Shown one piece after another: positions 1-64,000 of a stretch of 64,000 nucleotides of DNA. The stretch spans positions 1,334,001-1,398,000 of the forward strand of contig NZ_JBBNAD010000005.1 in assembly GCF_037996765.1 (NCBI RefSeq), read 5' to 3'. A program made the position numbers and the translations under genes. Below the pieces are notes generated by a model that made no database searches, had not been told where the DNA came from, and was given only the letters and a program-made list of their open reading frames with translations. Each line of letters starts with the position of its first letter. Position 1 is the stretch's first letter. The DNA is from Bdellovibrio sp. GT3 (GTDB lineage Bacteria; Bdellovibrionota; Bdellovibrionia; Bdellovibrionales; Bdellovibrionaceae).

Positions 1-1
1 G

Positions 2-400
2 CGTATTTCTTGGTCGGAATACAAGTCCGTGCACCAGCGTATGCTAAGAATGCTGGCTCAGAATGGTGCCTGGATTGATGAGTGTGTGTGGTCTTCGTTT
101 ATTGAAAACGAAGCAGTGCCGGAAGGACGAACTTTCGCCAGTTTAAGAAAACCCCGGGCTGGTATGTTTCAAATTGTGAAAGAAAAGCTGAAAGTGGATA
201 TGCCAAAATCGTTGATGGTTGGAGACAGCGCAACGGATTTGATCGCGGCCTATTCCGCCGGGGTCGGACAGTGCTTTTTATTGAAGTCAGAGAAATTTGA
301 TCAAGAGCGCGAAACTTTGGAAAAGTTCCGCCTCGCAAATGCTGGATTTAAATATCAGGCCATATCTGAAGCTTCGGAGATATCTTTAGGGCGTTTGTAG
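2..400 (+). CDS. HAD-family phosphatase, GmhB/histidinol-phosphatase-like (5' end missing)
   Basis: This is the C-terminal part of a HAD-superfamily phosphatase. The frame is open to the left edge, so the true start lies outside the window. The visible part carries KPRAGMF followed about 20 residues later by MVGDSATDLIAAYSAGV, which match HAD motifs III (Lys) and IV (GDS.TD). The K-P-x-x-G-M spacing is typical of D-glycero-D-manno-heptose-1,7-bisphosphate phosphatase (GmhB) and related histidinol phosphatases. The nucleophile motif DxDxT would be upstream and cannot be seen. A role in LPS heptose supply is inferred from family resemblance and from the nearby sugar-nucleotide gene. The 3' end overlaps the convergent flippase-like gene by 46 bp. 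Confidence 0.75.
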   Translation, partial: RISWSEYKSVHQRMLRMLAQNGAWIDECVWSSFIENEAVPEGRTFASLRKPRAGMFQIVKEKLKVDMPKSLMVGDSATDLIAAYSAGVGQCFLLKSEKFDQERETLEKFRLANAGFKYQAISEASEISLGRL

Positions 401-1350
401 CGCATATAAAAGAAAGCTCCCAGCAAGCTCACCACGAATGAGCAGACTTGAAATGCCGTGATTGTCGTCGGACCCACGTCTGTGGATTTGCCAGTGTAAA
501 CGTTAAACAGGAAATAGAAAGCGGCCTGACCCACGCCAACTCCTGCCGGGGAAATGGGAATAGCCGTCGCCATAAAGCCCAAAGGTGCCACCAGGAAGTA
601 TGTTTTTGCTGGGATATCTGTAAAGCCCGAAGCGACTCCTACCATGTACAAAAATAAGATAGCCGTCGTTTGTGCGATCAAACTTAATACGATCACCTGG
701 ATGATTCGCGGCATATGATTGCCATAAAGGTGCAGGCTTTCGTAGATCTTCATGAACTTTTCAGAAAGTGGAAGCTTGTTGATGACGCGTTTTAGAAGCT
801 GGCGGTCATAGATTTTCGTTGAGAAAACCAAACCCAGTGCAACTGAAAAAACGACAAACAAAGCCACGATAAAATAAAACAAATTCAAAAGCGTCGAAAC
901 ATGGCTGACATGAGCGAAGTCATAAATCATCACCACCATCGCCAGTAAGATCATGGAATAGAGGCCCAGTACACGGTCGATCAACACGCTGGTGGCTGCA
1001 ACCACTTTGGTACCAGGGAATTCACGAGTAAAATAAAATGCCTTGATCACGTCGCCGCCGACACCGCCGGGCATGGCAAAATTAAAGAACTGACCAATCA
1101 AAGTAAGCTTAAACGAAGACCAGGCCTTTGCCGGAATACCCTGAGACTTTACCAGAACTCTCCAGCGTTCGCTGGCCAAGAAGAAGTTCACAAGAACGAT
1201 GCCCGCGGCAAGGGCCATGATGCCTGGATTTAAAAGATTTCTTAGGGCCGAGAAGTTCAGTTTACCTGATTGGACCAACCAATAAATAATACCGGCTGCG
1301 AACAGGATTTTTATTAACTGAGCTGCAATCTTCTTGGTCTTTTTAATCAT
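355..1350 (-). CDS. Flippase-like membrane protein (LPG_synthase_TM / UPF0104 family)
   Basis: A 331-residue polytopic inner-membrane protein with about seven to eight hydrophobic segments. It resembles the lysylphosphatidylglycerol synthase TM region / UPF0104 'flippase-like' family (TIGR00374). Family hallmarks visible are the early SERWRVLVKSQG stretch, the FFNFAMPGGVGGDVIKAF segment, and a late P-I-S-P-A-G-V-G-V-G-Q segment. Members are proposed to move or modify lipid-linked glycoconjugates, but substrate and mechanism are unknown here. I chose the ATG at 1350 (MIKKTKK) over the in-frame start three codons upstream. The gene is divergent from the mannose-nucleotide gene and overlaps the HAD phosphatase tail by 46 bp at its 3' end. 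Confidence 0.8.
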   Translation of the reverse strand: MIKKTKKIAAQLIKILFAAGIIYWLVQSGKLNFSALRNLLNPGIMALAAGIVLVNFFLASERWRVLVKSQGIPAKAWSSFKLTLIGQFFNFAMPGGVGGDVIKAFYFTREFPGTKVVAATSVLIDRVLGLYSMILLAMVVMIYDFAHVSHVSTLLNLFYFIVALFVVFSVALGLVFSTKIYDRQLLKRVINKLPLSEKFMKIYESLHLYGNHMPRIIQVIVLSLIAQTTAILFLYMVGVASGFTDIPAKTYFLVAPLGFMATAIPISPAGVGVGQAAFYFLFNVYTGKSTDVGPTTITAFQVCSFVVSLLGAFFYMRYKRPKDISEASDMA

Positions 1351-1490
1351 AGGTCCCATTCATACTGTAAAGATCTCTCAAACTCCACTTTAGATATAAA
1401 ATAACCTATGACAAGCTGGGCCATGCGGGGTAGGAAATACCCAGTTTTTAGCTCTGGTGTTAAGATGTTCCCCCAATGTTCGGAGGTTAT

Positions 1491-2867
1491 ATGATTCCTG
1501 TAGTATTATCTGGTGGAAGCGGCACGCGTTTGTGGCCGGTATCGCGTCAGCAAATGCCTAAACAGTTTTGCACCATTTTCGAGAAACCTTTGCAGACCAT
1601 GACTTTGGAAAGATGCCATAAAATGGGCACGCCATGGATTGTGACTTCAAAAGCTTTGCAGAATCTGACAGAGATCAATCTTCAAACAAATAAAATGAAC
1701 GACGTACAAGTGGTGTATGAGCCTTATGGCAAGAACACGGCTCCTGCGATTGCCGTTCTTTGTAAACTTTTGGACCTGAAAGGGCTGGGACAGGAGATCG
1801 TGGGGATTTTCCCATCGGATCACCTGATCTCCAAAGAGCAGGCCTTTTTGAAGGTCGTTGATTTTGCCGCGTCTGTCGCCAGCAACAACAAAGTTGTTAC
1901 CTTGGGCATTACGCCCTCCTATCCGGAAACGGGTTACGGCTATATTCAGACGAAAGCCGTCAGCCTGAAAGAAAAAGACGGCTTGAAGGCCTACTCCGTT
2001 GTGAAGTTTCATGAAAAGCCGGCGCTTGAAAAAGCCAAGGAGTTTTTGACTCAAGGAAGCTTCAGCTGGAATGCCGGGATCTTTGTATTCAAGGCTGCAC
2101 ATATGATTTCATTGTTTGAAAAATTGCAGCCGGAGTTGTGGGCGACAGTTTCTTCTTTGAAAGCTGACTCTTCCAATTTGGAAGAGATCTATGCGAATGT
2201 TCAAAGTATCTCCATTGACTACGCCATCATGGAAAAATTGAGTGGCGAGGAGCTGGCTTGTATTCCTTCGGAATTTGGCTGGAATGACGTGGGCTCTTGG
2301 GATGCCGTTGCGACTTTGCAAAAAGGGCAGGAAGTATTGAACGTCAAAGGGCACGGAAACTTTGTATTCGGTGATCCGGCCAAGAACTATTCGGCCATCG
2401 GCATTGATGATGTGATCGTGGTTGATACCAAGGATGCATTGATGCTGGTGAAAAAAGGCCAGTCTCAGGACGTGCGTTATGTTGTCGAGTCGTTGGCACA
2501 GCAAAAATCCAGCTTGGTTAAAGAGCATGTCTATGAATATCGTCCATGGGGATATTTTGAGATTTTGAAGGATACGGAATTCTTTAAATCAAAAGTAATT
2601 CGCGTGAATCCACACTCTCAGTTGTCTTTGCAAAGCCATGCGAAGCGTGAGGAGCATTGGACCATCACCCGTGGTACGGGCGAAGTGGTCTTGAATGATC
2701 AGGTGATTCCTGTGAAAGCTGGCTCCCACGTGCATATCCCATTGGGCGCGAAACATCGCATGCGCAACAACTCTGACGAAATGTTGGAATTCGTTGAAGT
2801 TCAGCTTGGCAGCTATTTCGGCGAGGATGATATCGTTCGCTATCAGGACGATTACCAAAGAAAGTAA
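1491..2867 (+). CDS. manC: Mannose-1-phosphate guanylyltransferase / mannose-6-phosphate isomerase (bifunctional)
   Basis: The enzyme makes GDP-mannose from mannose-1-phosphate and GTP, and its C-terminal cupin interconverts mannose-6-phosphate and fructose-6-phosphate. Residues 1-25 hold the nucleotidyltransferase signature SGGSGTRLWPVSR followed by PKQF. The central region has FPSDH and the FHEKP segment. The C-terminus from about 350 is the type II PMI cupin, starting RPWGYFEIL and including the QLSLQSHAKREEHW metal-site region. Length (458 residues) fits the bifunctional AlgA/ManC/CpsB class. The ATG at 1491 is chosen because GGAGG lies at 1481-1485; an upstream in-frame ATG at 1476 would put this Shine-Dalgarno inside the coding region. 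The product feeds mannose or fucose/rhamnose-type surface polysaccharide synthesis. Confidence 0.93.
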   Translation: MIPVVLSGGSGTRLWPVSRQQMPKQFCTIFEKPLQTMTLERCHKMGTPWIVTSKALQNLTEINLQTNKMNDVQVVYEPYGKNTAPAIAVLCKLLDLKGLGQEIVGIFPSDHLISKEQAFLKVVDFAASVASNNKVVTLGITPSYPETGYGYIQTKAVSLKEKDGLKAYSVVKFHEKPALEKAKEFLTQGSFSWNAGIFVFKAAHMISLFEKLQPELWATVSSLKADSSNLEEIYANVQSISIDYAIMEKLSGEELACIPSEFGWNDVGSWDAVATLQKGQEVLNVKGHGNFVFGDPAKNYSAIGIDDVIVVDTKDALMLVKKGQSQDVRYVVESLAQQKSSLVKEHVYEYRPWGYFEILKDTEFFKSKVIRVNPHSQLSLQSHAKREEHWTITRGTGEVVLNDQVIPVKAGSHVHIPLGAKHRMRNNSDEMLEFVEVQLGSYFGEDDIVRYQDDYQRK

Positions 2868-2890
2868 CATGCTGTCCGCAATTGTCTTCA

Positions 2891-2914
2891 AAGCCCACCT
2901 CGAGTGGGCTTTTT
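2891..2914 (+). terminator. Intrinsic terminator after manC
   Basis: AGCCCAC (2891-2897), loop CTCGA, GTGGGCT (2903-2909), then a run of T. It lies 24 bases after the manC stop and ends that transcript before the HTTM operon. Confidence 0.85.
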
Positions 2915-3015
2915 CATTTGTACTAACTTAATTGTAACAGATATTTCAAGATTGCCATTTGCCCATGAAGCTCCCGCCCAAGTACCTTCCCTATGCTAAA
3001 AAGCAAGGGGGCAAT

Positions 3016-3603
3016 ATGGCGCGGTACTTTGAACGGGTGAAGCTCGCAGGCATTTCCGTTTTCATAGCATTTAATTTGATGATCATAATGACGGCCTCAT
3101 TCCCGGATCGCAGTGAGCTGGGGCGTTTGATATTGCGCAACTTTGGCTATTACATTGATGTGGTGGGCTTGGAGCAGCCATGGAGTATGTTTGCCCCGAA
3201 TCCGATGTCATTAAACTCATACATCGAAGTCGAAATCCTTTTCAAAGATAAGAGCACTGAAAAGTGGTCTTTGCCACGACCGACGCAAATGGCGGGCGCT
3301 TCCAAAGTGATTGGTGGAGACCGTTATCGCAAGTTTACCCAGGAATACCTGATGCCCGAGAAGAATGAGGAAATCTGGTTCGATGTGGCTCGCTATGTGA
3401 CCCGCAATGTGAATCAAATTGAATCTCAGGGTAGAAAAAGAGAAATCGAAAAACTGCAGTTCTATCGTTACTACAATTACGTAAAGGCTCCGACTGAGGT
3501 ATTCGTTCGTCACGGCGAACTGAGTGGCGAATATAAGCGTGAGCGCGTGTTCTTCTTCCATCCGGCCAACAAGGAAAAATATGAAATCAGTCACAATAAT
3601 TAA
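3016..3603 (+). CDS. HTTM-partner membrane-anchored protein of unknown function
   Basis: A protein of 195 residues with one hydrophobic segment near the N-terminus (about residues 12-32) and a soluble domain that should lie outside the membrane. The motif LEQPWSMFAPNP about 50 residues in is characteristic of small proteins encoded beside HTTM-domain proteins; the function is not known to me. I chose ATG 3016 because AAGGGGG sits at 3005-3011. A longer version from 2965 is possible. The last 23 bp overlap the start of the HTTM gene in another frame, so the two are probably translationally coupled and may form a complex. Confidence 0.7.
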   Translation: MARYFERVKLAGISVFIAFNLMIIMTASFPDRSELGRLILRNFGYYIDVVGLEQPWSMFAPNPMSLNSYIEVEILFKDKSTEKWSLPRPTQMAGASKVIGGDRYRKFTQEYLMPEKNEEIWFDVARYVTRNVNQIESQGRKREIEKLQFYRYYNYVKAPTEVFVRHGELSGEYKRERVFFFHPANKEKYEISHNN

Positions 3604-4522
3604 AGCAGTTTGGGATTTCTTTTTTAAACCTCAACCCGTTAATCACATTGGTCTGATGCGTGTGCTGTTTGGTCTTATTCTGATTTTTAATTGGTATATG
3701 ATCTGGAGCTATCTTGATGTTTTCTGGGGAGTGGACGGTTTGGTCACGCTTAAAACTTCGATAGAGTATGGTTCTTCCTTGCGATTTAGTCTGTTTGATT
3801 TGATGCCAAATGATCCGCGTGTTCCGGCCTTGTTGGCGATTGTGAATCTAATGGCAGCTATAGGTGTGACGTTGGGTTTGTTCACCAGAACTTCAATGGT
3901 GGTGGCGTTCGTGACTTTACTGTCATTCCAGAACAGAAATGATTTTATCCTGAACAGTGGCGATATTGTTTTAAGAAACATTTTATTTTTTATGATGTTC
4001 TCTGCTGCCGGTAAGGCGTACTCATTGGACCAATGGATTAAGAGCTTGCGTCATGGTAAGTGGAAAGTTCCAGTGATGGAGCGTCCTTGGGCCGTCCGGC
4101 TTATTCAAATCCAGTTTTGCGTGATTTACGTGGCGACTGTTTTGTTTAAAATCAAAGGTAATAGTTGGGTTGATGGCACTGCTATTTACATTGCAACCCG
4201 TCTGGATGAATTTGTTCGTTATCCTGTTCCTTTGCTAAACAGCCTGGCTGTGATCAAGGTCATGACTTGGTCAACATTAGTGGTTGAGTTTGCCATGGGC
4301 ACGCTGGTTTGGTTTAAGGATTTGCGTTACTGGATACTGTTAGCTGGCATAGGCCTTCATCTTGGAATTGAAGTAGTGATGAGTATTCCCATGTTCGAGT
4401 GGGTGATGATTGCGGCCATGCTGTCTTTAGTTGACCCCTATGATTTTGTAAAATTTGAGAACGCCGGTAAAGCATGGCTTATGAAATACCGTTATCGTTT
4501 CAATAAGATGCGAACCGCATAA
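3581..4522 (+). CDS. HTTM-domain integral membrane protein (vitamin K-dependent gamma-carboxylase-like)
   Basis: A 313-residue multi-spanning protein (about six to seven hydrophobic segments) resembling the HTTM domain, which includes the membrane part of vitamin K-dependent gamma-carboxylases. The N-terminal GLMRVLFGLILIFNW segment, the R-x-S-L-F-D turn and the LIQIQFCVIYVATVLFKIKG...W..G region are family-like. Bacterial members are mostly uncharacterised and carboxylase activity cannot be assumed. The start at 3581 has AAGGA at 3571-3575 and lies inside the 3' end of the upstream partner gene. A strong terminator follows, so this is a two-gene operon. Confidence 0.78.
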   Translation: MKSVTIIKAVWDFFFKPQPVNHIGLMRVLFGLILIFNWYMIWSYLDVFWGVDGLVTLKTSIEYGSSLRFSLFDLMPNDPRVPALLAIVNLMAAIGVTLGLFTRTSMVVAFVTLLSFQNRNDFILNSGDIVLRNILFFMMFSAAGKAYSLDQWIKSLRHGKWKVPVMERPWAVRLIQIQFCVIYVATVLFKIKGNSWVDGTAIYIATRLDEFVRYPVPLLNSLAVIKVMTWSTLVVEFAMGTLVWFKDLRYWILLAGIGLHLGIEVVMSIPMFEWVMIAAMLSLVDPYDFVKFENAGKAWLMKYRYRFNKMRTA

Positions 4523-4556
4523 ATTAATAAATATTTATCGACTAATTAGACTTAAA

Positions 4557-4588
4557 GCCGTGCGCAGCAAAGCGCACGGCTTTTTTTT
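4557..4588 (+). terminator. Strong intrinsic terminator of the HTTM operon
   Basis: A perfect nine-base stem GCCGTGCGC (4557-4565), loop AGCAAA, GCGCACGGC (4572-4580), followed by eight T residues (4581-4588). It separates the HTTM operon from the collagen-like gene. Confidence 0.95.
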
Positions 4589-4816
4589 GGTTGAATTTCG
4601 ACTCACTAACATTCAAGCAATTTATTAAATCATGGAAAATTACAATTGTTTCCATGGCATTTGCCTTTGCCTCCAAATAACTTTTTGTGAAATTTCATGG
4701 ATTGCCGCGAACTGCTTCAGAATGCGTTGGAAACTTATCGTAATTTTGACAGCAATGTTTGTGGGCGTCTGTGAGGTTGCGGAGAACTACGGAGAGAAAA
4801 CACAATTGGAGGAAAG
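4589..4816 (+). promoter_or_regulatory. Leader/promoter region of the collagen-like gene with an 8-bp dyad
   Basis: A non-coding stretch between the HTTM terminator and the collagen-like gene. It holds a perfect inverted repeat, CATGGAAA (4631-4638) and TTTCCATG (4649-4656), separated by 10 bp. No clear -35/-10 pair could be assigned. A 62-codon frame (4632-4820) runs through it and ends in an ATGA overlap with the downstream start. It has no good ribosome site and looks like chance, but a short leader peptide from the ATG at 4722 cannot be excluded. The collagen-gene ribosome binding site GGAGGA is at 4808-4813. Confidence 0.45.
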
Positions 4817-7800
4817 ATGAGATCGCGTAAGAAGATCGTTCTTGCTGCGGGTATCTCGTTACTGGCAAATCCGACTTGGGCACAAATGGCGCAGCTACAA
4901 GCTCCGCCAAGACTTGCCGACAAAGTGACGGAACAGTTGCCAAGCGAGAATGAAAAACCCAAGAGCGGCGCAGAGGCTGACGATGTTGTTGCCATCACAC
5001 CGGATGGTAAGATTCGTATTGGCGTAAAACAAAAAGAGAAAATTGAAAATGGTGGATTCGTCAAAGACGGGTTGCCGAAAAAGTTTGTTGGTCCTTCGAG
5101 TGGCGGCTCAAAGGGATCAGAACGCGGTGGATTTGATTCAAAAGGAAATAACGGATCCAAGGGCTCCACATTTGGTGGTGGCGACAAAGGCTCCAACTAC
5201 GGTGGTCATGATTCAAAGGGATCAGAGCGCGGTGGATTTGATTCGAAAGGGAATAACGGATCCAAAGGTTCCACTTTCGGTGGTCACGATTCAAAAGGCA
5301 ACAATGGATCAAAAGGTGATCGTGGTGAGTATGGCGGCTTCGATTCCAAAGGATCAAAAGGCGAACACGGTGAACGTGGCGGATTCGATTCGAAGGGCTC
5401 CAAAGGCAGTTACGGCGACAAAGGTGAACGTGGGGAACACGGAAACTTTGGCGAAAAGGGCGAGCGTGGTCACAAGGGCGATCACGGAGATCGCGGTGAG
5501 CGTGGAGAAAAAGGTCATTATGGCGACAAAGGTGAACGTGGAGAACACGGAAACTTTGGCGATAAAGGCGAGCGTGGTCACAAGGGTGATCATGGAGAAC
5601 GCGGAGAACGCGGCGAAAAAGGTGAACGTGGTCATAAAGGTGATCATGGTGAGCGTAGCGAGCGCGGAGAACGTGGTGAAAAAGGTGAATATGGCCACAA
5701 AGGTGATCGCGGAGAGCGTGGAGAACGCGGTGAGAAGGGTGAGCATGGTCACAAGGGTGATCGCGGCGAAAAAGGTGAGCATGGTCATAAAGGCGATCAT
5801 GGTGAGCGTGGAACGAAAGGTAGCCACGGCACTTCTTCCTCTTACGGAACGTCGTCCTCGTATGGAACATCTTCCACGTATGGTACGACATCCACGAATG
5901 GCACAGTTTCAACATCGACTAATGGAACTGTTTCCACGTCGACTAACGGAACCGTTTCAACTTCCTCCACTGGAAATCCTGACACGACGACTGCAACTTC
6001 AACCAGCAGCAGTTCATCATCGTCATCCTCTTCCAGCTCAACTGAGAGCACTTCGACTAGCGAAAGCAGTTCAAGCTCAAGCTCCAGTTCAACGGGCGGA
6101 AAGGAAAAAAAGAACAGATTCAAAGCCAAACTTGAACCATTGTTCCACTTGGCATTCGACTTCGGTTCTTACATCGTAAACTTGACGCCTCATGAAATTC
6201 CGCAACCGGCGGCTGTGGGCGTGGTCTATGATCTTCCTTCTCAACAAACGTTGAAAACGGGCGACTATCGTGATGGTTTCCAAAAAACTGTTTACGGCAG
6301 CATCGAAGTCGGTATCGGAGCGCAGGTTAAATTCTGGTTCGATAACGCAACGGGATTGTTGGATTACTTCTGGGGATACGTGGGCGTATTGCCGATCGTT
6401 GGTAAACAAACATCGTCAACTCGCTACGCAAGCACACTGGCAAAAGCTCAATCATTGGGTGGCCGCTGGTCAGTGCCAAAAAATGCGACTGACTTGAATA
6501 CCTGGGATGCCGGCGACAGCATCACTTACGTCAGCTATGGTGGAGTGATCTTCCTGGCAAACGCAGGTTTCGGTCCTGTCGGAATTGGAACAGCGAAATT
6601 GGCGCGTGGTTCCTGGGAAACTTACGTTGAAAAAGTCGGCGACAATATGGCCTACGTGAAAATGACAAGCGGTAAACTTGATAACTTGTCCATCTTTACG
6701 AGTGTGTCGATCATGTCGATCGGTAAGAACTACTTCAATGCAGCGGATGACGGATTCTCGTACTTGTTTGATTTAAGTACAGAAACCGGACGCAAAGCGT
6801 ATGAAGATATGATTCGCGGTAACTCGTACGCTGCAGAACAATTTGCAACGAACAAGCCTGCAAATCTGGTTGAAATGCCGCCTGTAACGAAGGTACTGAC
6901 ATTCAGAACAGTTTCAACTGGAACAACTGTCAGCAAAGCTTTTGCGATCCCGATTATCTGGGACCGCGTGTTCAGCAAAGGACGAGTTCAGTCGTTCACG
7001 ACTTCGGACTTGCATGTTGAGCGCAATACGGCGCGCGTTCACTATGGTATTTACAATGAATCCGATGATTCTCGTTTCTGGTTCAAACACAGAGAAGAGG
7101 ACTTCATGTTCACGGGCGCGAAATACACGCTTGAGAACTGGGATAACAAAGAAACCAACACGGGAATGTTCGGTACTTACAGCTTTGCGTTCAGACATGA
7201 AGCAAGCAATGATGACCGTCTAAGAAAAGGCATTAAAGAGCTGGTTCGTAAAACGGGTCTGAAGCGTTTGATGATCAATATCCCGGACAATGCGGCTTTG
7301 GGCTACACAGGCGTGGAGTTCAATGCAAAATTGGGCGAGGAAAACACTGTTCGTCTGATGACTGCAGCACAACGTTTGACCGAAGATCAGTTCACGGCGC
7401 GAGGCTTGGCTTTGCATGAGCAATACTTCAATCGCGGGGGCGATCCTTGGGATGTTTGTAAGTTTGCTGGCTGCCAAATGAAGCAACGTAAGATGACTAT
7501 TTCCGGTATGTCGAAAATGTGGCGATCGCTTCGTGCGATGAGTGCCAACATGACGGGCAATCCGAAAGCATTCGCACTGGCATACGGGCAGTTTGGTGAG
7601 GGTATGGCAACAAATCCATTCACATATCAATCTGCGATCGCGATGGCTGGTTCTGGCGTTCTACTTGAATACTTGGTTGAGGGTACAAGAATTTCAATGT
7701 ACCACAAACAATGGGTCACTGATTCTGATGGTGCCTGGGTTCCATCGGACAAATTGCCGGATTCAGATATGATTCCGAAGTTTGATCCAAGAACTCGTCA

Positions 7801-7894
7801 TTCTAAGATCCGCGGTATCGTAATTGGAAATAATCCTGGGGATGTTATGCCCGGGGATAATATTCCACTAATGCAACCGGTGGCTTACCAATAG
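4817..7894 (+). CDS. Large secreted collagen-like protein with Gly-X-Y repeats and C-terminal globular domain
   Basis: A 1025-residue protein. Residues 1-22 form a signal peptide (cleavage expected after PTWA). Residues about 23-93 are a linker. Residues about 94-342 (5100-5840) are collagen-type Gly-X-Y triplets, at first GSKGS/GGFDSKG units, then highly charged units such as GERGEKGEHGHKGDHG. One triplet breaks the pattern (GERSERGER, near 5650). There is no proline in the triplet region, so stability would have to come from Lys/Arg-Gly-Glu/Asp pairing. Next come three SSSYGT-like and three TNGTVSTS-like repeats and a Ser/Thr-rich tract (to about 6100). A domain of about 590 residues of unknown fold follows. 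The arrangement suggests a trimeric fibrous stalk with a large head, exported to the surface or medium. Confidence 0.85.
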   Translation: MRSRKKIVLAAGISLLANPTWAQMAQLQAPPRLADKVTEQLPSENEKPKSGAEADDVVAITPDGKIRIGVKQKEKIENGGFVKDGLPKKFVGPSSGGSKGSERGGFDSKGNNGSKGSTFGGGDKGSNYGGHDSKGSERGGFDSKGNNGSKGSTFGGHDSKGNNGSKGDRGEYGGFDSKGSKGEHGERGGFDSKGSKGSYGDKGERGEHGNFGEKGERGHKGDHGDRGERGEKGHYGDKGERGEHGNFGDKGERGHKGDHGERGERGEKGERGHKGDHGERSERGERGEKGEYGHKGDRGERGERGEKGEHGHKGDRGEKGEHGHKGDHGERGTKGSHGTSSSYGTSSSYGTSSTYGTTSTNGTVSTSTNGTVSTSTNGTVSTSSTGNPDTTTATSTSSSSSSSSSSSSTESTSTSESSSSSSSSSTGGKEKKNRFKAKLEPLFHLAFDFGSYIVNLTPHEIPQPAAVGVVYDLPSQQTLKTGDYRDGFQKTVYGSIEVGIGAQVKFWFDNATGLLDYFWGYVGVLPIVGKQTSSTRYASTLAKAQSLGGRWSVPKNATDLNTWDAGDSITYVSYGGVIFLANAGFGPVGIGTAKLARGSWETYVEKVGDNMAYVKMTSGKLDNLSIFTSVSIMSIGKNYFNAADDGFSYLFDLSTETGRKAYEDMIRGNSYAAEQFATNKPANLVEMPPVTKVLTFRTVSTGTTVSKAFAIPIIWDRVFSKGRVQSFTTSDLHVERNTARVHYGIYNESDDSRFWFKHREEDFMFTGAKYTLENWDNKETNTGMFGTYSFAFRHEASNDDRLRKGIKELVRKTGLKRLMINIPDNAALGYTGVEFNAKLGEENTVRLMTAAQRLTEDQFTARGLALHEQYFNRGGDPWDVCKFAGCQMKQRKMTISGMSKMWRSLRAMSANMTGNPKAFALAYGQFGEGMATNPFTYQSAIAMAGSGVLLEYLVEGTRISMYHKQWVTDSDGAWVPSDKLPDSDMIPKFDPRTRHSKIRGIVIGNNPGDVMPGDNIPLMQPVAYQ
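5100..5963 (+). repeat. Tandem short coding repeats (collagen triplets, then SYGT and TNGTVSTS units)
   Basis: In-frame nine-base periodic repeats coding Gly-X-Y make up 5100-5840, with higher-order duplications. For example, the block running from GACAAAGGTGAACGTGG to CACAAGGG occurs around 5420-5470 and again around 5520-5590. Three 18-base SSSYGT-type and three 24-base TNGTVSTS-type units follow at 5831-5963. Such tracts are prone to slippage and length variation between strains. Confidence 0.85.
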
Positions 7895-7919
7895 TAGGCT
7901 CAGTTCCAAAATGCAAAAA

Positions 7920-7952
7920 GGCCGTTGAGTTATCAACGGCCTTTTTTATTTT
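7920..7952. terminator. Bidirectional terminator between collagen-like gene and acyl-CoA dehydrogenase
   Basis: GGCCGTTGA (7920-7928), loop GTTA, TCAACGGCC (7933-7941), flanked by AAAAA on the left and TTTTTT on the right. It can end both convergent transcripts. Confidence 0.93.
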
Positions 7953-7964
7953 ATCGATTTGAAT

Positions 7965-9515
7965 TTAAAGTTCGTGCTCCACAATCATGCATTCGCTGAC
8001 TAGGTCTCCGGTTAGCAATGCCAATTGCCTTGCATGTCGCTCCCACTCATCCGGCGTTGATTTTTGCAGGCTTCCTATCAGCGACTCGAATTCATTCCAT
8101 CTGCTGATAAATGCCGGTGCCGAAGTTTTGAAAGCTTTGGAAGTCTTAAAAAATTCAATCAGAACGGGTAGAGACTGTTCCTTCTCAAAGGCGCGAAGCA
8201 TATCCAGCGACAATACGTTGGTAGTTCCTTCCCAGATAGTAAAAACCTGGGCATCACGTAGCAATCGGGGCAAACCTGTATCTTCCACATACCCTGCGCC
8301 ACCAAACATCTCCACAACTTCGCTGGAGATCGCCAGCGCTTTTTTCGCGGTATACAGCTTCAATACTGGAGTTAGAGTGCGTAGCAGGGTGCGCTCTTTG
8401 GCGTTGATTTCACCGACTTCGTCTTTTCCCAGTAAATGCGCAATATGAAAACTGAAAGCGAAGCAGCGGCGGAAGTCTTCTTCCAGCCAGCGCAATGTTT
8501 CCTGATGCAATGGATGGTCGATCAATAGTTTGCCAAAGGCTTTTCTTTTACGCGAATAGCTCTGGGCAAGATCCAGTGCGCGACGGGCGTGCCCGATAGC
8601 GCAGATGGAATTATAAATGCGGGTGATATTCAGGACGCTGGCAATCTTTTTGATTCCATCACCTTCTCCTCCGATCATACGGGCAGGAGTTCCTTGCAGG
8701 CTTAGTTCTGCTGTTGGCAGTGCTTTGGTGCCCAGCTTGTCTTTCAGGCGATGGATCTGGATGTGATTCAACTGTTCCTGATCATTGCGAAGTTCCAGGT
8801 AAAAAAGGCTTAAGCCTTTGGATCCGGCTGCGGCTCCATCCGGGCGCGCCAGGGTCAAAGCCATTTGTGATGTGGTCGCTGATGTGAACCACTTTGTTCC
8901 GTGCAAGGAGTGGGTTGCGCCAAATTCACTTTCACCAGTGAATGGATGCGCATCCGTGGACGTGCCGCTGACATCCGAGCCACCAGTTCTTTCAGTCATC
9001 CATTGGCCGGCAGTCCAAAATGTTTTTGGATCTCTTGAGGTCAGGTGGGGAATAGCACGAGTTTTCATTTCCGGAGTACCATAGAGCTCCAGAGCTCTGG
9101 CCGCGCCGTCGGTCATCGCCAAGGGGCATGAAAAAATTGCCGAACTCGGAGAGTATAAGTAAAGCAGCGCCATTTGATAAACACGCGAGTAAGATCCGTA
9201 TTTTCTTTCGTAGGCCGTGGCAACAATGCCTTCCTCTGCGGCGATCTTCTCCATGGCTTTCCAGCCTGCAGACACACGAATTTCGTCGATTCTGCGTCCC
9301 CAGGGATCAAATGGGACGTGGACGGGCGGATGAGACTCAGCATCCTCAGCAAAAGTCAGCATTTCGGTTGCCGCACGCTGCCCCAGGCGATCGAGGTGAG
9401 GCAGAGCTTGCTTCTGGCAATCTGCTGGCAGGATTTTTTTCAGGAACTTTTGAAGAAGAACATCGGACTGAAAAGTGTTCGTTAGGCTGGGCCCATCTTG
9501 ATAAAAGTTTTTCAT
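7965..9515 (-). CDS. Acyl-CoA dehydrogenase family protein (AidB-like subfamily)
   Basis: A 516-residue flavoprotein that would oxidise acyl-CoA at the alpha-beta position. The N-terminal third carries RIDEIRVSAGWKAMEKIAAEEG, typical of the long AidB-like branch. The FAD/substrate region reads LAMTDGAARALELYGTPEMK, then AGQWMTERTGGSDVSG. The C-terminal helical part has RKAFGKLLIDHPLHQETL, EMFGGAGYVEDTG and the active-site region IWEGTTNVLSLDML. Length is close to that of AidB. The ATG at 9515 (MKNFYQDG) is preferred because the frame upstream opens only with a TTG. Cytosolic; lipid catabolism or alkylation-stress protection, not distinguishable here. It stands alone, divergent from the protease gene. 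Confidence 0.88.
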   Translation of the reverse strand: MKNFYQDGPSLTNTFQSDVLLQKFLKKILPADCQKQALPHLDRLGQRAATEMLTFAEDAESHPPVHVPFDPWGRRIDEIRVSAGWKAMEKIAAEEGIVATAYERKYGSYSRVYQMALLYLYSPSSAIFSCPLAMTDGAARALELYGTPEMKTRAIPHLTSRDPKTFWTAGQWMTERTGGSDVSGTSTDAHPFTGESEFGATHSLHGTKWFTSATTSQMALTLARPDGAAAGSKGLSLFYLELRNDQEQLNHIQIHRLKDKLGTKALPTAELSLQGTPARMIGGEGDGIKKIASVLNITRIYNSICAIGHARRALDLAQSYSRKRKAFGKLLIDHPLHQETLRWLEEDFRRCFAFSFHIAHLLGKDEVGEINAKERTLLRTLTPVLKLYTAKKALAISSEVVEMFGGAGYVEDTGLPRLLRDAQVFTIWEGTTNVLSLDMLRAFEKEQSLPVLIEFFKTSKAFKTSAPAFISRWNEFESLIGSLQKSTPDEWERHARQLALLTGDLVSECMIVEHEL

Positions 9516-9644
9516 GGTTATTAGTGTAGGCTGCTCTGTGGGGCCGTACAACTGCCGTTCTGAGGAAGACCCGCTTTTTTGAGAAAATCATTGCCGTTTG
9601 TTCGATCCCTTCATATACAAAGCGCAAAGTTTTTTGGAGGGGCT

Positions 9645-10517
9645 ATGTCGCGTATTTTGGTTGCTGTATTATCTCTTGGAGTTTTGGCGTCTTGCTCTGC
9701 CAACTTGAATAGTTCTGTTGTGTCCAACGGGAATCGCATTATGAACGGGACTGAAGTCCAGGAAACAGATGCAATTGCGGCTCACTTGGTTTCTGTTTAT
9801 GACGTTGAAAATAACGGAGTCTGCACTGGAACTTTAATCGCACCAAATATCGTTTTGACGGCGGCTCATTGTATCTCCACTCACAAAAAAAATATCAAAG
9901 TCGTCTTCGGTCTGAACGTGGATGAGTACTTGGCGGCTCGCGAGCCGGATGTGCGTGAAGCCCACGTTCATAACGTAAGTGACATTATCGTCCATCCGGA
10001 ATGGAACTTTGAAAAGAATCAGGATAAAGAAGACGACTGGCATGACCTTGCGGTTATTAAGTTCAAAGGCGATGCACCCGAGGGTTTTGCCCCTGCTGAG
10101 TTTTTGCATGACTTGAACGTTCTGCAAACGGGTGTGGCGGCATATGTCGCGGGTTATGGAGTCAACGAAGTTAAGCACCGGGAAATCAAAGAAGGTGAAT
10201 CTTTGAAGTCCGGTGAAGAGGCTGTTTGTGACGACAAGGGTTGCATTGCGATCAAATTCGATGGTGATGGATTATTGCGTTGGACTCAGGCTCCGATTGC
10301 GACGTTCTCTGAGACAGAAATTCGTTTGGATGAACAAAACGGTGGTACATGCGGTGGTGATTCCGGTGGTCCTGCATTTGTGATGCATGAAGGAAAGTTT
10401 CTACTTTTTGGTGTCACCAGCCGTGGAAGCCTGTTCTGTAATTCTGTGGGTGTGTATACTGTAGCCCTTAAGCTTTACGACTTTTTGAAACCAGCGGTTG
10501 AACGTCTTCAGCAGTAA
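9645..10517 (+). CDS. Secreted trypsin-like serine protease, lipoprotein
   Basis: A 290-residue chymotrypsin-fold protease. It starts with a lipoprotein signal, LSLGVLASC, with the lipidated Cys at 17. The mature N-terminus region RIMNGTEV resembles a zymogen activation site. The triad is visible: His75 in LTAAHC, Asp134 in WHDLAVIKF and Ser240 in GGDSGGPAF. Paired cysteines fit trypsin disulphides. The ATG at 9645 is chosen because GGAGGGG is at 9636-9642; the longer in-frame start at 9579 would bury the signal peptide. It would be anchored in the envelope and act on periplasmic, surface or prey proteins. A small secreted protein follows 20 bp downstream. Confidence 0.92.
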   Translation: MSRILVAVLSLGVLASCSANLNSSVVSNGNRIMNGTEVQETDAIAAHLVSVYDVENNGVCTGTLIAPNIVLTAAHCISTHKKNIKVVFGLNVDEYLAAREPDVREAHVHNVSDIIVHPEWNFEKNQDKEDDWHDLAVIKFKGDAPEGFAPAEFLHDLNVLQTGVAAYVAGYGVNEVKHREIKEGESLKSGEEAVCDDKGCIAIKFDGDGLLRWTQAPIATFSETEIRLDEQNGGTCGGDSGGPAFVMHEGKFLLFGVTSRGSLFCNSVGVYTVALKLYDFLKPAVERLQQ

Positions 10518-10537
10518 GACGGAACTTTGGGGAAGTT

Positions 10538-10840
10538 ATGAAATTGATCACGCTTGCGATTCTATCCAGTCTGATGACGTTTTCTGCGACGGCGGCTGTG
10601 CCTGGCAGAATCACTTTGAAAATCGATTCCCAGAAGGCGGAAGTTCATTTGACTGGCGTCAAAGCCGGTGATCGCGTCAGCTTGATGGAAGAGATTTGTG
10701 AAGGACCTCGAGTCAAACTCTGCCGTACCAATAAAGTCGGAGAAGCCGTGGTATCAAAGGTTATCAATTCCGAGACTTCAGAGATCACCGCTGACGGAAA
10801 ACAACCTTTGAAAGAAAACCTTCTGGTCGAAAAGAAGTAA
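10538..10840 (+). CDS. Small secreted protein encoded beside the trypsin-like protease
   Basis: 100 residues with a clear signal peptide (cleavage about after ATAA, residue 19). The rest is predicted mainly beta-strand with two cysteines (EICEGPRVKLC). I do not recognise a family. It lies only 20 bp after the protease and has its own ribosome site (GGGGAAG), so the two are probably co-transcribed. That makes a protease partner, such as an inhibitor or a substrate, a reasonable guess, but nothing in the sequence proves it. It ends one base before the convergent porin gene. Confidence 0.65.
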   Translation: MKLITLAILSSLMTFSATAAVPGRITLKIDSQKAEVHLTGVKAGDRVSLMEEICEGPRVKLCRTNKVGEAVVSKVINSETSEITADGKQPLKENLLVEKK

Positions 10841-10841
10841 T

Positions 10842-11924
10842 TTAGAAATGTGCAATGGCGCCCAGGGTGATCATCGTTGAACGATCCGTGGGCCCGCCAT
10901 CAGAGTCTTTCATAATCTCCTGGTCCGCCAGATCCTGGCGAAGTTCCAAGTATACATTCAGATTATCATTCAGCTTGAATTTGTCGCCCACAGACCAAAC
11001 CTCAACCTTATCTGCACCGGGATAAAAAGTATCGACGGTGGCGTTTAAGGAATCCATTTCTCCTGCTCCCAAGATACTCTCGTAACGCAGACCCAGGGTG
11101 TGTCCTCCCAGAATATAAGAACCTTGTGCAGATAAAGACTGTGCGTAGCTTTCGCTTAAACCGTCAGGTGTCTGCGCGCGTGAATCGTAACTGACAGAGA
11201 CATTAAATTCGTCGCTAACTTTATAAGTTGTCCAGATGTTCGTGGTGGCCTTGGCCACACTGGAGCCGGGAATGGTAGCTGAAGCATCCTTACCCGCATA
11301 GTAACCGGCAAACCAAAGAAACCGGCCGGCAATACCTGTTGCCGAAAGTTCGGTGGTCTTCGTCGTTGCCATTTCGTCACCGTATTGGTTGTAGGCGCTA
11401 CGATTGTAGGAGCTGAGTGTGACGGCCAGCCATTCTCCAGGGTTGAATTTCAAACGCAGGCCTTCATTGTATCCCGGCACGATGCTTTGATACGCAACCG
11501 TGTTTTGGTAAAACACGTTTTCGGCCCGCATCGCAGATTCAAAACCAAGAGTTGAACAAAGTCGACCGAATCCCGCAGACCAGGCCGCATTGATGTTGTA
11601 ATAGATTTCAAGCTGATCAAGGGTGCCGAAACTGTTTTTGCTGGTACCACCGGGAGTGCTGACTTCGATGGGCATGTACATCAGTCGCGCCAGGAAGGAC
11701 AATTGATCGGTGTCCTTTTTTAGAATCACCTGTGCACTGTTGAAGCGATATTGTTCGTTCAACGCGCCAGCGGATGCCGGGTAGGTGTTGCCTCCCGAGG
11801 ACATAAAGTTATATTCGAATGCGGCTTCACCTTGAACTGTAATACCAGAAAGGACCTCATCAGCATATGCGGTGAATGGCATACTTGCGCCTAAAGCGGC
11901 AAGAATTGTGATGAATTTTTTCAT
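10842..11924 (-). CDS. Outer-membrane beta-barrel porin
   Basis: 360 residues starting with a signal peptide (MKKFITILAAL...AYA). The remainder alternates polar and hydrophobic residues with many aromatic girdle residues, and ends in ...LGAIAHF, the C-terminal phenylalanine recognised by the BAM machinery. The central region (GFGRLCSTLGFESAMRAENVFYQ; YNEGLRLKFNPGEWLAVTLSSYNRSAYNQ) resembles the outer-membrane beta-barrel (OmpL/porin_4-like) group common in delta-type bacteria. Substrate unknown. The leader has no ordinary Shine-Dalgarno. Instead a small hairpin (11930-11949, GTCTAT/ATAGAC) lies between a GAGG and the ATG, which might bring them together. Confidence 0.78.
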   Translation of the reverse strand: MKKFITILAALGASMPFTAYADEVLSGITVQGEAAFEYNFMSSGGNTYPASAGALNEQYRFNSAQVILKKDTDQLSFLARLMYMPIEVSTPGGTSKNSFGTLDQLEIYYNINAAWSAGFGRLCSTLGFESAMRAENVFYQNTVAYQSIVPGYNEGLRLKFNPGEWLAVTLSSYNRSAYNQYGDEMATTKTTELSATGIAGRFLWFAGYYAGKDASATIPGSSVAKATTNIWTTYKVSDEFNVSVSYDSRAQTPDGLSESYAQSLSAQGSYILGGHTLGLRYESILGAGEMDSLNATVDTFYPGADKVEVWSVGDKFKLNDNLNVYLELRQDLADQEIMKDSDGGPTDRSTMITLGAIAHF

Positions 11925-12094
11925 GCGTAGTCTATCGGTGAAAATAGACCTCACATTCATTCTTTTGAAGTCCAGTCGTTGTTTGGACTTTTGGTCGAGC
12001 TAAAGAGTGTCTCAGTCTAAGAATTCACGTGGCTTAGGTCCGGGGTGATAGTTGACGCATGTTCATTCCCTAAAGGTCAGGGTACAATTGAGGA

Positions 12095-13069
12095 ATGACA
12101 GATCCTCAGCCGAAAATGATTATGGTAGGGGTAGAGCTCTTTACTGAGAACTTTCCACTTCCAGCAGACGTTTATACAAGACTCCCTTCCGGTCAGTATC
12201 TTTTGGTCGGTAAAAAAGGTGAGAAAAGTAATTTTCAAAGCTTGCACATGACTGCGCAAAAGAAAGCTGAGCTCTATGTGCGCGGAGCTGATTATGACAC
12301 TGTCATTCAATTCAATTTGGCTCTGGCCAGAACTGCTGTCGGCAAAGCTCAGGTTCCAACTAATTTAAAATTGAATTTGATTTCCGGATTGGCGGATTCG
12401 GCGATCAACGACTTGGTGGATCGCAAGATTGTGTTGGGTTCTTACGAGCGTGTGAAGCAGCTATCAGGCTTCATCAAGGATACTGTCGCTCAAGTGAGTG
12501 ATGTTGAAAAACTATTGGATCTGTTAAGTAAGCTGCCCGCAGACAATGCCTCGCATGGTATGGCGACTGCTGCTGTGTCTCTTTTAATCTGTGAAAAAAT
12601 GGAAATTCATTCCAAGCCCACTCTGGAAAAGGTGGCTTTGGGAGCGATGTTGCATGATATCGGCATGAAAGAGATCCCCGATGCCATTTTAAAGAAAACC
12701 CGGGCTGATCGTACAATTGAGGAAACAACACACTATGAGTCTCACACGATGAGAGGTGTGGAGATGCTTCAGGAATTGAGAGAGATACCGTCAGATGTTT
12801 TGGCGATTATTCTGGAGCATCATGAAAACGCCTTGGGTATGGGATACCCCCGTCGTATTCGCGATATCAAGATGAATCCACTAGCGAGAATCGTGGCAGT
12901 GGCAAATTACTTTGTGGAGCTTCTGCACGACAAAACCGGCGAACATCAGGCTTTAACGCCAGAGGAAGCCATTCACTATATGGAAGTAACGTTAGGGCAG
13001 CCCTTCAATAAGCAGGTGTTTCTTGCCTTGAAGGATATTGTCTATGCTCATCGCAGAGCCGCCTCTTAG
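12095..13069 (+). CDS. HD-GYP domain protein (cyclic-di-GMP phosphodiesterase family, divergent motifs)
   Basis: 324 residues. Residues about 1-80 resemble the small N-terminal domain found before HD-GYP domains. Residues about 140-310 form the HD-GYP domain: His154 (SHGMA), His187-Asp188 (LHDIG), His217, His242-His243-Glu244 and GYP at 250-252. Two canonical positions differ: the Lys after HDIG is Met, and the Asp in HHExxDGxGYP is Leu. The metal ligands look intact, so c-di-GMP hydrolysis is possible but not certain. It would act in the cytosol. No signal peptide or transmembrane segment is seen. It stands alone with a weak ribosome site (GAGG very close to the ATG). Confidence 0.82.
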   Translation: MTDPQPKMIMVGVELFTENFPLPADVYTRLPSGQYLLVGKKGEKSNFQSLHMTAQKKAELYVRGADYDTVIQFNLALARTAVGKAQVPTNLKLNLISGLADSAINDLVDRKIVLGSYERVKQLSGFIKDTVAQVSDVEKLLDLLSKLPADNASHGMATAAVSLLICEKMEIHSKPTLEKVALGAMLHDIGMKEIPDAILKKTRADRTIEETTHYESHTMRGVEMLQELREIPSDVLAIILEHHENALGMGYPRRIRDIKMNPLARIVAVANYFVELLHDKTGEHQALTPEEAIHYMEVTLGQPFNKQVFLALKDIVYAHRRAAS

Positions 13070-13080
13070 GTCGGCCTGAG

Positions 13081-13368
13081 TTAATGCCGTTCTGATCTGT
13101 CTGGATTGATATCGCTGTCCAAGCTTGTGCGACGGCGATCTTCACTAAGACGTTGATCTGATTCCGGTCTGTTTAAGCTGTCTTTAAATTCATTGAATTT
13201 TTTAGTGGCCTCTTCCTTGGACAGTCCATAGGTCTTTTCAATGTGACCTTCCAGCTTATCAAGGTTGCCTTCCATTTTATCAATGTCGTCGTCTGTCAGG
13301 CGACCCCAGGCCTCTTTGATTTTGCCTTTAAGAATCTTCCAATCACCACTCATGGTTTCTTTGTTCAT
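13081..13368 (-). CDS. CsbD-family stress protein
   Basis: 95 residues. The CsbD/YjbJ family core is visible: GDWKILKGKIKEAWGRLTDDDID, then GNLDKLEGHIEKTYGLSKEEA. The protein is small, charged and helical, and a further charged 35-residue tail (RPESDQRLSEDRRRTSLDSD...) follows the family core. Members accumulate in general stress and stationary phase in other bacteria; their molecular role is unknown. A very strong ribosome site (AAGGAGG) precedes the ATG, which fits high expression. It is encoded directly downstream of the CBS-domain gene on the same strand, 29 bp after it. Confidence 0.9.
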   Translation of the reverse strand: MNKETMSGDWKILKGKIKEAWGRLTDDDIDKMEGNLDKLEGHIEKTYGLSKEEATKKFNEFKDSLNRPESDQRLSEDRRRTSLDSDINPDRSERH

Positions 13369-13397
13369 AACAACCTCCTTGTGGGAAATCCTTGAAC

Positions 13398-13814
13398 TTA
13401 TACCTGCGCTACATGCGAAAGCAGATCGTGCGAAATATTTTTGTTTTGTCCTCGGGTTGCAATGTCTCCCAGGCTGAGCATGCCAACCAGTCGTTTGGAT
13501 TTGTTGACGACGGGGACACGGCGGATTTTATTGCGAATCATGTGTTGGGCTGCGACGCCAAGGTCTTCGTCATCGAAACAGTATTCGATACCCTGACTCA
13601 TGCATTGTTCAACCAGGGTGGTTTTGGGATCCAAACCTGCCGCCACCACGCGAATGGTGATGTCGCGATCTGTGATCATTCCAATCATTTTATCATTGCG
13701 ACTGACTGGCAAGGAGCCGTAACTGTTCTTTTCCATCATCAGGGCTGCCTCTTGAACAGTTCGATCGGCACCGATTACGTCGGCGCGAGGGCGCATGACA
13801 TCTTTGACTTTCAT
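13398..13814 (-). CDS. CBS-domain pair protein
   Basis: 138 residues consisting of two CBS motifs. The first is in residues about 1-65 (VKDVMRPRADVIGADRTVQEAALMM...GMITDRDITIRVV). The second is in about 70-130 (CFDDEDLGVAAQHMIRNKIRRVPVVNKSKRLVGMLSLGDIA). Such stand-alone pairs bind adenosine nucleotides and are often stress- or energy-linked; the partner here is unknown. AAAAGGAGA gives a good ribosome site. It probably forms an operon with the CsbD gene downstream. Confidence 0.92.
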   Translation of the reverse strand: MKVKDVMRPRADVIGADRTVQEAALMMEKNSYGSLPVSRNDKMIGMITDRDITIRVVAAGLDPKTTLVEQCMSQGIEYCFDDEDLGVAAQHMIRNKIRRVPVVNKSKRLVGMLSLGDIATRGQNKNISHDLLSHVAQV

Positions 13815-13890
13815 AACGTCTCCTTTTGTTGCCCCCAGAATACTCCGGGAGCTTCAATTTGAGCGTTAGAAATGATTCAGGAAACCGACC

Positions 13891-14463
13891 TTAGGGCTTG
13901 GCGCACTCGCCTTGTTTTTGGCAATCACGCATATCAGAACTGTATTCGTGCAATTCGCGCAAAGTGTAGCCAAGTTCTTGGTCGTATCCTTCGCGAACAC
14001 TGCCCAATTGGCCGATGGTGATGAAATCGTTAATGCCTTCAAACCAAGCCTGATCATAAAGCTGACCGGTGGAAGTGGATTTAAAATAAACAGTCGCTGC
14101 AGAACGGATCACTTTGATGAAACGATTGCGTTGATCCAAAGCTTTTTGCAAACCGCCGCTGAAGCTCTTCCAGCATTTGACTTCGCCGACGCGAACAACT
14201 TTTTGAAGTTGAAGGTCGAAAACCACGATATCCAACTCACCGATGGTGCGAGAGCTGTCGCCATAGGCGATACCGACTTCAACTACGTATTGGGGAGCAG
14301 GGAATTGTTTGCGAACGTCCAAGCGGGCAATCTCTTCACAGATAGCGCCGGAGTCTTCATAACTGCGGGGAACCGATTTCAAGGCTTCAAAATCTTCAGC
14401 CCAGTTTGCAGCAAAAAGGTTTAAAGAAAAAAACAATGCGCTTAAGAAAACCGTTACCTTCAT
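13891..14463 (-). CDS. Secreted protein with a PD-(D/E)XK nuclease-like motif
   Basis: 190 residues with a signal peptide (MKVTVFLSALFFSLNLFAA). I do not recognise a named family. Residues 75-96 read GELDIVVFD...VGEVKCW, that is, D78 followed 16 residues later by E94-V-K96, with a glutamate (E76) just before. This is the order and spacing of the PD-(D/E)XK nuclease active site, placed on two predicted beta-strands. If real, it would be an exported DNase-like protein, which would suit a predator. The motif is short and chance cannot be excluded. ATG 14463 is chosen because GGAGGGG lies just upstream; the longer frame to 14514 has no ribosome site. Confidence 0.6.
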   Translation of the reverse strand: MKVTVFLSALFFSLNLFAANWAEDFEALKSVPRSYEDSGAICEEIARLDVRKQFPAPQYVVEVGIAYGDSSRTIGELDIVVFDLQLQKVVRVGEVKCWKSFSGGLQKALDQRNRFIKVIRSAATVYFKSTSTGQLYDQAWFEGINDFITIGQLGSVREGYDQELGYTLRELHEYSSDMRDCQKQGECAKP

Positions 14464-14598
14464 AAATCCCCTCCGAAGGCCCCCATAGATCGCTGAGCCC
14501 TGCAAATTGTTCAAGGATTTACTCCTTAAACATTAAATGTGCGCCGCACCATCGATAGGATGTTGAATTTATTACCCACAGTTTGTAAGAGCACCCCC

Positions 14599-15279
14599 AT
14601 GACAATAAAAGTGATTCGTTTTCTAATTCCAGTTGTTGCTGCGTTTACTGGCTGTGCGGCTTTTGCCGGCATCCTTCCCAATAAGGAAGACCGCTGGAAT
14701 TTCTATGTAAAACGTTTCGAACAAGTGGCGTCCCGTGAATCAGATATTCCTGAGGTCGCCATCGACAGAACCGTCGAATTCTTGCAATCCAATCGTATCA
14801 AGCTCGAAAAGCTATTGAACAACCGCAGTGTGGTGGTGATCAATGACTTCACTCAGGACAGCATTCGTGAACGCATGTTTGTGGTTTACGTTTATCTAGG
14901 CAAGGTTGAGCGTTACCAGGTGGCTCATGGGATCGGAAGCGGTGAAGGGCCTCATGTCTATAAGTGCTCAGGAGCGTCGGGATCCAAGGCGACTCCTCCA
15001 GGGTTTTTGGTTGTTCAGAATGAAAACCGGGCTTCCTCTTTCGGATCGGCGCTGTACATGGATGGGCTTGAAACCCGTAATAGCAGTTCCCGCGCCCGAG
15101 CGGTGGTGCTTCACCCGAACAAAACTGCATACGAGCGTGCTTTGATCCAACGCAAATGGGGTTTTATTGACCTGAGCGAAGGATGCACACAGCTGACTCG
15201 CGAAGACTATGCAAAGTTGAAATCCCGAATTCAGGGTGGCAGTCTGCTTTATAACTTCTGTCCTGAAGATAAGCGCTAA
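14599..15279 (+). CDS. L,D-transpeptidase-like protein (murein L,D-transpeptidase catalytic domain family, YkuD_2)
   Basis: 226 residues with an N-terminal signal/anchor segment (VIRFLIPVVAAFTGCAAFA). The second half resembles the YkuD_2 family: VAHGIGSGEG, TPPGFLVVQNE, a basic R-A-R-A-V-V-L-H segment with His172, and the catalytic-type SEGC with Cys196 followed by TQL. Such enzymes cross-link or remodel peptidoglycan in the periplasm. Bdellovibrio-type predators carry many for prey-wall and self-wall work, so either role is possible. The start is uncertain: ATG 14599 has no Shine-Dalgarno, whereas ATG 14560 has AGGA close by and would add 13 residues. Confidence 0.78.
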   Translation: MTIKVIRFLIPVVAAFTGCAAFAGILPNKEDRWNFYVKRFEQVASRESDIPEVAIDRTVEFLQSNRIKLEKLLNNRSVVVINDFTQDSIRERMFVVYVYLGKVERYQVAHGIGSGEGPHVYKCSGASGSKATPPGFLVVQNENRASSFGSALYMDGLETRNSSSRARAVVLHPNKTAYERALIQRKWGFIDLSEGCTQLTREDYAKLKSRIQGGSLLYNFCPEDKR

Positions 15280-15293
15280 TTCGGCGCATTCGC

Positions 15294-15360
15294 TTGGACT
15301 TCATTTAAAATTGATTCTATAAATGTCCTTGTACAACATCGTTGAAACAAGGACCTGTCT
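15294..15360 (+). promoter_or_regulatory. Promoter and nested dyad covering the ribosome binding site of the GH13 gene
   Basis: A good -10 (TATAAA, 15318-15323) lies 18 bp after a poor -35 (TTGGAC, 15294-15299). Just downstream is a nested dyad: GTCCTTGT (15325-15332), CAAC (15334-15337), ATC, GTTG (15341-15344), ACAAGGAC (15347-15354). The right arm contains AAGGA (15349-15353), the ribosome site for ATG 15361. It could be an operator at the transcription start or, if transcription starts upstream, an RNA hairpin that masks the ribosome site. Confidence 0.5.
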
Positions 15361-17040
15361 ATGACAACTGCTTTGGCTCCCAAAAAGATTTGGTGGAAAG
15401 AATCCGTCGTTTATCAAGTTTACCCGCGATCTTTTAAAGACTCTAACGGGGATGGTATCGGGGATCTGAAAGGTCTGATTTCAAAATTGGACTATCTGAA
15501 GCATTTGGGTATCGACGTGATCTGGATTTGCCCGATGTTCAAGTCGCCGATGGATGATAACGGCTATGATATCAGTGACTATCAGGCTATCCACGAAGAG
15601 TTTGGCTCTATGGCGGATTTTGATCAGCTGCTTAAAGAATGTCATGATCGTGGCATTCGTTTGATCCTGGATTTGGTGGTCAACCATACCAGTGATGAAC
15701 ATCCTTGGTTCATTGAATCACGCTCCTCCAAAGACAATAAGAAGCGTGATTGGTATATCTGGCGCGACGGCAAAGACGGCCAGGAGCCGAATAACTGGGA
15801 AAGTATTTTCAGTGGTTCCGCATGGAGGTATGACGAGTTGACCAAGCAATGGTTCATGCACATTTTCTCTGCGAAACAGCCGGATTTGAACTGGGAAAAC
15901 CAGGATATGCGTAAAGCAATTTACGACATGATTCGCTGGTGGTTGGATCGTGGAATTGACGGCTTCCGTATCGATGCCTTCAGTCACACGCGCAAAGAAC
16001 CAGGACTGGCAGATATCCCCAATCCAAAAAATCTGGAATACGTGCCATCCTATTCCAAGCACATGAATGTGCCGGGTGTTTTGGATTATGTTCAGGATCT
16101 GGCGCAAAACACATTCAATCATTACGACATTATGACTGTGGGCGAAGCCAATGGTGTGAATGCGCAACAAGCGGAAGAATGGGTTGGCGAGTCTCGTAAA
16201 CGCATGAACATGCTGATTCAATTTGAACACGTGGGCTTGTGGGACACGAATCCGGATCAGCGATTTAACATGGCTGATTTAAAGCGAGTATTTAATAACT
16301 GGCAAAAAGGTCTTGAGAATATCGGTTGGAATGCTCTATTCGTGGAAAATCACGATGTGCCTCGTATCAACTCCAAATGGGGTGAAAATACGAACTTCTG
16401 GAAAGAGTGCAGCACTTCAATTGCGACGATGTACTTCATGATGCAGGGGACTCCGTTTATTTATCAGGGTCAGGAAATCGGTATGACCAACAGTCATTTC
16501 GACGGTCCGGATGATTTCAATGATGTCTCTGCCAAAAATTATTTCGTGATGAAGCGCAAAGAGGGTCGTTCAGATGCAGATATCACGGCTGAGCTGAATC
16601 ACACTTCCCGTGACAATGCACGAACGCCGATGCAATGGGATTCCTCTGCGAATGCCGGATTCACGACGGGTAAACCGTGGTTGAAAACAAATCCTAACTT
16701 CAAGCAAATCAACGTGGCTGCCCAAATGGAGGATCCAGAATCCATTTTGAACTATTATCGCCGCCTGATTCGTCTACGTCGCCAGCATGAGGGACTTATT
16801 TATGGATCTTTTGATCTGGTGGATGCTGACAATAAAGAAGTCTTTGCATACACGCGTACTTTGGGTGCGGAAAAGTTCCTGGTGATTTCAAATATGACCA
16901 AGAATGCGACTCGCTGTGCTTTGGGTCCGATTGCGGTGAAACCCGATAATTTGTTGCTGGCAAATATGCCGGTGACTGATCACGGTGTTGAGCACGGGAT
17001 GAAGTTGAAACCTTTTGAGGCACGTATTTATAAAATTTAG
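15361..17040 (+). CDS. GH13 alpha-glucosidase (oligo-1,6-glucosidase / trehalose-6-phosphate hydrolase type)
   Basis: A 559-residue cytosolic glycoside hydrolase of the GH13 oligo-1,6-glucosidase group; no signal peptide. Visible conserved regions: WWKESVVYQVYPRSF at the N-terminus, DLVVNHTSDEHPWF, GFRIDAF with the nucleophile Asp205, VGEAN with acid/base Glu262, and FVENHDVPR with Asp332. Length matches MalL/TreC-type enzymes (about 550-560). Exact substrate (isomaltose, maltose, sucrose or trehalose-6-phosphate) cannot be decided by eye. It stands alone, with a regulatory-looking dyad immediately upstream, so substrate-controlled expression is plausible. Confidence 0.92.
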   Translation: MTTALAPKKIWWKESVVYQVYPRSFKDSNGDGIGDLKGLISKLDYLKHLGIDVIWICPMFKSPMDDNGYDISDYQAIHEEFGSMADFDQLLKECHDRGIRLILDLVVNHTSDEHPWFIESRSSKDNKKRDWYIWRDGKDGQEPNNWESIFSGSAWRYDELTKQWFMHIFSAKQPDLNWENQDMRKAIYDMIRWWLDRGIDGFRIDAFSHTRKEPGLADIPNPKNLEYVPSYSKHMNVPGVLDYVQDLAQNTFNHYDIMTVGEANGVNAQQAEEWVGESRKRMNMLIQFEHVGLWDTNPDQRFNMADLKRVFNNWQKGLENIGWNALFVENHDVPRINSKWGENTNFWKECSTSIATMYFMMQGTPFIYQGQEIGMTNSHFDGPDDFNDVSAKNYFVMKRKEGRSDADITAELNHTSRDNARTPMQWDSSANAGFTTGKPWLKTNPNFKQINVAAQMEDPESILNYYRRLIRLRRQHEGLIYGSFDLVDADNKEVFAYTRTLGAEKFLVISNMTKNATRCALGPIAVKPDNLLLANMPVTDHGVEHGMKLKPFEARIYKI

Positions 17041-17732
17041 TTATTAGAGAGTGCAGTCCTTAGGATTGCATTCAGTTCCACGGGTTTTTCCAGGGGAACG
17101 AAATGTCCCGAGCCCTCGATCAAATGCAGTGTCGATCGGGGGACAGCTTTTTGAAAAGCTTCGAGTTTTTCCTTCGGGGAGATTTTGTCCTGAACACCAC
17201 CAATCAAAGTGACCGGGAACGCCAATCTGTTGAGGGTGATTTTTAGATCCAGACGATGCAAGGTCGCGTGAAGCTGGTTCAGATACATTTCTGTATTGTT
17301 ACTGGCAGCCATGTCTATGATCAGTTTTCGAATCTCATCATTTTTCAGTGATTCATTGTGCAGGTAGTGTTGCAGAGCCTGGGCGCTTATTCCGGCGAAC
17401 TGAACCTTTTTTAGCATGTTTGCCATTTGTACCCGGGTTTTGAACTCGCTGTCGGACAGCGGGCTTCCAGTGACTCCGATCAGGATGATTTGCTCGACCC
17501 GGTGAGGGAAGCGTGTGGCAAATACCTGTGCCACATATCCACCCATGGAAAATCCCAGAAGGGTTAGGGGGCCGCTAAAGGACTCCTCGATCAACGTCAA
17601 CATGTGGTTCAGATCTTCTGAGTGGCGCAGATCCAGCACTTTATAGTCATGATCTGCCAGCAGTTCCATTTGGAATTTCCAAACCCGGTCGTCACATAAA
17701 AATCCTGGAAGGCACACGATGGATTTTGACAT
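17037..17732 (-). CDS. Alpha/beta-hydrolase fold protein
   Basis: 231 residues, cytosolic. Conserved features: the oxyanion region LPGFLCDDRVW, the nucleophile elbow GFSMGG, a late Asp in GGVQDKISP and the catalytic His in GSGHFVPLEKP. The set fits small carboxylesterase/lactonase-like hydrolases; the substrate is unknown. Its stop overlaps the stop of the convergent GH13 gene by four bases. No convincing ribosome site precedes the ATG at 17732. Confidence 0.88.
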   Translation of the reverse strand: MSKSIVCLPGFLCDDRVWKFQMELLADHDYKVLDLRHSEDLNHMLTLIEESFSGPLTLLGFSMGGYVAQVFATRFPHRVEQIILIGVTGSPLSDSEFKTRVQMANMLKKVQFAGISAQALQHYLHNESLKNDEIRKLIIDMAASNNTEMYLNQLHATLHRLDLKITLNRLAFPVTLIGGVQDKISPKEKLEAFQKAVPRSTLHLIEGSGHFVPLEKPVELNAILRTALSNN

Positions 17733-17860
17733 ATGTTAAGAATAGCAGAAATTAGATGTGAGCGGCAATTCAGCTCTGAGATATTTGACAAGATCACCAA
17801 AAGAAATTTGCTAAAAAAGAGTCAAATTCAGCAATATGAGGAAATTCAAGGAGTGGTGAG

Positions 17861-18166
17861 ATGAACATTCGTCATGATGTCTCCGGCCAAAGGTTTGCGA
17901 CAACTGTTCAGGGCGGTGATGCTCATATCCTTTATCGTAGAGGCCCGAATAATGCCTATGACCTCTATGCGACTTATGTTCCTGTGGAGTCACGGGGACA
18001 AAACATCGCGGAGCAACTTGTCCGTGAAGCCATTCACATCGCCAAAGAAGAAAAGGTCCAGATCATCGCGACATGCCCTTATGTAGCCAGTTGGTTTCGC
18101 AAGCATCCTGAGGAGAACAAAATTCTTTCCACAGAATCCGGTGATTCTATCATTCAGGTGTTTTAA
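17861..18166 (+). CDS. Small GNAT-like acyltransferase (Acetyltransf_CG family)
   Basis: 101 residues matching the short YjdJ-type GNAT group. It opens with an IRHDVSGQRFATTVQGGDAHILYR core strand pair. Then comes TYVPVESRGQNIAEQLVREAI, where RGQNIAEQL takes the place of the acetyl-CoA-binding RGxGxA loop. The end is the typical ATCPYVASWFRKHPE. Substrate unknown; family members are thought to acetylate small molecules or proteins in the cytosol. AAGGAG with GGTGAG precedes the ATG. The MoxR operon starts 29 bp downstream, so read-through is possible. Confidence 0.88.
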   Translation: MNIRHDVSGQRFATTVQGGDAHILYRRGPNNAYDLYATYVPVESRGQNIAEQLVREAIHIAKEEKVQIIATCPYVASWFRKHPEENKILSTESGDSIIQVF

Positions 18167-18195
18167 CAAACAATTCTATGATGTACGCTTGATTC

Positions 18196-19110
18196 ATGAG
18201 TAAAAAGTTTCATGAATTGATCGCGGAAGCATCCAAAGTCGTTTTGGATAAAGATGTTGAGGTTCGCCTGGCAATCACATGTTTGTTGGCCGGGGGGCAT
18301 TTGCTGATAGAAGACATGCCGGGAGTGGGTAAGACAACACTCGTGCAGGTTCTGGGAAAGTTAACCGGACTAAAAACGCAAAGAATTCAGTTCACCATTG
18401 ATCTTCTGCCGGCGGATGTTCTGGGCAGTCAGATCTTTAATCCGCAAGATCACAAATTTTCATTTCATGCGGGACCAATTTTTTCACAATTAGTGATGGC
18501 CGATGAGTTGAATCGTGCCAGCCCTCGTACACAAAGTGCTTTACTGCAGGCGATGGAAGAGGGCGAAGTTTCGGTGGATGGAATGACCTGGGAACTTCCG
18601 AAACCATTTTATGTCATAGCGACGCAGAATCCGCATCAACAAACCGGCACCTTTCCTTTGCCGGAAAGTCAGCTGGACAGATTTTTAATGAGCCTTGAGT
18701 TGAACTATGCCTCCAAGGGAACTGAGGTGCGCATTCTTCAAGGTGAAGATCCGCGTGCAGTGATCAAGCGCATGAATTCCCTTTTTGGTGAAGGCGAGTT
18801 CGAAGCGTCCATTAAAGTTATTGAAAAGGTCAAACTGTCAGAAGCCGTTGCCAACTATATTGCGAATATTCTGGAAGCCTCTCGCAAAGAAGGCTTCGAT
18901 GGAGCTCCTTTGTCCACGCGATGTGGTATGTCGTTGGCTCGGGCGGCGAAGGCTTGGGCGTTTTTGGATGACCGGGATTATGTTCGTCCCGAGGATGTAC
19001 AGCAAGTTCTGGTTCCGGTTCTGGGGCATCGCTTAGGAGGCAATCATGGCATCAAACGTGGTCGAGAGTGGGCGGCAGCTCTTCAAAAGGCAACGGCAGT
19101 CCCAGTCTAA
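18196..19110 (+). CDS. MoxR-family AAA+ ATPase
   Basis: 304 residues. Walker A is GVGKTT (about 43-48), Walker B is VMADELNRASPRTQSALLQAMEEG, and sensor 1 lies in VIATQNPHQQTGTFPLPESQLDRF. The C-terminal lid follows. MoxR ATPases act as chaperones that assemble or activate partner proteins, usually with DUF58/VWA proteins encoded next door, as here. Cytosolic. The 3' end overlaps the DUF58 gene by 65 bp. Confidence 0.95.
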   Translation: MSKKFHELIAEASKVVLDKDVEVRLAITCLLAGGHLLIEDMPGVGKTTLVQVLGKLTGLKTQRIQFTIDLLPADVLGSQIFNPQDHKFSFHAGPIFSQLVMADELNRASPRTQSALLQAMEEGEVSVDGMTWELPKPFYVIATQNPHQQTGTFPLPESQLDRFLMSLELNYASKGTEVRILQGEDPRAVIKRMNSLFGEGEFEASIKVIEKVKLSEAVANYIANILEASRKEGFDGAPLSTRCGMSLARAAKAWAFLDDRDYVRPEDVQQVLVPVLGHRLGGNHGIKRGREWAAALQKATAVPV

Positions 19111-19987
19111 GAAAGCCCGTACCTATATTTTACCGACGGGCTTTGGGTTGGCATTTGGCTTGATGGGTTTGGTTTTGTTCTTTATGGCTGTCGGCTATGC
19201 GAACAACCTAATTTACATTTTCTTTTTCTTTTTGATATCCATTGCGGTGACCGGAATGGTCGTGACCAATAGAAATGTCGAAGCGATACAGTTTCAAAGA
19301 ATTCTGGCAGGAGATATCTTTTCCGGGGAAGACGGCCGAGTTCGAATTCAAATTGTGAATAAATCAAGTGCCGTCAGCTATGGCATTCAGGCGGTTTTTA
19401 ATCGCAAGGCCACGGAAGCGGAAGCGGTGACGGTGGAGGCCGAGGATGAGACGGCCTTGAATGTGCATTGGACAGCTCCGCACCGAGGGCAACAGTCATT
19501 ACCAGCACTGCGAATTCAGGGATCCTATCCCTTCGGCCTTTTACAAGCCTGGAAGCAGATAAAAAGTCCCGGGACTGTGGTGGTTTATCCGGCCCGCAAA
19601 GGCACCGTGGAATTTCCTATGGGATCTGGAGCCGATTCAGTCGCGCAAAGTGTTGGATTGTTTTTGAATCACAAACAATATCAATCTGGAGACCCTGTTC
19701 GACGCATCGACTGGAAAGCCAGCGCCCGACGTAATGAGGTTTTAATCAAGAAATTTGAGGAACCCGAAAAACCGGCTTTGAATTTTACCTGGGAGCAAAC
19801 GGAATCTATTCGCGATCCCGAGTTGCGACTTTCGCAGTTAGCGCTGTGGATTGATCAGGCTGAAGCTCAAAACTATGTGTACTCCATGCGCTTGGGTGGC
19901 GTGCAGACGCCGTCAGCAAAAGGACGCGAGCATTGGCGCCGGTGTCTGGAAATTCTGGCACTGGCCAGAGTTGGGGAGCTGGGGTGA
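19046..19987 (+). CDS. DUF58-domain membrane protein
   Basis: 313 residues with two close hydrophobic segments near residues 28-70. A large soluble part holds the DUF58 signature YQSGDPVRRIDWKASARRNEVLIKKFEEP around residue 215-240. DUF58 proteins pair with MoxR ATPases. The start at 19046 has GGAGG nine bases upstream and lies inside the MoxR gene, which implies translational coupling. The stop overlaps the GTG start of the next gene (GTGA). Confidence 0.93.
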   Translation: MASNVVESGRQLFKRQRQSQSKKARTYILPTGFGLAFGLMGLVLFFMAVGYANNLIYIFFFFLISIAVTGMVVTNRNVEAIQFQRILAGDIFSGEDGRVRIQIVNKSSAVSYGIQAVFNRKATEAEAVTVEAEDETALNVHWTAPHRGQQSLPALRIQGSYPFGLLQAWKQIKSPGTVVVYPARKGTVEFPMGSGADSVAQSVGLFLNHKQYQSGDPVRRIDWKASARRNEVLIKKFEEPEKPALNFTWEQTESIRDPELRLSQLALWIDQAEAQNYVYSMRLGGVQTPSAKGREHWRRCLEILALARVGELG

Positions 19988-21918
19988 GGCGAGAGTTTTT
20001 CGCGCAGACATTTTTCAGTCTGGCCATTGTGATGTCCATGTTAATGGTCGCGGTCGAAGTCACTCCTTGGGTGGCGTTCCTGAGTATGGGGATGCTGATC
20101 TGGAAGTGGGGGATCGAGAAGTATCATTGGCAGGGGCTGTCGCGCAGATTCACCTCGGTGTTGAGCGTGATTTTGCTTGCGCAGGTATTGATTCAGTATC
20201 GCACTATCGTGGGGCAGGAACCGTCATATACACTGCTGTTGGGATTAAGCGGTTTAAGAATTATGGACTATTCCAATGAACGCGACCATCGCTTCGTCGC
20301 AATGTTGGGTTTTATCCTGATTTCAGTGAAGGCCTTGTTCAGTATTGATATCTACTGGATCATTCCTTCGATGTTTGCATTCTGGGGGATTTGGTATTCG
20401 TTACTGCCTCAGCAGTTGCCCAATAAAGAACGCATGCTGGGAAAAATGTTTTTGCTATCAGTGCCGTTGGCAGTGATTTTGTTTTTTGCCTTTCCCCGAG
20501 TGGTGATTCCGTGGGCGATGTCCCGTGGCAGCACCTATGGACAAATTGGTTTCACGGACGAGGTGAATCCCGGCCGGGTCGCAGAAATTGCCGGAAGTTC
20601 GCAATTGGCCTTTCGGGCCAAGATAGACCAGCTGCCTCTTGAAAGTGCCAGTGATTTGTATTGGAGGGGGTCTGTTCTGACTTCAACACGTGGACTGGTT
20701 TGGCGTCCGACTCCGTTTGGTGCCAGGCCGGCAGAGACGACCACGGGAAGTGGAAGTCTTTCGTATGAAGTGGCGATTGAACCCACCTCACAGAACTTTT
20801 TGTTTGCGTTGGAGGGAACACAGATTCTGACTTTGGAGACGGGGCGGGTGACAAACTTAAGTCACGCGGTTTTCAGAACTTCGCGTCCCATCGTTTCAAC
20901 TCTGGTATATCAAGGACAGTGGACTCGGGACTATCAGGATCGCAGTCAGCCCACAGTGGTGGATTTGAAAACTCCGGAATTTAAAGGCCGCGTGCTTGAG
21001 TGGGTCACCGAGGCCAATAAGAAATCCCTTAAACCGGAAGAGCGCCTGGATTTACTGCGAAGCTTTTTCGTGGAGAATAAGTTCGTTTATACTCTGAATC
21101 CAGGAACCTATGGTGCGAACGATCTGGAAGAGTTCCTGTTTGAAAGACGTCGGGGATTCTGTGAGCATTTTGCCGGAGCCTACGCGGTCTTGGCACGTGG
21201 ACTGGGTATCCCTTCACGAGTTGTGGTGGGATATCAGGGCGGAAAGTTCAACCCTATCGGGAATTTTTGGAGAATCGCGCAGCGGGATGCCCATGCGTGG
21301 GCTGAAGTCTTTGTGGGTAATTCGTGGAAGCGTGTTGATCCGACTTCATGGGTGGCACCGCTTAGACTGGTGATCGGTGCTGAGGATTTCTTTGCGATGT
21401 CGGAATCGGATCAGGAAGTCTTCGCAAGAAAGATAGATTGGCGACCGCAATCCCAGGGCACCCGTTTGTGGTGGGACCGGGCCACGTTCTTTGTCGAGGA
21501 CATGAACTATCGCTGGAGTTACTTCCTGATGGAGTTCGATCGCAGCTCGCAGGATTCGTTTTTTGCCCTGCTGGGACAATATAAGCTGTTAAGCTTTGCG
21601 GGGATCAGTTTCGCATTAATACTGTTCTTCGTGCTGGTTCAAAACCTGTTCAAGACCCGGGTGAAGTTATCTGCGGAACAGGAGCTTTTAAACATCGTTC
21701 AGGAGTGGGGAAGTCATCATCACTTGGTGCGAACAGCCAGTGAGGCGCCTTTGCACTATTTTACCAGAGTGGCCGAAAAGTACCCTGCTCTTGGAAATGT
21801 CATCGGGGACATCAGCAAATACTACGATCAAAGAATCTATGCAGAACTTGCATCTACTGAATCTCCGGAGCGGCTTAAAAAAAGATGGTTTGCAGAGTCA
21901 CGAAAGGTCAGTCCCTAA
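19984..21918 (+). CDS. TgpA-like membrane transglutaminase-fold protein
   Basis: 644 residues. About five transmembrane segments occupy the first 180 residues (DUF3488-like). A periplasmic transglutaminase-like core follows, with Cys393 in RRGFCEHFAGAYAVLARGLGIPSRVVVGY, His in RDAHAWAEVFV and Asp in RVDPTSW. Another transmembrane segment and a C-terminal cytosolic DUF4129-like tail complete it. It forms the third gene of the MoxR-DUF58-transglutaminase operon widespread in Proteobacteria, thought to act on envelope peptides or proteins. I chose the GTG at 19984, which overlaps the previous stop and is preceded by GGAGCTGGG; the frame is open upstream but lies in the DUF58 gene. Confidence 0.92.
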   Translation: MRREFFAQTFFSLAIVMSMLMVAVEVTPWVAFLSMGMLIWKWGIEKYHWQGLSRRFTSVLSVILLAQVLIQYRTIVGQEPSYTLLLGLSGLRIMDYSNERDHRFVAMLGFILISVKALFSIDIYWIIPSMFAFWGIWYSLLPQQLPNKERMLGKMFLLSVPLAVILFFAFPRVVIPWAMSRGSTYGQIGFTDEVNPGRVAEIAGSSQLAFRAKIDQLPLESASDLYWRGSVLTSTRGLVWRPTPFGARPAETTTGSGSLSYEVAIEPTSQNFLFALEGTQILTLETGRVTNLSHAVFRTSRPIVSTLVYQGQWTRDYQDRSQPTVVDLKTPEFKGRVLEWVTEANKKSLKPEERLDLLRSFFVENKFVYTLNPGTYGANDLEEFLFERRRGFCEHFAGAYAVLARGLGIPSRVVVGYQGGKFNPIGNFWRIAQRDAHAWAEVFVGNSWKRVDPTSWVAPLRLVIGAEDFFAMSESDQEVFARKIDWRPQSQGTRLWWDRATFFVEDMNYRWSYFLMEFDRSSQDSFFALLGQYKLLSFAGISFALILFFVLVQNLFKTRVKLSAEQELLNIVQEWGSHHHLVRTASEAPLHYFTRVAEKYPALGNVIGDISKYYDQRIYAELASTESPERLKKRWFAESRKVSP

Positions 21919-21928
21919 AAATGGAAGC

Positions 21929-21950
21929 GGGTCTGATTTGATTCAGACCC
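21929..21950 (+). other. Hairpin after the MoxR operon
   Basis: Perfect eight-base stem GGGTCTGA (21929-21936), loop TTTGAT, TCAGACCC (21943-21950). It lies 10 bases after the operon stop. No T-run follows, so it is a weak or factor-assisted terminator, or an mRNA-end stabiliser. Confidence 0.6.
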
Positions 21951-22206
21951 TGCCTCGGACGATATCTATGTTTGGCAGGACTTTTGATGCCAGATTCAGA
22001 TCTATCCTTTTTCAAGATTTCACTTAGGCTGCGCATATCCTGAGATATCGTTTCACCCTTCATTATACACTTCTAAAAATGAGGAAATTGAATAAGTGTT
22101 CAAGGACATGTGTTTCCTTGAATTCTGGTCGATCATCCAACTTTTCTGGCCTTCAAAAAGCCTCATATATGGTTTCTTCTGTTAGCACACGGGCAGGAGG
22201 AAGCAT
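21951..22206 (+). promoter_or_regulatory. Promoter region of ku with an 8-bp dyad
   Basis: Non-coding. It contains the perfect inverted repeat TTCAAGGA (22099-22106), 8-bp spacer, TCCTTGAA (22115-22122), 84 bp before the ku start. A TATATG-like box is near 22164, but no convincing -35 accompanies it. The ku ribosome site is GCAGGAGGAAG (22193-22203). The dyad looks like an operator. Confidence 0.45.
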
Positions 22207-23046
22207 ATGGCTAGCATCTGGAAAGGCTCGATCAGTTTCGGACTTTTGAATATACCCGTCACTTTGCAGGGAGCGCAGTCTGAAAAGGAGATTCACTTCT
22301 CCATGTTGGATAAGAAAGACCTGTCGCGAATTCAATACAAGAAAATAAACGCCAAAACCGGCAAGGAAGTCGCGTACGAGAATATCGTCAAAGGCTACGA
22401 GTACTCGTCCGGTCGCTATGTGCTTGTCACCGAGGACGAAATACGCAAAGCAAATGTGAAGGCCTCGCAAACGATTGATATCGAGGATGTCGTTTCACTC
22501 GAGGAAATTGATCCGATGTACTTTGAGCGTCCCTATTATCTGGTGCCGCAGAAGGGAGCTGAAAAAGGGTATTACCTTTTGCGTGATGCTCTGGCCAAGT
22601 CCGGGCGGGTGGCGGTTTCAAAGATTGTGATTCGAATCAAACAACATCTGGCGATGATTATGCCCAAGGGTGAATACCTGATGCTTGAGCTTTTGCGCTT
22701 TGGTCACGAAGTGAAAACTGAAAAACAGGTTCACTATATGAAAGACGTTACAAAAACCGCCAAATACAATCCCCGGGAATTAAAAATGGCCGAAGACCTG
22801 TTGGAGGGCATGACCGGTAAGTGGAAGCCAGAACAGTACAAAGACACTTACTATCAGGAAGTCATGAAGATGATTGATCGTAAAGTAAAAACCGGCAAAG
22901 GACATCGTGTCGCGCCTGTTAAAGAGGAGCATATCGAAGCAACAGACAATGTTGTGGATTTGATGCCACTTCTGCAAAAAAGTCTGGCAGCCAGAAAGAC
23001 TGCCAGAAAAAAAGCTCCAGCGAAGCGGGCGTCAAAAACCGCCTGA
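22207..23046 (+). CDS. ku: Ku protein of bacterial non-homologous end joining
   Basis: 279 residues. The start MASIWKGSISFGLLNIPV is diagnostic of bacterial Ku. It continues with IQYKKINAKTGKEVAYENIVKGYEY and DIEDVVSLEEIDPMYFERPYYLVP, and ends in a lysine-rich tail (ARKKAPAKRA). Homodimers ring DNA double-strand ends in the cytosol and recruit LigD. A very strong ribosome site precedes the ATG. The ligD operon converges on this gene from the right, with the SDR ending two bases after the ku stop, so both NHEJ parts are in one locus but under separate control. Confidence 0.97.
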   Translation: MASIWKGSISFGLLNIPVTLQGAQSEKEIHFSMLDKKDLSRIQYKKINAKTGKEVAYENIVKGYEYSSGRYVLVTEDEIRKANVKASQTIDIEDVVSLEEIDPMYFERPYYLVPQKGAEKGYYLLRDALAKSGRVAVSKIVIRIKQHLAMIMPKGEYLMLELLRFGHEVKTEKQVHYMKDVTKTAKYNPRELKMAEDLLEGMTGKWKPEQYKDTYYQEVMKMIDRKVKTGKGHRVAPVKEEHIEATDNVVDLMPLLQKSLAARKTARKKAPAKRASKTA

Positions 23047-23048
23047 GT

Positions 23049-23927
23049 TTAAAATGGTTCAGCTCCCATTTCAGCGATGACGGCGCCACTGACGTAGCTT
23101 GAGTCTGCCTCTGAGGCCAGAAAGACATAGACCGGAGCAATTTCCTCGGGTTGGGCAGGGCGACCAATCGGCTGGTCCTTGCCAAAGTTTCGGACTTTGC
23201 TTTTTCGGGTGCCTTCATCAGATACATTCAACGGAGTCCACACTGGTCCAGGCGCGACAGCATTGACTCGTATGCCTTTGGGAACCAGCATCTGTGCCAA
23301 AGATTTTGTGAACGTATTGATGGCACCTTTTGTCGACGAGTAATCCAAAAGTTGGGCGGGTGCTCGGGATGCGGTCTCAGAACTTGTCGCAATTATACAA
23401 GAACCTGGCTTCATGTGTGGAACTGCCGCCTTGGCCAGGTGAAAATACGCATAGACATTGACCTTAAATGTTCGGTCAAACTCTTCAGTGGTGATTTCAG
23501 AGATATCCTCTTTGCGCATCTGATGAGCGGCATTGCTGACTAAAATATCAATGCCACCAAGCTTCTTGATGGTTTCCTGCACCGCCTTTATACAGAACTT
23601 CTCTTTAGAGAGATCTCCGGAAATCAGATGGCATTGACTTCCCAATTCCTCGATTTCTATTTTGGTTTCTTCAGCATCAATAACTTCTTCTGGCAAATGC
23701 GTGATGACAATGCTCGCACCTTCCCTTGCGTAGAGCAGGGCGACGGCTCGTCCGATACCGGAGTCACCACCGGTGATCAATGCTCTTTTGCCCACCAGCT
23801 TTCCGGCGGCTTTATACTGGGGAGCGCGATATAAAGGAGACACAGTCATTTTTTTCTCCAGCCCAGGCGATTTTTGTTGATGCTCTTTAAAGGGAGGCAT
23901 GGGCTTGCGTTTGTGTATGCTGGTCAT
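23049..23927 (-). CDS. SDR-family oxidoreductase (YghA/YhdG-like, general stress type)
   Basis: 292 residues. The N-terminal extension of about 45 residues (PPFKEHQQKSPGLEKKM...PLYRAP) is typical of the YghA/GspA39-like stress SDRs. The NAD(P) site is ITGGDSGIGRA, the NAA motif is SNAAHQ, and the catalytic Ser-Tyr-Lys are in ATSSE and YSSTKGA. The end (YVSGAVIAEMGAE) is close to the family consensus. It is cytosolic and its substrate is unknown. It starts nine bases after the ligD stop with AGGAG in between, so it is the third gene of the ligD operon. Confidence 0.92.
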   Translation of the reverse strand: MTSIHKRKPMPPFKEHQQKSPGLEKKMTVSPLYRAPQYKAAGKLVGKRALITGGDSGIGRAVALLYAREGASIVITHLPEEVIDAEETKIEIEELGSQCHLISGDLSKEKFCIKAVQETIKKLGGIDILVSNAAHQMRKEDISEITTEEFDRTFKVNVYAYFHLAKAAVPHMKPGSCIIATSSETASRAPAQLLDYSSTKGAINTFTKSLAQMLVPKGIRVNAVAPGPVWTPLNVSDEGTRKSKVRNFGKDQPIGRPAQPEEIAPVYVFLASEADSSYVSGAVIAEMGAEPF

Positions 23928-23936
23928 TTTCGTCTC

Positions 23937-26315
23937 CTATAGTATGTTTAACTCACTGGAATCCTCTTGCTTGCGGGATTTGCTGAGCAGATTTATTTTT
24001 TGGCTTAATTTCGAGTATCCCTGCCAAGGATCCTTTTTTCTTCGTCCCAAGTGCAACAGAGCTTTTTTTAAAGTGAAGTGATCGCCGCCTTGGATTTTTT
24101 TAAGTTCATTCCAGGTTATAGGCATCGCCACCGCGCTGACCGCTCTGGCGCGAAGAGAGTAAGGGGCCACAGCCGTAGCACCCTGCGAGTTTCTTAAATA
24201 GTCGACGAAGATTTTTCCGGTGCGAATTTTTTTGGACATTTTTGAAACAAACAGATCGGGGTCCTGTAGTTCCATTTGTTGGGCCAGGGCATGGGTGAAG
24301 CTGTTGATTTGATCAAATGAATAAATCGTGGCCACGGGGACATGGACGTGGACTCCCTTGCCGCCACTCAGTTTGACAAAACTTTTTAGCCCAAGACCTT
24401 CCAGAAGTTTTTTTAATTTAAACGCGGAAGTCACGACGGTCTTCCAGGAAACTCCGGGCCCAGGATCAAAATCCATGACGAACTGGTCCGGTGTTGCCGT
24501 GTCGGGGTGTCGTGAATTGGAGCAGTGGATTTCAAAAGCATTCATTTGCACCAATGCCGCGAGTCCCGCAGGATCGTGCAGGCTCATATAAGTGCCGTAT
24601 CCGCCATGCTCCTTCATTTTGACCGGGGTTAGTGCCGCTGGCATATGCGTCTGATGTTTTTGAAAAAAGCATTGCTTGCTGGTGCCGTTTGGACAACGCA
24701 CCAATGAAAGCGGGCGATCGGAGATCAAAGGAATAATCCAAGGTGCTGCTTTGGAATAAAAATCAGCGACTTGCAGCTTGGTGATCTTTTCTTTTGCAAA
24801 CAGGATTTTCTCAGGAGAGGAAACCGTCCAATCCTCTGAGCTGACGGTGACGGGTTTAACGGGGGATTCCTTCTTTATTTGTCTGGTAGGTTTATCCTCA
24901 CGCAGACCATGAAAGACTGGAACACGCAGGATTTCTTCGTGGGTCCAATTGGCAAAGGTGATCTCGGCACTTAAGCGGGGTTTAAGCCAATGAATGTCCT
25001 TGCCCTTGGGGGATTTCAAATCAAAGGGGGAAGAGGCCGATTCCAGCGGTTTGATTTGTTCAAAGATCTCCCGCAGTGATTGCCGTGTAAATCCCGTTCC
25101 GACTTTACCCACGTATTGTAACTTCTTATTCTTATAAACACCTAAAAGTAGCGCGCCAAAATGATCGCGGCTTCCTTTGCTTTCGGTGTAACCACCGATG
25201 ACGAACTCCTGCTGTTCGGTGCATTTGGCTTTTACCCAATTGGGATTTCTTTCTGATAAGTAGGGGCTGGTTCTTTTCTTTGAAATAATTCCTTCCAGTC
25301 CATGCCTTTTTGCCAGAGCCAGAAGACTTTTTCCCGAACCATCAAATTCGGAACTGAATCGGATGCGACTGACGGACTTTTTTATATACTTCTGCATTTC
25401 ATCGCGTCTTTGTCCCAGCTCCATGGAACGGAGATCCTTGCCATCAATGGCCAGAAGATCAAAAGCATAATAGTACATGTTGCGGGAGTTTTCAGATTTG
25501 ATGGCATTCTGCAGAAGTTGGAAATCGCTGCGACCGTCTTTATCGAGCACAACGATTTCACCATCAATCACCGCACCATCAAGATCCAGGTCTTTGAGGG
25601 CATCGACAATCGCCGGAAACTTGGTCGACCAGTTTTGCCCCGAACGGGTGTATAGCTGAACTTGCTGGCCGTTGACGTGGGCTTGCATGCGATAGCCATC
25701 GAACTTTAATTCATGCAACCATTCGCTGCCTGTCGGAGGTGCATCCACCAACAAGGCTAGCTCCGGAGCGATGAAGGGCAGTTTTTTCTTTTTGGATTTG
25801 GATCGGGTAGAGGCCTTTATTTTTGGGACTTCCTTTGCATACAGGTCATCCTTCTTCATTAAAAGCCATTGATTGTTTCTTGCGGGAGTGCGTGTGCGCA
25901 CCAGGTGAAAGACGCCTTTCAGTTTTTTCCCTTTTAGATTGATGACCAGATGGCCTTTTTTAAATCCTTTGGTGGCATCCTCCAAGGGCTCCCAGGTTCC
26001 TTTGTCCCAGATGTAAACTTCGCCTGCGCCGTATTCTCCTTCAGGAATGGTTCCGTGGAATTTTCCATAGGAGAGGGGATGGTCTTCAACCTCCACGGCC
26101 AGACGCTTTACTTGTGGATCCATGCTGGGACCTTTGGGGACAGCCCAGCTTTTAAGTACACCTTGCCACTCCAAACGGAAATCCCAGTGCAGATGACTTG
26201 CGTGGTGTTCCTGAACGACAAAAGACAGAGCCTTGGCCTTTCGGGATTTCTTAAGGCCTTTGGGCTCTGAGGTTTTTGAAAAATTGCGCTTTCGATTGTA
26301 CTTCGAAAGAGTCAT
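23937..26315 (-). CDS. ligD: ATP-dependent DNA ligase D (PE-LIG-POL)
   Basis: 792 residues with all three NHEJ domains. The 3'-phosphoesterase domain is at about 30-160 (FVVQEHHASHLHWDFRLEW, HGTIPEGEYGAG). The ATP-dependent ligase is at about 185-500 (LHELKFDGYRM with the adenylated Lys204, DGEIVVLD, EGIISKK). The primase-like polymerase is at about 510-790 (MDFDPGPGVSW, SGGKGVHVHVP). The order matches Pseudomonas LigD. It processes, fills and seals Ku-bound ends. The start follows the upstream small gene by 12 bp, and GGAG of its ribosome site lies in the 3' arm of a nine-base-pair hairpin (26320-26346). Confidence 0.97.
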   Translation of the reverse strand: MTLSKYNRKRNFSKTSEPKGLKKSRKAKALSFVVQEHHASHLHWDFRLEWQGVLKSWAVPKGPSMDPQVKRLAVEVEDHPLSYGKFHGTIPEGEYGAGEVYIWDKGTWEPLEDATKGFKKGHLVINLKGKKLKGVFHLVRTRTPARNNQWLLMKKDDLYAKEVPKIKASTRSKSKKKKLPFIAPELALLVDAPPTGSEWLHELKFDGYRMQAHVNGQQVQLYTRSGQNWSTKFPAIVDALKDLDLDGAVIDGEIVVLDKDGRSDFQLLQNAIKSENSRNMYYYAFDLLAIDGKDLRSMELGQRRDEMQKYIKKSVSRIRFSSEFDGSGKSLLALAKRHGLEGIISKKRTSPYLSERNPNWVKAKCTEQQEFVIGGYTESKGSRDHFGALLLGVYKNKKLQYVGKVGTGFTRQSLREIFEQIKPLESASSPFDLKSPKGKDIHWLKPRLSAEITFANWTHEEILRVPVFHGLREDKPTRQIKKESPVKPVTVSSEDWTVSSPEKILFAKEKITKLQVADFYSKAAPWIIPLISDRPLSLVRCPNGTSKQCFFQKHQTHMPAALTPVKMKEHGGYGTYMSLHDPAGLAALVQMNAFEIHCSNSRHPDTATPDQFVMDFDPGPGVSWKTVVTSAFKLKKLLEGLGLKSFVKLSGGKGVHVHVPVATIYSFDQINSFTHALAQQMELQDPDLFVSKMSKKIRTGKIFVDYLRNSQGATAVAPYSLRARAVSAVAMPITWNELKKIQGGDHFTLKKALLHLGRRKKDPWQGYSKLSQKINLLSKSRKQEDSSELNIL

Positions 26316-26319
26316 TTTT

Positions 26320-26346
26320 TACTCCGTCTAATACATGGACGGAGTA
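26320..26346 (-). promoter_or_regulatory. Hairpin masking the ligD ribosome binding site
   Basis: On the minus strand TACTCCGTC (26346-26338), nine-base loop, GACGGAGTA (26328-26320). The right arm contains the GGAG of ligD. The left arm and loop are the last codons of the upstream small gene, whose TAG stop reaches into the right arm. This arrangement predicts translational coupling. Confidence 0.65.
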
Positions 26347-26498
26347 TTGTGGCTGCGAGGTGACTCTATGGAATCGTCATAGGGCACATCAGCCGAAGTT
26401 TCCTGGTCCCAGCCGCGTTGTTGTTTGCGACTGTTTTCTTTGCTTGGCTTCGGAGCAGGCTTCTTGGCGGATTTGTTTTTCTTATTTTTGTGGGCCAT
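26328..26498 (-). CDS. Small basic protein, first gene of the ligD operon
   Basis: 56 residues. The first half is extremely lysine-rich (MAHKNKKNKSAKKPAPKPSK); the second is acidic/polar and ends in Tyr. I recognise no family. AGGGAGGA precedes the ATG at 26498, an excellent ribosome site. The gene lies 12 bp before ligD on the same strand and shares a hairpin with the ligD ribosome site, so it is transcribed and probably translated with ligD. The basic half may bind nucleic acid; a role in NHEJ is only suggested by position. Confidence 0.72.
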   Translation of the reverse strand: MAHKNKKNKSAKKPAPKPSKENSRKQQRGWDQETSADVPYDDSIESPRSHNTPSMY

Positions 26499-26615
26499 GA
26501 TGTCCTCCCTTGAAGTTACATTTTCCGTCGCTTTTCCCTTCACGTAAACGTCCTATGTTATTGATCAAGGAGCGGGTGACCTTGACTTGGATTTCAACTG
26601 TAAGAAACTATTTTT

Positions 26616-28499
26616 ATGAATATATTCAAGTCCCATCAGGCTGCCGAAGAATACATTGTTTCAAGTTTCGGGAATGAACTGCGGTTTGCCATTCCCTTGG
26701 GGCTGGGTAAACCTAATCAGCTGGTAAATGCCGTGTACGAAAGAGTTAAAAGGGATTCGTCCCTGTCTTTGACACTTTTTACGGCATTGTCGCTGGATAT
26801 TCCGCAACCCAAAACAGACCTGGAAAAGCGTTTTACAGGTGATTTCTTTTCCCGGCATTTTGGCGATGATTATCCCAGACTGGGCTACCTGAAAGATCTC
26901 AAGGATAAAAAAGTTCCTTCAAATATTCAGATTCATGAATTCTATTTTCAGGCCGGTTCAATGCTGGCAAATTCTGTTGCTCAACAAAACTATATCAGCC
27001 TGAATTATACTCACGTCGCGCAAAGTATCCTGGATATGAAACTGGACGGAGTCATGCAGCTGATCGCGAAGTCTTCTGACGGTCGCTACAGTCTTAGCTG
27101 CAATCCGGATCTGACCCTTGATGTGGTGGAGTTGTATAAAAACAAAAATAGACCATTTAAGGTCATTGGCGTGGTCCATCCCGATCTTCCTTTTCTTGGG
27201 GGAGACGCCGAAGTAGGCGCCGAATTCTTTGATGTCATTGTCGATTCAAATGAAGTGCGACACCAACTTTTTGCGACGCCTAAAAATAGCATCGACGAAA
27301 CTGAACATTTGATCGGGCTCCACGCCAGTCGCTTGATTAAAGATGACGGAACTCTTCAGATTGGTATTGGTTCTTTGTCAGATTCTTTGACGGCGGCGAC
27401 CTTGGTGAGACATCGGGATAATGCTGTCTATAAAAAGATTCTAAAGTCCTTGGATATGTCGTTCATCAAGTTGCCCGAGGCGGAGCTTTACGACGACTCA
27501 TTTCAAACCGGAATTTATGGGACCAGTGAGATGATCATGGATGGTTTCATGCATTTGCGTACAGCGGGAATTTTAAAACGTGAAATTCATGATCACGACG
27601 AGAATGAGCGACGCTATCTGCATGGAGCGTTTTTCCTGGGCTCCAAATCATTTTATGAGTGGTTACGGGGGCTTTCAGCAGACGATTTCAAGGGATTATC
27701 CATGACCCGGGTGTCGAAGGTGAATGACCTGTATGATCCCCATGAGATGGCGCTGCGCCGGCAACGCAAAAACGCACGGTTCTTTAATTCCTGTATGCAG
27801 GTGGGATTGCTGGGCGGTGCAGCCTCGGAGACCTTGCAGAATGGGAACGTGGTGAGCGGAGTTGGGGGGCAATTCAATTTTGTGGCGATGTCACATGAAT
27901 TGCCGGATTCATATTCAGTTCTGATGATGAAAAGCACGCGTGAAAAAGCGGGTAAAAGAGAATCTAACATCGTGTGGAGTCCGGAACAGTTGACGATTCC
28001 CCGGCATTTGCGTGATGTCGTGATCACGGAGTATGGGATCGCGTTTTTAAAGGGACAGAGTGATTCCGAGTGCATTAAAAGACTTCTGATGATCACAGAT
28101 TCGCAGTTCCAGGATGAGTTATTGGAAACAGCCCGTAAGAATGGGAAAGTCGATCCGCAATGGAACATCCCGGAGATGGCTCGTGCAAACACACCTCACA
28201 AGATTCGCGAGTTTTTAAAAGAACAGGCACCGGAGTTTGTGTTTAAGAAATTTCCATTCGGAAGTGATTTTACAGCAGCAGAAGAAAAGCTGCAGGCGGC
28301 ATTGCTAAATCTGAAGGACAAAACCCGTTTGCAACTGATCAAGACCCTTGCACTGGGATTCTTTGCGCAGAAATCAGCTTATATAAATGAACTGGAGCGT
28401 ATGAAGTTATTGTCGCCCCAGTCATTCAGTGAATTTATTTATCAACGAATTCTGGTGGGCTCTCTTAAGGAGCTTGCTCATCAGAGTCTTCTTCAATAG
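26616..28499 (+). CDS. Acetyl-CoA hydrolase/transferase family protein
   Basis: 627 residues, longer than the usual 430-550. Family features: LGLGKPNQLVNAVYERV at the N-terminus, GIGSLSDSLTAATLVRHRD in the middle, GTSEMIMDGF (the catalytic-Glu region), then VGGQFNFVAMSHEL and VVITEYGIAFLKGQSDSE at the C-terminus. It would transfer or hydrolyse CoA from acyl-CoA in the cytosol. The extra length is spread over the N-terminal half and a helical C-terminal tail of about 100 residues. It stands alone. The last 35 bp overlap the convergent CsbD-like gene. Confidence 0.88.
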   Translation: MNIFKSHQAAEEYIVSSFGNELRFAIPLGLGKPNQLVNAVYERVKRDSSLSLTLFTALSLDIPQPKTDLEKRFTGDFFSRHFGDDYPRLGYLKDLKDKKVPSNIQIHEFYFQAGSMLANSVAQQNYISLNYTHVAQSILDMKLDGVMQLIAKSSDGRYSLSCNPDLTLDVVELYKNKNRPFKVIGVVHPDLPFLGGDAEVGAEFFDVIVDSNEVRHQLFATPKNSIDETEHLIGLHASRLIKDDGTLQIGIGSLSDSLTAATLVRHRDNAVYKKILKSLDMSFIKLPEAELYDDSFQTGIYGTSEMIMDGFMHLRTAGILKREIHDHDENERRYLHGAFFLGSKSFYEWLRGLSADDFKGLSMTRVSKVNDLYDPHEMALRRQRKNARFFNSCMQVGLLGGAASETLQNGNVVSGVGGQFNFVAMSHELPDSYSVLMMKSTREKAGKRESNIVWSPEQLTIPRHLRDVVITEYGIAFLKGQSDSECIKRLLMITDSQFQDELLETARKNGKVDPQWNIPEMARANTPHKIREFLKEQAPEFVFKKFPFGSDFTAAEEKLQAALLNLKDKTRLQLIKTLALGFFAQKSAYINELERMKLLSPQSFSEFIYQRILVGSLKELAHQSLLQ

Positions 28500-28794
28500 T
28501 GCCTGAATCCTGTGTGCCGGCCTTCTTCTCAGGAGGTCGTTTCCAGGAAGCACTGGCTTCAACTTCGTTGATGGTGGTTTCGGTGCCGCATCGGGCGATT
28601 ATATCATCCAGACGTTGTTCAGTTTCCTCATGGGTTAAACCCGTTTTCAAGGAAACCAAGTCCGTCAGTGAACTATAGTCGTGTTCAATTCTTTCAATAT
28701 CGGACTCATTTAGATTCGCCCATTTTTTTCGGACTTCCTGGGTGACTTGATTCCAGTTTTGTTCATTCAAGCGGTGATCATTTGGTTGTTCCAT
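28465..28794 (-). CDS. CsbD-like stress protein (second copy)
   Basis: 109 residues. The core NWNQVTQEVRKKWANLNESDIERIEHDYSSLTDLVSLKTGLTHEE follows the CsbD pattern (W..v...v...W..Lt..D...i......L...l....G.s.eeA). It has a degenerate glycine pattern and a disordered acidic tail. The paralogue at 13081-13368 is closer to the family. GGAGGA gives a strong ribosome site. Expected role: cytosolic general-stress protein of unknown mechanism. It is 54 bp downstream of the DUF883 gene on the same strand with a hairpin between. Confidence 0.78.
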   Translation of the reverse strand: MEQPNDHRLNEQNWNQVTQEVRKKWANLNESDIERIEHDYSSLTDLVSLKTGLTHEETEQRLDDIIARCGTETTINEVEASASWKRPPEKKAGTQDSGTIEEDSDEQAP

Positions 28795-28819
28795 AGAATC
28801 CTCCTGTGAAATAAGAATT

Positions 28820-28841
28820 GGGGCGGTGTTAAATCCGCCCC
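28820..28841 (-). terminator. Hairpin between the DUF883 and CsbD-like genes
   Basis: GGGGCGG and CCGCCCC arms (28820-28826, 28835-28841) with an eight-base loop. The T-run is poor on both strands, so it may be only a partial terminator or an mRNA-processing hairpin between two stress genes. Confidence 0.55.
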
Positions 28842-28848
28842 TTTGTTC

Positions 28849-29145
28849 TTATTGACGGCGTCGACGGGCAATCATTCCCGCGACAAATCCCACAGCGCAT
28901 GCGCCCAAGACAGTCGCAAGTGGATGATCCTTAACGAAGTCTTCTGATGACTCGTAAGCATCCTGTGCGCGATGTTTGATGGTCTCATAACGATCAGTCC
29001 ATTCGCGTTTCATCTCAGCACGTCTGTCTGACATTTGAGATTTGAGTTCAGATTTCGCTTCGCCATACAGATTTTTACCTGTATCGACGGCTTGTCTGCC
29101 TGTGGATTTAAGATCGTTCATAAGTTCTCTTGGTGTTTCAGCCAT
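28849..29145 (-). CDS. DUF883-family (ElaB/YqjD-like) membrane-anchored protein
   Basis: 98 residues: a long amphipathic helix (STGRQAVDTGKNLYGEAKSELKSQ...DRYETIKHRAQDAYESSEDFVKDHP) followed by one C-terminal transmembrane segment (LATVLGACAVGFVAGMIA) and the RRRRQ tail. This is the ElaB/YqjD layout; the E. coli proteins bind ribosomes at the membrane in stationary phase. GGAGGG precedes the ATG. It forms part of the local stress-gene group. Confidence 0.92.
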   Translation of the reverse strand: MAETPRELMNDLKSTGRQAVDTGKNLYGEAKSELKSQMSDRRAEMKREWTDRYETIKHRAQDAYESSEDFVKDHPLATVLGACAVGFVAGMIARRRRQ

Positions 29146-29275
29146 AGCACCCTCCTTGGTTTTTCATAAGGCCTTAAGCTATCTTTATCACTTTTTGGGA
29201 TGTGCGCCAGAAATCCTTGCTTGAGTTGTTATCGTTCATAAACTCGACTGATTCATCGGCCAGTGTTGGTGCTCA

Positions 29276-30103
29276 CTAGTCCAACACCGGATTCCATTTT
29301 TCGGTCTCTTTGGGAGCTTCGCCCAGTAAAATGAATGTGGTTCCGGCCTTGGCTTTGGCTCCCGCATTGGTTGGTGTTGCGAATTCAATCCCCCCTCTTA
29401 ACAAGGCATCAACGGAATTCATTTTTACAAATGAGTTGAACAGTCCAAGCTTTGCTTGGAATCCGGCTTTTCTCCAAAACACCGTATTCGTTCGTACCAG
29501 TCGCGCGTATTCCCAAGGTACTCGTATTTGCACGTTGATAGTTTGTCCCGTTTTTGAAAGGGAAACCTTGGTCACGGTGCCGACGTCCATGCCGCGATAA
29601 AACAAGGTGTCGCCGTCACTGACGGAATCCAGGCGCTGAGTTTCGAGTTTGAACAGGGCAGTTTCTTCCAGGGGATTTTTTAAATCAGTGCCGATACGTC
29701 CTTGAAAGTTTTCTGCCTTGGGTCCGTCGCCGGGAACTGCAGAGATATAGCTGCCTTCGACCAGAGTATCCAATCCACGAATCTCCTCAAAGCTCACTCG
29801 GGGTGTTTCCAGCCAGTACTTGGTTCCTTCGTTCGCAAACTCGGCGGCATGTTTCTCCAGACGGGCAAAAACTTCGACGGCTTTCTTATCATCGGTTATG
29901 CGAATGTCGTTGACGATGCCAACGCGAACGCCACGAAAACGGACTTCGGTTTTTCCAGGTGTGATGCGTGAGCCCTCTTCAAATCGGATTTTTACTTCGG
30001 GACCCCGCTGTTCAAAGTAGTCATAAAGCAGATATCCTGAGATCAGGACCGCGAACAGGGGAAATACCCAAAAGTACCAGGTCGAACTAATGTTTTTCAT
30101 CAT
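29276..30103 (-). CDS. MCE-domain protein (PqiB-like, two MCE domains)
   Basis: 275 residues. One N-terminal transmembrane segment (WYFWVFPLFAVLISGYLLYDY) precedes two MCE/MlaD domains: residues about 32-120 (GSRITPGKTEVRFRGVRVGIVNDIRI) and about 145-250 (SVSDGDTLFYRGMDVGTVTKVSL). It is shorter than E. coli PqiB, which has three MCE domains. Such proteins form periplasmic rings or tubes that carry lipids between membranes. The start (30103 or 30100) overlaps the end of the PqiA gene by about 15 bp, so the two are coupled. No PqiC-type lipoprotein gene follows. Confidence 0.88.
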   Translation of the reverse strand: MMKNISSTWYFWVFPLFAVLISGYLLYDYFEQRGPEVKIRFEEGSRITPGKTEVRFRGVRVGIVNDIRITDDKKAVEVFARLEKHAAEFANEGTKYWLETPRVSFEEIRGLDTLVEGSYISAVPGDGPKAENFQGRIGTDLKNPLEETALFKLETQRLDSVSDGDTLFYRGMDVGTVTKVSLSKTGQTINVQIRVPWEYARLVRTNTVFWRKAGFQAKLGLFNSFVKMNSVDALLRGGIEFATPTNAGAKAKAGTTFILLGEAPKETEKWNPVLD

Positions 30104-30695
30104 AGGATTTTTTCCATATTGTGGTGGGATCAAAAGCCGCTGAAGAGAGCATTGTGAAAATCACGACAAGGGCAAAGATCCAGGCTCCTGATTCAGGTTT
30201 CGCATTAGCCCAGGGGCCGAGCTTCATGATGGCAACCAGAACAGCGAGCAGAAAAATATCCAGCATCGACCACCGTCCGATGGTTTCCACGATATTGTAT
30301 AAGCGAGTTCTGAATTTCTTTTGATCCGATTTGCCAGTGGATAAACCCAGGTAAAACAATATGATCAGTTTCGCCAAGGGGATCAGAATGCTGGCCAGAA
30401 AGACGATGAGGGCAATACCCCAGGAGCCAGCGCGACTGAGCGTCACGATTCCCTCCCAAATAGTGGAGGTGGATTTGTTGCCGTAAATTTCCAGGGACAT
30501 GAATGGCAGAAGATTTGCGGGAATATACAGGACCAGGGCTGCGGCAGAACAGGCCAGACTCAGCTCGCGGCCGGCGCGAAATCCCAAGTGGTTCAGAGTG
30601 CCGCAAGTTTCACAGGTGACATAGAGAGATGAGTCTTCGACGGGAAGAACTTCTCCGCAAATTTTGCATCGATCTATGGCGTCGCTTTCTGCCAT
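30087..30695 (-). CDS. PqiA-family membrane protein (single-module)
   Basis: 202 residues. An N-terminal zinc-ribbon-like segment has two CxxC pairs (CKICGEVLP...CETCGTLNH). Four transmembrane segments follow, with the family motif LLPFMSLEIYG and GSWGIALIVFLASILIPLAKL. E. coli PqiA carries two such modules; this one has a single module. It is thought to work with the MCE protein in lipid transport and membrane stress defence. GGAGA precedes the ATG, which lies 13 bp after the SDR stop, giving an SDR-PqiA-MCE operon. Confidence 0.9.
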   Translation of the reverse strand: MAESDAIDRCKICGEVLPVEDSSLYVTCETCGTLNHLGFRAGRELSLACSAAALVLYIPANLLPFMSLEIYGNKSTSTIWEGIVTLSRAGSWGIALIVFLASILIPLAKLIILFYLGLSTGKSDQKKFRTRLYNIVETIGRWSMLDIFLLAVLVAIMKLGPWANAKPESGAWIFALVVIFTMLSSAAFDPTTIWKKSYDEKH

Positions 30696-30708
30696 GCTGA
30701 ATCTCCAA

Positions 30709-31755
30709 TCAATGCATTTGATCAGTTTCCGGCGGAATCTCGTTGTTACGTTCAGCGGCCTGCTGTCCCAATGCGGTCAGGAAAGAGCGGGATACGACTG
30801 ATTCCGCATCTTTGCCTTCTAATGTCGTGCGCAGATCTTCGGTGGGATTTGGTAGCAGCCAGTTGGCCACGGATCCAAAGTCCGCGTAGATTCCCGGAAA
30901 GTGAGCATGCAAAAGTGACAGGATCCGGGAGGGTGTGGAAACGGTAGTTTCTGCTTTGCCGGTTTTTATCGCCGAGATTATTTTTCGGGCGGCTCGATCT
31001 GCATTCATTGAAATAAGGGGTGCGGATGCCATCAACGAGAACCAGGCATGCTCTTTTTTGAATTGCCCTTTTACTCTGGCGTTGCGGGCGGAACCGGTAC
31101 GCATCAATCCTGGGCAAACTGTGGTGACGTAAATTCCCAGGGGCATGAGTTCCAGTCGCAGACTTTCAGAATATCCGCGCAAGGCAAATTTGCCGGTGCA
31201 GTAGGCCGCGTGGTGGGGGACGGGAACCAAGCCGCCGATAGAGGAGATGTTCACAATTCGTGAGCCTTTTTGCAGATGCGGAAGACAGGCCCTGTTCATG
31301 TAGTAGGGTGCCCAAAAATGAATGTCCAGGGAGTCCTCAAAATCCTTTTTGGTGGTATTCTGAATCGGACTGGTGGAAATGATTCCGGCATTGTTTACGA
31401 CGATATCGATTTTACCGAAGTAGCGAATTATGGAGGACACCGCCTGATTTACATCATGGGGTTTGGTGCAGTCGCACTCCAGGGTCAGCACCTCGGCGCC
31501 CGGAGCGGCAAGCTCTATCATTTTTTTAGCGCGGGCCAGCTCCTCATTGTCTCGGGCCAGCAGTGCCACTGAAGCTCCCTGTCGGGCGAACTCCTTGGCC
31601 AAAACCAAACCCAGCCCCCGAGATCCTCCGGTTATTGCAGCCACTGATCTTTTGATAGGGCGATAGCGGAATTGGTCTCGCAAAACCGAGTAGGCGAATC
31701 CACCCAGTAAACTCCATGAAAGATTTTTTAAGAGTGATCTGGTGACAGAACTCAT
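30709..31755 (-). CDS. SDR-family oxidoreductase with N-terminal membrane anchor
   Basis: 348 residues. A short hydrophobic N-terminus (LLKNLSWSLLGGFAYSVL) precedes a classical SDR domain: ITGGSRGLG, NNAGIIS, the catalytic Ser in NISSIGG and Tyr/Lys in YCTGK. The remaining 80 residues are a non-SDR tail. Its place before PqiA and the MCE protein suggests a lipid or envelope substrate, which is only an inference. ATG 31755 is chosen; AGAGG lies at 31761-31765, and the GTG two codons earlier would overlap it. Confidence 0.88.
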   Translation of the reverse strand: MSSVTRSLLKNLSWSLLGGFAYSVLRDQFRYRPIKRSVAAITGGSRGLGLVLAKEFARQGASVALLARDNEELARAKKMIELAAPGAEVLTLECDCTKPHDVNQAVSSIIRYFGKIDIVVNNAGIISTSPIQNTTKKDFEDSLDIHFWAPYYMNRACLPHLQKGSRIVNISSIGGLVPVPHHAAYCTGKFALRGYSESLRLELMPLGIYVTTVCPGLMRTGSARNARVKGQFKKEHAWFSLMASAPLISMNADRAARKIISAIKTGKAETTVSTPSRILSLLHAHFPGIYADFGSVANWLLPNPTEDLRTTLEGKDAESVVSRSFLTALGQQAAERNNEIPPETDQMH

Positions 31756-31816
31756 AGGCACCTCTTTGACCCTATTCTAGAAGACGCAGGCGAGGTGCAC
31801 AGATCCAGTGCAGGAA

Positions 31817-31848
31817 AGCAAATTCCCGCTTAAAGGCGGGAATTTGCT
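31817..31848 (-). terminator. Very stable 13-bp hairpin, probable terminator of the lipoprotein gene
   Basis: Perfect inverted repeat AGCAAATTCCCGC (31817-31829) and GCGGGAATTTGCT (31836-31848), loop TTAAAG. It lies between two same-strand genes. Only a short pyrimidine run follows on the minus strand, so termination may need help. Confidence 0.6.
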
Positions 31849-31876
31849 CATCGATAAATTTCAGAAGAATGAAGTC

Positions 31877-32845
31877 TTAGAGTTTGGAAAGAAGGTTGCC
31901 CAACAGTGAACCGACGATTGTCGTCACCACACTGGCAGCAGGGGACGAGGCTCCCGCAATTTTAATCCCACCCATTAGAGCAGTTAGTAAAGTTTGTTTC
32001 AGTGCTGATGAACCGGAGCCACTGCCGACGATAGAACTCAAACCAGAGTTAGAGCCGGATGTGAATGCGGCAATCAGATTCTGTAGAGTCGTGGAAGCAT
32101 TGTTGGAAACTCCAAGTTTAGCAATCAATTGATCCAAGCCGGGCAGGGATCCAGAACCCAAGCTGCCAAGAATGGTTTGCAAAACAGATGAGGAGTTGCC
32201 CAGGTTACCAAGACCCAGCACGGAACCTTTAGCAAGGCTTTCGACCACAGTCGCCAAGCTGCTTACATCAAAATCCTTACCACTTAGTTTACCAAGGATA
32301 GCTTGGATAATTGTGTTTGCTGCAGTGGCTTGGCTGCTGGAGCCGATGCCTGCCAATTTTAAATTAGAGAACAACGCTGAAGTCACCTTTTGAATCAAGG
32401 CCGTTGAAACCTCGTCTTCAGAAAGATTCACCAGTGAGTTCAGTGTACTGTCGCCAATCAAACCCAGAATATTGGATTTGTTAACCAGATCTGAAATATT
32501 CAAAGTGCCGACACCAGTGGTCGCGCCTTGAATAAGCACAGGAATGATTGCAGAAAGGTTGTTGCTGTTTCCAAGATTTGCTGATTCAAGTGCAGTCTGC
32601 GCACTTGCTATAATTGCTGCAATTTGTGTTGCTGACAGTTTACCAGCAGCTTGCACTTTCAGTTGTTCCTGCAGATCGCTGACCATGGATTGTGAAGCGA
32701 CTTTGGGAGTTGATACAGTGGGGGTGCTTTGGGCACCTTGTGACGAACTATCGGCAGAGGAACGTTCTAAAGTTTCAAAGTTACTGCCGCAGCCAATCAA
32801 ACTTGTCGTAAGAGTCAGCGCCAACAGTGAAGTGATTAATCTCAT
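31877..32845 (-). CDS. Lipoprotein with long Leu/Ser/Gly-rich repetitive helical region
   Basis: 322 residues. Lipoprotein signal: MRLITSLLALTLTTSLIGC, lipidated Cys 19. Then a Ser/Thr/Gln-rich linker. The rest is built from degenerate units rich in Leu, Gly, Ser and Asn, such as LGLIGDSTLNSLVNL, ILGSLGSGSLPGLDQLI and LTALMGGIKIAGASS. No enzyme motif is visible, and the only cysteine seen is the lipidated one. I recognise no family; low complexity makes homology searches unreliable. GGAGGACCC precedes the ATG at 32845, which fixes the start; the frame upstream to 32920 is not needed. Confidence 0.75.
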   Translation of the reverse strand: MRLITSLLALTLTTSLIGCGSNFETLERSSADSSSQGAQSTPTVSTPKVASQSMVSDLQEQLKVQAAGKLSATQIAAIIASAQTALESANLGNSNNLSAIIPVLIQGATTGVGTLNISDLVNKSNILGLIGDSTLNSLVNLSEDEVSTALIQKVTSALFSNLKLAGIGSSSQATAANTIIQAILGKLSGKDFDVSSLATVVESLAKGSVLGLGNLGNSSSVLQTILGSLGSGSLPGLDQLIAKLGVSNNASTTLQNLIAAFTSGSNSGLSSIVGSGSGSSALKQTLLTALMGGIKIAGASSPAASVVTTIVGSLLGNLLSKL

Positions 32846-33172
32846 GGGTCCTCCGGTTATTTGGTCCAGAAACAGAATAGTTCGATTCATGAAAAATAAA
32901 AATGGGCAGAACCTCGACAAAAAGGTCCTGTAAAAAGCCGTGACGAAAAGCAGAATTGTTTTTGGCGGGATTGTTCACATTTGAAGTGAATCGTGGAGTT
33001 TCTGTTTTTTCCTTTTTCACTTTCTATCCACATTCCGTGCAGGGCGCGCGTGAATCCGAGAAACTGGATAGAAAATAAATTCTCAATAGGGGACGATACT
33101 GCTGATAATCACGGAGTTTTGCCTTCGTTATTTCCCCATGCTGTGGCGGAATCGATTCAACGGAGGGGATAA
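32846..33172. promoter_or_regulatory. Divergent intergenic region with a 10-bp inverted repeat
   Basis: 327 bp without a gene between the divergent lipoprotein and small basic protein genes. The one clear structure is a perfect inverted repeat, TTTCTATCCA (33021-33030) and TGGATAGAAA (33065-33074), with a 34-base spacer that contains a GC-rich run (GGGCGCGCG). No consensus promoter was assigned with confidence. The right end carries CGGAGGGG, the ribosome site of the next gene. Confidence 0.5.
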
Positions 33173-33361
33173 ATGCCAAGATCTACAAGTCCACATACTG
33201 CGAAAGAAGACCGTATGGCCAAACATATTATGGATAGCGAGAAAGCGTCCGGAAAATCAGCCAAGCGCTCTGAGGAGATAGCCTGGGCCACGGTAAATAA
33301 AAAGCGAGCCGAGAGCGGCTCTGGTAAAAAGAAGTCGCGGTCGAAAACCAAGAAGCACTAA
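33173..33361 (+). CDS. Small basic protein with EEIAxxTVNKxRA motif
   Basis: 62 residues. The central SAKRSEEIAWATVNKKRAESGSGKKKSR resembles a widespread short family with the pattern (K..R..Y.hIkeS...rG.s...AeEIAa.TVNKeRA), sometimes labelled 'plasmid stabilization protein' without experimental support. The C-terminal tail is lysine/arginine-rich. A strong ribosome site (GGAGGGG, 33162-33168) supports the start. Probably a cytosolic stress-type or nucleic-acid-binding protein; function unknown. Confidence 0.78.
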   Translation: MPRSTSPHTAKEDRMAKHIMDSEKASGKSAKRSEEIAWATVNKKRAESGSGKKKSRSKTKKH

Positions 33362-33392
33362 ATAAAAAAGGGCTCCGATATTATCGGGGCCC
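33362..33392. terminator. Bidirectional terminator
   Basis: Stem GGGCTCCGATA / TATCGGGGCCC (one T-G pair) at 33370-33392, preceded by an A-run that gives a good T-tail on the minus strand. It serves the convergent minus-strand gene best. Confidence 0.8.
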
Positions 33393-33414
33393 TTCGATTT
33401 AAAATGAATTTTTA

Positions 33415-33795
33415 TTATCTATTGCAGTTTTCCAGGCGTTTATTCTGAACCGTAATCGGACGTTCTTTGCGGTGGTCCCATACGTCGTAAGTGTACTGCG
33501 TGTAAGTATCATCCAATTTCACACTGCGGATGACTGATTTGGAGCAAACCGGGCGGGTGGAGTCATTGCGATTCCATTGAACGCAAATGGCTTTGTCTGC
33601 AACCATAGGCACAGCAATTTCTTGTTCTGGTGCCTGAACTTTAAGGGAGTTCGTGTCCTGTTCGATGCAAACTTTCTCGCGAACGATTTCACCCTGCTGA
33701 GGGATATAAGGGTTGGCAGATCGATTATAAATGATTTCAGTCGCAGCTGAGGCGAAAATGGGTGCCATAAGCAATATAGACAGGAACAGTTTCAT
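33415..33795 (-). CDS. Secreted protein of unknown function
   Basis: 126 residues with a clear signal peptide (MKLFLSILLMAPIFASA). The mature part of about 108 residues is predicted mostly beta-strand and has four cysteines (KVCIEQ, AICVQW, PVCSKS, ENCNR) that could form two disulphides. I recognise no family. It is a single gene whose transcript ends at the bidirectional terminator on its left. Confidence 0.72.
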   Translation of the reverse strand: MKLFLSILLMAPIFASAATEIIYNRSANPYIPQQGEIVREKVCIEQDTNSLKVQAPEQEIAVPMVADKAICVQWNRNDSTRPVCSKSVIRSVKLDDTYTQYTYDVWDHRKERPITVQNKRLENCNR

Positions 33796-33947
33796 CTGAG
33801 CCCCCTTAGGGTGTTATTGGAAGCCATAGTTTTGACATATATGTTCTGACCAAACAAGAGACGCTTGCTGAAAACCTTTCACAAGGTTTGTGAAAATCCC
33901 GCAAAATTGCCGAAGTCCTCGTTTTTTAAGGTATATATTAGGCCCAT

Positions 33948-34697
33948 ATGACAAAGGCTGAAATCCTTAAATACAAAGACTACAGGCAGTTTCTGGCGGA
34001 CTACAACGCTTGGAAGAGCCAGAATAAAGTAGGTTGGAGTCTGACTGTGTGGACCCGTCAGTTGGGTCTTTCGCATCCGTCAGCTTTGTCGATGATCCTG
34101 AATCGCAAGCGCCATATCGGCGATAAACTTGCGGAATCCATCTCAGAATATTTTGATTTCAATGAAGGCGAGAAATCCCATTTTTCGAACCTGGTGAAGT
34201 ACGAAAAGTCCATTGATAGCAATCATCTTCGCATCATGGTATTGAATCAGCTTCAAGGGGAGAAGAATCACGCCATTGCACGCTTCGTTCTGAATGAAGG
34301 CAATAAGCTGCAAAACATTGAAAGCCGTGAGGCCTTGGCGAAACTGCTTTCGCCTATCCTTGGGCTGAACAGTGATGAAGTGATTGCCCTGGAGTCCAGA
34401 ACTCCAGAATCACCGGATCCCAAAGCCATGCACCAGGAAATTGTCAAAATTCTGGAGCGTTCGTACGATGTGGTGCCAAAATCCCAACGCCAATACTCGG
34501 CAACATTCATGCGTATGAAGTCTGAACGAATGCAGGAAGCTATTGATAAGCTTCGCGCATTCCAAAAAGAGTTTATTGCAGAATTCGACTGCGAAGATGC
34601 GAATACGCTGGTTTGTTTCCAGAACTCGCTCTTTTCAATGCTTAATGAACAGAGCGCGGAAACAAATCCAGAGCTTCCACACAACAAAAAAAATTAG
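33948..34697 (+). CDS. TIGR02147-family protein (putative DNA-binding regulator)
   Basis: 249 residues. The start ILKYKDYRQFLADYNAWKSQNKVGWSLTVWTRQLGLSHPSALSMILNRKRHIGDKLAESISEYFDFNEGEKSHFSNLVKYEK pattern is typical of the TIGR02147 family, which is abundant in Fibrobacter and Bdellovibrio-like genomes. The N-terminal part looks like a helix-turn-helix (LARQLGLSHPSALSMIL-like). The C-terminal part matches DUF4423. Function unproven; a transcription regulator is the usual reading. The stop overlaps the convergent gene by four bases. Confidence 0.85.
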   Translation: MTKAEILKYKDYRQFLADYNAWKSQNKVGWSLTVWTRQLGLSHPSALSMILNRKRHIGDKLAESISEYFDFNEGEKSHFSNLVKYEKSIDSNHLRIMVLNQLQGEKNHAIARFVLNEGNKLQNIESREALAKLLSPILGLNSDEVIALESRTPESPDPKAMHQEIVKILERSYDVVPKSQRQYSATFMRMKSERMQEAIDKLRAFQKEFIAEFDCEDANTLVCFQNSLFSMLNEQSAETNPELPHNKKN

Positions 34698-35158
34698 TCG
34701 CTGCCGCAGTCATCTTCCCATGCAGCCGTCATGGTGCAGGTCGGATTGTTGGCGATTCCACCGTTGCCATTTTTATTTATCGTGCACGAGATGTCCTTGG
34801 CGGATTGATTTACATGCCCGGTCGTCGCATCTTGCATCACGTCCATTTCGTCCAGAGTTTCAAACAAAGCCATGGCCGTTACGGGTCCCACGGCCGCAGG
34901 CGGCTTACATTCGTATGCTGGCATTAAGTCTGGCTGAACGGCGCGGTTGGTTTGTGTGCATTTAAGTTCTGTGATGGTCCAAGTGGTATCACCCCCGCTA
35001 AAAGTTTTTTTAGCGATGGGTGAGTTTTTTAGTATATATGCCAAAGTAACTGCATCATCACCTTTGAAAGTTTTAGGTAACATGTCCCCACAGGCCGCGG
35101 ACACAGTTTCAGTGATAAGCAATAGACCCACGCAACCCAGAACAGCTTTATTGAACAT
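34694..35158 (-). CDS. Secreted cysteine-containing protein of unknown function
   Basis: 154 residues with a signal peptide (MFNKAVLGCVGLLLITETVSA). The mature part has six cysteines (AACGD, LKCTQ, YECKP, ISCTI, PTCTM, DDCGSD) and ends in the acidic sequence WEDDCGSD. Predicted periplasmic or extracellular; no recognised family. A good ribosome site (AAAGGAGA) precedes the ATG. Confidence 0.7.
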   Translation of the reverse strand: MFNKAVLGCVGLLLITETVSAACGDMLPKTFKGDDAVTLAYILKNSPIAKKTFSGGDTTWTITELKCTQTNRAVQPDLMPAYECKPPAAVGPVTAMALFETLDEMDVMQDATTGHVNQSAKDISCTINKNGNGGIANNPTCTMTAAWEDDCGSD

Positions 35159-35270
35159 AAAATCTCCTTTGGAATAGCAGTCATCTTATAGCTCCCATTT
35201 ACGACATTTCAGTCCAGTGCCGAGAAAACATATTTGGTGGATGGCGGGGTAAGTGATGTAATTGAAGGAT

Positions 35271-36218
35271 ATGAAATCAAAAATTGTGTGGGCTTTTGTC
35301 GGTTTGGTTTTTGCGTGTGAAGTTACACGTGCTCAAGACGTAATATCTGATCTGGTTGCCAAAGGGCCGCCGGATAAAATTGCAGATGATAAAATGAAAG
35401 TTGAAAGGAAAGTTTGCAAAGGAAGTAAATCCTATCCTGTGCATCTGACTTTTGATGATGGGCCGGATTTGGAACATACACCGCAAATCCTTGATGTGCT
35501 GAAACGCAATGGTATCAAAGCAACTTTCTTTATATCTGCTGACAAGTTGGTTGAAGGAAAGCCCCAGGAGATTGCCGCTCGTAAGGCTTTGATTGAAAGA
35601 GCCAGAAATGAAGGGCACACCATCGGATCCCATTCATTTGAACATATTGAACATGCCAATGCAGAAACGACGTCTCGTCAAAAAATGCTGGGGAATCTGA
35701 ATAAAGCTTTCACTGAGATGGACAAGTTGAATTTGCCAAAGCCGATGCCATTTCGATTTCCATATGGAAGCTCATGGATTTTTGATTCTGTGAAGGCCAA
35801 TCAGGACCTGGCAAATGGTGCGATGGTGGCCATCAAGCGTGCAGGTTATTATCCCCTGCATTGGGATGTCGATACGAATGACTGGAGTAAAATCAAACGT
35901 AAAGCGCTGCCTGTCTCAGCCCTGGAACAGATTTGTGAAAGGCATGGTGGTGTTGTTCTGATGCACGATGTGCATCAATGGACTGCTGACAATTTGCCAG
36001 CTCTAATCGAATCCATTCATCTTTCGGGTCATAAACTGGTTTCTGAGGCAGAGATTATCAAATACTCCGAAAACGACTCCACGCGGCCTCTTGCCTCAGT
36101 TGCGGAACGACTGGGTGGCGGTCAGGATTGTGTCTATAGAGGGGGCCATCTTGATAGGGCCGGTACAAAATGTCATACTGGCAGTACAGATTCACGCACA
36201 AAGAATGGGGTTCAATAA
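35271..36218 (+). CDS. Secreted polysaccharide deacetylase (NodB/CE4 family)
   Basis: 315 residues with a signal peptide (about 1-21). CE4 motifs: TFDDGPD with Asp62/Asp63, the zinc histidines in SHSFEH (His121, His125), RFPYGS, then DVDTNDW and LMHDVH. It would remove N-acetyl groups from peptidoglycan, chitin-like or other amino-sugar polymers in the periplasm or prey. Predators use such enzymes to mark prey wall; a self-wall or exopolysaccharide role is also possible. ATG 35271 is preferred (GAAGGA at 35264-35269). The stop overlaps the next start (TAATG). Confidence 0.92.
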   Translation: MKSKIVWAFVGLVFACEVTRAQDVISDLVAKGPPDKIADDKMKVERKVCKGSKSYPVHLTFDDGPDLEHTPQILDVLKRNGIKATFFISADKLVEGKPQEIAARKALIERARNEGHTIGSHSFEHIEHANAETTSRQKMLGNLNKAFTEMDKLNLPKPMPFRFPYGSSWIFDSVKANQDLANGAMVAIKRAGYYPLHWDVDTNDWSKIKRKALPVSALEQICERHGGVVLMHDVHQWTADNLPALIESIHLSGHKLVSEAEIIKYSENDSTRPLASVAERLGGGQDCVYRGGHLDRAGTKCHTGSTDSRTKNGVQ

Positions 36219-36895
36219 TGAAAAGTCTGCTTTCGGGTCTTCTTATTTTACTTGCAGGTCTTCAGGCTCAGGCCACGGCGGTAATTCAGTCCGCTTCCAA
36301 TATTCATAATGGTAAAGTCGTGGTGGCTGTTGATATCACAGATCCAGCGCGCCGGGTATTTATGGAAGTGGATGCGAAGACGGGTAAAAAAGAGAGCTTG
36401 GGTTTCCCCAATGATCTGGTCTCTGAAGATATTATGGCGGTGATCTCATTACCTGAATATGTCGTGGTTCTGTCCCAGTGGACTGCGGGTGATGGTAAAA
36501 AGCCAAAGGTTCATGAGTACGTCAGGGGTTCGAAAATCTGGATGGCGGCGGGGGAGTTAAACTGTCTGTCTTTTGATCAAATTGAAATCGAAAAATCTGA
36601 ATTGCGTGTGCAGTGCGCAGACGAAAACAAAGAAGGCACCTTGGTGGGCCCAGTCAAGATGGCCCTGGATTTCAAGTCCAAGACCGCTGTAAAGGCGACG
36701 TTGCCAATTCAGGAGTCGTCAGCAGGGCCCGTCAGCTTCGCGCTTAAAGGTGGCTCTATGTTCAAATGGGCGGCTTTGGATTTAAAGTCAGGAAAGGCGA
36801 AAAAGACATATACGGCTGAGGATCTGTCACTATCCTCGGATGCCAAAATCAAAAAGACGATCAAAATCAAAGAAACGATCGGCCCCGTAGAGTAG
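36218..36895 (+). CDS. Secreted protein coupled to the deacetylase gene
   Basis: 225 residues with a signal peptide (MKSLLSGLLILLAGLQAQA). The mature part looks all-beta, with repeated strand-turn patterns (KVVVAVDITDPARRVFMEVD; YVVVLSQWTAG); it has two cysteines. No family recognised. Its ATG shares one base with the deacetylase stop, so the pair is translated together and may work on the same polymer. A strong terminator follows. Confidence 0.7.
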   Translation: MKSLLSGLLILLAGLQAQATAVIQSASNIHNGKVVVAVDITDPARRVFMEVDAKTGKKESLGFPNDLVSEDIMAVISLPEYVVVLSQWTAGDGKKPKVHEYVRGSKIWMAAGELNCLSFDQIEIEKSELRVQCADENKEGTLVGPVKMALDFKSKTAVKATLPIQESSAGPVSFALKGGSMFKWAALDLKSGKAKKTYTAEDLSLSSDAKIKKTIKIKETIGPVE

Positions 36896-36924
36896 TTCAA
36901 TAAAAGAATGTAGAAATAAAAAAA

Positions 36925-36950
36925 GCCATCCTCATCGGATGGCTTTTTTT
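36925..36950. terminator. Bidirectional terminator
   Basis: GCCATCC (36925-36931), loop TCATC, GGATGGC (36937-36943), flanked by a run of A on the left and seven T on the right. Ends both convergent transcripts. Confidence 0.93.
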
Positions 36951-36952
36951 AT

Positions 36953-37606
36953 TTAGAAGAATCTGTAACCCAGGTGTATCGCCAGATTTCTATCTGAAAA
37001 GAAAGCTCGTCTATAAACCGGAACTTTGTAAGAGTCCTCCGGGAAGTAAAGCATCTTGGTTTCGATATCACCCACAAAATTTGTTCCCGTAAAATTGCGG
37101 GAATCCATACGGAAATCATAAGGGGCAGAGACATTCGAATAGCGTGGGCCAAACAGACCTCTTTGGTTTTCAACTGCATACTGGCTGGCGCTGCTATAGG
37201 CGGCGATCAGGCCCTTATCAAACGGATAGATAAAGTACAGGTATCCCCAGCCTTCTTTTAGAATCTCCAGATTGATCTCGACGTTATTGTAAAAGACCCG
37301 GCCCAAGATGCGGTTGTGCTTGTCATGGCCGTTATCGTCGTAAACCACAGTGATCTGACTGCCTGGAGGCACAAGCCCCGCAACGAAGTCACGCGCCACG
37401 TAGGCGGACTCACCCTGAGTGTTTCCAAAGTAATCCACTTCCGGAGTATCAACCCCCAGGAAGCGAACTTTGTACTTCTGTGAACCGGATTGCACGTTGA
37501 GTGTGTCACCGTCGTGAACATTAGTGACAGTGCCTTGAATAGTGTAGGCATGACCTAAAAGGGGCAGGGAAAGCAGGAGCGATAAAAGCAGATTAAATGA
37601 CTTCAT
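36953..37606 (-). CDS. Secreted thermonuclease-like nuclease (SNase fold)
   Basis: 217 residues. Signal peptide 1-20, then a staphylococcal-nuclease domain: VTNVHDGDTLNV, VRFLGVDTPEVD with Arg48 and Glu56, and the HNRILGRVF segment with Arg99, giving the Arg/Glu/Arg catalytic set. Calcium ligands are consistent with Asp32/Asp34 and Asp53. The last 60 residues (FTGTNFVGDIETKMLYF...LAIHLGYRFF) are an extension ending in an aromatic pattern like a beta-strand. It would degrade DNA or RNA outside the cytosol, useful for digesting prey nucleic acid. Confidence 0.92.
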   Translation of the reverse strand: MKSFNLLLSLLLSLPLLGHAYTIQGTVTNVHDGDTLNVQSGSQKYKVRFLGVDTPEVDYFGNTQGESAYVARDFVAGLVPPGSQITVVYDDNGHDKHNRILGRVFYNNVEINLEILKEGWGYLYFIYPFDKGLIAAYSSASQYAVENQRGLFGPRYSNVSAPYDFRMDSRNFTGTNFVGDIETKMLYFPEDSYKVPVYRRAFFSDRNLAIHLGYRFF

Positions 37607-37694
37607 GGGGTCCTTTTATCAATTCCCGGCAGAGGAGCCTATGTGAACTCCTCCCTTGGAAAAAATTGCTGGACCGTATGATTAATGGACAGCT

Positions 37695-39230
37695 CTATTC
37701 GACGATATCGAGGTAGACCGAGCGATCCAGGAACGGGAAGACAGGCACTGTATTAAAGACTTCATCATATGAGAATTTGAACTTGTTCAAACTCATGATG
37801 GAGACCTCGGCAATAACAGTTCCAGAAACATTGCCTTCGTAGCGACTGTGAATCAAAGGCGCATTCAGAAGGATTCTTTCGAAGGAGACGTTGCGACCTT
37901 CCGTGCGGCAGGCAGCATCGTACAAGGCGCCCTTTTTAGCTTCGATCAAAGCCGCTTCCGCAAGGACTGTGTCACCGAAAGCCTTGGGATTTGCAGAGGC
38001 TCTGATAAAGTTACCCGGCACCGTCCAGAACGAAGAGTAACGGTTCACCAGTGAAGAAGTGCCGTAACCCGCAGTGTTCGTCGCATAGTTGTCAGTCGTA
38101 TTACAGAAGTTGCCGTTCTTTTTAACGGTACCCAAGCCCAAGCTGATGGACTTGCTGCTGGTGATTTGCAGATTGCGGGAGGAATCAGTGTTGGCGTAAT
38201 TGATTGCGCCATAGATGAACACTGAGCCCATCACATACAGTCGGCAGCCAGTTTTAGAGTTCAAAGTCAGATTTTCCAATAGCAGAGGACCACGAACTGC
38301 AACGTCGCCCTCACAATTAAGTGTGCCGCTGTTTTGAAAGAAGTCTCCTTCGTCTTTAAGACCCGACAAAGCCACGGATGTGTCAGCATCCTTAAAATAT
38401 TTAAAGCGTTCAGTGGCCGTTAGCTGAAATGCACTGGAAATGTTCGCATCGGTCGGCGCACCGATGTACACGCTTTTCTTTTCAAGAACCTGTGCGCCCT
38501 TGGAGGTTGCATAGGCGGAGTTCGCAAGTTGTGACTTTAAGTAAGCTGCCAAGGTGCCGGCGCCAGCTTGAGTTGCGATCGCGGAAGGCAGAGGTGCCTG
38601 TGGAACGATAATGGATTTATCCGCTGGCATGGCCACGGTATAAAAGTTTTTGCCGTGGTCGCCGTAAACGGAGCCACTGGTCCAAGTGATATTAGAAGGT
38701 GAGCCCTGAGCCATGAAGTAGCTGGAGCCGTAACCAAAATCAGTGATGATGTTTGAAGCCACCTGTGCATGACATTGGATGCAGCCCATTCCGCGAATTG
38801 CCAGGGCCGGCTTGAATGTCTGGAATGCATTACCGACACTCGCTTTGATTTTGAATTGAATTGCCACACCCTCTTTGTCGGTGACCGTCACCAGGATGTT
38901 GTCAGTTCCGCGGAAGCCATAGTTGGGCGTGTATTTGAAATTATAAGTGGCGGCGTCAATGATCTCGATCTTGCCGTTTAGGGCCGCCCCGGAGTTGATG
39001 GTCAAAAAGGTGATTTTATCGGCCACTGGTGCCGAGGTTTTATCCGCCTGAAACTCGATGGCGGTATTCATTTTGGTTTCGATCAACAAGTCAGGAATGG
39101 ATTTGGGTTCTCCACCTGCAGAGATCGTTTTACTTGCCAGGCTTGCAAAGTGAGCTTGAGGCGCGCAGTTTTGAAACGTAACGATCAGGGCACTACCAGC
39201 CAAGATGAATCCAAGCAGTCTCATTTTCAT
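37695..39230 (-). CDS. Lipoprotein with Ig/cadherin-like domain and a single CxxCH motif
   Basis: 511 residues. Lipoprotein signal ending FQNC (lipidated Cys22). Residues about 45-130 resemble an Ig/cadherin-type repeat (NYNFKYTPNYGF-like; RGTDNILVTVTDKEG). A CIQCH motif at 150-154 could attach heme c or bind metal, although no downstream Met ligand is obvious. The C-terminal half (about 285-500) is beta-rich with many short parallel-type strands (NCEGDVAVRGPLLLENLTL; LYVMGSVFIYGAINY). No known family for the whole. It is probably anchored at the outer membrane. It is a single gene. Confidence 0.72.
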   Translation of the reverse strand: MKMRLLGFILAGSALIVTFQNCAPQAHFASLASKTISAGGEPKSIPDLLIETKMNTAIEFQADKTSAPVADKITFLTINSGAALNGKIEIIDAATYNFKYTPNYGFRGTDNILVTVTDKEGVAIQFKIKASVGNAFQTFKPALAIRGMGCIQCHAQVASNIITDFGYGSSYFMAQGSPSNITWTSGSVYGDHGKNFYTVAMPADKSIIVPQAPLPSAIATQAGAGTLAAYLKSQLANSAYATSKGAQVLEKKSVYIGAPTDANISSAFQLTATERFKYFKDADTSVALSGLKDEGDFFQNSGTLNCEGDVAVRGPLLLENLTLNSKTGCRLYVMGSVFIYGAINYANTDSSRNLQITSSKSISLGLGTVKKNGNFCNTTDNYATNTAGYGTSSLVNRYSSFWTVPGNFIRASANPKAFGDTVLAEAALIEAKKGALYDAACRTEGRNVSFERILLNAPLIHSRYEGNVSGTVIAEVSIMSLNKFKFSYDEVFNTVPVFPFLDRSVYLDIVE

Positions 39231-39498
39231 ACGATGTATTCCCCCAACCCCACGTACTACAACGGAGTCACTGAATCTAAATGCAATTTTGTTACCATGT
39301 TAAATCGATCAGGCAGGTGCTGGCGTTCAGAATTTTAGACAGTGTCTGTCAGGTGATCATTTCTAGGCTTAGGGCGAGAGCGGGGAAACTGTGAGGTTTA
39401 CAATAGTCTGGTCCTTCCAACAGTTTTGTGTGTCTGAACATTTTCAAAGCTATTAATATTAAGGAACACAATGAAAAATGAGTCCATGGGGGAAAAAC

Positions 39499-41082
39499 AT
39501 GCGTTTTAGTCTGGTATCACTGTGTCTCGTGCCATTGGCATTTGCAGCTTGTAAGTCTCAACAGGAAGTAACGGAGAGGGTGCCAGCAGCGGCAAGCTAT
39601 GTGGATCCTCAATATTATGACTATCAAGCTTTGTTCGCAGAGGCTCTGACTTTCCGGGCAAAAGCTTTGCAGTTTGCTCAAGAGAAAAAAATGAATGAAC
39701 GCAGTGATGTGAGCTTTAGCCGCTCCGAAGGGGAGTGGGTGCGCCAAATGGGTGCGGACTACCTTGTGACTCGCAAAAAGCTTTTGGATTATACTCTTCC
39801 AGTGGCTTCTAATTTCGCCAGCCCAAATCAAGTCAAACTGACTCCTTACCTGGGCACGAAGAACGAAGTAAAAGAACGTGTTCGTCCAAAGGATGTTTGG
39901 GAGAAATACCAAATTCTGAGCATTGACCCTAAAGACCCTCAAGGTGAAAAAGAAATCTTCAAAACTCAAATGGCATTGGCATCTGCGCTGATCCTGATGG
40001 ACAACTTCCTGGTCGCAATCCAGCCATACAATAATATTGATTCCATTCGCTATGTGTTGAATTACGACGTCCAGCAGAAGAAAGCCCTGCAGCAGGTTGC
40101 TGACAGTTATACAAATCGTGAGCGTCGTGATCAGATCCGTACTGCAATTGAGTTCGTTGATGGCGTGATGGCGTGGCGTCGTGCTCAAGGCGTTGCAACC
40201 AGTCCTGAAGAAGCCAACCTTTACGGCATGATTCAATCCAGTATCTGGTATGTGGCAGTGAAGAATAATAAAGAGGGCTCCACCTTTGAAGATGCGGTTG
40301 CAAATTTGTGGAATCGACTGACTTCCCGAGGCAAGCGCGGAGCGCGAGTTGTGTCCTATGGTGTGAGTATGGGTTTTGGTAACATGGTGGGTCTGGTTGA
40401 GACTCGTAAAGGTTATCTGTACAACATGTCCTTGAATGAAAAGAACAAGCTTATCGCAGAAATGAAACCATTGGACATTTTGATGGAAAAAACGCCATTC
40501 CGCCTGACCGACAAAATGATTCCAGGTCACTACGGGCACGTTGCGATTTGGCTGGGTACTGAGCAACAACTGAAGGACCTGAGAGTTTGGGACCAAATTC
40601 CAAGCAAAGTGCAGGCTAAGATTCGTTCGGGCCACAGAATTGTCGAGGCCTTGCGCCCGGGAGTTGAGATCAATTCGTTGGATCATTTCCTGAACATCGA
40701 CGATTTCCTGGTTGTTCGTGATAACCGTTCAAATATTACTGACGAGTATCGCAGAAAAGCGATCCTTCAGGCGGTTGCGCAAATCGGTAAAGAATACGAC
40801 TTTAACTTTGACGTGCATACACACACTCGCATTGTTTGCTCGGAGATCGCTTACGTGGTTTTCGACGATGTGAAGTGGCCACTTGCGAACACTTTGATGC
40901 GTTATACGATCAGTCCTGACAACGTTGCGCAGTTGGCAGTAGGCAATCAAAGAATGTTTGATCCCGTGATCATGTATTACGGCGGTCGCCGTGTTTATAA
41001 GGATCTGCCACATTCACTTGAGTTGTTGTTGAAGGCAGATGATGCATCCTACGCTGAGTTTTCAAGATTCCAGGGAATCTAG
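39499..41082 (+). CDS. Lipoprotein with YiiX/YebB-like NlpC/P60-type cysteine hydrolase domain
   Basis: 527 residues. The lipoprotein signal MRFSLVSLCLVPLAFAAC has a lipidated Cys18. An alpha-helical region of about 300 residues follows. The C-terminal domain (about 335-500) has the permuted papain-fold layout of YiiX-type (C92) hydrolases: His347 in YGHVAIWLG and Cys447 in RIVCSEIAYVVF. Expected to cleave amide or ester bonds in the envelope; substrate unknown. ATG 39499 follows GGGGG (39486-39490). It is followed after nine bases by the next lipoprotein gene, and that one by a phospholipase D, forming one operon. Confidence 0.82.
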   Translation: MRFSLVSLCLVPLAFAACKSQQEVTERVPAAASYVDPQYYDYQALFAEALTFRAKALQFAQEKKMNERSDVSFSRSEGEWVRQMGADYLVTRKKLLDYTLPVASNFASPNQVKLTPYLGTKNEVKERVRPKDVWEKYQILSIDPKDPQGEKEIFKTQMALASALILMDNFLVAIQPYNNIDSIRYVLNYDVQQKKALQQVADSYTNRERRDQIRTAIEFVDGVMAWRRAQGVATSPEEANLYGMIQSSIWYVAVKNNKEGSTFEDAVANLWNRLTSRGKRGARVVSYGVSMGFGNMVGLVETRKGYLYNMSLNEKNKLIAEMKPLDILMEKTPFRLTDKMIPGHYGHVAIWLGTEQQLKDLRVWDQIPSKVQAKIRSGHRIVEALRPGVEINSLDHFLNIDDFLVVRDNRSNITDEYRRKAILQAVAQIGKEYDFNFDVHTHTRIVCSEIAYVVFDDVKWPLANTLMRYTISPDNVAQLAVGNQRMFDPVIMYYGGRRVYKDLPHSLELLLKADDASYAEFSRFQGI

Positions 41083-41091
41083 GGGTTCACT

Positions 41092-42276
41092 TTGAAAAAG
41101 CCGTTGATCTTAAGTTTGTGCGCTGCCGTTCTGGCAGTGCACTGTTCGCATAAAGAGGTTCGTAAGCCAAGCAGTTTACCCAATATCTTCACCGAGAGGG
41201 AAACCCAGGCACTGGGGCAGATCCTTGGAGGTGACTCACCGACGGAGAAATTCCGTCGTGTCATGGCGGTCGACTTTAATACCAACGGCGATGCTAAGTA
41301 TCTTTCTGAAAATGCACGCAAATCCATTCAGACTGCGATTGCTGAAACACTGGGGGAGGAAAATCCCCAGCAGGGACTGGCCAAGCTGGCTCTGGGAAAT
41401 GTCAAAACAGAAGTTGTTGAAAACTTCATCAAGACTTTAAAAGTCTACAAGCTGGTCAACCTGGGGTTGCAGTTTGATCTGAACTTCGCTCCAAAACCGT
41501 ATTCCGCAACGTTTGCGCCCGAGCTGTCCAGCAATCAACTGGTTCGCTTGGACGATTTGGGACAGCTAAGTAAGAAATGGGAATTGGATGAGTCGCAGGG
41601 ATTCACCAATCAGATTTATGCGAATTCCTCATTGGTGGGCAAAGCTGAGGATGCAGACTACATAGGCGGTCAGGTCAGCATCTTTGTGGAAATTTTGGAT
41701 ACCAAGCCTAAGCTGGGTCTTCCGAAAATCACTAAGAATGGTGTGAAGGGCTACATCCGATATCGTCGATACTTCCGTTTAAATTCGACAGTGAGTGCTG
41801 GAAATTGTAACGGCTTTTCCAGTGCAGTTACATCCGGTGCCGGTGTGCCGGTGTTTTATACTGTCGATCTTTACAAGAACTTCAATCTTAAGAATTTGAT
41901 TCCAACAGAGGAAACTCTTGAGATCTATCCAGGAATTGTCGCGGCCACTCAAGAGGGGCGTCCGGAGTTGCAACCGGAATCGAGCGAAAAGTATCAGTCT
42001 ATTTCAACCATGCGCTATCACGTGAGCCAAAAGAAAATGGTGGCTCATACCGACTTCGTGGTGAAGAAAATGGTTTACGATTTGAAAAATCGCAAGTTCG
42101 ACGTCGAACGCAGCGAAATTGAAGTGAGTTCTTTCCGGTCTCTGGCCAAGAATCCCAGACCGAGTGAAGAGTCCGAAGCCAAATCGGCGGCTCGCCGCGA
42201 ATTTTTTGGCAAGTGTCAGGGAGTATTGGAAAAGCAACTGATGCTGAATCAAGTGATCCCAGGGGGCATACTATGA
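41092..42276 (+). CDS. Lipoprotein of unknown function between YiiX-like and PLD genes
   Basis: 394 residues. Lipoprotein signal MKKPLILSLCAAVLAVHC (Cys18). After a helical region the middle is beta-rich: GYIRYRRYFRLNSTVSAGNCNGFSSAVTSGAGVPVFYTVDLY. Then comes a long strand-turn region ending in a charged helix. No recognised family. It is the middle gene of a three-gene operon; its stop overlaps the next start (ATGA), so it is probably produced in fixed ratio with the phospholipase and may anchor or regulate it. Confidence 0.72.
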   Translation: MKKPLILSLCAAVLAVHCSHKEVRKPSSLPNIFTERETQALGQILGGDSPTEKFRRVMAVDFNTNGDAKYLSENARKSIQTAIAETLGEENPQQGLAKLALGNVKTEVVENFIKTLKVYKLVNLGLQFDLNFAPKPYSATFAPELSSNQLVRLDDLGQLSKKWELDESQGFTNQIYANSSLVGKAEDADYIGGQVSIFVEILDTKPKLGLPKITKNGVKGYIRYRRYFRLNSTVSAGNCNGFSSAVTSGAGVPVFYTVDLYKNFNLKNLIPTEETLEIYPGIVAATQEGRPELQPESSEKYQSISTMRYHVSQKKMVAHTDFVVKKMVYDLKNRKFDVERSEIEVSSFRSLAKNPRPSEESEAKSAARREFFGKCQGVLEKQLMLNQVIPGGIL

Positions 42277-44324
42277 TGAAGGCGGGCGTACTTGGTGTCG
42301 CATTGTTAATGGCCTCTCCGGTCTTCGCACAGGCGACGCAAGTCTCTTTGAAAGAACGCATCGATGTCATGGACTACTATAAGCAGAATCACGACGTGAT
42401 GTTTTCGGCAGAAGCATGTCGTCGTCCTGAAACGCTGTTAAGCGAGATACGAAAACTTACAGCGAAGGATCAGGAACAGGCCATCTCGTTCGTAAAGAAG
42501 GTTGAAGGTCAGGTCCCGGAGAAGATTCTGTTGCCACTGGTGTATTGGAAATTCATCAAGCCGCAACCCGCGAATGAACAGAAGGTATTGAAATATTGGT
42601 TGCAAACCCGCATTCAGGCGCTTCGCGATTATGCGGATCATCCACTCAAAAAGAACCGCCAGTCTCAAGAGCAGGCCCGTGGTTTGGCCCTCAGCTATTC
42701 CCGTACGGGGAGCCTGAGCATCGCTTCAACACAGTTGCTGGAAAATTTGAAAACGCGATTCCCCGAGATGGACATGTACAGCCTGGTCGCAGGTGGATTT
42801 GTCGCAGGGAATGTGGTGGAGCTGGTCAGTCATAACACGGTTTCCCCCGAGCACATTGACTGGTTCAATGAACGCTCCATTTTTAACGGCGGCAAACTGG
42901 ATTTCACGAAACCTTATATGAAAATGCCAATGTCTGAAAAGGACGAGGGTCATCCCGCCTTTAAAGACCCGATGTTTGCGCGCATTCGTGACATGATTGC
43001 CAGCAGTCAGCAGAGTATCTTCATTGATATCTTTCTGTTTGGTGGAACGATGGGTGGAACATTAAGCAAGTTCTTATTGGATCAGACGTCCCTGAAGTTG
43101 AAAGCAAACCCGAATTTCAAGGTCCTTTTGCTTCATGACTTTGCCACAAACTACAATATGAAAGACGAAATGATGCCGATCTTTCAATATTTGAAGGATC
43201 GTGTTGCCGCGGATCCGGCATTGCGCCCGGCTGTTGTCCTGTTGCAGGCAAATATTCAGCGTCACCCACCGGGGATTCCATTTGGTATAACGAATCTGGT
43301 TCCTAAAACGGATGAAACCTTCAAGGCCCTGGAAAAACGCAATACCTATTATGAATCCAAAATCGATCACAGTAAGGTGATTGTAGTCGATGCCGAAGGC
43401 GATGCGCCTCAGGCTTACTTTGGCTCCAAGAACTGGTCCGATCACAGTGGTGGCTACTACTATGACAATGCCTTGTATGTGAAGGGACCGGCAGCGGCCT
43501 TGGTGCAGGCAGCTTATTACGATGACGTGGATGCGGCACTGACGACAAATCAGCAGGAAAGAAAATGGTTCTATTATAAAGAACAAGGTTTCTCCAATGA
43601 GGCCTATCTGTCCCAGCGTGAAAAGATTTTGAGTTGGTTCAAAGTTAAGAGAACAAGTTACCCGATAGTGGGGAACCAAGTGGTGCGATTGGCGGAAGCC
43701 AATGTTGATGGAAAGATCAAAGACGTTCGCAACATGCTGGTTGATATGATTTCCAAAGCGGAAAAAAATATCTACATGGAGCAATTGTTCATTTACGACC
43801 CTTACATCAACGATGCCCTGATGAAAAGAAAGTCCCAGGTGCCATCACTGAAAATCAGAATCCTGGCAGATCACAACGGAAACTTCGACATGGGTGGATT
43901 GCCTAATACGCTTTACCTTGAGCAGTTGATGGAGCACGGGGTGGAAGTGAAGGCTCGTAAAACTCTGGGATCTGAGGCGCGCTTTCCGAATGGGAAAACC
44001 CAGGTTTACCATCAGGAGAACCATCGCAAGATCACATCGATTGACGGCAAAACGATGATGATTGGATCGTCCAATCTGAATCCGGATACTTTGCAGGGCA
44101 GCTTCCGTGAATTTGGTGCGCAAATTTTCGATACGAAAGAGATTTCGCGCTTTGAACAGGAATTCCTGGCGGCATGGAATGACAAATCGCAAACCGGGCC
44201 TTTCTTTGAAGGGCAGTTGCAGTTGAAAGTTCTGGGGCAGGGGCTGACAGTGGAGCAGTCGAAGTTATTAAATGACCTGGGTGCGGCGATTTTCAGAGCC
44301 AAAGACGATATCGAAAAACGATAA
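42273..44324 (+). CDS. Secreted phospholipase D-like protein with two HKD motifs
   Basis: 683 residues with a signal peptide (MMKAGVLGVALLMASPVFA). Two PLD active-site motifs are visible: HSKVIVVD (His366, Lys368, Asp373), followed by FGSKNWSD, and HRKITSID (His584, Lys586, Asp591), followed by GSSNLNPDT. Both are intact, so the enzyme should be active on phosphodiesters, either phospholipids (cardiolipin-synthase/PLD type) or nucleic acid. An N-terminal region of about 230 residues precedes the PLD domains. Start ATG 42273 or 42276, with AGGGGG upstream and an ATGA overlap with the preceding stop. Confidence 0.9.
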   Translation: MMKAGVLGVALLMASPVFAQATQVSLKERIDVMDYYKQNHDVMFSAEACRRPETLLSEIRKLTAKDQEQAISFVKKVEGQVPEKILLPLVYWKFIKPQPANEQKVLKYWLQTRIQALRDYADHPLKKNRQSQEQARGLALSYSRTGSLSIASTQLLENLKTRFPEMDMYSLVAGGFVAGNVVELVSHNTVSPEHIDWFNERSIFNGGKLDFTKPYMKMPMSEKDEGHPAFKDPMFARIRDMIASSQQSIFIDIFLFGGTMGGTLSKFLLDQTSLKLKANPNFKVLLLHDFATNYNMKDEMMPIFQYLKDRVAADPALRPAVVLLQANIQRHPPGIPFGITNLVPKTDETFKALEKRNTYYESKIDHSKVIVVDAEGDAPQAYFGSKNWSDHSGGYYYDNALYVKGPAAALVQAAYYDDVDAALTTNQQERKWFYYKEQGFSNEAYLSQREKILSWFKVKRTSYPIVGNQVVRLAEANVDGKIKDVRNMLVDMISKAEKNIYMEQLFIYDPYINDALMKRKSQVPSLKIRILADHNGNFDMGGLPNTLYLEQLMEHGVEVKARKTLGSEARFPNGKTQVYHQENHRKITSIDGKTMMIGSSNLNPDTLQGSFREFGAQIFDTKEISRFEQEFLAAWNDKSQTGPFFEGQLQLKVLGQGLTVEQSKLLNDLGAAIFRAKDDIEKR

Positions 44325-44337
44325 TTCTAAAAGACGT

Positions 44338-44356
44338 CCCCGGTTATTTGCCGGGG
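44338..44356 (-). terminator. Hairpin at the rlpA stop codon
   Basis: CCCCGG (44338-44343) and CCGGGG (44351-44356) with the rlpA TAA in the loop. On the minus strand a short T-run (CTTTTAG) follows six bases later. Possible terminator of the rlpA transcript. Confidence 0.45.
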
Positions 44357-44730
44357 ATGGACAAGACTTCTATTTTTACCTGATCCACACCTTTTTGAAT
44401 CATGCCCAATTCCTTGGCGGCAGCTTCTGATACATCAACAATGCGACCTTTTTTGAACGGTCCGCGATCATTAACTCTGACTGTGGTTGATTTGCCCGAA
44501 GTCAGGCTTGTTACTTTGATCATGGAGCCCATGGGCAGGGTGCGGTGTGCCGCCGTTAGCTCTTTCATATTAAAAGTCTCACCACTGGCCGTGCGGTTGC
44601 CGTTGTGACTCTCGCCATACCATGAGGCTTTACCCTGGGCTGTGCTGCCAACACGCAGAGGGTGGGCGCAGCTGGGAAGGCTGAATCCCACAGTTAAAAG
44701 TATAATGAAAATACGTCGGGCCATTTGCAT
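44344..44730 (-). CDS. rlpA: RlpA-family septal ring lytic transglycosylase
   Basis: 128 residues: a signal segment with a possible lipobox (LPSCAHP), then the double-psi beta-barrel of RlpA. The family pattern is GKASWYGESHNGNRTASGETFNM, LTAAHRTLPMGS, VRVNDRGPF with the catalytic Asp, and GRIVDVSEAAAKELGM. There is no SPOR domain, so this is the short form. It would cleave glycan strands stripped of stem peptide, at septa or in prey wall. The start could also be the second ATG (44724); no good ribosome site is visible. Confidence 0.88.
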   Translation of the reverse strand: MQMARRIFIILLTVGFSLPSCAHPLRVGSTAQGKASWYGESHNGNRTASGETFNMKELTAAHRTLPMGSMIKVTSLTSGKSTTVRVNDRGPFKKGRIVDVSEAAAKELGMIQKGVDQVKIEVLSIPGK

Positions 44731-44920
44731 AATATCTTATCGGTACCATGGCTAAGTTGCTTGAAGATACTGGACGATAGCTCGGAATTTGATGGCAAGT
44801 GTTGTCTATAAGCACCACTCGTGTGAAGAAAGCTACAGTTCCGAAGCCCCACAACGCGCAGCCCTTGATTGCACAAATTAATTTCTTGGAGGAAAATCAT
44901 AGGGGTACAGGAGATTTCAT

Positions 44921-46039
44921 ATGAGCATTCAACAAGTTCCATTTATTACTTTGAACCGTTTTGAACCTGGTTTCCGCGATGAATTTTTGGCAGGCGTTGC
45001 CAACCTTTTTGATAAAACTCAATTCGTTGGTGGTCCGATCGTTGGCGAGATGGAAGCCAATTTGGCAACTTACACTAAATCCAAACACGCTATCGGTTGT
45101 GCGAACGGCACTGATGCGATTCAAATCGCACTTCGCGCTGTGGGTGTTGAAAAGAACGATAAAGTTCTGGTTCCGGATATGACTTTCTGGGCGACATTCG
45201 AAGCTGTTGTGAATGTTGGGGCAAATCCTGTGACTGTGGACGTGAACAAACAATTCTGTCACTGGGACCTTGCAACTTTCAAACAAGCGGTCACACAATT
45301 CAAACCTAAAGCGGCTATCATGGTTCACCTTTACGGTTGGGTGACTCCTGAAACAATGGAGATCAGAAAGTTTGCGAAAGAAAACGGCGTAGTGCTGATC
45401 GAAGACGGTGCTCAGTGTTTTGGTACTGAGATCGACGGTCAATCTGTTGTGGGTACGGCTGAAATCGCGACTACCAGCTTTTATCCAGCGAAAGTTTTGG
45501 GCGCTTCCGGTGACGCCGGCGCTATCTTTACTGGCAACGATACTTACGCAAAGAATTGCCGTACATTGATCAATCATGGTCGTACGGATCACTACTCTCA
45601 CGGTATGATCGGTTGGAATTCCCGTATCGGTGCCTATGAGTCCTTGTTCCTGAACATGTCTTTGAAACACATTGATGCACGTATCAAATCCCGTATGAAC
45701 GCGGTTAAGTTTTACGAGGAGTCATTGCAAGGCTTGCCGCTAAAACCAGTTCGCGCGGCTGCGAATGTAAAAGAGAATGGTTACTGTGCAGTGGCGATGA
45801 TTGAGCCATCTTTGCGTTCGGCTTTGATTGAAAACTTGAAAAAAGCCAACGTGGGTTACGGCACAATCTATCCAGGCGCGATGAGCCTGCAATCCGGTGC
45901 TCAAGGTCACTTGGCGGGCAAAATTGATAATGGCAATGCTCACTACATCTCTCAAGCTGTATTGAACCTTCCATGCTTTGCTTATATCACGCCAGAAGAA
46001 CTTCAGTACGTAGTGGACGTTGTTAAAAAGAGCTTCTAG
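44921..46039 (+). CDS. DegT/DnrJ/EryC1/StrS-family PLP sugar aminotransferase
   Basis: 372 residues, cytosolic. The fold-type I aminotransferase pattern is visible: FVGGPIVGEMEANLATY at the N-terminus, CANGTDAIQIALRA, then VHLYGW, LIEDGAQCFGTEI with the PLP-interacting Asp, and SFYPAKVLGASGDAGAIF with the Schiff-base Lys. Members transfer an amino group to keto-sugar nucleotides for O-antigen or other glycans. It stands alone with a good ribosome site (CAGGAG) and a terminator downstream, away from other glycan genes. Confidence 0.93.
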   Translation: MSIQQVPFITLNRFEPGFRDEFLAGVANLFDKTQFVGGPIVGEMEANLATYTKSKHAIGCANGTDAIQIALRAVGVEKNDKVLVPDMTFWATFEAVVNVGANPVTVDVNKQFCHWDLATFKQAVTQFKPKAAIMVHLYGWVTPETMEIRKFAKENGVVLIEDGAQCFGTEIDGQSVVGTAEIATTSFYPAKVLGASGDAGAIFTGNDTYAKNCRTLINHGRTDHYSHGMIGWNSRIGAYESLFLNMSLKHIDARIKSRMNAVKFYEESLQGLPLKPVRAAANVKENGYCAVAMIEPSLRSALIENLKKANVGYGTIYPGAMSLQSGAQGHLAGKIDNGNAHYISQAVLNLPCFAYITPEELQYVVDVVKKSF

Positions 46040-46071
46040 TTCTGATTTTAACATCAATGCAAAACAAGAAA

Positions 46072-46095
46072 GCCGGGCAAAAACCCGGCTTTTTG
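46072..46095 (+). terminator. Intrinsic terminator after the DegT gene
   Basis: AGCCGGG / CCCGGCT stem (46072-46091) with loop CAAAAA, then TTTTT. Confidence 0.9.
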
Positions 46096-46209
46096 TTATT
46101 GATTCGTGACACAGCACTTCATAAAAACATCCCCGAATGCGCTGCATTCTTCAGGGTTTCCGTTGTGACTTCAAGGGCTTATGGTTAGGCTTTTGGGCGA
46201 GGGGGACTC

Positions 46210-47061
46210 ATGAGATTTTTACTTTCTTTAATTACTGTAATGACGGTTTCTTCACTTGCGCAAGCATTGCCATTGCCGTTTCCAAAAGGACAACAGCAGT
46301 TGCTTTCATTGCCAGCGAACTTTACAGCTGAATACAACTTCGAAGCGATTGTTGGTTTGGATAACTGTTCTGGTTCATTGATTCGTTTCGAAAACTCTCG
46401 CGACACTGACAACGCGATGGTTATGACAAACGGTCACTGCCTGGAAGTCGGCTTTCCGAAACCAGGAACTTTCGTTTATGGCAAACCAAGCCGTCGTACT
46501 TTCAAATTGTTCAACGCAGGAATGCAGGTTGTGGGTCGTTTGACTGCGAACACAATCATTTACGGAACTATGACTAAAACAGACATGGCGATCTATAAGT
46601 TGAATGAAACTTATGGTGAGATCGTTTCCAAGTACGCGGTGAACGCGATGACTTTGGCTTCTCAACGTCCGACTGAAAGAACTCAGATCGAAGTGATCTC
46701 TGGTTACTGGAAGCGTGGCTACGCTTGTGAGATCGAAGCTTTCATCCCACAATTGAAGGAAGCTGGCTACACTTGGGAAGATTCTATTCGCTATTCTCGT
46801 CCGGGCTGCCAAGTGATCGGTGGAACTTCAGGTTCTCCAATCGTTCAAAAAGGCACTCGCACAGTTATCGGTATCAACAACACTGGCAACGAATCCGGTT
46901 ATATGTGTGAGATGAACAATCCATGCGAAGTGGATAAAGACGGTAACCAAAAAGCATATCGTGGTTACTCTTACGGTGAGCAAACTTATTGGGTTTACTC
47001 TTGCTTGAACCAAAACAACGAGATCGACGTTAACGTTCCAGGCTGCCAACTATTCCACTAG
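46210..47061 (+). CDS. Secreted trypsin-like serine protease (second)
   Basis: 283 residues with a signal peptide (MRFLLSLITVMTVSSLAQA). Catalytic triad: His76 in MTNGHC, Asp125 in TDMAIYKL and Ser208 in GGTSGSPIV. The GTSGSP form groups it with V8/glutamyl-endopeptidase-like or bacterial trypsin-like proteases rather than GDSGGP trypsins. Several cysteines may form disulphides (CSGS/GHC; YACEIE; RPGCQ; CEMNNPCEV). It has no lipobox, so it is free in the periplasm or secreted. GAGGGGG precedes the ATG. The stop shares CTAG with the stop of the convergent small gene. Confidence 0.9.
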   Translation: MRFLLSLITVMTVSSLAQALPLPFPKGQQQLLSLPANFTAEYNFEAIVGLDNCSGSLIRFENSRDTDNAMVMTNGHCLEVGFPKPGTFVYGKPSRRTFKLFNAGMQVVGRLTANTIIYGTMTKTDMAIYKLNETYGEIVSKYAVNAMTLASQRPTERTQIEVISGYWKRGYACEIEAFIPQLKEAGYTWEDSIRYSRPGCQVIGGTSGSPIVQKGTRTVIGINNTGNESGYMCEMNNPCEVDKDGNQKAYRGYSYGEQTYWVYSCLNQNNEIDVNVPGCQLFH

Positions 47062-47258
47062 TCGGCTGCTTGTTTCTTCGGATACAGGTCTTCGGTATTT
47101 ACGTTATTTTTTCTGGGAGCACGTTTGTGCTCCTTTTTTTTTGCCGGTCGATCCCATTCGTCTTCGCCGCGCAAACGGCTGATCGTCAGCTCATCCATCT
47201 CTTTGATATATTCATAAGACTTAACAACGGCATCTTTGATTTGACGTAAAATCCGCAT
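47058..47258 (-). CDS. Small basic protein of unknown function
   Basis: 66 residues. An N-terminal amphipathic helix (RILRQIKDAVVKSYEYIKEMDELTISRL) is followed by a highly basic tail (RPAKKKEHKRAPRKNNVN...PKKQAAD). No family recognised. ATG 47258 is used; the frame upstream opens only with TTG. A GGGAGAACC ribosome-like site lies about 10 bases before. A stable hairpin (47281-47314) separates it from the pepF operon upstream on the same strand. Confidence 0.55.
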   Translation of the reverse strand: MRILRQIKDAVVKSYEYIKEMDELTISRLRGEDEWDRPAKKKEHKRAPRKNNVNTEDLYPKKQAAD

Positions 47259-47280
47259 GGGGCTTGGTTCTCCCGTAAGT

Positions 47281-47314
47281 GGTGGAATCACTATTGTAGA
47301 ATAGCAATTCCACC
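47281..47314 (-). other. Long nested hairpin between pepF and the small basic gene
   Basis: GGTGGAAT (47281-47288) / ATTCCACC (47307-47314) with an inner CTATT / AATAG stem, GTAG tetraloop and symmetric CA/CA internal loop: 13 base pairs. No T-run follows on the minus strand. Confidence 0.6.
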
Positions 47315-47342
47315 CTGCGGGATTTTTAATGTTCAACCGGAC

Positions 47343-49142
47343 CTAGATCAGGCTTTCAAAGTGAGAAATTTTTGATTTAACCACGTCGATGGACTTTTGC
47401 CAGAAGGCAGGCTTGGTGATGTCCTCGCCCAAGTGTTTCATAATCAGGTCTTCGGCTGTCATACGGCCCGTGTCGCGCAAGATAGCCTTGTACTTGTCCA
47501 TAAAGCCTGCGCCCAATTCCTGACGGCGGGCATAGATGCTTAAAGAGAACAAATAACCAAATGTGTAAGGGAAATTATAGAAGCTTAATCCCGCAATATG
47601 GAAGTGCAGCTTATGCGCCCAGAAAAGCTCGTCGGCGCCTTCAGTGCTATCACCATACCACTCGGTCCAAACTGTTTTCATCAGCTCACGCAGTTCCTTG
47701 GCGCTCAGTGTGCGCTCTTTGCGTGCTTCATAAAAGCGACTTTCAAATTCATAGCGAACCGGGATGTTGATCAGGAAAGCCATCGCGCCCTCCAAATCAC
47801 CCCAGGCGTTCTCGATTTTTTCTTCGCGTGATTTGGCTTGAGTCATCAAAGCATCACCCAATACGGTTTCAGCAAAGACGCTCGCCGTTTCGGCCAAGGT
47901 CATCGGATAGTTTTGTTCACCCAAGGACATGTCGCGCATGACCCAGGAATGGAAGCCATGGCCCAGCTCGTGCGCGAGTGTGCCAATGTCGCTGTTGGAG
48001 CCCATATACGTCATGTAAACCCGAGGCTCCTGGTTTTTCAAAAAGCCAGTGCAGTAAGCTCCCGTGCGCTTGTTGGGAAGAATTCTTCCCTCAATCCATT
48101 TCTTATCAACCATCATCTGAACGAAATCAGCCATTTCACTGGAGACGTGGGCAAAAGCATCACGGACGATCTTCGCACCTTGCTCAAAGGGAATAGCAGC
48201 AGGTGACGCCGCAATAGGGCTTGGTGCCATCTGGTCCCATAGTTCCAAGCGGTCTTTCTTCATGAGTTTAGCCATCAGGTGGCCGGCTTTGCGAATGTCC
48301 TGCGTGTTGCTTTTGCAGGCGGAGATCATCGCATCCAATGTTTGTTGCGAAATACGGTTGTTGGAAAGGGGATCGTTCATGAATGTCATGGGCTGAAAGT
48401 GAGAGCGCTTCTCCGCCATTTCCAAACGCCAACCCGCCAGCGCATTAACGATGGCGGCAGCACTGTGCTGGTGCTCGTTCCACGCCTCCTGAATGCCCAG
48501 CCACGCGACTTTGCGATCCAACTCGCTGGCCGTTTTGGTCAGGGCACTGGCTTTGGCCAGACCCACGGTTTCAGTGCGATCCGGATATTTCAGTTGCACC
48601 CGAATATTGCCGCTAAGTTCGTCGTAAAGCTCGCCCCATGCAGAATGACCTGAGACCTCAAGTCCTTTCAGCAGGGTTTCCTCTGATTCAGGAAGGCTGA
48701 ATTGAACTTTTTTGCGCTCTTGTTCAAAGGAAAAACGAAATGGCGCGATCTGCTCATGATTCAATAATTTATTAAATACATCCTCTTGGCAGTGTTGAAC
48801 GAAAAGTTGCACCGGAACCATCGCCTGAGAATACTTGGAAAAGAAAATCTCAATTTCAGAACTTTTGGTTTTTGCTTCCTGGTTGGTGGAGTCCACAGAC
48901 ATACTGCAGGAAAGCCAGCTGTTGATAGTGCTGGCCAAAACTGCAATCTTGAGGTCCAGCATTAGAATGTTTTGGAGCTGAGAGATGGTTTTGTCCGTCG
49001 GGTTTGCGAACTGCGATTTGATCTCTACAATATTTTTTTGCAGGGATTCAAGATCCGAATGGATCGAATTCCAGTCTGCTTGAAACTCTTTGGAAGTGAT
49101 CGAAGGGTAAACTGATTCAATATCCCAGGTAGGTCCGTTCAT
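47343..49142 (-). CDS. pepF: M3-family oligoendopeptidase F
   Basis: 599 residues, cytosolic. The zinc site HELGH (391-395) sits in GTLAHELGHGFHSW, and the third ligand Glu is about 28 residues later in LAETASVFAE. This is the PepF/M3 pattern. The length is typical. It degrades oligopeptides of roughly 7-20 residues, useful for using digested prey protein. The start ATG shares one base with the stop of the DUF2252 gene (TAATG on the minus strand), so the two are co-translated. Confidence 0.93.
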   Translation of the reverse strand: MNGPTWDIESVYPSITSKEFQADWNSIHSDLESLQKNIVEIKSQFANPTDKTISQLQNILMLDLKIAVLASTINSWLSCSMSVDSTNQEAKTKSSEIEIFFSKYSQAMVPVQLFVQHCQEDVFNKLLNHEQIAPFRFSFEQERKKVQFSLPESEETLLKGLEVSGHSAWGELYDELSGNIRVQLKYPDRTETVGLAKASALTKTASELDRKVAWLGIQEAWNEHQHSAAAIVNALAGWRLEMAEKRSHFQPMTFMNDPLSNNRISQQTLDAMISACKSNTQDIRKAGHLMAKLMKKDRLELWDQMAPSPIAASPAAIPFEQGAKIVRDAFAHVSSEMADFVQMMVDKKWIEGRILPNKRTGAYCTGFLKNQEPRVYMTYMGSNSDIGTLAHELGHGFHSWVMRDMSLGEQNYPMTLAETASVFAETVLGDALMTQAKSREEKIENAWGDLEGAMAFLINIPVRYEFESRFYEARKERTLSAKELRELMKTVWTEWYGDSTEGADELFWAHKLHFHIAGLSFYNFPYTFGYLFSLSIYARRQELGAGFMDKYKAILRDTGRMTAEDLIMKHLGEDITKPAFWQKSIDVVKSKISHFESLI

Positions 49143-50224
49143 TAGTTGTTCTCTTTCTTCATGAGGTCGACATAAGAGTTTACGAGTTTTTCAAAGGAAT
49201 GAAGTCTGATGACTTGCAACAGGTCGTCGCTGGCATCCTGCTGACCATGCCATAGTCCAATTCGATTGGCGATATACAAGGACATTTCCTGACCGTCGCG
49301 GATGTTGTCGGCGTTTTCGAAATCCAAAAATGGATTCAAGCGGGCGCGCATCAGGAACTGGCCGGCCGGGCCAGCCACGATTTTGTAGGGGCCGTACGCA
49401 GTGTTTGCCGGACGATAGATCTGTGCCACGTGCGGAAAACGCTCCACCGGTGTACCTTGATACCGGTAATAGGAAGTTGCCGCTTCCTTCTCGAGTTTGA
49501 ATTCGATGATGTGTCGTTTTTGATTTCTTTCGATCAAATACCAAAAGCGTGGAAGTCCACTGCTGCCACCACCGTGTTTGGTTTTATAGCCAATATCCAA
49601 AATCTGATAACCCGCCATGGAGGCTTCAAAGTATCCACGGGCTTGGTTGAACAGTTGTTGGACTTCTGACGGTGCGTGGGAAAGGGCCGTCAAGTTTGCC
49701 TTTTCAGAAAAGCGATTCTGTGAGGTCATTTTATCAAGGTACTTCTCTTGGCGGGCGTGATAGTCCGCCTCGCTGTGCTCGAGGGCGTCCTGCAACACTG
49801 CGGGCTCGCTCATTTGCATGCCCTTCAGACCCTGCACGTAAGCATCAAAGATTTTATTCAGGGAGATTTTAAATGGGGAGACCTGGTTGCCAGCTGCATA
49901 GCGGATCAGATCCCCTGCGAGCGGGGCATTCGGGCCGCCGTCATCAATGTCAATCAATGCGAATTCCCGGCCGCCGTTGGCCAATTGCACGTCGCCAAAA
50001 TTCAGGATGTGGGCGTCACCGACGACCACCCCGGAGGGGTTTAGCATTTCAGAGTGTTGGGTCTTAAGCCAATACCAAAAGTGCGGAGCATTGGCGCGGA
50101 AAGCACCGAACAGGTCATCTTCCTGATGCCAGTCCGCACTTCGAGCAGGGTCAAAGTTATCAGAGGCTAATGCTGGGGCTCCAGCAAACAATGATAGTGC
50201 AAGTGTCAGTAGAAGGGATTTCAT
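49142..50224 (-). CDS. DUF2252-family protein, exported
   Basis: 360 residues. A signal peptide (MKSLLLTLALSLFAGAPALA) precedes a DUF2252 domain with the kinase-like fold features of that family: VVGDAHILNFGD, ALIDIDDGGPNAPLAGDLIRYA and a C-terminal LGLWHGQQ-like segment. DUF2252 is predicted to resemble small-molecule kinases, which would be odd outside the cytosol; the exported location is inferred from the signal. ATG 50224 is preferred over an upstream GTG/TTG frame. It forms an operon with pepF. Confidence 0.85.
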   Translation of the reverse strand: MKSLLLTLALSLFAGAPALASDNFDPARSADWHQEDDLFGAFRANAPHFWYWLKTQHSEMLNPSGVVVGDAHILNFGDVQLANGGREFALIDIDDGGPNAPLAGDLIRYAAGNQVSPFKISLNKIFDAYVQGLKGMQMSEPAVLQDALEHSEADYHARQEKYLDKMTSQNRFSEKANLTALSHAPSEVQQLFNQARGYFEASMAGYQILDIGYKTKHGGGSSGLPRFWYLIERNQKRHIIEFKLEKEAATSYYRYQGTPVERFPHVAQIYRPANTAYGPYKIVAGPAGQFLMRARLNPFLDFENADNIRDGQEMSLYIANRIGLWHGQQDASDDLLQVIRLHSFEKLVNSYVDLMKKENN

Positions 50225-50367
50225 GGGGCCAAATTTAACAAAGCGGCTATTCGAACACAATAGGGGGGCGTGGATTAAATCTATGATGGAAATCATTTCT
50301 TACAGGAACGTCAATTGTGAGTGGGGACGGAGTCGGTGATAGTGGCTGTTTAAACAAAGGAGACAGT

Positions 50368-51744
50368 ATGAGGCAGCAGATTTTGGCTCTGGGATTGGTT
50401 TTATATGCCTGTGTGGCAGGGGCTGGCGTAAAGGATTTGGAAGTCTTAAATACCAAGGATTTTTTGAAAAAAATACTGCCGACGGGCTGTCAACCCAAGG
50501 GCGCGAAAGTGGCGCCAGACGGACGTTACCTTTACCTGGCTGAAATGTGCGGGAAGATCGATCCAAAAACCAAGAAGCGGGTTCCGACGGCCTCGATTTA
50601 TGATCTGGAAAAGCTGACCTTGGAAAAAACCCTGATCACGCCGGTCGGGATGCGCAAAGGTATTCTTGCCAACACGGAAGTCGATTTTTCGTTCGACGGA
50701 AAATGGGCTTTGATTGCGCGCGCCGAAGGGGACGAGGGTTCAGAGATCTACAAGGATCAAGGCATGGTGACCGTCGTAAATACCCGAACTCAAAAGATTG
50801 CGAAGTACATTCCAACTTACGGTCAGGGAGCGAAAATTATCGCCACACGACCTGCGTTGACTCGCGTTCGCAATCCTCAGCAAATCGTTTATGTCGCCAA
50901 CTATTTTTCGGATGACATCAGCGTGATCGATATCACCAGCTTGGCGGACGATGGAAAACTAAAAGGCGACAAGCACTATATAAAGAAAATCGATTTAAAA
51001 ACGCACTTCACTCCACCAGTGAACCATGGATATAAAATTGCGCCCAGAGGAGTTGCCTTCACTCCTGATGGTGGGCGCGCCTTGGTGTTGAACACAGAAT
51101 CAGGAAGTATCTTTGTGGTGGACTCCATCAATCACAGACAACTTGCAGAGCTGGCTCCCATTAGCAAGGAGCTTGCAGGGCGCGAGTTGAATGTGCGCCA
51201 CATTGTGACCACAAAAGACGGCGAGTGGGCTTATCTAAGTCACATGCGCGGTAATGCGGTTTCCAGAATCAGTATGAAAAAGCTAAACCAGATTGTCGAT
51301 GCTTTGCCAGAGCCAGGGCCCCAGGTGGTTTTGCCGGAATCAACTTGGAATGAGTTGTTGGTTCCATTTGAAACAACGTCTGGCCCGCAAAAGATTCTGG
51401 TTATCGAAGACTATCCTAAGGATCATCCGAATTTCCCGAATAAGAAGTGGCCACTGACTCATCCGAACACCATCGTTCTTGATCCGATTTCAAATCGCTA
51501 TCTGTATGTTTCGTCACGAACCACGTCAACGGTAGGGGATGCAACAGTGGATTCAAGGATTATGGGTAAGATTGATATTATCGACACCGTGAACGGTTCT
51601 ATTGTCTTCTCGTTGGTGGGGGGATCACAGCCGACGGCCTTAGAGGTCTCGCCCGATGGGAAAACTCTGATTTCGAGCGCACTCATTGGCGCGAAATTGT
51701 ACTTCTATGATATCGGCAAGCTGCTACGCCTTTACGAGCGATAA
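50368..51744 (+). CDS. Secreted YVTN/YncE-like beta-propeller protein
   Basis: 458 residues with a signal peptide (MRQQILALGLVLYACVAGA). Repeated blades have the pattern G..ap.DGRYLYLAEM, NPQQIVYVANYFSDDISVIDI, VAFTPDGGRALVLNTESGSIFVVD, HPNTIVLDP..NRYLYVSSRTTSTV and LEVSPDGKTLISSALIGAKLYFYDI. About seven blades are expected. YncE-like propellers serve as periplasmic binding or scaffold proteins; no catalytic motif is visible. AAGGAGA precedes ATG 50368. It is divergent from the DUF2252 operon and ends at a bidirectional terminator. Confidence 0.85.
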   Translation: MRQQILALGLVLYACVAGAGVKDLEVLNTKDFLKKILPTGCQPKGAKVAPDGRYLYLAEMCGKIDPKTKKRVPTASIYDLEKLTLEKTLITPVGMRKGILANTEVDFSFDGKWALIARAEGDEGSEIYKDQGMVTVVNTRTQKIAKYIPTYGQGAKIIATRPALTRVRNPQQIVYVANYFSDDISVIDITSLADDGKLKGDKHYIKKIDLKTHFTPPVNHGYKIAPRGVAFTPDGGRALVLNTESGSIFVVDSINHRQLAELAPISKELAGRELNVRHIVTTKDGEWAYLSHMRGNAVSRISMKKLNQIVDALPEPGPQVVLPESTWNELLVPFETTSGPQKILVIEDYPKDHPNFPNKKWPLTHPNTIVLDPISNRYLYVSSRTTSTVGDATVDSRIMGKIDIIDTVNGSIVFSLVGGSQPTALEVSPDGKTLISSALIGAKLYFYDIGKLLRLYER

Positions 51745-51750
51745 CGAAAA

Positions 51751-51774
51751 AGGTCCCGGAAGGGACCTTTTTTT
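51751..51774. terminator. Bidirectional terminator
   Basis: AGGTCCC (51751-51757), loop GGAA, GGGACCT (51762-51768), with A-run before and T-run after. It overlaps the stop codon of the convergent small secreted gene by two bases. Confidence 0.92.
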
Positions 51775-52138
51775 ATTGAGCACATTCAATATTTTCAGTG
51801 GGCAATGACGGCTTTAGCTGCGTGATCTTTGCAGTTCTGCCTTTGCTTGGATCAAAGGGCTTGGTCACCAAGACTTGGTATTGCCAGCTTTTGAACTCCA
51901 GGTTCTCGGAAGTCGCGTTCAGATAAGCGCGAACAGGTTCTTTGGACAAAATCAAATTATCGATCATCACAAGCCACGTGGTGGCTTGAAACTCTCGCCC
52001 GTCCTTCAGTGTGCAATTGACGAAATTGCCATCGGCATCGGTCGAAAGGTCGTCGGGGCTGATGTCGGTTTCGCCAGGTGCCGCAAAACTGAGCGAGGCT
52101 GCGAAGGTTAGGGTAATAAGGGCAATTATGAATTTCAT
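51773..52138 (-). CDS. Small secreted protein of unknown function
   Basis: 121 residues with a signal peptide (MKFIIALITLTFAASLSFA). The mature part of about 100 residues is predicted beta-rich and has two cysteines (VNCTLKDG, IECAQ) that may form a disulphide joining both ends. No family recognised. It ends inside the bidirectional terminator. Confidence 0.68.
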   Translation of the reverse strand: MKFIIALITLTFAASLSFAAPGETDISPDDLSTDADGNFVNCTLKDGREFQATTWLVMIDNLILSKEPVRAYLNATSENLEFKSWQYQVLVTKPFDPSKGRTAKITQLKPSLPTENIECAQ

Positions 52139-52245
52139 TCACGCACTCCCGTTGGTGGGTATGTTTCTTTATAATTCAGATGGTTTTTCTAAGCTAGAAA
52201 TTAATAACAACATGCGTTAATGGGCAAAATTTTCGGGGCATAGGC

Positions 52246-52303
52246 TTGGATTTTAGAAATCAATTTGCTAGTTTGTGCCCCTTCGGCGATATTATCGCCA
52301 AGT
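52246..52303 (+). promoter_or_regulatory. Putative promoter and palindrome upstream of the tRNA
   Basis: TTGGAT (52246-52251), 17-bp spacer, TAGTTT (52269-52274) is a weak but correctly spaced promoter. GGCGATA-T-TATCGCC (52285-52299) is a perfect 15-bp palindrome ending five bases before the mature tRNA. It may be a 5' leader hairpin for RNase P processing. Confidence 0.4.
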
Positions 52304-52380
52304 GGTTCCGTAGCTCAGCTGGATAGAGCATCTCCCTTCTAAGGAGAGGGTCGTACGTTCGAGTCGTACCGGAATCACCA
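52304..52380 (+). tRNA. tRNA-Arg (anticodon UCU)
   Basis: A complete 77-base cloverleaf. The acceptor is GGTTCCG (52304-52310) paired with CGGAATC (52370-52376, one G-U), then A and an encoded CCA (52378-52380). The D-arm is AGCTCAGCTGGATAGAGCA. The anticodon loop TTCTAAG gives UCU, reading AGA/AGG. The T-loop is GTTCGAGT. It is followed by its own terminator, so it is a single tRNA transcript. Confidence 0.97.
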
Positions 52381-52385
52381 TTTTA

Positions 52386-52410
52386 AAAAGCCCCATTGCA
52401 GGGGCTTTTT
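52386..52410 (+). terminator. Intrinsic terminator of the tRNA gene
   Basis: AAAAGCCCC / GGGGCTTTT arms with loop ATTGCA (52395-52400), ending in TTTTT. Confidence 0.9.
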
Positions 52411-52460
52411 GTTTTTCTAGCGCATTAAACCGGTAGTCTTAGTGGAGTTTGCGGGTCAAT

Positions 52461-53375
52461 TTATTCTGACAGAATAAATTTACTTAATGGGTCTGTTTTA
52501 AGTTCTAAATATTTTGGAAGCATGGATTTTATAATTTGATCCACCTTTTGATAGGCGCTGTGTTCGCCGATTCCCAAATCTGAGTTTTGAATGTGCCATA
52601 AAATCGAATTCCATTGAGTGAAATAATATAAAGAGCAATCGTCTTGAATGTCGGACTGATGAAACTGTTCAATAGTTCTTCCGATTTCATCCAAAAGGAT
52701 CTTAGCCTCTGTTGATACGTCTCTTTTCTTATTTAATGAAATGGCCTGCAGCTGTTTCTGAATGGATTTGATACCTTCGTATAGTGCACCCATTTCGCAT
52801 TTTTTGTTCAGACTTTTAAAATTGGTATCGCAACTATAGTACTTGATATTGCGATCTTCCCTGAAGATGTCACCGGCATAATGCGAATTTTGAATGTTGC
52901 TGATAGAGTAGTAAGTATATGGCAAAAATGTCTTACGATATTCCTGGCTAAACTTTTCGACTGCATAGAGGGCAGTTGGGGATCCTTTTTCAAAAATATT
53001 TTCATTTTCGAGCATGACCACTGCATGCGCCATGGACTTTTCAAAAATCGAATTAGGAACGGCGACGATTAGAATGTCACCAGGCGCGGGCTTCTTTTGG
53101 TTTTCATGACAGGAATAAGCCAGATAATATTTTAGTTCCATTGTGCTAGATTGATAAAGATAGTCAGTGAATCCGCTGATATATGAAGCAGCATTGTAGC
53201 AGTTGGGACCGTTGTGATAGGTTTGCTGGTCGACTAGATTTTGGATTCTTTGGCTTTGAATTTCACTTAGCGTTGCCAGCGAGCTTTCGGAAAAAATGAA
53301 AAAGGACATGGCTACGCCAATAGCTGTGATGAGCTTTTTAGCTGCTAATAGTCTATTTATGCAGAGCTTCGGCAT
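52461..53375 (-). CDS. Secreted NlpC/P60- or CHAP-like putative cysteine hydrolase
   Basis: 304 residues. The N-terminus is signal-like (KKLITAIGVAMSFFIFSESSLA). Order of features: Cys59 in GPNCYNAASY, PGDIL at 98-102, and His117 in MAHAVVML. Cys, then PGD, then His in a hydrophobic strand is the NlpC/P60/CHAP layout. No recognised family beyond that. If active it would cleave peptide or amide bonds outside the cytosol. Residues 140-304 form a separate, mostly helical domain. AGAGGAAG precedes the ATG. Base composition is more AT-rich than its neighbours, which may hint at a different origin. Confidence 0.62.
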   Translation of the reverse strand: MPKLCINRLLAAKKLITAIGVAMSFFIFSESSLATLSEIQSQRIQNLVDQQTYHNGPNCYNAASYISGFTDYLYQSSTMELKYYLAYSCHENQKKPAPGDILIVAVPNSIFEKSMAHAVVMLENENIFEKGSPTALYAVEKFSQEYRKTFLPYTYYSISNIQNSHYAGDIFREDRNIKYYSCDTNFKSLNKKCEMGALYEGIKSIQKQLQAISLNKKRDVSTEAKILLDEIGRTIEQFHQSDIQDDCSLYYFTQWNSILWHIQNSDLGIGEHSAYQKVDQIIKSMLPKYLELKTDPLSKFILSE

Positions 53376-53529
53376 GACTTCCTCTGTAGTCTTAAAGCTA
53401 GCAGGAAGAATGCCAGCTCTACGAGGACGACGAAGCTTTGAGGGCGCCTCGAGCAGGAATTGTCATCAGGGTGGATAAATCATTCGCGTATCAAAATGAG
53501 ACACCAAATAGGGATCAAAAAATGACTGC

Positions 53530-54057
53530 TTACGGCTCGTCAGGGGTCGTAGATGTGCTCGCGCAAACGAGGCTTTCTTGATGAGCGTGACAGGAGAAAA
53601 GCTCCGTCTGGTTTTCATCATAACTTGAGATACGCCCATAGACATCAGCGCCCAACTGCCAGAATTTCAATTCATCGACAGGGCCTTTGCTGTAGTTCTC
53701 AAGCTGGTTGAATGCGGCATCATAGATCGCCAGAGCAGAGTGCTTTCCACCAGGCGTATAGTAAAAGCAGCGGGGCTCCTGGAATTTTAGGGCGCACCCT
53801 GAAGAGTCACAAATATAACCATTCATAACGATGTCGATGGTTGAGTCTGCGTGATAGATGGTGATCAGGTTTTCAGTCGGTTCGGATTTAATCGAAAATC
53901 CCACGAAGTTATTGGAAGGCTTGTTAAGTCCCTGATTGTTTTCCTTTGCATAGATCTGCAAGGCATTCAGAAGATCAGCACGGAATGATGACTCGGCGGC
54001 CACCGCATTTAATGTCAGAAAAAGCCCGCACAACAAAAGACAAAAAGAGTTTTTCAT
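53530..54057 (-). CDS. Secreted protein of unknown function
   Basis: 175 residues with a signal peptide (MKNSFCLLLCGLFLTLNAVAA). The mature part has five cysteines (YICDSSGCAL, PRCFYY, LFSCHAH, LVCAST) and mixed helix/strand character. No family recognised. Predicted periplasmic. No strong ribosome site is visible. Confidence 0.65.
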   Translation of the reverse strand: MKNSFCLLLCGLFLTLNAVAAESSFRADLLNALQIYAKENNQGLNKPSNNFVGFSIKSEPTENLITIYHADSTIDIVMNGYICDSSGCALKFQEPRCFYYTPGGKHSALAIYDAAFNQLENYSKGPVDELKFWQLGADVYGRISSYDENQTELFSCHAHQESLVCASTSTTPDEP

Positions 54058-54191
54058 TTATGTTAGATCGGCTGTGAAAGGTCGAACTTAACTGGACGAC
54101 TGTACTGTTGCAGAATGGGATTGTCAGAGCAGGTGTTATAAAGCATTCGAGTGAGACTGGTGAACTTATTGGGCCGGTACTATGCTGAGGT

Positions 54192-55385
54192 ATGGCGACA
54201 ATTCATCTGCTGGATAAGGAAAAAAACTTTTCGTTGGTTCTTGGCGGCCCCTTGTATCAGCTGCTAATCAAGTCCCGGCTTGCGAGTGCCGCTTCACAAT
54301 TGCTCCGCAGGCGAGTATTGTTTTTCGTAATCATAACATGGCTGCCACTGGCTTTGCTTTCGCTGATTGAAGGCAATGCCTGGGGAAGTCAGGTCCGGGT
54401 GCCTTTTATCTATGATATCGAAATGCACATTCGACTGTTGCTGGCGCTGCCACTGCTGATTATATCTGAAATAGTTGTCCACAAGCGTATGGCTCCCGTG
54501 GTCAGTCAATTTGTTGAGCGTGGAATCATTCAGAAAAAAGATCGGGCCAAGTTCGATGCTGCCATTGATTCAGCCATGCGCTGGCGGAATTCGATTGCGG
54601 CGGAAGTGGTGTTGATTGCTTTCGTATACATCGTCGGAGTGGGTATAGTTTGGAGATCGCAATTGGCTTTGGATGTTTCCAGCTGGCATGGCATCGCCGA
54701 TGGCGGGCAAATGCAGTTGTCCCTTGCTGGATGGTGGTTGGGGTTGATCAGTTTGCCATTCTTTCAGTTTCTTCTATTACGCTGGTACTACCGCCTTTTT
54801 ATTTGGGCCCGGTTTTTGTGGCAGGTTTCACGACTTCATCTGAACCTCACGGCCCTCCATCCGGATCGTTGTGGTGGCTTGGGTTTCCTATCTGCGATGG
54901 GCTACGCATTTTCACCGGTCTTGTTCGCGCAGGGCACAATGCTGGCGGGATTGATTGCCAGTCGTGTGTTCTTTGCAGGAGCAAAGCTGCCGGAGTTCAA
55001 ATTGGAATTGGCTGGTTTGGTGGGGCTGATGGTATTCGTCGTACTTGGACCGTTATTGGTGTTTGCTCCGAAGCTCGAAGAGGAAAGGCGCAAAGGCGCC
55101 CGCGCCTATGGAACTCTTGCTAGCAATTACATACGGGAATTTCAGCAGAAATGGATGATGGGTCAATCGCCAGATAAGGAAACGCTGGTGGGGAGTGCTG
55201 ACATCCAGTCTTTGGCGGATTTGGGTGGCAGCTTTGATGTCATCAAAGAGATGAAAGTCTTTCCATTTAATCTGCGCACAGTGATTCAGTTAAGCATTGC
55301 AACATTGCTCCCGGTGGCCCCATTGCTATTAACAATGTTTTCACTCGAGGAGCTGTTGCAAAGACTGCTGAGCATGGTGCTTTAA
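54192..55385 (+). CDS. Multi-spanning membrane protein of unknown function
   Basis: 397 residues with about six transmembrane segments: near 43-62, 82-98, 135-155, 180-200, 235-265 and 272-290, with a last one near 370-390. The loop HLNLTALHPDRCGGLGFLSAMGYAFSPVLF is a conserved-looking feature seen in related uncharacterised bacterial proteins; a long cytosolic or periplasmic loop (about 293-355) precedes the last helix. I do not know the function. It stands alone and abuts the convergent C45-type gene. Confidence 0.75.
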   Translation: MATIHLLDKEKNFSLVLGGPLYQLLIKSRLASAASQLLRRRVLFFVIITWLPLALLSLIEGNAWGSQVRVPFIYDIEMHIRLLLALPLLIISEIVVHKRMAPVVSQFVERGIIQKKDRAKFDAAIDSAMRWRNSIAAEVVLIAFVYIVGVGIVWRSQLALDVSSWHGIADGGQMQLSLAGWWLGLISLPFFQFLLLRWYYRLFIWARFLWQVSRLHLNLTALHPDRCGGLGFLSAMGYAFSPVLFAQGTMLAGLIASRVFFAGAKLPEFKLELAGLVGLMVFVVLGPLLVFAPKLEEERRKGARAYGTLASNYIREFQQKWMMGQSPDKETLVGSADIQSLADLGGSFDVIKEMKVFPFNLRTVIQLSIATLLPVAPLLLTMFSLEELLQRLLSMVL

Positions 55386-57368
55386 TTACTCCACCGTGCC
55401 CAGGCGAATTTCCGAATCCAGAACAATCGGCAGTTGTGCTTCGGCTGAAAGGCTTTTTTGCAAATCATAAAGCTCTTTCTGGCGAGGATACCTGGCAATC
55501 AAAGTTGCCAAGGTCTCTTGGGCGCGCAATCTGAAGTTACCCTGGGCCACGCGTGATTGCAGGGCTTGGGGCTTTAGTGTTTCTGCTCGGAACTGCCACA
55601 TGTCCAACTGGAAGTTTTCATAAGGATGTAAGCCAGATCCCAAGTTCACCGCAAGGTCCGTCAAGCGTCTTTGCGATTCGATCAGGTCTGTGTAAGCCAG
55701 CTCGCGCTGACCATTTTGAATGTTAAGCGCTGCTCGTTGAATTTTGATACGAGCCCACATGAATTCGTAGGGAAACTCCTGGATGCCGTTCTGGGAAGAC
55801 ATTGATGAAGCTGTCTCCAGCAAACGCAATGTGCGATCAATACCGGCAACAGTCGCGTGATCGTGTTCGTTGGTCAGATATGCCTGAACATAATATTTCA
55901 TCGAGTCGTACCAAGCGGATTTTGTTGAATCCTCCCAAGCCTTGGTGACGCCGATAATTTCAACCGGAGATCTTTGACCAGGACCCAGTAGGCGGAAGCC
56001 GACAAAGTGGGAGCGGTTGGTTGGATACGTTTCGCCCACACTCATCCACCATTCTTGACGGGCCGGGGCCATCACATGAGTGGCGGCAGTGTAAAGCTTT
56101 GTGGTGGTGCGCCCAAAGGCTCTTGGTCCCACAAGCTCGTCACTGTGACCGCTGAGGCGATTGATCACCCATTGCGCATCAACTCTGCCAAAATCCTGAT
56201 TCAAGGTGCGCTCCACATGCGCCAGACGAGCACGTGTTTCAAGAGTTTTATTCAGACTGTACTCGTAACCTTCCTGGCTGGTTCTTAAACCCAGGAAGTG
56301 ATTGCTTTGACCCAGAAATCTGTTTTTGGTTCTGCGCGCTACCACGACTGTGTCGCCACTAAGCTCAATAGACGCGGATTCATCCGTCTTTGCATCAGAG
56401 ATAAAGAATGTCCAGGCGCCAAATCCTTTGCGAGATTGGATGATGGCGATGGCTTGATCCAAAGTGCGAGCCTTCAATAGTACTGAGTGTAATAGAAAGG
56501 GCGCGATATCGGATTGGCCGGGAGCATAGTGAATCTGAGTCCCTTCCGTTTGCAGCTCATGCAGGCTGACTGAAAGACCGTGATTATTGAAACCACTGAT
56601 GCCGCCGGCATAGTGCAGGCCCGCCGATGCGATACCGACAGAAGTGGTGCCGTTTGGTTGGCGGTTGATAACAATAACCTGATCCTGTTCAAAGAATCCC
56701 AAAAGACCCGTGTCGAAGTTACGACCATGAAGAAGGGCCCCATCCATGGAGCTGCTCGCAGAAGCACTGATCCCTGTGCAGCCCATTTTGATTGCTCTTA
56801 AACCTTTTGCGAGGATTTTGAAGGGCTTTACCAGTGCACTCCCGATAAAATAGGGGGCGCAGGAAGCAAAAAGCTGCTTCTTCATTTTTCCCGGATCGTC
56901 CTCCAGCTGCCTTTGCATGGAGTCTGCAAAAATTGAAAACTCCACCATGTAGTTGCTTTCCTCAAAGTCTTTCCAGTCGACTTTGCTGCCCGCAGCTTTG
57001 AGTCCGCGATGCAGATTTCTAAGACCATCTTTGAACTCGTTAGAAACGCTGGCGCGATAGTTGTCGATCACGCAGTTTTTAATAAGCTTCAATTGATCTT
57101 TGGACTTTTTATCCAAAGAGGAGAAAGCACGTTCCGTGCGAATTTGAACGCCTTTCAGGACGCCGGCTTCGATTTCTTTGCGCAGGAAGTAACCATGAAA
57201 ATAGGCCGTTTCCTTATAGCCGCCGGTCAAATCCAGTACGTGTACTTTTTTTGCTGTGCCGGGCGCCTGGCAGACGAAATGGCGCTGGTTTTGTTGTTGA
57301 TTTTGCAAAATGCAATTGGCAAAAGCAGCTCCGGGAGCCAGTAACAGAATCATGATTAGCAGTTTCAT
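55386..57368 (-). CDS. Secreted C45-type autoproteolytic amide hydrolase / acyltransferase
   Basis: 660 residues with a signal peptide (MKLLIMILLLAPGAAFA). Residues about 20-196 look like a propeptide. Cys197 in the sequence KMGCTGISASASSSMDGALLHGRNFD matches the N-terminal-nucleophile start of C45/acyl-coenzyme A:6-aminopenicillanate acyltransferase-like and ceramidase/bile-hydrolase-like enzymes, which cleave themselves to expose the Cys and then hydrolyse amide bonds. Further family features: GISGFNNHGLSVSLHEL, then a catalytic-type N-R-F-LGQSNHF segment. The C-terminal 200 residues are a helical extension. The start at 57368 has GGAGATTCT and overlaps the LysE stop by four bases (ATGA). 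Predicted location: periplasm or outside. Confidence 0.85.
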   Translation of the reverse strand: MKLLIMILLLAPGAAFANCILQNQQQNQRHFVCQAPGTAKKVHVLDLTGGYKETAYFHGYFLRKEIEAGVLKGVQIRTERAFSSLDKKSKDQLKLIKNCVIDNYRASVSNEFKDGLRNLHRGLKAAGSKVDWKDFEESNYMVEFSIFADSMQRQLEDDPGKMKKQLFASCAPYFIGSALVKPFKILAKGLRAIKMGCTGISASASSSMDGALLHGRNFDTGLLGFFEQDQVIVINRQPNGTTSVGIASAGLHYAGGISGFNNHGLSVSLHELQTEGTQIHYAPGQSDIAPFLLHSVLLKARTLDQAIAIIQSRKGFGAWTFFISDAKTDESASIELSGDTVVVARRTKNRFLGQSNHFLGLRTSQEGYEYSLNKTLETRARLAHVERTLNQDFGRVDAQWVINRLSGHSDELVGPRAFGRTTTKLYTAATHVMAPARQEWWMSVGETYPTNRSHFVGFRLLGPGQRSPVEIIGVTKAWEDSTKSAWYDSMKYYVQAYLTNEHDHATVAGIDRTLRLLETASSMSSQNGIQEFPYEFMWARIKIQRAALNIQNGQRELAYTDLIESQRRLTDLAVNLGSGLHPYENFQLDMWQFRAETLKPQALQSRVAQGNFRLRAQETLATLIARYPRQKELYDLQKSLSAEAQLPIVLDSEIRLGTVE

Positions 57369-57931
57369 AGAATCTCCATGGAAAGATAAACGGAAAAGCA
57401 GAAGAATCCGCAAGCTGCGACGACTTCAATTTTTCTTAAGATTTTTTTAATGGGACCGTGCAATCTGTTTAAGCTCCATAATAGAGCCATAAAGCTTGCC
57501 ACAAAGGTCAGCACGTAGGTGGAAACACCCAGTAAAAGGGTGTTTGTTTCCAGCGCATGTGAAAACAGACCGGCATAGATAAACACCAGATGAAAATTAG
57601 AAAGCGTCAGAGCCAGGCTCTTTCTAAATCCCGTATCGGGGGTTTGGATCGAGGACGTCGGTGATTTGGAAAAGATCACGTGTACTGAAAAGATCAACAA
57701 AGCCAAAGCTGTTAGAAGTGTGAGCAGGTTTTTAAACCAATGCAGGTGCAACAAGGGACTGCGTAACAGGGCTGCTGCTAAAAGAATGTAAATAAGATCC
57801 CCCAGCAGGAAGCCTGCTATCGAGGACCACGGCCATGATCTGCGGGAGACCAGGCTGCGAATGATACTGAAACTTGCCGGGCCCAACGCAAAGGCGGAGA
57901 GGATCCCGGTGACAAACATCGCAAGAATCAT
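57365..57931 (-). CDS. LysE/RhtB-family exporter
   Basis: 188 residues with about five to six transmembrane segments. The start resembles LysE/RhtB transporters (GILSAFALGPASFSIIRSLVSRRSW, with the G-P-A/G-P motif); these export amino acids or amino-acid derivatives such as homoserine lactones. The family usually has about 200 residues, so it is full length. Both ends overlap neighbours by four bases (GH3 stop at 57928-57930; C45 start at 57368), the tightest kind of coupling. Confidence 0.9.
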   Translation of the reverse strand: MILAMFVTGILSAFALGPASFSIIRSLVSRRSWPWSSIAGFLLGDLIYILLAAALLRSPLLHLHWFKNLLTLLTALALLIFSVHVIFSKSPTSSIQTPDTGFRKSLALTLSNFHLVFIYAGLFSHALETNTLLLGVSTYVLTFVASFMALLWSLNRLHGPIKKILRKIEVVAACGFFCFSVYLSMEIL

Positions 57932-59448
57932 TGTAAAGTCCCTGCTTGATCCAGATTTTGACGAATAAAGGACAGGTACTCCTCGGCCGTTTCAAAAGTC
58001 GTTTTCATTTTGAATTGACCACGGCTGCGATTTTTTTCGAAATACCCCTGAAGGTAGTCCGCATTCATGATTTGCACTTGAGCGGGACCCAGAACTCCGA
58101 CTTCTCTGCAGTCGCTGTAGTCGCCGTTTATTCTTTGCATTTCTTTTTCCAAATTCTCGGCCAGAGTATTGGCGTCAACATTCGCATTACCAGCCACAAA
58201 CAGAGTCCACATGTAAGTGGCTTTTCCATCTTCAGTGCCCGGAGACAGGAAGTAGTGACGTAGGTCCACGTTCAAGGACTTTTTGGTATTAAGGTAACAG
58301 TTCAGAATGTCATCATCGCTGACTTTTTCAGCAGCAAGGTTCATTCCTGTAGATTTTCTGCCGACGAACTCAAAAACCAAGTCGCCATTCACCAGATCAA
58401 AGCTGACCACGTCCTTCATGCAGTAGTGAATCATGCCGTTGGGTGTTCCTACATTCAGGAAGTAGGGCACACCCATTTCGATTTGGTGCAGTCCTAAATT
58501 TTGAGTTTTTCCTTCAAGCGGGGTGAAGGAGTAAAGCAAATCGGGATTCAGGAAGTAGCGTTGACGGCCATTCTCGTATTTCGCATAAGGCAGACCAATT
58601 GCAGCTTCTGTTGCGGCATAAACGCCGTAGTAGTTCAACTCGTGGCCGACCAGGCGGTCGATGCGGTCTTTGTACTGTTTGATGGGAGTTGCTGCATAAA
58701 CGAAGACCTTTAGGTTCGGCCAAATTTCGTTGATGTGCTTTCTTCCGGTTTTTTGTAAAACTGCTTCGAAGATCGAGATAATGTACGTGGGAATACCACT
58801 TACAACTTGAATGTCTTGCTCGATGGATTCATTTATTAGCAATTCAATTTTCTTATCCCAGTTTGAAATCGCCAAAACCTCACGGCTGGGAAATGTGTTC
58901 TTTGCCAGAACTTTAGGGACTCTTGTGGAAAGAATTCCGGATATGTAGCCGAACTTGAACCCGTTTTGGGAATACAAATACGGATCAGAACCAAATGCCA
59001 GGCGACCGGCTTTCAGAAGGTTGAGATCGGGTTCCAAGGTGGAAATCTTACTGGCGATTCTTTTTTGAGATTTGATGAACATGCGGATCATGCGTTCGTT
59101 ATAGGGCACACGTTTGGAGTCTTTACCGGAAGTGCCGGAAGAAAGACCAAAATAGTCGGCTTTGTCTTTAAAGAGAATGTCCTTATGACCAGCGGCAATC
59201 ATATCCACGTAGGGCGCATATTCATCATAACCATAAACGGGCACATGATTGACGAATTCTTCATAGGAATTGATGTAGGCCAGGCGCAGATCCTTATAGA
59301 GGCGAGTGCCGGTCAGCGCACGTTTCATGCTTAGGAAATTGCTTTCCTGTCTTTCCAGAAGATCCTGATGATTTGTTGTCATTCTGGAACCGTAGGTTTT
59401 CAGGTAAGTTTGCCCCAGGGAATGGACGACATGATTTACTGCGAACAT
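57928..59448 (-). CDS. GH3-family acyl-acid amido synthetase-like adenylating enzyme
   Basis: 506 residues, cytosolic, no signal. The GH3 ATP-binding motif I is SSGTSGKDSK (103-112, from YFGLSSGTSG). The motif II-like region is YYGVYAATE (273-281). The rest follows GH3 layout: LAFGSDPYLY, then GIPTYIISIFEAV. GH3 enzymes adenylate a carboxylic acid and join it to an amino acid or amine. Bacterial members are largely uncharacterised. AAGGAG precedes the ATG. It is the first gene of a three-gene operon with the LysE exporter and C45-type hydrolase, and is divergent from a TetR-type gene. Confidence 0.9.
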   Translation of the reverse strand: MFAVNHVVHSLGQTYLKTYGSRMTTNHQDLLERQESNFLSMKRALTGTRLYKDLRLAYINSYEEFVNHVPVYGYDEYAPYVDMIAAGHKDILFKDKADYFGLSSGTSGKDSKRVPYNERMIRMFIKSQKRIASKISTLEPDLNLLKAGRLAFGSDPYLYSQNGFKFGYISGILSTRVPKVLAKNTFPSREVLAISNWDKKIELLINESIEQDIQVVSGIPTYIISIFEAVLQKTGRKHINEIWPNLKVFVYAATPIKQYKDRIDRLVGHELNYYGVYAATEAAIGLPYAKYENGRQRYFLNPDLLYSFTPLEGKTQNLGLHQIEMGVPYFLNVGTPNGMIHYCMKDVVSFDLVNGDLVFEFVGRKSTGMNLAAEKVSDDDILNCYLNTKKSLNVDLRHYFLSPGTEDGKATYMWTLFVAGNANVDANTLAENLEKEMQRINGDYSDCREVGVLGPAQVQIMNADYLQGYFEKNRSRGQFKMKTTFETAEEYLSFIRQNLDQAGTLQ

Positions 59449-59591
59449 TAGGATCTCCTTTGTTTGAATAAAAGCAATCTATTCAGAAACAAAGTGTTTG
59501 TCCCGTGTTCGCGTTGACAGTATTGGGCACTTTCTGTCGAAATCGGGAGCTTTCATTGACAGAATTCGGGGAGAGTTGTCAAAATTGCTGT
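59449..59591. promoter_or_regulatory. Divergent promoter/operator region with four TTGACA/TGTCAA-like half-sites
   Basis: Half-sites: TTGACAG (59514-59520), CTGTCGA (59534-59540), TTGACAG (59556-59562), TGTCAA (59577-59582). They alternate in orientation at 20-22 bp spacing, about two helical turns. TTGACA at 59556 could also be a -35 with CAAAAT (59580-59585), 18 bp away, giving transcription at about the regulator's ATG. Confidence 0.55.
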
Positions 59592-60104
59592 ATGGCAACT
59601 CAATCCAAAGAAGAAATCTATTTTGCGGTCTGCAACGCTATCTTAAAGATGGAAGTGGCCAAGGGTCATTTGCAGTGGACTCTGTCTGATGTTTCTCGTG
59701 AATCCAATGTCACGCGTTCATTGATTTACTATTACTTTGGTAAAGAGAAGGACAGGGTGTTGGAGGAAGCCTATAAATTCGTTATCTCTCAGGTTTTCAA
59801 TATCGAACGCGCCAAGAGCGTGGGCATTCGTGAGAGACTTCGGGATGTTTTGCGAGATGTGCAAAATATGCCGTTCCTGTTTGTTCTTTATTATTTGGAA
59901 AAAAATGCAGGAACCCAATTTGGCAAAATGATTCAGGAGGCAGAGGCCTTATTGCTGAAAGCCATGAAAATCGAATTCCCGGATCTTTCAGAAGTTCAGA
60001 TTCTTGAAATTTACTTGAAGGAACTGGGCGCGATTGCCTATCAGTTGCCGCCGGATAAGGTCGAGAACCTTTTTGAAAATTATATTCCGGGACAGGCGAA
60101 GTAG
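59592..60104 (+). CDS. TetR-family-like transcription regulator
   Basis: 170 residues. Residues about 1-55 are a TetR helix-turn-helix: EEIYFAVCNAILKM...HLQWTLSDVSRESNVTRSLIYYYFGKEKDRVL. The LIYYYFGKEK turn is the family signature. The C-terminal helical part (about 60-170) would bind a ligand. It is shorter than the usual 190-210 residues. ATG 59592 is chosen because the TetR domain begins there; the open frame extends upstream to 59505 without a ribosome site. It lies divergent to the GH3 operon and is a natural candidate for its repressor. Confidence 0.88.
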   Translation: MATQSKEEIYFAVCNAILKMEVAKGHLQWTLSDVSRESNVTRSLIYYYFGKEKDRVLEEAYKFVISQVFNIERAKSVGIRERLRDVLRDVQNMPFLFVLYYLEKNAGTQFGKMIQEAEALLLKAMKIEFPDLSEVQILEIYLKELGAIAYQLPPDKVENLFENYIPGQAK

Positions 60105-60127
60105 GCCGGTCCCGGAATCCCATCATT

Positions 60128-60832
60128 TTAGTAAGACTTCACTTGCAGGTCGCCGGATCCTGACATGGCTTTCACACTGAATTTGGATTTAGTGTCGGTG
60201 CCAAATTCATTTTCCATTTTTCCAGCCATGGCCATGATATCCGCTCTGAACTTGGAGCCTTTCGGCAAAAGCAGAGTAGAGTTACCACTGCCATTCTTGA
60301 GTTCGGCTTGACCTTTTTCAGGCAGGCTTAAATATGTCACAGAAATATTTCCGCTTCCGGTGCCGACTTGGGAACTGCCCGTAGCACCTTTGATTTCGAT
60401 GTTGCCTGAACCGGCTTTGCCATCGATCTCGTTGAACTTGCCATCAGCAACGAGGCTGCCGTTCCCGACTTTGAAATCAAGTTTGCCCTCGGTGCCTTTG
60501 GTGTGAACATTGCCATTGCCGTTCTTGATATCCAGATTCACCATTTTTGGCACTTGCACTTCCAGATCCACAACACAATTAGTGGAGCCTTGGCGTTTTA
60601 CTTTTACATCAAGTTTGTCACCACTTCGTTCCGCATTGACCTTACAGGCTTCCGGGGAGGTATTTTTGGTGATAGTGACTGTTGATTTGGGTGAATCAAC
60701 GGTATTGATTTTAATGTCGCCAATGTGATTCTCAATCACCACTCGGCTTAGTCCCTGTGATTTGAACTCGCGGGAATCAGCATAAGCATGGCTCGCCAAT
60801 GCGCAACCCGCAAATAGGATTAGTTTTTTCAT
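60128..60832 (-). CDS. Secreted DUF4097-like beta-solenoid protein
   Basis: 234 residues with a signal peptide (MKKLILFAGCALASHAYA). The mature part consists of short repeated beta strands with Gly/Asn/Ser turns: NGNGNVHTKGTEGKLDFKVGNGSLVADGKFNEIDGKAGSGNIEIKG...GTGSGNISVTY...LKNGSGNSTLLLP...SGSGDLQVKS. The repeating (G/S)SGN + alternating hydrophobic pattern is typical of DUF4097 / putative adhesin beta-strand proteins. AAGGAG precedes ATG 60832. Function unknown; surface or periplasmic. Confidence 0.82.
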   Translation of the reverse strand: MKKLILFAGCALASHAYADSREFKSQGLSRVVIENHIGDIKINTVDSPKSTVTITKNTSPEACKVNAERSGDKLDVKVKRQGSTNCVVDLEVQVPKMVNLDIKNGNGNVHTKGTEGKLDFKVGNGSLVADGKFNEIDGKAGSGNIEIKGATGSSQVGTGSGNISVTYLSLPEKGQAELKNGSGNSTLLLPKGSKFRADIMAMAGKMENEFGTDTKSKFSVKAMSGSGDLQVKSY

Positions 60833-60935
60833 TGAGCACTCCTTGTTATGCAATAAATCTGGCATCCAAGGTGGGAATAGTGAAACTAAATGTCTTTCAA
60901 ATGTCGAATCACGGTATGTGGTTTAGCAATAAAAA

Positions 60936-60960
60936 AGGCAGGGAGGGCCTGCCTTTTTTT
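60936..60960. terminator. Bidirectional terminator
   Basis: GGCAGG (60937-60942), GAGGG loop, CCTGCC (60948-60953) with A-run before and T-run after. Serves the DUF3011 gene (minus strand) best. Confidence 0.85.
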
Positions 60961-60969
60961 ATATTCAAA

Positions 60970-61452
60970 TTAGAATCTTTCGATAGCAAAGACGCCACGG
61001 CATCCATGGTCTACCCAGATGGAGCTTCCCACTAGGCCGAAGGAGCGATTTTCTTCGCAGCGAGCTTTGGATTGTTGTCGTGCTAAATAAACGCGACGGA
61101 TTCCGCGAGGGTCGATGTAGCAAGTGTTGTAACGGTTGCCTTGGGATTCGCAAGTTACATACTCGATGGTAGGTTCGTGACGAGGTGGAGGTGGTTGTGG
61201 ACGAGGATTCGGGCCACCATGACCAGGGCCGTTACCTGGACGGCCATAGCCAGGGCCATGCCCAGGACGACGATCGTCTTCTCTTCGGTCATCGCGACGA
61301 TCACCGCCCCGGCGATCGTCGCCGCGACGGTCATCCCGACCAGGGCCACGAAAGGAATACACCTCTTCAGACTCAGAATAATTAAAATCATAGGCGTGAG
61401 CACTTTGTGCGATGCTACCAAGAACGATAAGTGCCATTAATACATTTTTCAT
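60970..61452 (-). CDS. Secreted DUF3011-domain protein with Arg/Asp and Gly/Pro-rich linker
   Basis: 160 residues. Signal peptide MKNVLMALIVLGSIAQSAHA. Residues about 36-90 are low complexity: RDDRRGDDRRGGDRRDDRR, then GHGPGYGRPGNGPG and PPPP. The C-terminal 65 residues are a DUF3011 domain: VTCESQGNRYNTCYIDPRGIRRVYLARQQSKARCEENRSFGLVGSSIWVDHGCRGVFAIE, with four paired cysteines. DUF3011 function is unknown. A palindrome upstream (61514-61536) may control it. Confidence 0.88.
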   Translation of the reverse strand: MKNVLMALIVLGSIAQSAHAYDFNYSESEEVYSFRGPGRDDRRGDDRRGGDRRDDRREDDRRPGHGPGYGRPGNGPGHGGPNPRPQPPPPRHEPTIEYVTCESQGNRYNTCYIDPRGIRRVYLARQQSKARCEENRSFGLVGSSIWVDHGCRGVFAIERF

Positions 61453-61588
61453 TTAATCCCCCAAACTTAGTGGTGTTCTTTTGACGTAACCGTCAGTTGC
61501 TTGGGGACTATTGCGAAGCTTGTGCCACAAGTTTCGGAGCCATATCGCACCGTAAACTTCGTGTCGCTAAATGCTTAGGTGCGCTGAA

Positions 61589-62203
61589 TTATTGTCGTAT
61601 GTAATCAAAATTTCCCCAGGTGGCTTCGGGACGCTTCGCTGGAGTGGTGCCATCATGTGTGGAGTCAAAATAACCGAAATTTAAAGTGCCCTGAACGACG
61701 TTCAATTGGGGAATACTGTATGGGGCAATATAGTAAATGTCATATTGAACAGTCCCGACGGGCGCCATTGTGGAGGTATCACATGTTCTGCCGGCAACGC
61801 TCTTTGCGACTCCCAGTGACCAGTCGCTATAACCGCAATATGTAGCAGCATTGTAGTTTGTGACCAGCGTGGCGTCCAGGGGCGTGAGGTTCATTGATCC
61901 AAGGGTCATATCTAACTCTATAGAGTCGGAAGTCGCGAGTTTGTCGCCGACTAAGTATGTGCCGGTATTGTCAATTTTTATCAGTGAAGATGCGCAGGAC
62001 GAGGAGCCGTAAACCGTCATGCTTTGGGTGAAGTTTCCGCCACTGAAGCTCGCGGTATTGATTTGGTAGGTTGAGTTGGATCCCGAATAAGAGCAGCCGG
62101 TTTTCCAGGTTCCACCTTCAAGCGCACTGGAAGGAAGCAACTCCTCTTTCATGCAGCCCATTAATAGCAGGGAAGTGCTTAATAAAAAAATAGTAGTTTT
62201 CAT
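61589..62203 (-). CDS. Lipoprotein with APCDD1-like domain
   Basis: 204 residues. Lipoprotein signal MKTTIFLLSTSLLLMGC, Cys17. The mature part GGTWKTGC...YQINTASFSGGNFTQSMTVYGSSSCASSLIKIDNTGTYLVGD follows the pattern of bacterial APCDD1-like (lipocalin-like beta-barrel) domains. Eight or so cysteines may form disulphides. Function unknown. No good ribosome site seen. Confidence 0.7.
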   Translation of the reverse strand: MKTTIFLLSTSLLLMGCMKEELLPSSALEGGTWKTGCSYSGSNSTYQINTASFSGGNFTQSMTVYGSSSCASSLIKIDNTGTYLVGDKLATSDSIELDMTLGSMNLTPLDATLVTNYNAATYCGYSDWSLGVAKSVAGRTCDTSTMAPVGTVQYDIYYIAPYSIPQLNVVQGTLNFGYFDSTHDGTTPAKRPEATWGNFDYIRQ

Positions 62204-62272
62204 TGAAAACTAATCGGAGTTTATAGTTATAAACTTAAAACAATTTATTTTGACTGAAGCAAGATGAAGCGG

Positions 62273-63085
62273 CTAAGTGATATGACGCTTTTGCAAGCTT
62301 GCGCACAGGGCGACGCCGCCCAGGATGACGTACCAGAGGGACAGGATCCACAATGTCAGGATTGGTATCGCAGCGAAGGACCCGTAGATTTTATTGTAGT
62401 TAAAGACTCCCACAGCAACGAAGGCGAAGCCTTTGTGCACTCCGAACATACCCGCAGCCGCAAGTAGTGAACTGACGAAAGCGGAGCGCCAATGAACCGG
62501 AAGATCAGGCACCAGTTTGTAAATCAGGAACAAACTGCCAACCAAAACAAAGCCGTTGGTAAAACCACCCGGCAAAAGTTTGCGGACCACCTGGAATTGA
62601 TCCAGGGTATTGAAGCCCACATAGATCGCCAGAAACACCGGAATCAAAAGAATAAGGACCCATTGATAAATCAAACGCTTGTAGAAGGGGCGGGTGTTCT
62701 TGTGATTCCAAACACGGTGAATGCCGACTTCCATGTCATGCAATAGACGCAAAGAAGTCAGAAACAAGAAAATCGCACCCGTCGTACCGACTTTGCCGGC
62801 ATTGATGTTTTTAAGAAAAATGCGCAGCCATTTGGTCAGATCACTGCCGGCGGCTTCCCGCAGGTTCATCAGCAGGAAGAACTCCACCTTCGGATACAAG
62901 GCTTCGAAGCCGCCAATGGACTGAAAGGTGGCGGTCACTACCGCCAGAAACGGAACCATCCCGACAATCGTCGAAAAGGAAAGGGAGCTCGCCACCAATG
63001 CCAATTCACCATCCTGCATCTGCTGGACGGTGTCCTTGATAACACCCCATAGGTTTCTGAAATTTCTGGATACTCTTGCGATCAT
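62273..63085 (-). CDS. YihY/BrkB-family inner-membrane protein
   Basis: 270 residues with about six transmembrane segments. YihY/virulence-factor BrkB pattern: GELALVASSLSFSTIVGMVPFLAVVTATF, LRLLHDMEVGIHRVWN, then IYKLVPDLPVHWRSAFVSSLLAAAGMFGVHKGFAF, and YGSFAAIPILTLWILSLWYVILGGVAL. This family was once misnamed RNase BN. Its function is unknown. Confidence 0.93.
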   Translation of the reverse strand: MIARVSRNFRNLWGVIKDTVQQMQDGELALVASSLSFSTIVGMVPFLAVVTATFQSIGGFEALYPKVEFFLLMNLREAAGSDLTKWLRIFLKNINAGKVGTTGAIFLFLTSLRLLHDMEVGIHRVWNHKNTRPFYKRLIYQWVLILLIPVFLAIYVGFNTLDQFQVVRKLLPGGFTNGFVLVGSLFLIYKLVPDLPVHWRSAFVSSLLAAAGMFGVHKGFAFVAVGVFNYNKIYGSFAAIPILTLWILSLWYVILGGVALCASLQKRHIT

Positions 63086-63136
63086 GGTTGTCCCGTTTCT
63101 TTTTTAACCATAGCGGTTAAATTGGGAAAAGGGCAT

Positions 63137-63165
63137 AAAAAAAGGGATACCGAGCTGGCATCCCT
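63137..63165 (-). terminator. Terminator of the lysine-rich lipoprotein gene
   Basis: On the minus strand GGGATGCC, loop, GGTATCCC (one G-T pair) followed by TTTTTTT (63137-63143). It ends the transcript of the gene at 63198. Confidence 0.85.
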
Positions 63166-63197
63166 TCAGGAAATTACTTTGTTAAGCGTCGTATTTA

Positions 63198-63977
63198 CTA
63201 TTTGCTAGCAACACGGTTTTTGGATTTTTTCTTTTTCTCGTCTTTGCAGAAAGCGATGTCAGGCTTTTTCGCTTTTTTGCCCATCTTAGCTACCTTTTTG
63301 CAATCCACTTTGGCTTTTTTGCCAGCAACTGCTTTGCCTTTTCCTTTGTCTTTTGCCTTGGCTTTCGCCAGGGCTTTTTTCTCGGCTTTGCAATATGCTA
63401 CTTCAGGCTTTTTGGCTTTCTTGCCTTGTTTCGCTACCTTTTTGCAGTCGATTTTAGGCTTCTTGGCTGCGACCTTGTCTTTGCCTTTTTTGGCAGGCAG
63501 GGACTTGGCCATCTTTTTCGATTTCTTCGGAGAATCGTAGGAAGAAGACGTGTTGTAAACCTGTGGCTCATCTGGAGCTACATTGGCAATTGCCGGTGTC
63601 GGCTCACCCTGCCAGGAAGGAGCGGAGCGATCCATCTCTTCGTTCACTGCTGCTTGCGGCAGGTTTTCAGAATCACCGGCATGGTTTGCAGCAGGACCCT
63701 GGGTCTGTGCTGCCAGATCGCCAGCTGCTTCTGCCACGTAGGGATCAGCGTGATTTGAAAGCTCGGCACCATCTTCTGCTGCCGCCGCGGATGCTGTTTC
63801 TTCAGCAGCCGGTGGTGTCACCAGATTTGCTGATTCAGAATCCTGCAGTTCCAATGGATCTGTCGGTTTTGCTTGTTCTTGTGTGGCTGGAGCCTCTTCG
63901 GACCCCATCATGGATTTCACTGTCGCGCAGGAAATCATGAATGAACTGAGTGTTGCTAGTACCAGTAAATTTCTCAT
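63198..63977 (-). CDS. Lipoprotein with acidic linker and duplicated lysine-rich Cys motif
   Basis: 259 residues. Lipoprotein signal MRNLLVLATLSSFMISC, Cys17. Residues 26-145 are acidic, Ala/Glu/Gln-rich and probably disordered. Residues about 150-259 are extremely lysine-rich and hold two copies of K-K-x-K-[IV]-D-C-K-K-V-A-K-x-G-K-K-A-K-K-P-[ED]-[VI]-A-[YF]-C-K-x-E-K-K (about 172-200 and 220-248), each with a Cys pair 18 apart. No family recognised. The tail could bind peptidoglycan, LPS or nucleic acid by charge, and the Cys pairs could form disulphides or bind metal. Confidence 0.72.
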   Translation of the reverse strand: MRNLLVLATLSSFMISCATVKSMMGSEEAPATQEQAKPTDPLELQDSESANLVTPPAAEETASAAAAEDGAELSNHADPYVAEAAGDLAAQTQGPAANHAGDSENLPQAAVNEEMDRSAPSWQGEPTPAIANVAPDEPQVYNTSSSYDSPKKSKKMAKSLPAKKGKDKVAAKKPKIDCKKVAKQGKKAKKPEVAYCKAEKKALAKAKAKDKGKGKAVAGKKAKVDCKKVAKMGKKAKKPDIAFCKDEKKKKSKNRVASK

Positions 63978-64000
63978 CGCTGTCCCTCTCGTAAATGTTA

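Follow-up and report, generated by a model that had tools for sequence, protein, structure and literature searches.

A conserved GH3–LysE–C45 gene cassette with a TetR-type regulator: very probably one undescribed pathway in predatory Bdellovibrio-type bacteria

Bacterial GH3 enzymes are represented by over 7500 hits (PMC12493201), and OlsH is the only characterised one that was found in our literature search. OlsH of Singulisphaera acidiphila joins free fatty acids to ornithine in an ATP-dependent reaction, giving N-acyl-ornithine, and starts ornithine-lipid synthesis; it works alongside the methyltransferase OlsG and the alpha/beta hydrolase OlsI, and the operon, as described, is without LysE, C45 and TetR (PMC12493201). 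The locus analysed here resembles the OlsH/OlsI system in that a bacterial GH3-like, ATP-dependent N-acyl amino acid synthetase would act first (PMC12493201), and the three GH3 nucleotide motifs are common to OlsH and to the enzyme of this locus. The plant GH3 proteins (JAR1, GH3.12, GH3.5, GH3.6) belong to the same family by sequence and provide the best fold match, although at low identity (13–18% in the fold alignments). In plants, the conjugates are hydrolysed by M20-type amidohydrolases and not by a C45 enzyme.

No paper joining GH3, LysE and C45, or describing this gene set, was found in the open-licence literature, in agreement with the earlier note on this DNA, which knew of no such system. 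Nor did any paper turn up that mentions the presumed HD100 locus tags of these genes, and the main text of a 2025 predation proteome paper names no acylase or GH3. The analysis presented below indicates that the four genes very probably constitute one undescribed pathway in predatory Bdellovibrio-type bacteria.

Gene content and protein families

The window (the whole analysed stretch of 64,000 nucleotides) originates from a 3.58 Mb genome of the genus Bdellovibrio. Within positions 55386–60104 it carries GH3, LysE and C45 genes on the minus strand and a TetR gene on the plus strand, with the following features:

55386..57368, minus strand: C45-type Ntn amide hydrolase or acyltransferase, predicted secreted, 660 aa
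56778..56780, minus strand: Cys197 codon of the C45 gene, presumed nucleophile after self-cleavage between Gly196 and Cys197
57318..57368, minus strand: predicted C45 signal peptide MKLLIMILLLAPGAAFA, read from the sequence, with cleavage between MKLLIMILLLAPGAAFA and NC
57365..57368, minus strand: ATGA overlap of LysE and C45, 4 bp
57365..57931, minus strand: LysE-type membrane protein, 188 aa, six hydrophobic segments, presumed exporter
57928..57931, minus strand: ATGA overlap of GH3 and LysE, 4 bp
57928..59448, minus strand: GH3-type acyl-acid amido synthetase, 506 aa, first gene of the operon
59113..59142, minus strand: GH3 nucleotide-binding motif I, SSGTSGKDSK, residues 103–112, read from the sequence
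59592..60104, plus strand: TetR-type regulator, 170 aa, start corrected

The earlier note described GH3, LysE and C45 as joined by four-base overlaps, and both ATGA overlaps were indeed found. Comparison of start and stop coordinates revealed that the other Bdellovibrio cassettes have the GH3/LysE overlap as well, and that most if not all have the LysE/C45 overlap, which makes chance an inadequate explanation. The family assignments proposed for the three proteins also hold, since each scores above a curated Pfam or NCBIfam cut-off.

The GH3 protein matches Pfam GH3 (PF03321) with an E-value of 9.9e-25 (87.8 bits; cut-off 23.6), while its GH3_C match lies above and its GH3_M match slightly under the respective cut-off. 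At the sequence level, the closest PDB entries are plant GH3 enzymes; a structure model of low confidence (pLDDT 62.6), which served for family placement only, likewise gave a plant GH3 as the best match (Z 23.6), and the top 15 fold matches were all plant GH3 proteins. Motif I is shared with OlsH and plant GH3; its S, G, T and K residues are invariant among the 27 cassette GH3s, as are the key Glu and Asp residues of motifs II (YAATE) and III (HYCMKD). OlsH is the nearest characterised bacterial relative, albeit a distant one: the NCBIfam equivalog model for OlsH (NF052613) is matched with 4.5e-50 and 170.6 bits, against a cut-off of 620. Filing the protein as OlsH was therefore rejected, and a score so far under the cut-off implies neither ornithine nor a fatty acid as substrate. 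On the best reading, the product would be an N-acyl amino acid or a similar amide.

The LysE-type protein scores 30.2 bits against Pfam LysE (PF01810; cut-off 25.6), and some of its orthologs score under this cut-off (L042, L118). In most cassettes an ortholog separates GH3 from C45; it was looked for in G133 and not found there. This protein is the least conserved member of the cassette, and LysE proteins usually carry small amino acids rather than lipids; both points were counted against the reading that we prefer below.

The C45 protein is recognised by NF040521 (2e-28, 99.7 bits; cut-off 85) and by Pfam AAT (37.9 bits; cut-off 23.2). The signal peptide predicted in the earlier note is readable in the sequence, and segments that look signal-like are found at the N-termini of relatives as well. 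Residues G196, C197, R216, D219 and N356 are invariant in the 27 cassette sequences, together with four more cysteines (19, 33, 99 and 170), which would be the pattern expected of a disulfide-bonded exported protein. The structure model (pLDDT 78) was best matched by isopenicillin N acyltransferase (2x1c; Z 30.3 over 327 residues, 3.1 A), followed by NAAA (Z 25.7) and acid ceramidase (Z 24.1), i.e. by enzymes cutting or transferring N-acyl groups. Cys197 occupies the position of the first residue in the mature Cys chains of both acid ceramidase and NAAA, and the HGRNFD segment, a weak sequence match, aligns with HGRNMD of the former and HGRNLD of the latter. The modelled protein thus possesses the Ntn fold, the Gly-Cys cleavage site and the catalytic Arg, Asp and Asn.

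Distribution, putative regulation and probable transfer of the cassette

Profile searches of 340 genomes of the phylum identified close GH3 homologs in 27 genomes (E <1e-90, followed by a gap to 6e-60) and close C45 homologs in 28 (E <1e-130, the next being 5e-105); these cut-offs were chosen after the gaps were seen. All 27 genomes with a close GH3 carry a close C45, and the reverse applies to 27 of the 28, the exception being G085. Both genes are present in 14 and both absent in 10 of the 24 Bdellovibrio genomes. This distribution needs at least three changes on the rpoB tree, so the agreement of GH3 and C45 does not reflect a single inherited event, nor does it reflect many.

The GH3-LysE-C45 order with TetR alongside was observed in 13 of the 14 Bdellovibrio cassettes, as well as in G033 and G096. 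The order is also kept in seven f18 genomes, including G171 (L091; Bacteriovoracaceae bacterium), five of which have TetR at the end of the operon and two of which have none nearby. It is thus shared by Bdellovibrio and Bacteriovoracaceae, whose GH3 proteins are about 40% identical. In the more distant f19 and f17 genomes GH3 is kept with C45 in differing layouts: no LysE ortholog accompanies them in G133, C45 and TetR are divergent from GH3-LysE in G126, and C45 lies on a separate contig in G147. When relatives outside the phylum were sought, a contig scan yielded seven loci, all from Bdellovibrio, Pseudobdellovibrionaceae or Bacteriovoracaceae, and a search of plasmids returned GH3 only at about 25% identity or less, plus one C45 domain match.

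In a single genome, G193, one open frame of 811 residues (L126, 5161–7596, minus strand) encodes a LysE-type part followed by a C45 part. A LysE profile from which this protein had been left out matches its first 180 residues (1.4e-15), and the C45 profile matches it with 2.8e-141. The last hydrophobic segment of the fusion continues into a signal-peptide-like AVAAEA stretch, and, as we read the distribution of charges, the carboxy end of the LysE part would lie outside, with the fused C45 on the periplasmic side.

The fourth gene was correctly described in the earlier note as divergent from the operon, but its most likely start is now ATG 59592, which relatives conserve; an upstream GTG start would place the operators inside the gene. 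The regulator falls slightly under the TetR_N cut-off (PF00440; 1.4e-4, 22.0 bits, cut-off 24), and the TetR-type gene beside the cassette of G193 exceeds it (28.1 bits). All 14 Bdellovibrio genomes with the cassette, and G033, contain a close match to the regulator. The region between TetR and GH3 contains:

59514..59540, no strand assigned: putative operator 1, TTGACAGTATTGGGCACTTTCTGTCGA, TTGACA-N15-TGTCRA
59556..59582, no strand assigned: putative operator 2, TTGACAGAATTCGGGGAGAGTTGTCAA, TTGACA-N15-TGTCRA, 42 bp from operator 1
59556..59591, plus strand: presumed TetR promoter (TTGACA, 18 nt, CAAAAT), a consensus match only, overlapping operator 2

Transcription from this presumed promoter would start about at the ATG, giving a leaderless TetR transcript.

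The two 27-bp dyads are conserved in relatives, with a spacing of 42 bp in 13 of the 14 Bdellovibrio genomes and of 53 bp in the remaining one; the latter is close to one helical turn above 42 bp. When the window's genome was scanned for the dyad pattern with gaps of 12–18, strong sites were detected at these two places only, the pattern itself having been drawn from them. A control set of loci gave 52 matches for a gap of 15 and 0–3 for every other gap. All 52 distinct sites (at most 1 mismatch, about 0.91 Mb of unique sequence) lie ahead of a cassette gene, at upstream distances of -60 to 330 bp, in a locus set that was gathered by cassette genes and is consequently enriched for the operator.

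The most telling cases are genomes in which the cassette is dispersed. In the Bdellovibrio genome G016, contig 10 carries GH3 with TetR, contig 5 carries C45 and contig 11 carries LysE, and every piece has the operator upstream; its C45 gene is preceded by two sites 41 bp apart and its LysE gene by one, each with 1 mismatch and no more than 140 bp from the gene, where chance would provide about 0.0005 sites per 200 bp. A site is also present at the separated C45 genes of G147 and G126 and at the orphan TetR of G035. Since all these scattered pieces keep it, the operator travels with the genes. We regard this as the strongest evidence for one regulon, in which the site would be read by this type of TetR.

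The window's own cassette most likely has a different history from that of its genome. In the rpoB tree, the genome groups with G010, G011, G021 and G022, all of which are cassette-free, while in the GH3 and C45 trees its cassette groups with that of the B. bacteriovorus group. Both conflicts are significant: with groups named after the first trees were seen, rpoB rejects the window's genome (G000) together with the B. bacteriovorus clade (p-AU 2.7e-5) and the cassette rejects this clade without G000 (p-AU 8e-4). Moreover, the genes surrounding the window's cassette are unlike those of the common Bdellovibrio site. The conflict between the trees and the different surroundings argue for acquisition of the whole cassette, which this lineage most likely received as a unit. 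A search for a clean empty insertion site found none; the sole counterpart of the flank is that of the membrane protein at 54192–55385, present in G019, where it stands without the rest of the flank.

Proposed pathway and alternatives

Co-occurrence, gene order, the LysE-C45 fusion, operators on scattered genes and joint transfer strongly support the view that the four genes form one conserved, co-regulated pathway. The shared pathway proposed in the earlier note thus gains support, but the prey-directed role that it also suggested does not, because 10 of the 24 Bdellovibrio genomes are without both GH3 and C45. The families, co-inheritance, fusion and operator-gene linkage can be read directly from the sequences; from them we infer the substrates, the direction of the pathway, repression and the ligand of TetR.

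We consider it rather probable that GH3 makes, LysE moves and C45 cleaves or transacylates one compound under a single repressor. In such a pathway, (i) GH3 in the cytoplasm would spend ATP on activating a carboxylic acid, for which a fatty acid is the likeliest candidate, and couple it to an amine, for instance an amino acid, (ii) the LysE-type protein would carry the conjugate, or part of it, over the inner membrane, (iii) the secreted C45 protein, self-cleaved between Gly196 and Cys197, would break the amide in the periplasm or hand the acyl group to another acceptor, and (iv) the TetR-type protein, bound to the paired TTGACA-N15-TGTCAA sites, would keep the operon repressed until an inducer comes, probably the acid or the conjugate. 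Such make-export-cleave chemistry of an N-acyl amide fits the modelled fold, the catalytic residues and the characterised relative OlsH. A more specific version, which we think possible but rather unlikely, treats the N-acyl amino acid as an acyl carrier, loaded by GH3 and delivered by LysE, from which C45 would acylate an acceptor in the periplasm or envelope, with recycling of the amino acid. It draws on the LysE-C45 fusion in one lineage and on an acyltransferase being the best fold match of C45, and, if true, it would mean ATP-driven, CoA- and ACP-free acylation outside the cytoplasm.

The same proteins could also work in the reverse direction, in salvage or defence: C45 would cleave external N-acyl amides (e.g. 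prey aminolipids or N-acyl signals), LysE would export surplus amino acid, GH3 would re-conjugate or detoxify the acid and TetR would sense it. We find this unlikely. It matches the secreted amidase fold of C45, the usual cargo of LysE proteins and the patchy presence among predators, but the one-to-one pairing of GH3 and C45 and the LysE-C45 fusion, though allowed by it, are not required. A membrane aminolipid pathway seems doubtful. Here, GH3 would make a lyso-aminolipid, LysE would flip it and C45, as an acyltransferase replacing OlsI, would complete or remodel an envelope lipid. The distant relationship of GH3 to OlsH, the starter of ornithine-lipid synthesis, and the acyltransferase as the best C45 match speak for it, as does a fusion of an MMPL protein with a LolA-like domain, whose gene is the next one beyond TetR in most Bdellovibrio. 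However, OlsI is an alpha/beta hydrolase and not a C45 protein, Ntn enzymes of the C45 fold usually break amides, and the MMPL-LolA gene is not beside the window's cassette and lies outside the shared operators. Finally, separate functions of genes that are neighbours by coincidence are very improbable. The genes do stand apart in G016 and G147, but the operator retained on such scattered pieces nearly refutes this explanation, and co-occurrence and the fusion also contradict it.

Under the preferred make, move and cleave reading, the cassette gives a GH3 enzyme defined partners, an order of compartments and a regulator whose operator can be read, which allows the GH3 product to be hunted. The periplasmic partner makes an amide that is cleaved or re-used likely, unlike plain lipid synthesis, and the operator motif can track further members of the pathway in new genomes.

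Comparison with known systems

The three enzymes that best match the C45 model share with it the Ntn fold and the positions of the catalytic Cys, Arg and Asp, at an identity of 13–16%. In comparison with these solved folds, the cassette C45 is longer by about 180 residues at its C-terminus and ends in a conserved T-[VA]-E. Another Ntn hydrolase, PvdQ, strips the acyl group from an exported acylated pyoverdine precursor in the periplasm; that precursor differs in being an NRPS-made peptide with an ABC exporter, and PvdQ is a serine-type enzyme of another family. The Drosophila hydrolase Tan is a member of the C45 family. In the Ebony/CarT/Tan carcinine cycle, an adenylating ligase forms an amide, which is transported and then cleaved by a hydrolase, although the system is animal, is divided between two cell types, employs another ligase family and another transporter, and is not encoded by an operon (PMC4694695). 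By analogy, the Ebony/CarT/Tan cycle would be the closest functional likeness of the proposed pathway, and in bacteria the closest would be the action of PvdQ on an exported acylated precursor.

Cassette C45 carboxy end and TetR promoter-like site

Sequence comparison revealed that T-[VA]-E forms the final residues of all cassette C45 enzymes (27/27), including that of the LysE-C45 fusion, a single open frame in genome G193. The window features concerned are:

55386-55397 (and orthologs), C45 carboxy-terminal T-[VA]-E
59556-59592, TetR promoter-like site, TTGACA, 18 nt, CAAAAT (consensus match only)

The promoter-like site ends 6 bp upstream of the TetR ATG, which suggests that the TetR transcript is leaderless.

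Cassette relatives and neighbours at other loci

Relatives or neighbours of cassette genes were found at the following loci of the compared genomes:

L031, 6046-9087 (-), fusion of an MMPL-type transporter with a LolA-like domain, adjoining TetR in the common context
L138, 6130-9931, C45 relative and beta-lactamase-family protein, genome G145
L079, 6120-8564, TetR type with its own operator, without other cassette genes, genome G035

The MMPL-LolA-like fusion gene is the same TetR neighbour in most Bdellovibrio cassettes; none is present beside the window's cassette. The C45 relative of G145 lies 41 bp downstream of the beta-lactamase-family protein gene, and no cassette operator was detected at this locus. 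The lone TetR-type gene of G035 adjoins OsmC-like and MFS-like genes, as named by sequence reading.

Distant GH3 proteins of the same order

Two distant GH3 proteins of the order (loci L082 and L084) adjoin a ketosynthase-III-like protein, and a third (L083) is located amid acyltransferase, thioesterase-like and desaturase-like genes. These three loci point to other bacterial GH3 pathways.
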